In this document: in pieces, positions 1 to 7,258 of the stretch
How the letters are laid out: every line of letters begins with the position of its first letter
How positions within the stretch are numbered: position 1 is the first letter of the stretch
Source of the DNA: Thermoplasmata archaeon
GTDB lineage: Archaea > Thermoplasmatota > Thermoplasmata > Thermoplasmatales > Thermoplasmataceae
Assembly (NCBI GenBank): GCA_021845325.1
Contig: JAKBRR010000082.1
Location: 1-7,258, forward strand
Length of the DNA stretch: 7,258 bases
Direction of reading: 5' to 3'
Program-made: the position numbers and the translations under genes
The notes under the pieces: generated by a model
The model's database searches: none
Told to the model about the DNA's origin: nothing
The model's input: the letters and a program-made list of their open reading frames with translations, nothing else

Positions 1-96
1 TATGGGGGGGGATTTACGATACTCATTAATTTAAAAATATGCAAGCATTTCATCATTTTCTTAGTAAATCAGACCATTTTCACCTTTTCAGAAAGT

Positions 97-108
97 AATA
101 TATATAAT
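97..108 (+). promoter_or_regulatory. Archaeal TATA box of the zinc-ribbon membrane gene
   Basis: An alternating TATATATAA run is preceded by a purine-rich stretch (GAAAGTA) that could serve as the BRE. Its centre lies about 23-29 bases before the two candidate ATG codons at 126 and 132. That is the archaeal spacing from box A to the transcription start, so the mRNA is probably leaderless. No Shine-Dalgarno motif precedes either ATG, which fits. Confidence 0.55.
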
Positions 109-125
109 TTGCAGTATGCATTTAT

Positions 126-347
126 ATGACAATGAAACATTGTCCTAGCTGCAAAAGAAATGTAGACACCGAGCACAGTTGGAATACTGTTGTTCTTGTG
201 GTTTTACTCATATTCTTTCTAATACCAGGTTTAATTTATTTGGCCTGGAAATGGAAGAGACGTTGCCCAATTTGCCATACACCAGAAAAGATGCTTACAG
301 CACCTAAGTTTGATGATCAGGCTGTATCGCCCGGTGCTTTTCCATAA
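126..347 (+). CDS. LITAF-like zinc-ribbon membrane protein
   Basis: A 73-residue protein with two CxxC knuckles (C6-P-S-C9 and C47-P-I-C50) on either side of one strongly hydrophobic segment, roughly residues 21-40. The segment is followed by a basic W-K-W-K-R-R patch. Split zinc-ribbon halves separated by a membrane-inserted helix are the hallmark of LITAF/DUF-type small membrane zinc proteins. In that fold the two Cys pairs meet on one face of the membrane around a single Zn ion. The tail after C50 is short and polar. ATG 126 and ATG 132 (Met3) are equally good starts; both fit a leaderless transcript from the TATA box at 97-108. The gene stands alone with a T-rich stretch after its stop. 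Membrane location and zinc binding are inferred from the motifs, and the cellular role is unknown. Confidence 0.7.
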   Translation: MTMKHCPSCKRNVDTEHSWNTVVLVVLLIFFLIPGLIYLAWKWKRRCPICHTPEKMLTAPKFDDQAVSPGAFP

Positions 348-367
348 GCCGGAATGACTTTCCCGCT

Positions 368-396
368 TTCCCTTATTTTATTTATTTTTCAATCTT
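368..396 (+). terminator. T-rich terminator after the zinc-ribbon gene
   Basis: About 20 bases past the stop, the + strand turns into runs of T broken by single A or C bases (TTATTTTATTTATTTTTC). There is no strong hairpin. Archaeal RNA polymerase stops at such U-rich tracts without needing one. The next 225 bases (397-622) are AT-rich spacer in which I see no convincing gene. Confidence 0.45.
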
Positions 397-622
397 ACTG
401 TTTACTACCATATGGATTCCTGCAAAAATCTCAACTGAAGCAATCTTTCTAATAAATTTATTGTAGCGGATAAAATTTTCACCATTGTAGAAAAATGCCG
501 ATATTTATTCGTGTCAATTGAGGGACCTGGCTGGCAAAGTCAAAATATTCAATTTTTCAATTCCAATTTATCTTTTCGTAAATTCGTTGATTGTATTATA
601 AATGGTATTAACAACAATAAAT

Positions 623-991
623 TCAGGATGAAAGAAAAAACAAATGGGCTAGTAGAATATCGAACATATTAAAGAGATACAGAAATCCAGAAATGAAGAA
701 TGTGATCAGGAAGATTGCTAGGGCCAAATAGGTTTTAGAAAATATGAGAATAGGATGTGTCCGGAAAAGAATAGGCATGACAACAAGTGAAGAGCAAAGG
801 AGTATGTTTACACCAAGCATAGGATAGTAGTGTGCTCCTTGAGGTAAGTGAAAAGTCCAGTAAATCCCGAAATTAACTGTGGTTAAAACAGTAACTCCAA
901 TTAACAAGATGGATAAGGCCTGACCTGCAAGAGAAACAGCGGATAACCTTAAGTTGGGAGGATTCAGTACATTCACCTCTCTTTTATTCAT
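623..991 (-). CDS. Small polytopic membrane protein, unknown function
   Basis: A 122-residue protein that I do not recognise. After a short polar N-terminus with basic residues (K3, R4, R15) there are three long hydrophobic stretches at about residues 18-40, 57-76 and 81-107. A further hydrophobic C-terminal piece ends in F-F-L-S-S. The loop between helices 1 and 2 holds H-L-P-Q-G-A-H-Y-Y. No catalytic or ligand motif is evident. An in-frame TAA lies four codons upstream of the ATG at 991, so the ATG is the first possible start. An AT-rich box on the - strand is correctly spaced for a leaderless or near-leaderless message. The gene is divergent from the restriction-modification unit, separated by 276 bp. 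It is real as judged by its hydrophobic periodicity and promoter; its role is unknown. Confidence 0.55.
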   Translation of the reverse strand: MNKREVNVLNPPNLRLSAVSLAGQALSILLIGVTVLTTVNFGIYWTFHLPQGAHYYPMLGVNILLCSSLVVMPILFRTHPILIFSKTYLALAIFLITFFISGFLYLFNMFDILLAHLFFLSS

Positions 992-1002
992 GCAGCATTC
1001 TT

Positions 1003-1020
1003 ACTTAAGAATTATTAATG
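1003..1020 (-). promoter_or_regulatory. Putative promoter of the small membrane protein gene
   Basis: On the - strand the sequence CATTAATAATTCTTAAG provides a box-A-like element centred about 22 bases before the ATG at 991, which suits a leaderless start. A strong purine Shine-Dalgarno-like string (AAAGGAGGAAG on the - strand, about 1025-1035) lies too far upstream to serve this ATG and has no obvious start codon of its own. Confidence 0.35.
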
Positions 1021-1098
1021 TGCTTCCTCCTTTGTAGTTCTGTCATTCAGAGAATAACGAAAACTGTGTGAATCAAGGCAGTTAGATAAGTTTATCCC

Positions 1099-1112
1099 AA
1101 CTGTAAACAGTT
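1099..1112. repeat. Inverted repeat AACTGT-AA-ACAGTT
   Basis: A perfect 6-bp dyad with a 2-bp centre lies in the 276-bp spacer between the divergent membrane-protein and winged-helix genes. It resembles the second dyad at 1190-1208 (AACTAT/ATAGTT). The pair could be operator sites for the winged-helix protein encoded next door, but this is unproven. Confidence 0.35.
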
Positions 1113-1189
1113 TGTAGATTACAGTATGGGAGACTTTTGTAGGTATTCTTGAAAGTAAAATGTGTTTGAATTAATCCTCTTTAACTCTA

Positions 1190-1208
1190 AACTATTATAT
1201 CTATAGTT
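1190..1208. repeat. Inverted repeat AACTAT-N7-ATAGTT upstream of the R-M operon
   Basis: Perfect 6-bp arms surround an AT-rich 7-bp centre, 60-78 bp upstream of the winged-helix start codon and about 35 bp upstream of its box A. It has the size and position of an archaeal activator or repressor site. The AACTA motif recurs at about 1227-1231. Confidence 0.35.
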
Positions 1209-1240
1209 ACTGATGAATAATCTTAAACTACTAACATAAA

Positions 1241-1250
1241 GCTTTAAAGC
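1241..1250 (+). promoter_or_regulatory. Box A (CTTTAAAG palindrome) of the R-M operon
   Basis: The palindrome GCTTTAAAGC contains a TTTAAA box A centred about 23 bases before ATG 1268, right for a leaderless message. A second AT-rich box (ATATATTATAT, 1250-1261) lies too close to that ATG to serve it unless translation starts further downstream. No Shine-Dalgarno precedes 1268, which supports the leaderless reading. Confidence 0.4.
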
Positions 1251-1267
1251 ATATATTATATCTGATT

Positions 1268-1576
1268 ATGATGGAGACATTACTCAAGGTATTAAGCAGG
1301 AGACACGTACCAGAAATTCTTGAAGCCCTATTGACCAGCAAGGAAAAAGGCCTGACCTACTCTGAAATTCAATACGATGTAGTCAAGAGCTCTGGAACTA
1401 GTCTCCTCCTGAAATCGTTGATGAATTGTAACCTTGTGACAACAAAAGAAAACAGATATCTGATAACAAAAACCGGAGTTGAGGCAATAGATCTGACAAG
1501 ATCCTTGCTGACAATGAACAGAGACGGAATTTATTTTGAGGAACATGATTACCTAAACAAAGAAAGGAGGCCATAG
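1268..1576 (+). CDS. Winged-helix transcriptional regulator, putative R-M controller
   Basis: A 102-residue protein with a winged-helix pattern. Helix 1 is at residues 2-23 (LLKVLSRRHVPEILEALL), a helix-turn-helix follows at about 29-56 (GLTYSEIQYDVVKSSGTSLLLKSLMNCNLV), then the wing (TTKENRYLITKTG) at 58-70 and a last helix at 71-84. The layout matches archaeal HxlR/ArsR/PadR-like one-domain regulators. ATG 1268 and ATG 1271 are adjacent candidate starts. The gene ends 3 bp before the methyltransferase start, and its own 3' end supplies that gene's ribosome binding site, so the two are co-transcribed and probably coupled. Bacterial R-M loci often begin with a controller (C) protein that times endonuclease expression. 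By position this protein could play that part, although its fold is not the classic Xre-type C protein. DNA binding is inferred from the fold. Confidence 0.7.
   Translation: MMETLLKVLSRRHVPEILEALLTSKEKGLTYSEIQYDVVKSSGTSLLLKSLMNCNLVTTKENRYLITKTGVEAIDLTRSLLTMNRDGIYFEEHDYLNKERRP
1564..1570 (+). promoter_or_regulatory. Shine-Dalgarno AAGGAGG setting the GTG start
   Basis: A full AAGGAGG lies inside the last codons of the winged-helix gene, nine bases before GTG 1580. This spacing is what selects GTG 1580 as the methyltransferase start. The first in-frame ATG comes only at codon 41. Confidence 0.75.
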
Positions 1577-1579
1577 AAA

Positions 1580-2782
1580 GTGAGATCTGGGCAATCTTCA
1601 GATAAAATCTTTCTGCACTACAATCAGAAGAAGAATCGTGAAGAAGTATTGGAAAAAACCGCCATTTTTTCTTTTGAGAAAACTTTTCAATCCTCACACA
1701 TGATAGGTGATGTAGATTTCCTTAACATATTGATGCATGGAGAAAACACGGATGCTATGAAATATCTGTTCACCAGGGACGATGTCAAGGGAAAGATTCG
1801 GCTAATTTACATTGATCCTCCATTTGCAACTGGCAGATTTTTTAACGGTGCAACATTAAAAAAATCCCCGCTCACCGCTCTTGATCACGCATATGATGAT
1901 AGATTGCAGGGACCCGAATTTGTGGAGTTTCTAAGGGAAAGACTCATCCTATTACACGAATTACTTGCAGAAGACGGTAGCATTTACGTTCACATCGACT
2001 GGAAAATGTCACATTATGTCAGAGTGGTAATGGACGAAATTTTTGGACCGGAAAATTTTATAAATGAAATTACACGGATTAAATGTAATCCCAAAGGAAT
2101 GCCGCGACAAGGATTTGGCAACTACAAAGATACAATATTATTCTACTCAAAGGGGCCCAACTTTATATGGAATGATAGCAGAGAAAAATTTACTGAGGGA
2201 GAGTTGAACAGACTCTTTGGCAAAGTTGATGAAACCGGGAGGAGGTATACCACCTTTCCCCTGCATGCCAATGGGGAGGTTGTCAATGGGGAAACCGGTC
2301 AACCATGGAGAGGGAGAATGCCGCCAAAAGGATCTCACTGGCAATATAAGCATGAAGATCTGGATAGGTTAGACGCTGAAGGTTTGATTGTATGGTCGAA
2401 AAGCGGGAATCCAAGACGGAAAGTGTATGCGGATGATGCAATACTGAGAGGGAAAAAAAGACAGGATATCTGGGACTTCAAGGATCCCCCTTATCCACTT
2501 TATCCAACCGAGAAAAATACTGATATGCTGAAAGTCATAATTGAAGCTTCAAGCAACAAAGGAGATATTGTGATGGACGCATTCTGTGGTTCTGGCTCAA
2601 CTCTTTTATCAGCAGAATCACTCGAAAGACACTGGATTGGGATCGATAGATCACCTCTTGCAATAAGGATCACAAAAGAAAAGTTATCTAAAATAAAAAA
2701 TCCTCACCCTTACGCAGTGTACGAGGGATCAGACTCCATCAGAATTTCTCAAGAAAATCCTGAAGCAGAAGAGAGCTCATAA
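1580..2782 (+). CDS. Beta-group DNA methyltransferase (adenine-N6 or cytosine-N4)
   Basis: A 400-residue S-adenosylmethionine-dependent DNA methyltransferase. The catalytic motif IV, DPPF (residues 79-82, in I-Y-I-D-P-P-F), comes first. Near the C-terminus follow Y-P-T-E-K-N (308-313, motif X-like), the AdoMet-binding motif I F-C-G-S-G-S-T (335-341) and motif II G-I-D-R-S (354-358). The order IV, X, I, II defines the beta group. A typical M-H-G-E-N segment (52-56) precedes DPPF. The central part, about 160-290, is probably the target-recognition region. The length fits a stand-alone type II enzyme and is well below the roughly 600 aa of type III Mod subunits. It presumably protects host sites from the endonuclease at 2739-3533. 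The GTG start is set by AAGGAGG at 1564-1570. Its last 14 codons overlap the end of the opposing endonuclease gene. All key motifs are intact; the recognition sequence cannot be read from the protein. Confidence 0.9.
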   Translation: MRSGQSSDKIFLHYNQKKNREEVLEKTAIFSFEKTFQSSHMIGDVDFLNILMHGENTDAMKYLFTRDDVKGKIRLIYIDPPFATGRFFNGATLKKSPLTALDHAYDDRLQGPEFVEFLRERLILLHELLAEDGSIYVHIDWKMSHYVRVVMDEIFGPENFINEITRIKCNPKGMPRQGFGNYKDTILFYSKGPNFIWNDSREKFTEGELNRLFGKVDETGRRYTTFPLHANGEVVNGETGQPWRGRMPPKGSHWQYKHEDLDRLDAEGLIVWSKSGNPRRKVYADDAILRGKKRQDIWDFKDPPYPLYPTEKNTDMLKVIIEASSNKGDIVMDAFCGSGSTLLSAESLERHWIGIDRSPLAIRITKEKLSKIKNPHPYAVYEGSDSIRISQENPEAEESS

Positions 2783-3530
2783 CATCGGCCTGAGCATTTC
2801 TCACTTCACGGGTTTGTTTCCTGTCTGGTCCGTTGATCCACAGTGGGCCATCTAAAATTGCAATTCTATGGGCTCTTCCAGAAAAACTACGTACTAAACT
2901 CATTGCTTCATCGAATTTGTCATCTTGGCCTCCTCCCATGTCTGTGAGGAATTTTGCTTCACCAACCAGGTATTTGTCACCTTTTCTAATCAACAAATCC
3001 GGGTTTCTTACCAAGCCACATCGAAGAGTTGAATTCGCAAATTGCATGTATTGACTTTCCGAACCTTTGTGTATGACGATTTCGGATGGATCCAAATGTC
3101 CATTCTGAAAGGCGTTTTCATCTACCTTTGGATATTCTAGACTCATCAGCCAAGTCCTGAATGCCTGTCCATATCTCTTGACGGCTCTCTTGGGTTTAGT
3201 GCCCATGGCAATTATCTCGTCAACTCTCAAATTCAATAGTATATTTCCTATTTTTTTGGCCACTTCAGGATTATGTTTTAAAAAGGTTTTGTCATCATAA
3301 CGGAAATAAGCTACATATGGGTGTTCCACCGGAAAAACTGGAAGCTCAAGGCATATCCTGAAAAGTTCAACAGGATCCTTCTTGGCAATGGCTCTGGAGA
3401 GTTCTCCCACTAACTCCGAATCCAATTCTCTGAACTCAGAAATATCAACTGGATATACATGATGGAGCTTATCTAGATAGTTCCCATTATTGGCGAGTTC
3501 AATGCTCTTCAGCGCCCATTGGTTGGTCAT
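2739..3530 (-). CDS. Putative type II restriction endonuclease (PD-(D/E)XK)
   Basis: About 263 residues from ATG 3530; a TTG one codon upstream (3533) is an alternative start. A PD-(D/E)XK nuclease core is visible: N-P-D-L-L-I (P177, D178) followed 13 residues later by G-E-A-K-F (E191-A-K193), then G-G-G-Q-D-D-K-F with a conserved-looking Gln. This is the Mg-dependent phosphodiester cleavage site of many restriction enzymes. The helical N-terminal half has several Arg/Lys-rich stretches (for example residues 112-125) that could contact DNA. The gene converges on the methyltransferase, and the coding ends overlap by 44 bp. Separate promoters for the nuclease and the protective methylase are common in R-M systems. 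It resembles small type II enzymes; I cannot assign the subfamily with confidence (Tsp45I-type was considered). Function rests on the catalytic motif plus the methylase partner. Confidence 0.75.
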   Translation of the reverse strand: MTNQWALKSIELANNGNYLDKLHHVYPVDISEFRELDSELVGELSRAIAKKDPVELFRICLELPVFPVEHPYVAYFRYDDKTFLKHNPEVAKKIGNILLNLRVDEIIAMGTKPKRAVKRYGQAFRTWLMSLEYPKVDENAFQNGHLDPSEIVIHKGSESQYMQFANSTLRCGLVRNPDLLIRKGDKYLVGEAKFLTDMGGGQDDKFDEAMSLVRSFSGRAHRIAILDGPLWINGPDRKQTREVRNAQADVMSSLLLQDFLEKF

Positions 3531-3564
3531 CAACCTCTTAGAAACATGGAAAGAATAAAGATTT

Positions 3565-3577
3565 CTATTTTTATACA
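3565..3577 (-). promoter_or_regulatory. TATA box of the endonuclease gene
   Basis: On the - strand, TGTATAAAAATAG is a good box A about 40 bases before ATG 3530. It predicts a leader of about 15 bases, with an AAGAGG Shine-Dalgarno-like sequence just ahead of the TTG/ATG pair. Confidence 0.5.
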
Positions 3578-3603
3578 GGCAAAAAATGTTAGTCAGAAAT
3601 TCT

Positions 3604-3620
3604 ATGTAGAGCCTCTACAT
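3604..3620. repeat. Perfect 17-bp palindrome ATGTAGAG-C-CTCTACAT
   Basis: Two perfect 8-bp arms flank a single central base. The repeat lies about 30 bp upstream of the endonuclease TATA box and about 117 bp from the left tRNA repeat. Its location suits an operator controlling the endonuclease gene. A hairpin is possible, but no T-tract follows on either strand, so it is not a convincing terminator. Confidence 0.5.
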
Positions 3621-3736
3621 TTACACTGCCTGTCTATTAAAAATTTTACAGTTTAATTAATCCTGTCGTACTTTACCAGTGTATCTATTGAACTTCATGA
3701 AAATTATTTGATAATATGTTAAACACAAAACAAAGC

Positions 3737-3785
3737 AGAAAGCCACTAGAGAGATCCGAACCCCCGACCTGCTGATTACAAATCA
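3737..3785 (-). repeat. Left att repeat: displaced 3' half of tRNA-Thr
   Basis: On the - strand this reads as the 3' half of the anticodon arm, the variable bases, the T-arm and the 3' acceptor strand of a tRNA-Thr(UGU), followed by TTTCT. The 25 bp at 3761-3785 are identical to 6939-6963. The five mismatches all fall in the T-arm and acceptor part (T-loop TTCGGAT here, ATCGAAA in the intact gene). No matching D-arm precedes it, so it cannot form a working tRNA. It marks the far end of the integrated element. Confidence 0.8.
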
Positions 3786-3980
3786 CACTTAGGTACGACT
3801 CTAGATAACGAAATGTGGCTGTGTGAAAATGATCACTTTCCTGTGATTCATCAGATCTAGTTATATGGGGGTCCTTCATAAGAACTCTGCCTGCTCGATT
3901 GGTTGCGGTTCGCCCTAAAGGAGCGGTTTCATCCAAATAGTTAAGAACAAATTCAATTTTAGATTTTAGTAGAAACATAA

Positions 3981-4850
3981 ATGATGATGACGTTCGATTT
4001 TCAGTGGGGTATGCATTCTAATATACCGGATATTTTGCAGGGAAAGACTCTAACATTGCCTCATGGAACTAAACTATATTATGAGAATGGGGGTTGGAGG
4101 GTTACTTCAAGAGTTACTTTTGATGAAGTAGAAGGGCCAGATCCTATAAAAACCTCTGTTCAGCTAGTCACTGAAGATATTTTCTGGTTTCAAGTCAATC
4201 TCAAGAATGACTTGGATGAACCTCCTTTTCTCGTTGTTAATCCAAATAGTCTTACTTACAAAAACATTGCAGATGGCAGAGAAATGATCATGTGGAGCTT
4301 TCCTATGCCTCTTTTCGGAAAGCCACTTCCACACGAAGTTTTCGCCGACAATGAAACCAGGAAGATTGTGAACAAATTTTCAAAATCCAGTCCTTTGAAA
4401 GAGGACACCTTAAAGATGGCTGAGCTTCCAATTTATTATCTATCAAAGGCACTTGAGGAGAACTTCTCTGACAGGAAAACATACAGGTTTCTTAATTTAA
4501 TAATATGTTTGGAATCAATAGTGGCAGGATCTTACTCTACAACAGAGAGGATCTGTAGACGGACTGCAATACTTGTTTCTTCTGATCTTCCTAAAAGTCA
4601 AGAAATTTTTGAAAATCTTAAGAAAATGTATTATCTTAGAAACAAAATATTCCACGGCGGTGTATTTCCAAATGTAGAAGACAAAGTTATTCTGGATCTT
4701 TTCAATCTTGTACGATTAGCTCTTAGAAACTATCTCATTTTGTTAGAGAAGTATTCTAACCCAGACAAGGTTAGATCAACCTTAGACAGGTTTCTTGACT
4801 CTTCAGTGATAGAAGATATTAGAAGTTCCATTAGAAGAGCAATAGAATAA
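3981..4850 (+). CDS. HEPN-domain protein (ApeA-like HEPN), putative defence RNase
   Basis: A 289-residue protein whose C-terminal half looks like an Apea-type HEPN domain. There are helices at about 166-184 (FLNLIICLESIVAG) and 186-201 (TTERICRRTAILVSSD), then Y-Y-L-R-N-K-I-F-H-G-G (217-227) containing the R-x4-H motif (R220, H225). HEPN proteins use this motif as a metal-independent RNase centre in many toxin and anti-phage systems. The N-terminal 150 residues are mostly beta-rich and unassigned; they may be a sensing domain. Three ATG codons in a row (3981, 3984, 3987) are all possible starts. There is no Shine-Dalgarno, and an AT-rich box lies at about 3957-3969. It is the first cargo gene inside the integrated element and close to a restriction-modification system, a defence-like context. 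RNase activity is inferred; some Apea-HEPN proteins may be non-catalytic. Confidence 0.7.
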   Translation: MMMTFDFQWGMHSNIPDILQGKTLTLPHGTKLYYENGGWRVTSRVTFDEVEGPDPIKTSVQLVTEDIFWFQVNLKNDLDEPPFLVVNPNSLTYKNIADGREMIMWSFPMPLFGKPLPHEVFADNETRKIVNKFSKSSPLKEDTLKMAELPIYYLSKALEENFSDRKTYRFLNLIICLESIVAGSYSTTERICRRTAILVSSDLPKSQEIFENLKKMYYLRNKIFHGGVFPNVEDKVILDLFNLVRLALRNYLILLEKYSNPDKVRSTLDRFLDSSVIEDIRSSIRRAIE

Positions 4851-4861
4851 TATTCGAATAT
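4850..4861. repeat. 12-bp palindrome at the HEPN gene stop
   Basis: ATATTCGAATAT begins on the last base of the TAA stop. It is a perfect palindrome, but short and AT-rich, so it could be chance. The following 200 bases (to 5070) are AT-rich and carry no gene I can support, apart from a box-A-like GATAATATAACTAA (5017-5030) ahead of the small two-CxxC gene. Confidence 0.25.
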
Positions 4862-5016
4862 CTCGGACTCACTATAATTCTGATACCAAAATTCCTATTT
4901 CTTTAATCTATTGAATAACCGTTGGAGAAATTATTAAATTCGAAAATAGCACTAAGTTGACTGTTATCAATTGCCTTATTATGGCTCATAATTAGGTTAC
5001 AATTGTTTATAGAACC

Positions 5017-5030
5017 GATAATATAACTAA
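5017..5030 (+). promoter_or_regulatory. Putative TATA box before the two-CxxC mini-gene
   Basis: GATAATATAACTAA is centred about 47 bases before ATG 5071. It predicts a start near 5047 and a leader of about 24 bases. No Shine-Dalgarno is seen before 5071. Confidence 0.3.
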
Positions 5031-5070
5031 TTAACGAAGAGTTGAGTAGTGGTTCATTCTGAATACCTTT

Positions 5071-5285
5071 ATGGGTATAGAAATCTGTGAATATTGTGGA
5101 AGTGAGAAAAAAAAGACTTTGGTTTCAACCTTCTTGGAGATTTGAATATGTACGGAAAACAGAAGTGGTTGACGTTAGAATATGCACTAGCTAAAGAAAG
5201 TACGCTTGAGAAAGAATTTGAGAAGTATGTCTTCACTCATATTGAGAAAGTGTGTTATCAATGTGAGTTTAGAGATAGTGAGTGA
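5071..5285 (+). CDS. Small two-CxxC protein split by a -1 frameshift at A-AAA-AAG
   Basis: Two short reading frames overlap in a telling way. From ATG 5071 the frame gives a 24-aa peptide with C6-E-Y-C9 and stops at 5145. A second frame, offset by -1, is open from 5106 to the TGA at 5285 and ends with C-Y-Q-C-E-F. Between them is GAG-AAA-AAA-AAG, which contains A-AAA-AAG in the correct phase, the classic slippery heptamer for -1 ribosomal frameshifting. Slippage there would give a 71-aa protein with a CxxC knuckle near each end, a plausible zinc-binding layout. Without slippage the downstream part could start at ATG 5148 (45 aa). A simple indel in the A8 run (mutation or sequencing error) is equally possible. 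Both frames together are more convincing than either alone. The function is unknown. Confidence 0.45.
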
Positions 5286-5297
5286 AAAGAATAGACG

Positions 5298-5331
5298 CAA
5301 GTTCATTTCTCATCTGAACTTGGGCTTTTTT
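5298..5331 (+). terminator. Hairpin plus T-tract terminator
   Basis: Perfect 8-bp arms CAAGTTCA (5298-5305) and TGAACTTG (5315-5322) enclose a 9-base loop. GGC and six T follow. This is a textbook intrinsic terminator starting 13 bases after the two-CxxC gene. It supports that gene as a real transcription unit and separates it from the integrase remnant. Confidence 0.75.
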
Positions 5332-5387
5332 AAACTTATATCTTTGAAACTTCTCCTCTTTTACTTTAAATAGATACAAGTCCCTGA

Positions 5388-5621
5388 TTTTATTTTCATT
5401 TTCTTTCCTTCAACAATTTTCACCAAATAAGCAAATCTAGATTGAATTCCAAGTACCTTAGAAAGTGGTCCTATAACCTCCTGATTTACAACAATGTGCC
5501 TGAAGGAGTTGCAGATTTTATTGAAGGTCGTTCTGCTTCATCTATAGGCAACATGCACTACTTGAGCAAATTAAGGCAAGAGGATTACTTATATGAGCAA
5601 GCAGTTAAAAAATACTATTAA
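5388..5621 (+). pseudogene. C-terminal fragment of an archaeal tyrosine integrase
   Basis: The open frame has no ATG near its beginning and encodes about 77 residues. The last 57 match the end of the archaeal SSV/phage integrase family: S-K-Y-L-R-K-W with the K-x-x-R box (K22, R25), the N-V-P-E-G-V-A-D-F-I-E-G-R segment, then M-H-Y (H57) and a Tyr-containing tail D-Y-L-Y (Y67/Y69) where the nucleophile belongs. The family is normally about 300 aa or more. The N-terminal domain and the first catalytic Arg box are missing, and an in-frame TGA lies at 5385. It is therefore a remnant, or at most a C-terminal-only product from an alternative start such as TTG 5442. This is the recombinase expected for insertion into the tRNA-Thr gene. 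It sits about 1.6 kb from the left att repeat, so it is not the simple split made by SSV-type integration. Confidence 0.75.
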
Positions 5622-5660
5622 ATATGGATTCTAGAGTATTTAGTTAAGTGCAATTTATTT

Positions 5661-5746
5661 ATTCGCGATAATCGAATTATTTAGCTCCGTCAGACCTCTA
5701 ATCTAGATTTTGTTATAATTCGCGTTTTAGCGTTCAAATTAGGTCT
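5661..5746. repeat. Cluster of short inverted repeats upstream of the 247-aa gene
   Basis: Several dyads overlap here: ATTCG-N7-CGAAT (5661-5677), CGAATTAT (5673-5680) against ATAATTCG (5715-5722), and AGACCT (5692-5697) against AGGTCT (5741-5746). They could be operator sites or a remnant attachment or accessory region beside the integrase. Each repeat is short, so chance is not excluded. Confidence 0.3.
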
Positions 5747-5797
5747 AATTATGGCCGAAAAAGACAATAAGACAAAAAGCACCAATTAGAGCATGAA

Positions 5798-5809
5798 CTT
5801 TATTAATCT
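5798..5809 (+). promoter_or_regulatory. Putative TATA box of the 247-aa gene
   Basis: CTTTATTAATC lies about 45 bases before ATG 5848. A start near 5828 would give a leader of about 20 bases that carries the Shine-Dalgarno at 5836-5842, in contrast to the leaderless genes elsewhere in the window. Confidence 0.3.
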
Positions 5810-5835
5810 CGACTATATGAAGAGCAAAAGACATG

Positions 5836-5842
5836 GAGGTGT
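5836..5842 (+). promoter_or_regulatory. Shine-Dalgarno GGAGGTG deciding the start at 5848
   Basis: GGAGGTG ends five bases before ATG 5848. The in-frame ATG at 5833 overlaps this motif and has no ribosome site of its own. The authentic start is therefore 5848, five codons shorter than the longest open frame. Confidence 0.75.
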
Positions 5843-5847
5843 CATTA

Positions 5848-6591
5848 ATGAAAATAGGGAAATATGTTGTACCTAATAGAGGAGTGAGAATGAGGGATTC
5901 ACTACAAAATGCCTTAAAACTATACGATGAGTATAAGACTAACACTATTACAAAACTGAACAGCGATGATGGCATAGCCAAGACATTCGGCTACAGTGGA
6001 GCGAACAATGGTTCATATACTAAGGCAATTGCAGCATTGAAAGACTATGGATTCTTGGAAAAAGCCGCTGCAAGCGAGTTCAAAGTATCTAATCTTGCTA
6101 TCGATGCCCAGTACGGCACAAAGGAAGAGAAGAAAGTTGCATTAATCACTGCCTTGAACAATATACCACTCTGGAAACAACTTTACGAGAATTTCAAAGA
6201 TAGAGTTCCTGATGACCCGATTTGGCTAAAAATTAGAAACATCACTAGCGTAAAGTCAGACGAAGCACAGAAAGTTGAATCATTCGTTCGAGAAGCTTAC
6301 ATGGAGGATATAACCTTCGTTAGAGAGATTGTTGGAGATATAGCATTTGGACAGACTTATACCTCACAGGAGAAGTCAGGAGAGGAGGAAACAGAAAAAG
6401 TTGAAGAGAAGAAGGAAACCGTAATTACTAAGAAAACCGTTGATCCGACAATGATAACAGTGACAATTGGCTCTTTCCAGACCAATCTGCCAATAAGTGA
6501 TATTGGATTTGAGGCTGCGAAGAGTTTCCTAGATTCTCTTAAGCCTCATTTTTTACAAGAAAAACAGAACAGCGAACAGATAACCATCTAA
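5848..6591 (+). CDS. Winged-helix-like protein of unknown function, element cargo
   Basis: A 247-residue protein I cannot name. The N-terminal part (about 15-85) looks like a winged helix: G-I-A-K-T-F-G-Y-S, then N-N-G-S-Y-T-K-A-I-A-A-L-K-D-Y-G-F-L-E as recognition helix and turn, then a short wing (F-K-V-S-N-L-A-I). A helical region follows (92-165), with N-N-I-P-L-W-K-Q-L-Y-E-N-F and a V-E-S-F-V-R-E-A-Y segment. Residues 175-196 form a very Glu/Lys-rich linker, probably disordered or coiled coil. The last 45 residues (I-T-V-T-I-G-S-F...F-L-D-S-L-K) look like a small compact beta-alpha domain. The layout recalls DUF5343-like proteins, which is only a resemblance. No enzyme motif is visible. 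As the largest intact gene in the right half of the element it may be a DNA-binding regulator or a defence component. Confidence 0.65.
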   Translation: MKIGKYVVPNRGVRMRDSLQNALKLYDEYKTNTITKLNSDDGIAKTFGYSGANNGSYTKAIAALKDYGFLEKAAASEFKVSNLAIDAQYGTKEEKKVALITALNNIPLWKQLYENFKDRVPDDPIWLKIRNITSVKSDEAQKVESFVREAYMEDITFVREIVGDIAFGQTYTSQEKSGEEETEKVEEKKETVITKKTVDPTMITVTIGSFQTNLPISDIGFEAAKSFLDSLKPHFLQEKQNSEQITI

Positions 6592-6639
6592 GGCAACTAA
6601 AAAAAAGACCGGTTATGGGAAGAGAGGAGTTATCCAGGG

Positions 6640-6667
6640 TTTTTTTCGATTTCTCTTAATTTTTTTA
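6640..6667 (+). terminator. Double T-tract terminator after the 247-aa gene
   Basis: Two runs of seven T (6640-6646 and 6660-6666) occur about 50-75 bases past the stop. AAGAGA (6620-6625) can pair with TCTCTT (6652-6657) just before the second run. U-rich tracts like these terminate archaeal transcription. Confidence 0.6.
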
Positions 6668-6670
6668 CTC

Positions 6671-6729
6671 TCACACGTTGCGAATAATCAGTTAAATTCC
6701 CATCGAAATCCTGGCAATTTAACGTGTGA
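6671..6729. repeat. Nested inverted repeat with two alternative hairpins
   Basis: TCACACGTT (6671-6679) is a perfect complement of AACGTGTGA (6721-6729). GTTAAATT (6691-6698) is a perfect complement of AATTTAAC (6716-6723), leaving a 17-base loop. The two stems share AAC at 6721-6723, so they compete for those three bases; otherwise they nest into one 59-bp structure. It lies between the terminator and the right att repeat. Possible roles include a small structured RNA, a recombinase accessory site or an origin-like element. Nothing in the sequence decides between them. Confidence 0.55.
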
Positions 6730-6914
6730 AACAATTTTACAGTATAATTCTGTGAGATTTGGTACGGAAAAAATCATAGTGGTACATTTACGAAAAATAC
6801 TTGGAAATAAAACAAAAATGCATAATCAAGTCCGTGTGAACTTACAGGAAAGTAAAATCTTGAAACACTACAAAAATAACCGCATTGAATCTGTTAGAAA
6901 ACCACTATTATCAA

Positions 6915-6963
6915 AGAAAGCCACTGGAGGGTTTCGATCCCCCGACCTGCTGATTACAAATCA
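6915..6963 (-). repeat. Right att repeat, within intact tRNA-Thr
   Basis: This 49-bp copy matches the left repeat at 3737-3785. It covers the 3' half of the tRNA-Thr gene and five bases beyond it. The 25-bp core 6939-6963 covers the anticodon-loop end of the gene and is the probable strand-exchange zone, since it is the part left without mismatches. Under the usual model of integration, the 3' half now present in the intact tRNA was brought by the element. Confidence 0.8.
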
Positions 6964-6991
6964 GCTGCTCTGCCAGCTGAGCTACAGTGGC
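6919..6991 (-). tRNA. tRNA-Thr (anticodon UGU)
   Basis: A full cloverleaf is visible on the - strand. It has a perfect 7-bp acceptor stem (GCCACTG/CAGTGGC), a D-arm GCTC/GAGC, a perfect 5-bp anticodon stem GCTGA/TCAGC with loop TTTGTAA (anticodon TGT, reading ACA), a 5-base variable region, and a T-stem GGGGG/CCCTC with one G-U pair. G1-C72 and C2-G71 and the UGU anticodon fit threonine. The discriminator is U and no CCA is encoded. The T-loop is AUCGAAA instead of the usual UUCGAAU-like loop, a pattern known mainly from initiator tRNAs. The gene has no intron. It serves as the integration site of the adjoining element. Confidence 0.95.
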
Positions 6992-7010
6992 GATGTTGAG
7001 AGATATGTTA

Positions 7011-7023
7011 CTTAATCATAAAA
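7011..7023 (-). promoter_or_regulatory. TATA box of tRNA-Thr
   Basis: On the - strand TTTTATGATTAAG is centred about 26 bases before the first base of the mature tRNA, the normal archaeal distance for box A. Because the promoter lies on the chromosomal side, the tRNA stays expressed after insertion of the element. Confidence 0.65.
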
Positions 7024-7104
7024 CTTTCACTGTCTTTCCAGCCAATTTGCAGAAATTATTTTTTTTCCATGTTTCTCTGGCAAAGGATAAGATATCAAAA
7101 AACT

Positions 7105-7135
7105 GATGACATTCATGTTACATGATGTTGTCATC
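7105..7135. repeat. 31-bp imperfect palindrome upstream of the last gene
   Basis: Outer arms GATGACA (7105-7111) and TGTCATC (7129-7135) are perfect complements. Inside them CATG-TTA-CATG (7114-7124) forms a second, slightly off-centre dyad. The repeat lies about 40 bp before the probable box A of the gene at 7202 and about 90 bp behind the tRNA promoter, a fitting place for an operator. Confidence 0.45.
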
Positions 7136-7168
7136 TGTACATTTTATTATTTAAACTTCACTGCACAA

Positions 7169-7179
7169 GTTTATTATCA
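7169..7179 (+). promoter_or_regulatory. Putative TATA box of the right-edge gene
   Basis: AGTTTATTATC is centred about 28 bases before ATG 7202, the distance expected for a leaderless transcript. No Shine-Dalgarno precedes that ATG. Confidence 0.35.
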
Positions 7180-7201
7180 TTATCATCAATAAGCCTTCTA
7201 C

Positions 7202-7258
7202 ATGGAATCTCTCGAAATTATCAGGAGCATGCCACCCTCTGCAAAACTGCTCCTGCGA
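7202..7258 (+). CDS. Start of an unidentified gene, cut by the window edge
   Basis: An ATG opens a frame that remains open for 19 codons to the end of the window. It begins M-E-S-L-E-I-I-R-S-M-P-P-S-A and continues with a Leu-rich amphipathic pattern. Composition is protein-like and GC rises compared with the spacer. A correctly spaced box A and an upstream dyad support it. A second ATG (codon 10) is an alternative start. The visible part is too short to identify the product. Confidence 0.4.
   Translation, partial: MESLEIIRSMPPSAKLLLR

Follow-up and report, generated by a model that had tools for sequence, protein, structure and literature searches.

The stretch of DNA analysed here (7,258 nucleotides from a Thermoplasmata archaeon, hereafter the window) contains, at positions 3737-6963, what is probably a non-autonomous mobile gene cassette mobilised in trans. 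The sequence itself shows cores at both ends, arms with an 8-bp inverted site, and between them two cargo genes plus what is left of an integrase; units in related genomes have the same ends (Table 1). The mobilisation in trans is inferred.

Table 1. Features of the window
Positions	Strand	Feature	Details
4-487	.	Chromosomal flank, 3' side of tRNA	73-aa ORF at 126-347
488-3736	.	Second extra segment	
623-991	-	122-aa ORF in second extra segment	
1268-1576		HTH-like ORF in second extra segment	
1580-2782		N6/N4 DNA methylase in second extra segment	Pfam
2739-3533	-	Tsp45I-like REase in second extra segment	Pfam
3737-3785	-	Left core: displaced tRNA-Thr 3' half without 5' half	
3786-3847	.	Left arm	Profile match 3787-3847
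3981-4850	+	Cargo: 289-aa protein, C-terminal HEPN-like domain	
5388-5621	+	C-terminal remnant of SSV-like integrase	Reading frame open from 5388; ORF 5442-5621
5848-6591	+	Cargo: 247-aa protein	252 aa from start 5833
6742-6914	.	Right arm	Profile match
6915-6963	-	Right core: tRNA 3' half plus 4 bases	
6919-6991	-	Intact tRNA-Thr(UGU)	ARAGORN
6992-7258	.	Chromosomal flank, 5' side of tRNA	

ARAGORN places a single tRNA in the window, a tRNA-Thr(TGT), and the tRNA family is the only one over its own Rfam threshold, with a FuFi-1 match (E 0.24) falling far below. The two copies of the direct repeat are identical at 44 of 49 bases at a spacing of 3178 and have in common a run of 25 identical bases, CCCCCGACCTGCTGATTACAAATCA; the runner-up ungapped match to the 49-mer, over the whole window and both strands, reaches 24/49. 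This recount bears out the sequence-only reading, which had described a unit bounded by such a repeat pair, with one copy inside an intact tRNA-Thr and the other a displaced 3' half. Its borders are now also marked by the arms, with a strong match on the right and a weak match on the left, in exactly the right place. Counting against the cassette model, the T-arm of the displaced half (GAGAGATCCGAAC) differs from that of related UGU tRNAs (GGGTTTCGATC).

Both arms were matched by profiles trained without the window. The right arm, which together with the core identifies the tRNA-Thr cassette family, is matched with E 1.8e-34, and no right-arm match with E < 1 appeared in a shuffled control of 668,228 bases. 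The left-arm match is weak (E 0.035, 13.8 bits; best match in the shuffled control, E 0.14). Within it, CTTTCCTG occupies 3836-3843 at an offset of 50 bases from the core, and the right arm carries the exact reverse complement, CAGGAAAG, at 6845-6852. Of 22 displaced halves, 11, that of the window among them, have a TTTCC[T/A]-like site at a distance of 48-52 bases from the core, a pattern picked after the alignments had been seen; its absence from the other 11 speaks against the model.

The cargo consists of two genes. The HEPN superfamily is characterised by the motif R-x4-6-H in an all-helical domain, and in the 289-aa protein RNKxFHG is invariant across five aligned proteins, with no Pfam model over its cut-off; the protein perhaps has a defence or toxin role. 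In our own reading of its model, the 252-aa protein appears to have a winged-helix-like N-terminal part and might act in regulation or as an initiator, so the earlier statement that the unit lacks a replication gene is not established. For either protein, a sequence search of solved structures gave nothing useful and Foldseek returned no match with E < 0.001. Among 151 genomes, which may be incomplete, the 252-aa family has one distant relative (G012) and the 289-aa family three (G017, G108 and G136); the G017 copy has in-frame stops and lies about 350 kb from tRNA-Thr(CGU), with no arm matches in the 18 kb around it. Peptide-pattern searches of genome and viral contigs confirmed no relative of the cargo genes. 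The sequence-only reading had suggested looking elsewhere for this cargo flanked by tRNA-Thr repeats; in the 151 genomes neither gene was found in another cassette, which weighs against the cassette model.

The integrase fragment previously noticed inside the unit is real: the ORF at 5442-5621 covers positions 106-160 of the 161 of PF16795 (E 1.2e-15) and also matches phrog_5127 at positions 294-347 of 355. Among the loci compared, its best DNA match (78.5% over 107 bp) is G037:C13, where an integrase remnant is followed by the PIN gene pair described below and then by the end of a right arm, weakly matched (E 0.039). In G037:C19, a left arm (E 8e-10) stands ahead of a broken SSV-like integrase. 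Together with the window remnant, this arrangement suggests an SSV-like ancestor; that the G037 integrase is broken and split across two contigs counts against the model. An intact integrase was seen in none of the listed units of related genomes, an element with both arms and an intact integrase was not found, and searches of viral contigs returned neither the integrase remnant nor the tRNA pattern. Since G008, G014, G017, G020, G025 and G027 contain no PF16795 match, the arrays in these genomes may be relics.

Related Thermoplasmata carry a family of such units. In eight genomes (G001, G008, G014, G015, G020, G022, G042 and G053; each arm E < 0.001, most arms being training copies), tRNA-Thr(CGU) is the site of units 0.95-5.1 kb long that are delimited by the core and the two arms. 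Further units have one arm, and some units are arranged in tandem. Neither the shared arms nor the tandem arrays figure in the sequence-only reading. Each cassette carries one to three genes, for toxin-antitoxin systems, restriction-modification, an acetyltransferase or a methyltransferase. At one and the same site, with left flanks 91% identical, G008 holds a 0.95-kb unit with a membrane protein gene and G053 a 5.1-kb unit with a type I restriction-modification system; across 41 genomes this flank was found in these two only, both occupied. A gene pair encoding a PIN toxin and an AbrB-like partner is found next to CGU-type cores in G006, G022 and G037 and within UGU tRNA intervals in G004 and G027, and PIN identity between G006 and G037 is 90%, compared with 77% for RpoB. 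Six cassette comparisons were made at the DNA level against rpoB: three lie above it by at least 5 points, two by 2-3, and one lies below. One displaced half (locus L006) has a right part that resembles a CAT-anticodon arm and may reflect a move out of tRNA-Met; the single place examined as a check proved to be a tRNA-Arg.

Alternatively, the unit could be a single SSV-type plasmid or provirus that decayed by losing most of its genes in place, with the relatives having done likewise and hence sharing ends. This is unlikely, although it accommodates the integrase remnant inside the unit, the cargo, for which no relative was found in another cassette, and the SSV-type arrangement at tRNA-Thr(UGU) in G001 and, judged by eye, apparently in G004. 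However, deletion in place would not explain why the 1-2 kb PIN gene pair stands at two different tRNA genes in distant genomes, or why some cassettes are closer to each other than rpoB is. Furthermore, the window has an internal C-terminal remnant only, whereas an SSV-type element would have its PF16795 integrase divided between its ends as int(N) and int(C), and no N-terminal part was seen in the reading frames at either end of the unit; in G001, by contrast, the ORFs on either side, traced by hand, continue in a single frame into the half.

We give little credence to the proposal that the right arm belongs natively to the region downstream of tRNA-Thr, for instance as a terminator or small RNA, and that homologous recombination produced the arrays by duplicating the tRNA 3' end. 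The right arm is indeed present at 17 of 21 tRNA-Thr(CGU) genes (one counted as a training copy), and for six of these 17 the stretch retrieved shows no displaced half, an observation that also tells against the cassette model, and the left flank in G001 abuts arm and half. Yet arm copies also adjoin displaced halves within arrays, and no arm accompanies the UGU tRNA of G002, the 5' flank of which is related. The right arms of the window and G001 are 81% identical, compared with 95-97% for the flanks, yet the window arm is 95% identical to that of G042 over 81 bp. The idea that the arm is an RNA gene found no support, as the right arms showed no conserved fold on either strand and Rfam gave only tRNA over threshold.

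The flanks of the window resemble those of its nearest relative, G001: 4-487 is 97% identical to G001:C62 (L007 8975-9458) and 6913-7258 is 95% identical to G001:C53. Beyond the counterpart of 4-487, G001 has the remnant of a right arm, then a tRNA 3' half and an ORF for an integrase. The restriction-modification segment at 488-3736 is absent from this site, where identity stops at 487, and its REase has a relative in one of 151 genomes (30% identity). By comparison with G001, the chromosomal flank is 4-487 and not the sequence directly left of 3737, 488-3736 being extra DNA too. The empty site once expected to join that sequence to the tRNA 5' half was not recovered: the G001 site is occupied. 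A further unit left of 3737 was considered and rejected, as neither core nor arm was found at 488 (best core-like match near the left junction, 21/46). For the same reason, and because the left-arm match begins at the 3737 core, a single insertion from 488 to 6918 with the 3737 repeat as an internal leftover is barely credible, even though both parts are absent from the G001 flank.

Under the trans-mobilised cassette explanation, which we prefer, the SSV-like tyrosine integrase of a related element would bind the arms and core and recombine a circular cassette with the tRNA-Thr gene. The 3' half brought by the cassette would rebuild the tRNA and push the old half outward, and repeated integration would yield tandem arrays. 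The cassettes may have originated from an integrase-bearing element of the lineage through loss of the integrase and acquisition of cargo. Against this explanation, neither a circle nor an excision event nor an empty site was seen. More tentatively, tRNA-Thr genes may serve as an integron-like platform, unrelated to IntI/attC, on which integrase-less cassettes are captured, stacked and exchanged between CGU and UGU genes and between lineages by the SSV-like integrases of passing elements.

CIMEs are non-autonomous elements moved in trans and, like the window cassette, have kept their ends and lost their recombinase; the cassette has tyrosine-integrase sites in tRNA and carries cargo. MITEs, as presented in PMC11389934, are likewise non-autonomous, moved in trans, with ends kept and recombinase lost, and differ in the same two respects. 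SSV-type (suicidal) integrative elements of archaea, as described in PMC8371274, have integrases of family PF16795; the cassettes resemble them in having tRNA 3'-half cores, present as direct repeats at the borders of the window unit, in PF16795 ancestry, and in that they could leave the chromosome only with an intact integrase supplied from outside, and differ in their size (about 1-5 kb), few cargo genes and lack of int(N)/int(C) ends. A further difference is that in G037 the integrase gene comes after the left arm and would therefore stay uncut on integration there. As in integron cassettes and CALINs, archaeal integrons included, small cargo cassettes without their own recombinase form arrays; unlike in those systems, as described in PMC9668308 and PMC11389934, the cassette sites appear to be tRNA halves with arms in place of folded attC, a tRNA gene provides the platform, and the related integrase is PF16795 and not IntI. 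Finally, the cryptic integrated elements of Thaumarchaeota, which according to PMC6563490 reside in tRNA genes, start at 2.6 kb and in some cases carry wHTH or restriction-modification genes, are similarly small and tRNA-borne, but there an integrase is present by definition, whereas here it is missing or a remnant.

Surveys that start from the integrase miss integrase-less units, and a family recognisable by its ends would expose many small defence, toxin-antitoxin and enzyme cassettes. The cassettes offer naturally occurring substrates with which the arm requirements of an SSV-like integrase can be studied, and the family makes it testable how Thermoplasmata archaea acquire single genes at tRNA loci.

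The direct repeats by which the sequence-only reading had delimited a small tRNA-Thr integrated element are real, as is the tRNA-bounded unit: the two copies agree at 44 of 49 positions, and nothing else in the window matches the 49-mer at more than 24. As that reading had proposed, one copy belongs to an intact tRNA-Thr, the other is a displaced 3' half, and the integrase is only a fragment. On the right, the minus-strand tRNA-Thr(UGU) contributes its 3' half, with 4 further bases completing the repeat; the left copy lacks a 5' half. A C-terminal integrase remnant, a 289-aa ORF and a 252-aa ORF lie between the repeats. The unit is probably best read as one cassette (a stretch bounded by two such halves, or cores, with arms and cargo genes) belonging to a family whose members share their ends and lack a working integrase, and we infer that it is mobilised in trans.

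Features of the window
Feature	Positions	Remark
Restriction-modification segment	488-3736	methylase, Tsp45I-like restriction enzyme, HTH-like gene; between chromosomal flank and displaced half
Left core	3737-3785	displaced tRNA-Thr 3' half
Left arm	3786-3847	
289-aa ORF	3981-4850	HEPN-like
Integrase remnant	5388-5621	C-terminal
252-aa ORF		winged-helix-like
Right arm	6742-6914	
Right core	6915-6963	inside intact tRNA-Thr
tRNA-Thr(UGU)	6919-6991	minus strand

Loci fetched from related genomes carry displaced tRNA-Thr halves at ~1-6 kb from an intact tRNA-Thr gene. Conserved DNA adjoins both: the right arm next to the intact tRNA, the left arm next to the displaced half. Profiles trained on 19 right and 10 left arms, with the window excluded, were scanned over 668,228 bases; at E <0.001 the right-arm profile gave 26 matches (18 of them training copies) and the left-arm profile 12 (10 training copies), counts that are no census because the loci were fetched for their resemblance to the window. 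The window's right arm scores E 1.8e-34 and its left arm only E 0.035, in a match beginning one base from the core; in the Markov-shuffled control the left-arm profile reached E 0.14 at best and the right-arm profile nothing below E 1. Both arms at E <0.001 bound units in eight genomes (G001, G008, G014, G015, G020, G022, G042 and G053), while G006 holds both arm types within one array, its end at the tRNA altered. A second left-arm type occurs in G017, G025 and G027; the G025 tRNA has no right-arm profile match. By eye, the displaced halves of loci L072, L076 and L194 carry this second type (CAAACAT.TGCGT.TTTAGA...TTTCCTGAAAGG), with a PIN gene in every unit.

When window 6600-7258 was searched against 151 genomes, the match covered 40 or more bases of the right arm at a minimum of 18 tRNA loci from at least 17 genomes. 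Among the fetched tRNA-Thr(CGU) genes, 17 of 21 have the arm, L111 being included as a training copy, and four lack it; six of the 17 have no displaced half within the fetched stretch. A TTTCC[T/A]-like site, a pattern picked after viewing the alignments, lies 48-52 bases off the core in 11/22 displaced halves including the window's, and an AGGAA site 45-95 bases off it in 13/26 tRNA-attached copies; in the window the two are exact reverse complements. In G014, two displaced halves are separated by 51 bases (L077 10901-10998), an arrangement that the loss of an intervening cassette might leave. The right part of the displaced half at L006 9503-9548 resembles a CAT-anticodon arm; this would fit a cassette derived from another tRNA or a crossover between T-arm and anticodon.

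The cargo varies. ORFs were catalogued for 19 intervals including the window, plus three more. Pfam, applied to ten of their proteins, placed three as PIN, one as a GNAT acetyltransferase, one as a methyltransferase and two as a type I restriction pair, leaving three with no clear family; the AbrB and VapB assignments are by reading. That the same cargo might recur in another tRNA-Thr-flanked unit was not borne out, the window's being found in no other cassette among 151 genomes of unstated completeness, a point against the cassette reading. For the 252-aa family a single distant relative turned up there (G012), adjoining a different integrase, and the 289-aa family matches in three genomes; the G017 copy has in-frame stops and lies ~350 kb from that genome's tRNA-Thr(CGU), and the arm profiles match nothing within the surrounding 18 kb. 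At window 5063-5285 two adjacent frames each read a CxxC piece; the pieces, apparently out of frame with each other, may belong to a single small zinc-ribbon gene.

Several observations bear on movement. G008 and G053 share the left flank of the G008 unit, with its half, at 91% identity, and the ~45 bases compared beyond the tRNA are nearly identical; the two cassettes are unlike each other. An AbrB-like + PIN pair adjoins CGU-type cores in G006, G022 and G037 (here at a contig end), recurs in UGU tRNA intervals of G004 and G027, and has a sixth copy close to the G014 array. In G004 (L198 2468-4561) a 474-aa ORF, a putative IscB judging by its motifs, separates the AbrB-like gene from the PIN gene. 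Between G006 and G037, PIN protein identity is 90% versus 77% for RpoB. Across six DNA comparisons of cassette with rpoB, three are clearly above rpoB (G006-G037, 86 vs 75; G022-G037, 78 vs 72; G017-G027 PIN cassette, 82 over 1301 bp vs 75), two are close (G017-G022, 79 vs 76; G006-G022, 78 vs 77) and one is below (G001-G006 VapBC, 81 vs 82).

The sole match to the window tRNA pattern in the genome collection is the MAG 'Thermoplasmata archaeon isolate LSA5.bin55' (G001), whose tRNA 5' flank is 95% identical to window 6913-7258 and which matches window flank 4-487 at 97%. The window right arm shares 95% identity over 81 bp with that of G042 and 81% with that of G001; RpoB of these two genomes is 80% identical. 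The window's flanks nonetheless tie it to G001. There the tRNA-Thr site is occupied, so that it does not offer the empty site predicted by the sequence-only reading, and the restriction-modification segment is absent from the corresponding site; its Tsp45I-like enzyme has one weak relative (30%) among 151 genomes. Past flank 4-487, G001 continues with a short right-arm remnant, a tRNA 3' half and an integrase ORF of 261 aa, counted from a TTG at the core, that matches PDB chains titled 'probable integrase' (3vcf, E 4.2e-10), which we take to be the SSV1 integrase. Read by hand, an ORF on contig C53, by reading a ribbon-helix-helix, enters the intact tRNA's half in the same frame as the C62 integrase beyond its half; should C53 and C62 belong to a single element, the arrangement would be that of SSV, with its integrase cut by integration. 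The ~190-bp insert in the right-arm remnant (L007 9483-9669), perhaps a MITE, has ends resembling inverted repeats and ATAAAAC on both sides.

No intact integrase was seen among the catalogued ORFs of the 22 intervals, and none of 23 matches to PF16795, the SSV-like integrase family, in 61 genomes falls in a catalogued or presumed cassette interval, except remnants in G037. An integrase pseudogene is present in G053, a genome beyond those 61, in the contig left of a right-arm-bearing tRNA-Thr(CGU). In G037, a left arm on contig C19 (E 8e-10) is followed by an SSV-like integrase, which is broken, and by a transposase-like ORF; by eye the G008 cassette is similar to this contig as far as the integrase leader. 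Contig C13, closest to the window's integrase remnant among the compared loci (78.5% over 107 bp), carries an integrase remnant ahead of both the AbrB-like + PIN pair and a right-arm end that scores weakly (E 0.039).

We recognised no description of such cassettes among the listed matches in the open-access literature. PF16795 integrases form a suicidal class whose excision requires a complete integrase from elsewhere (PMC8371274), cryptic elements by definition possess an integrase (PMC6563490) and archaeal integrons carry IntI and attC (PMC9668308); other papers review elements mobilised in trans (PMC11389934) and treat genomic islands of acidophilic archaea (PMC12302457, PMC12350378). Tentatively, tRNA-Thr genes in these archaea may serve as an integron-like platform, on which integrase-less cassettes would be stacked and exchanged by the SSV-like integrases of passing elements.
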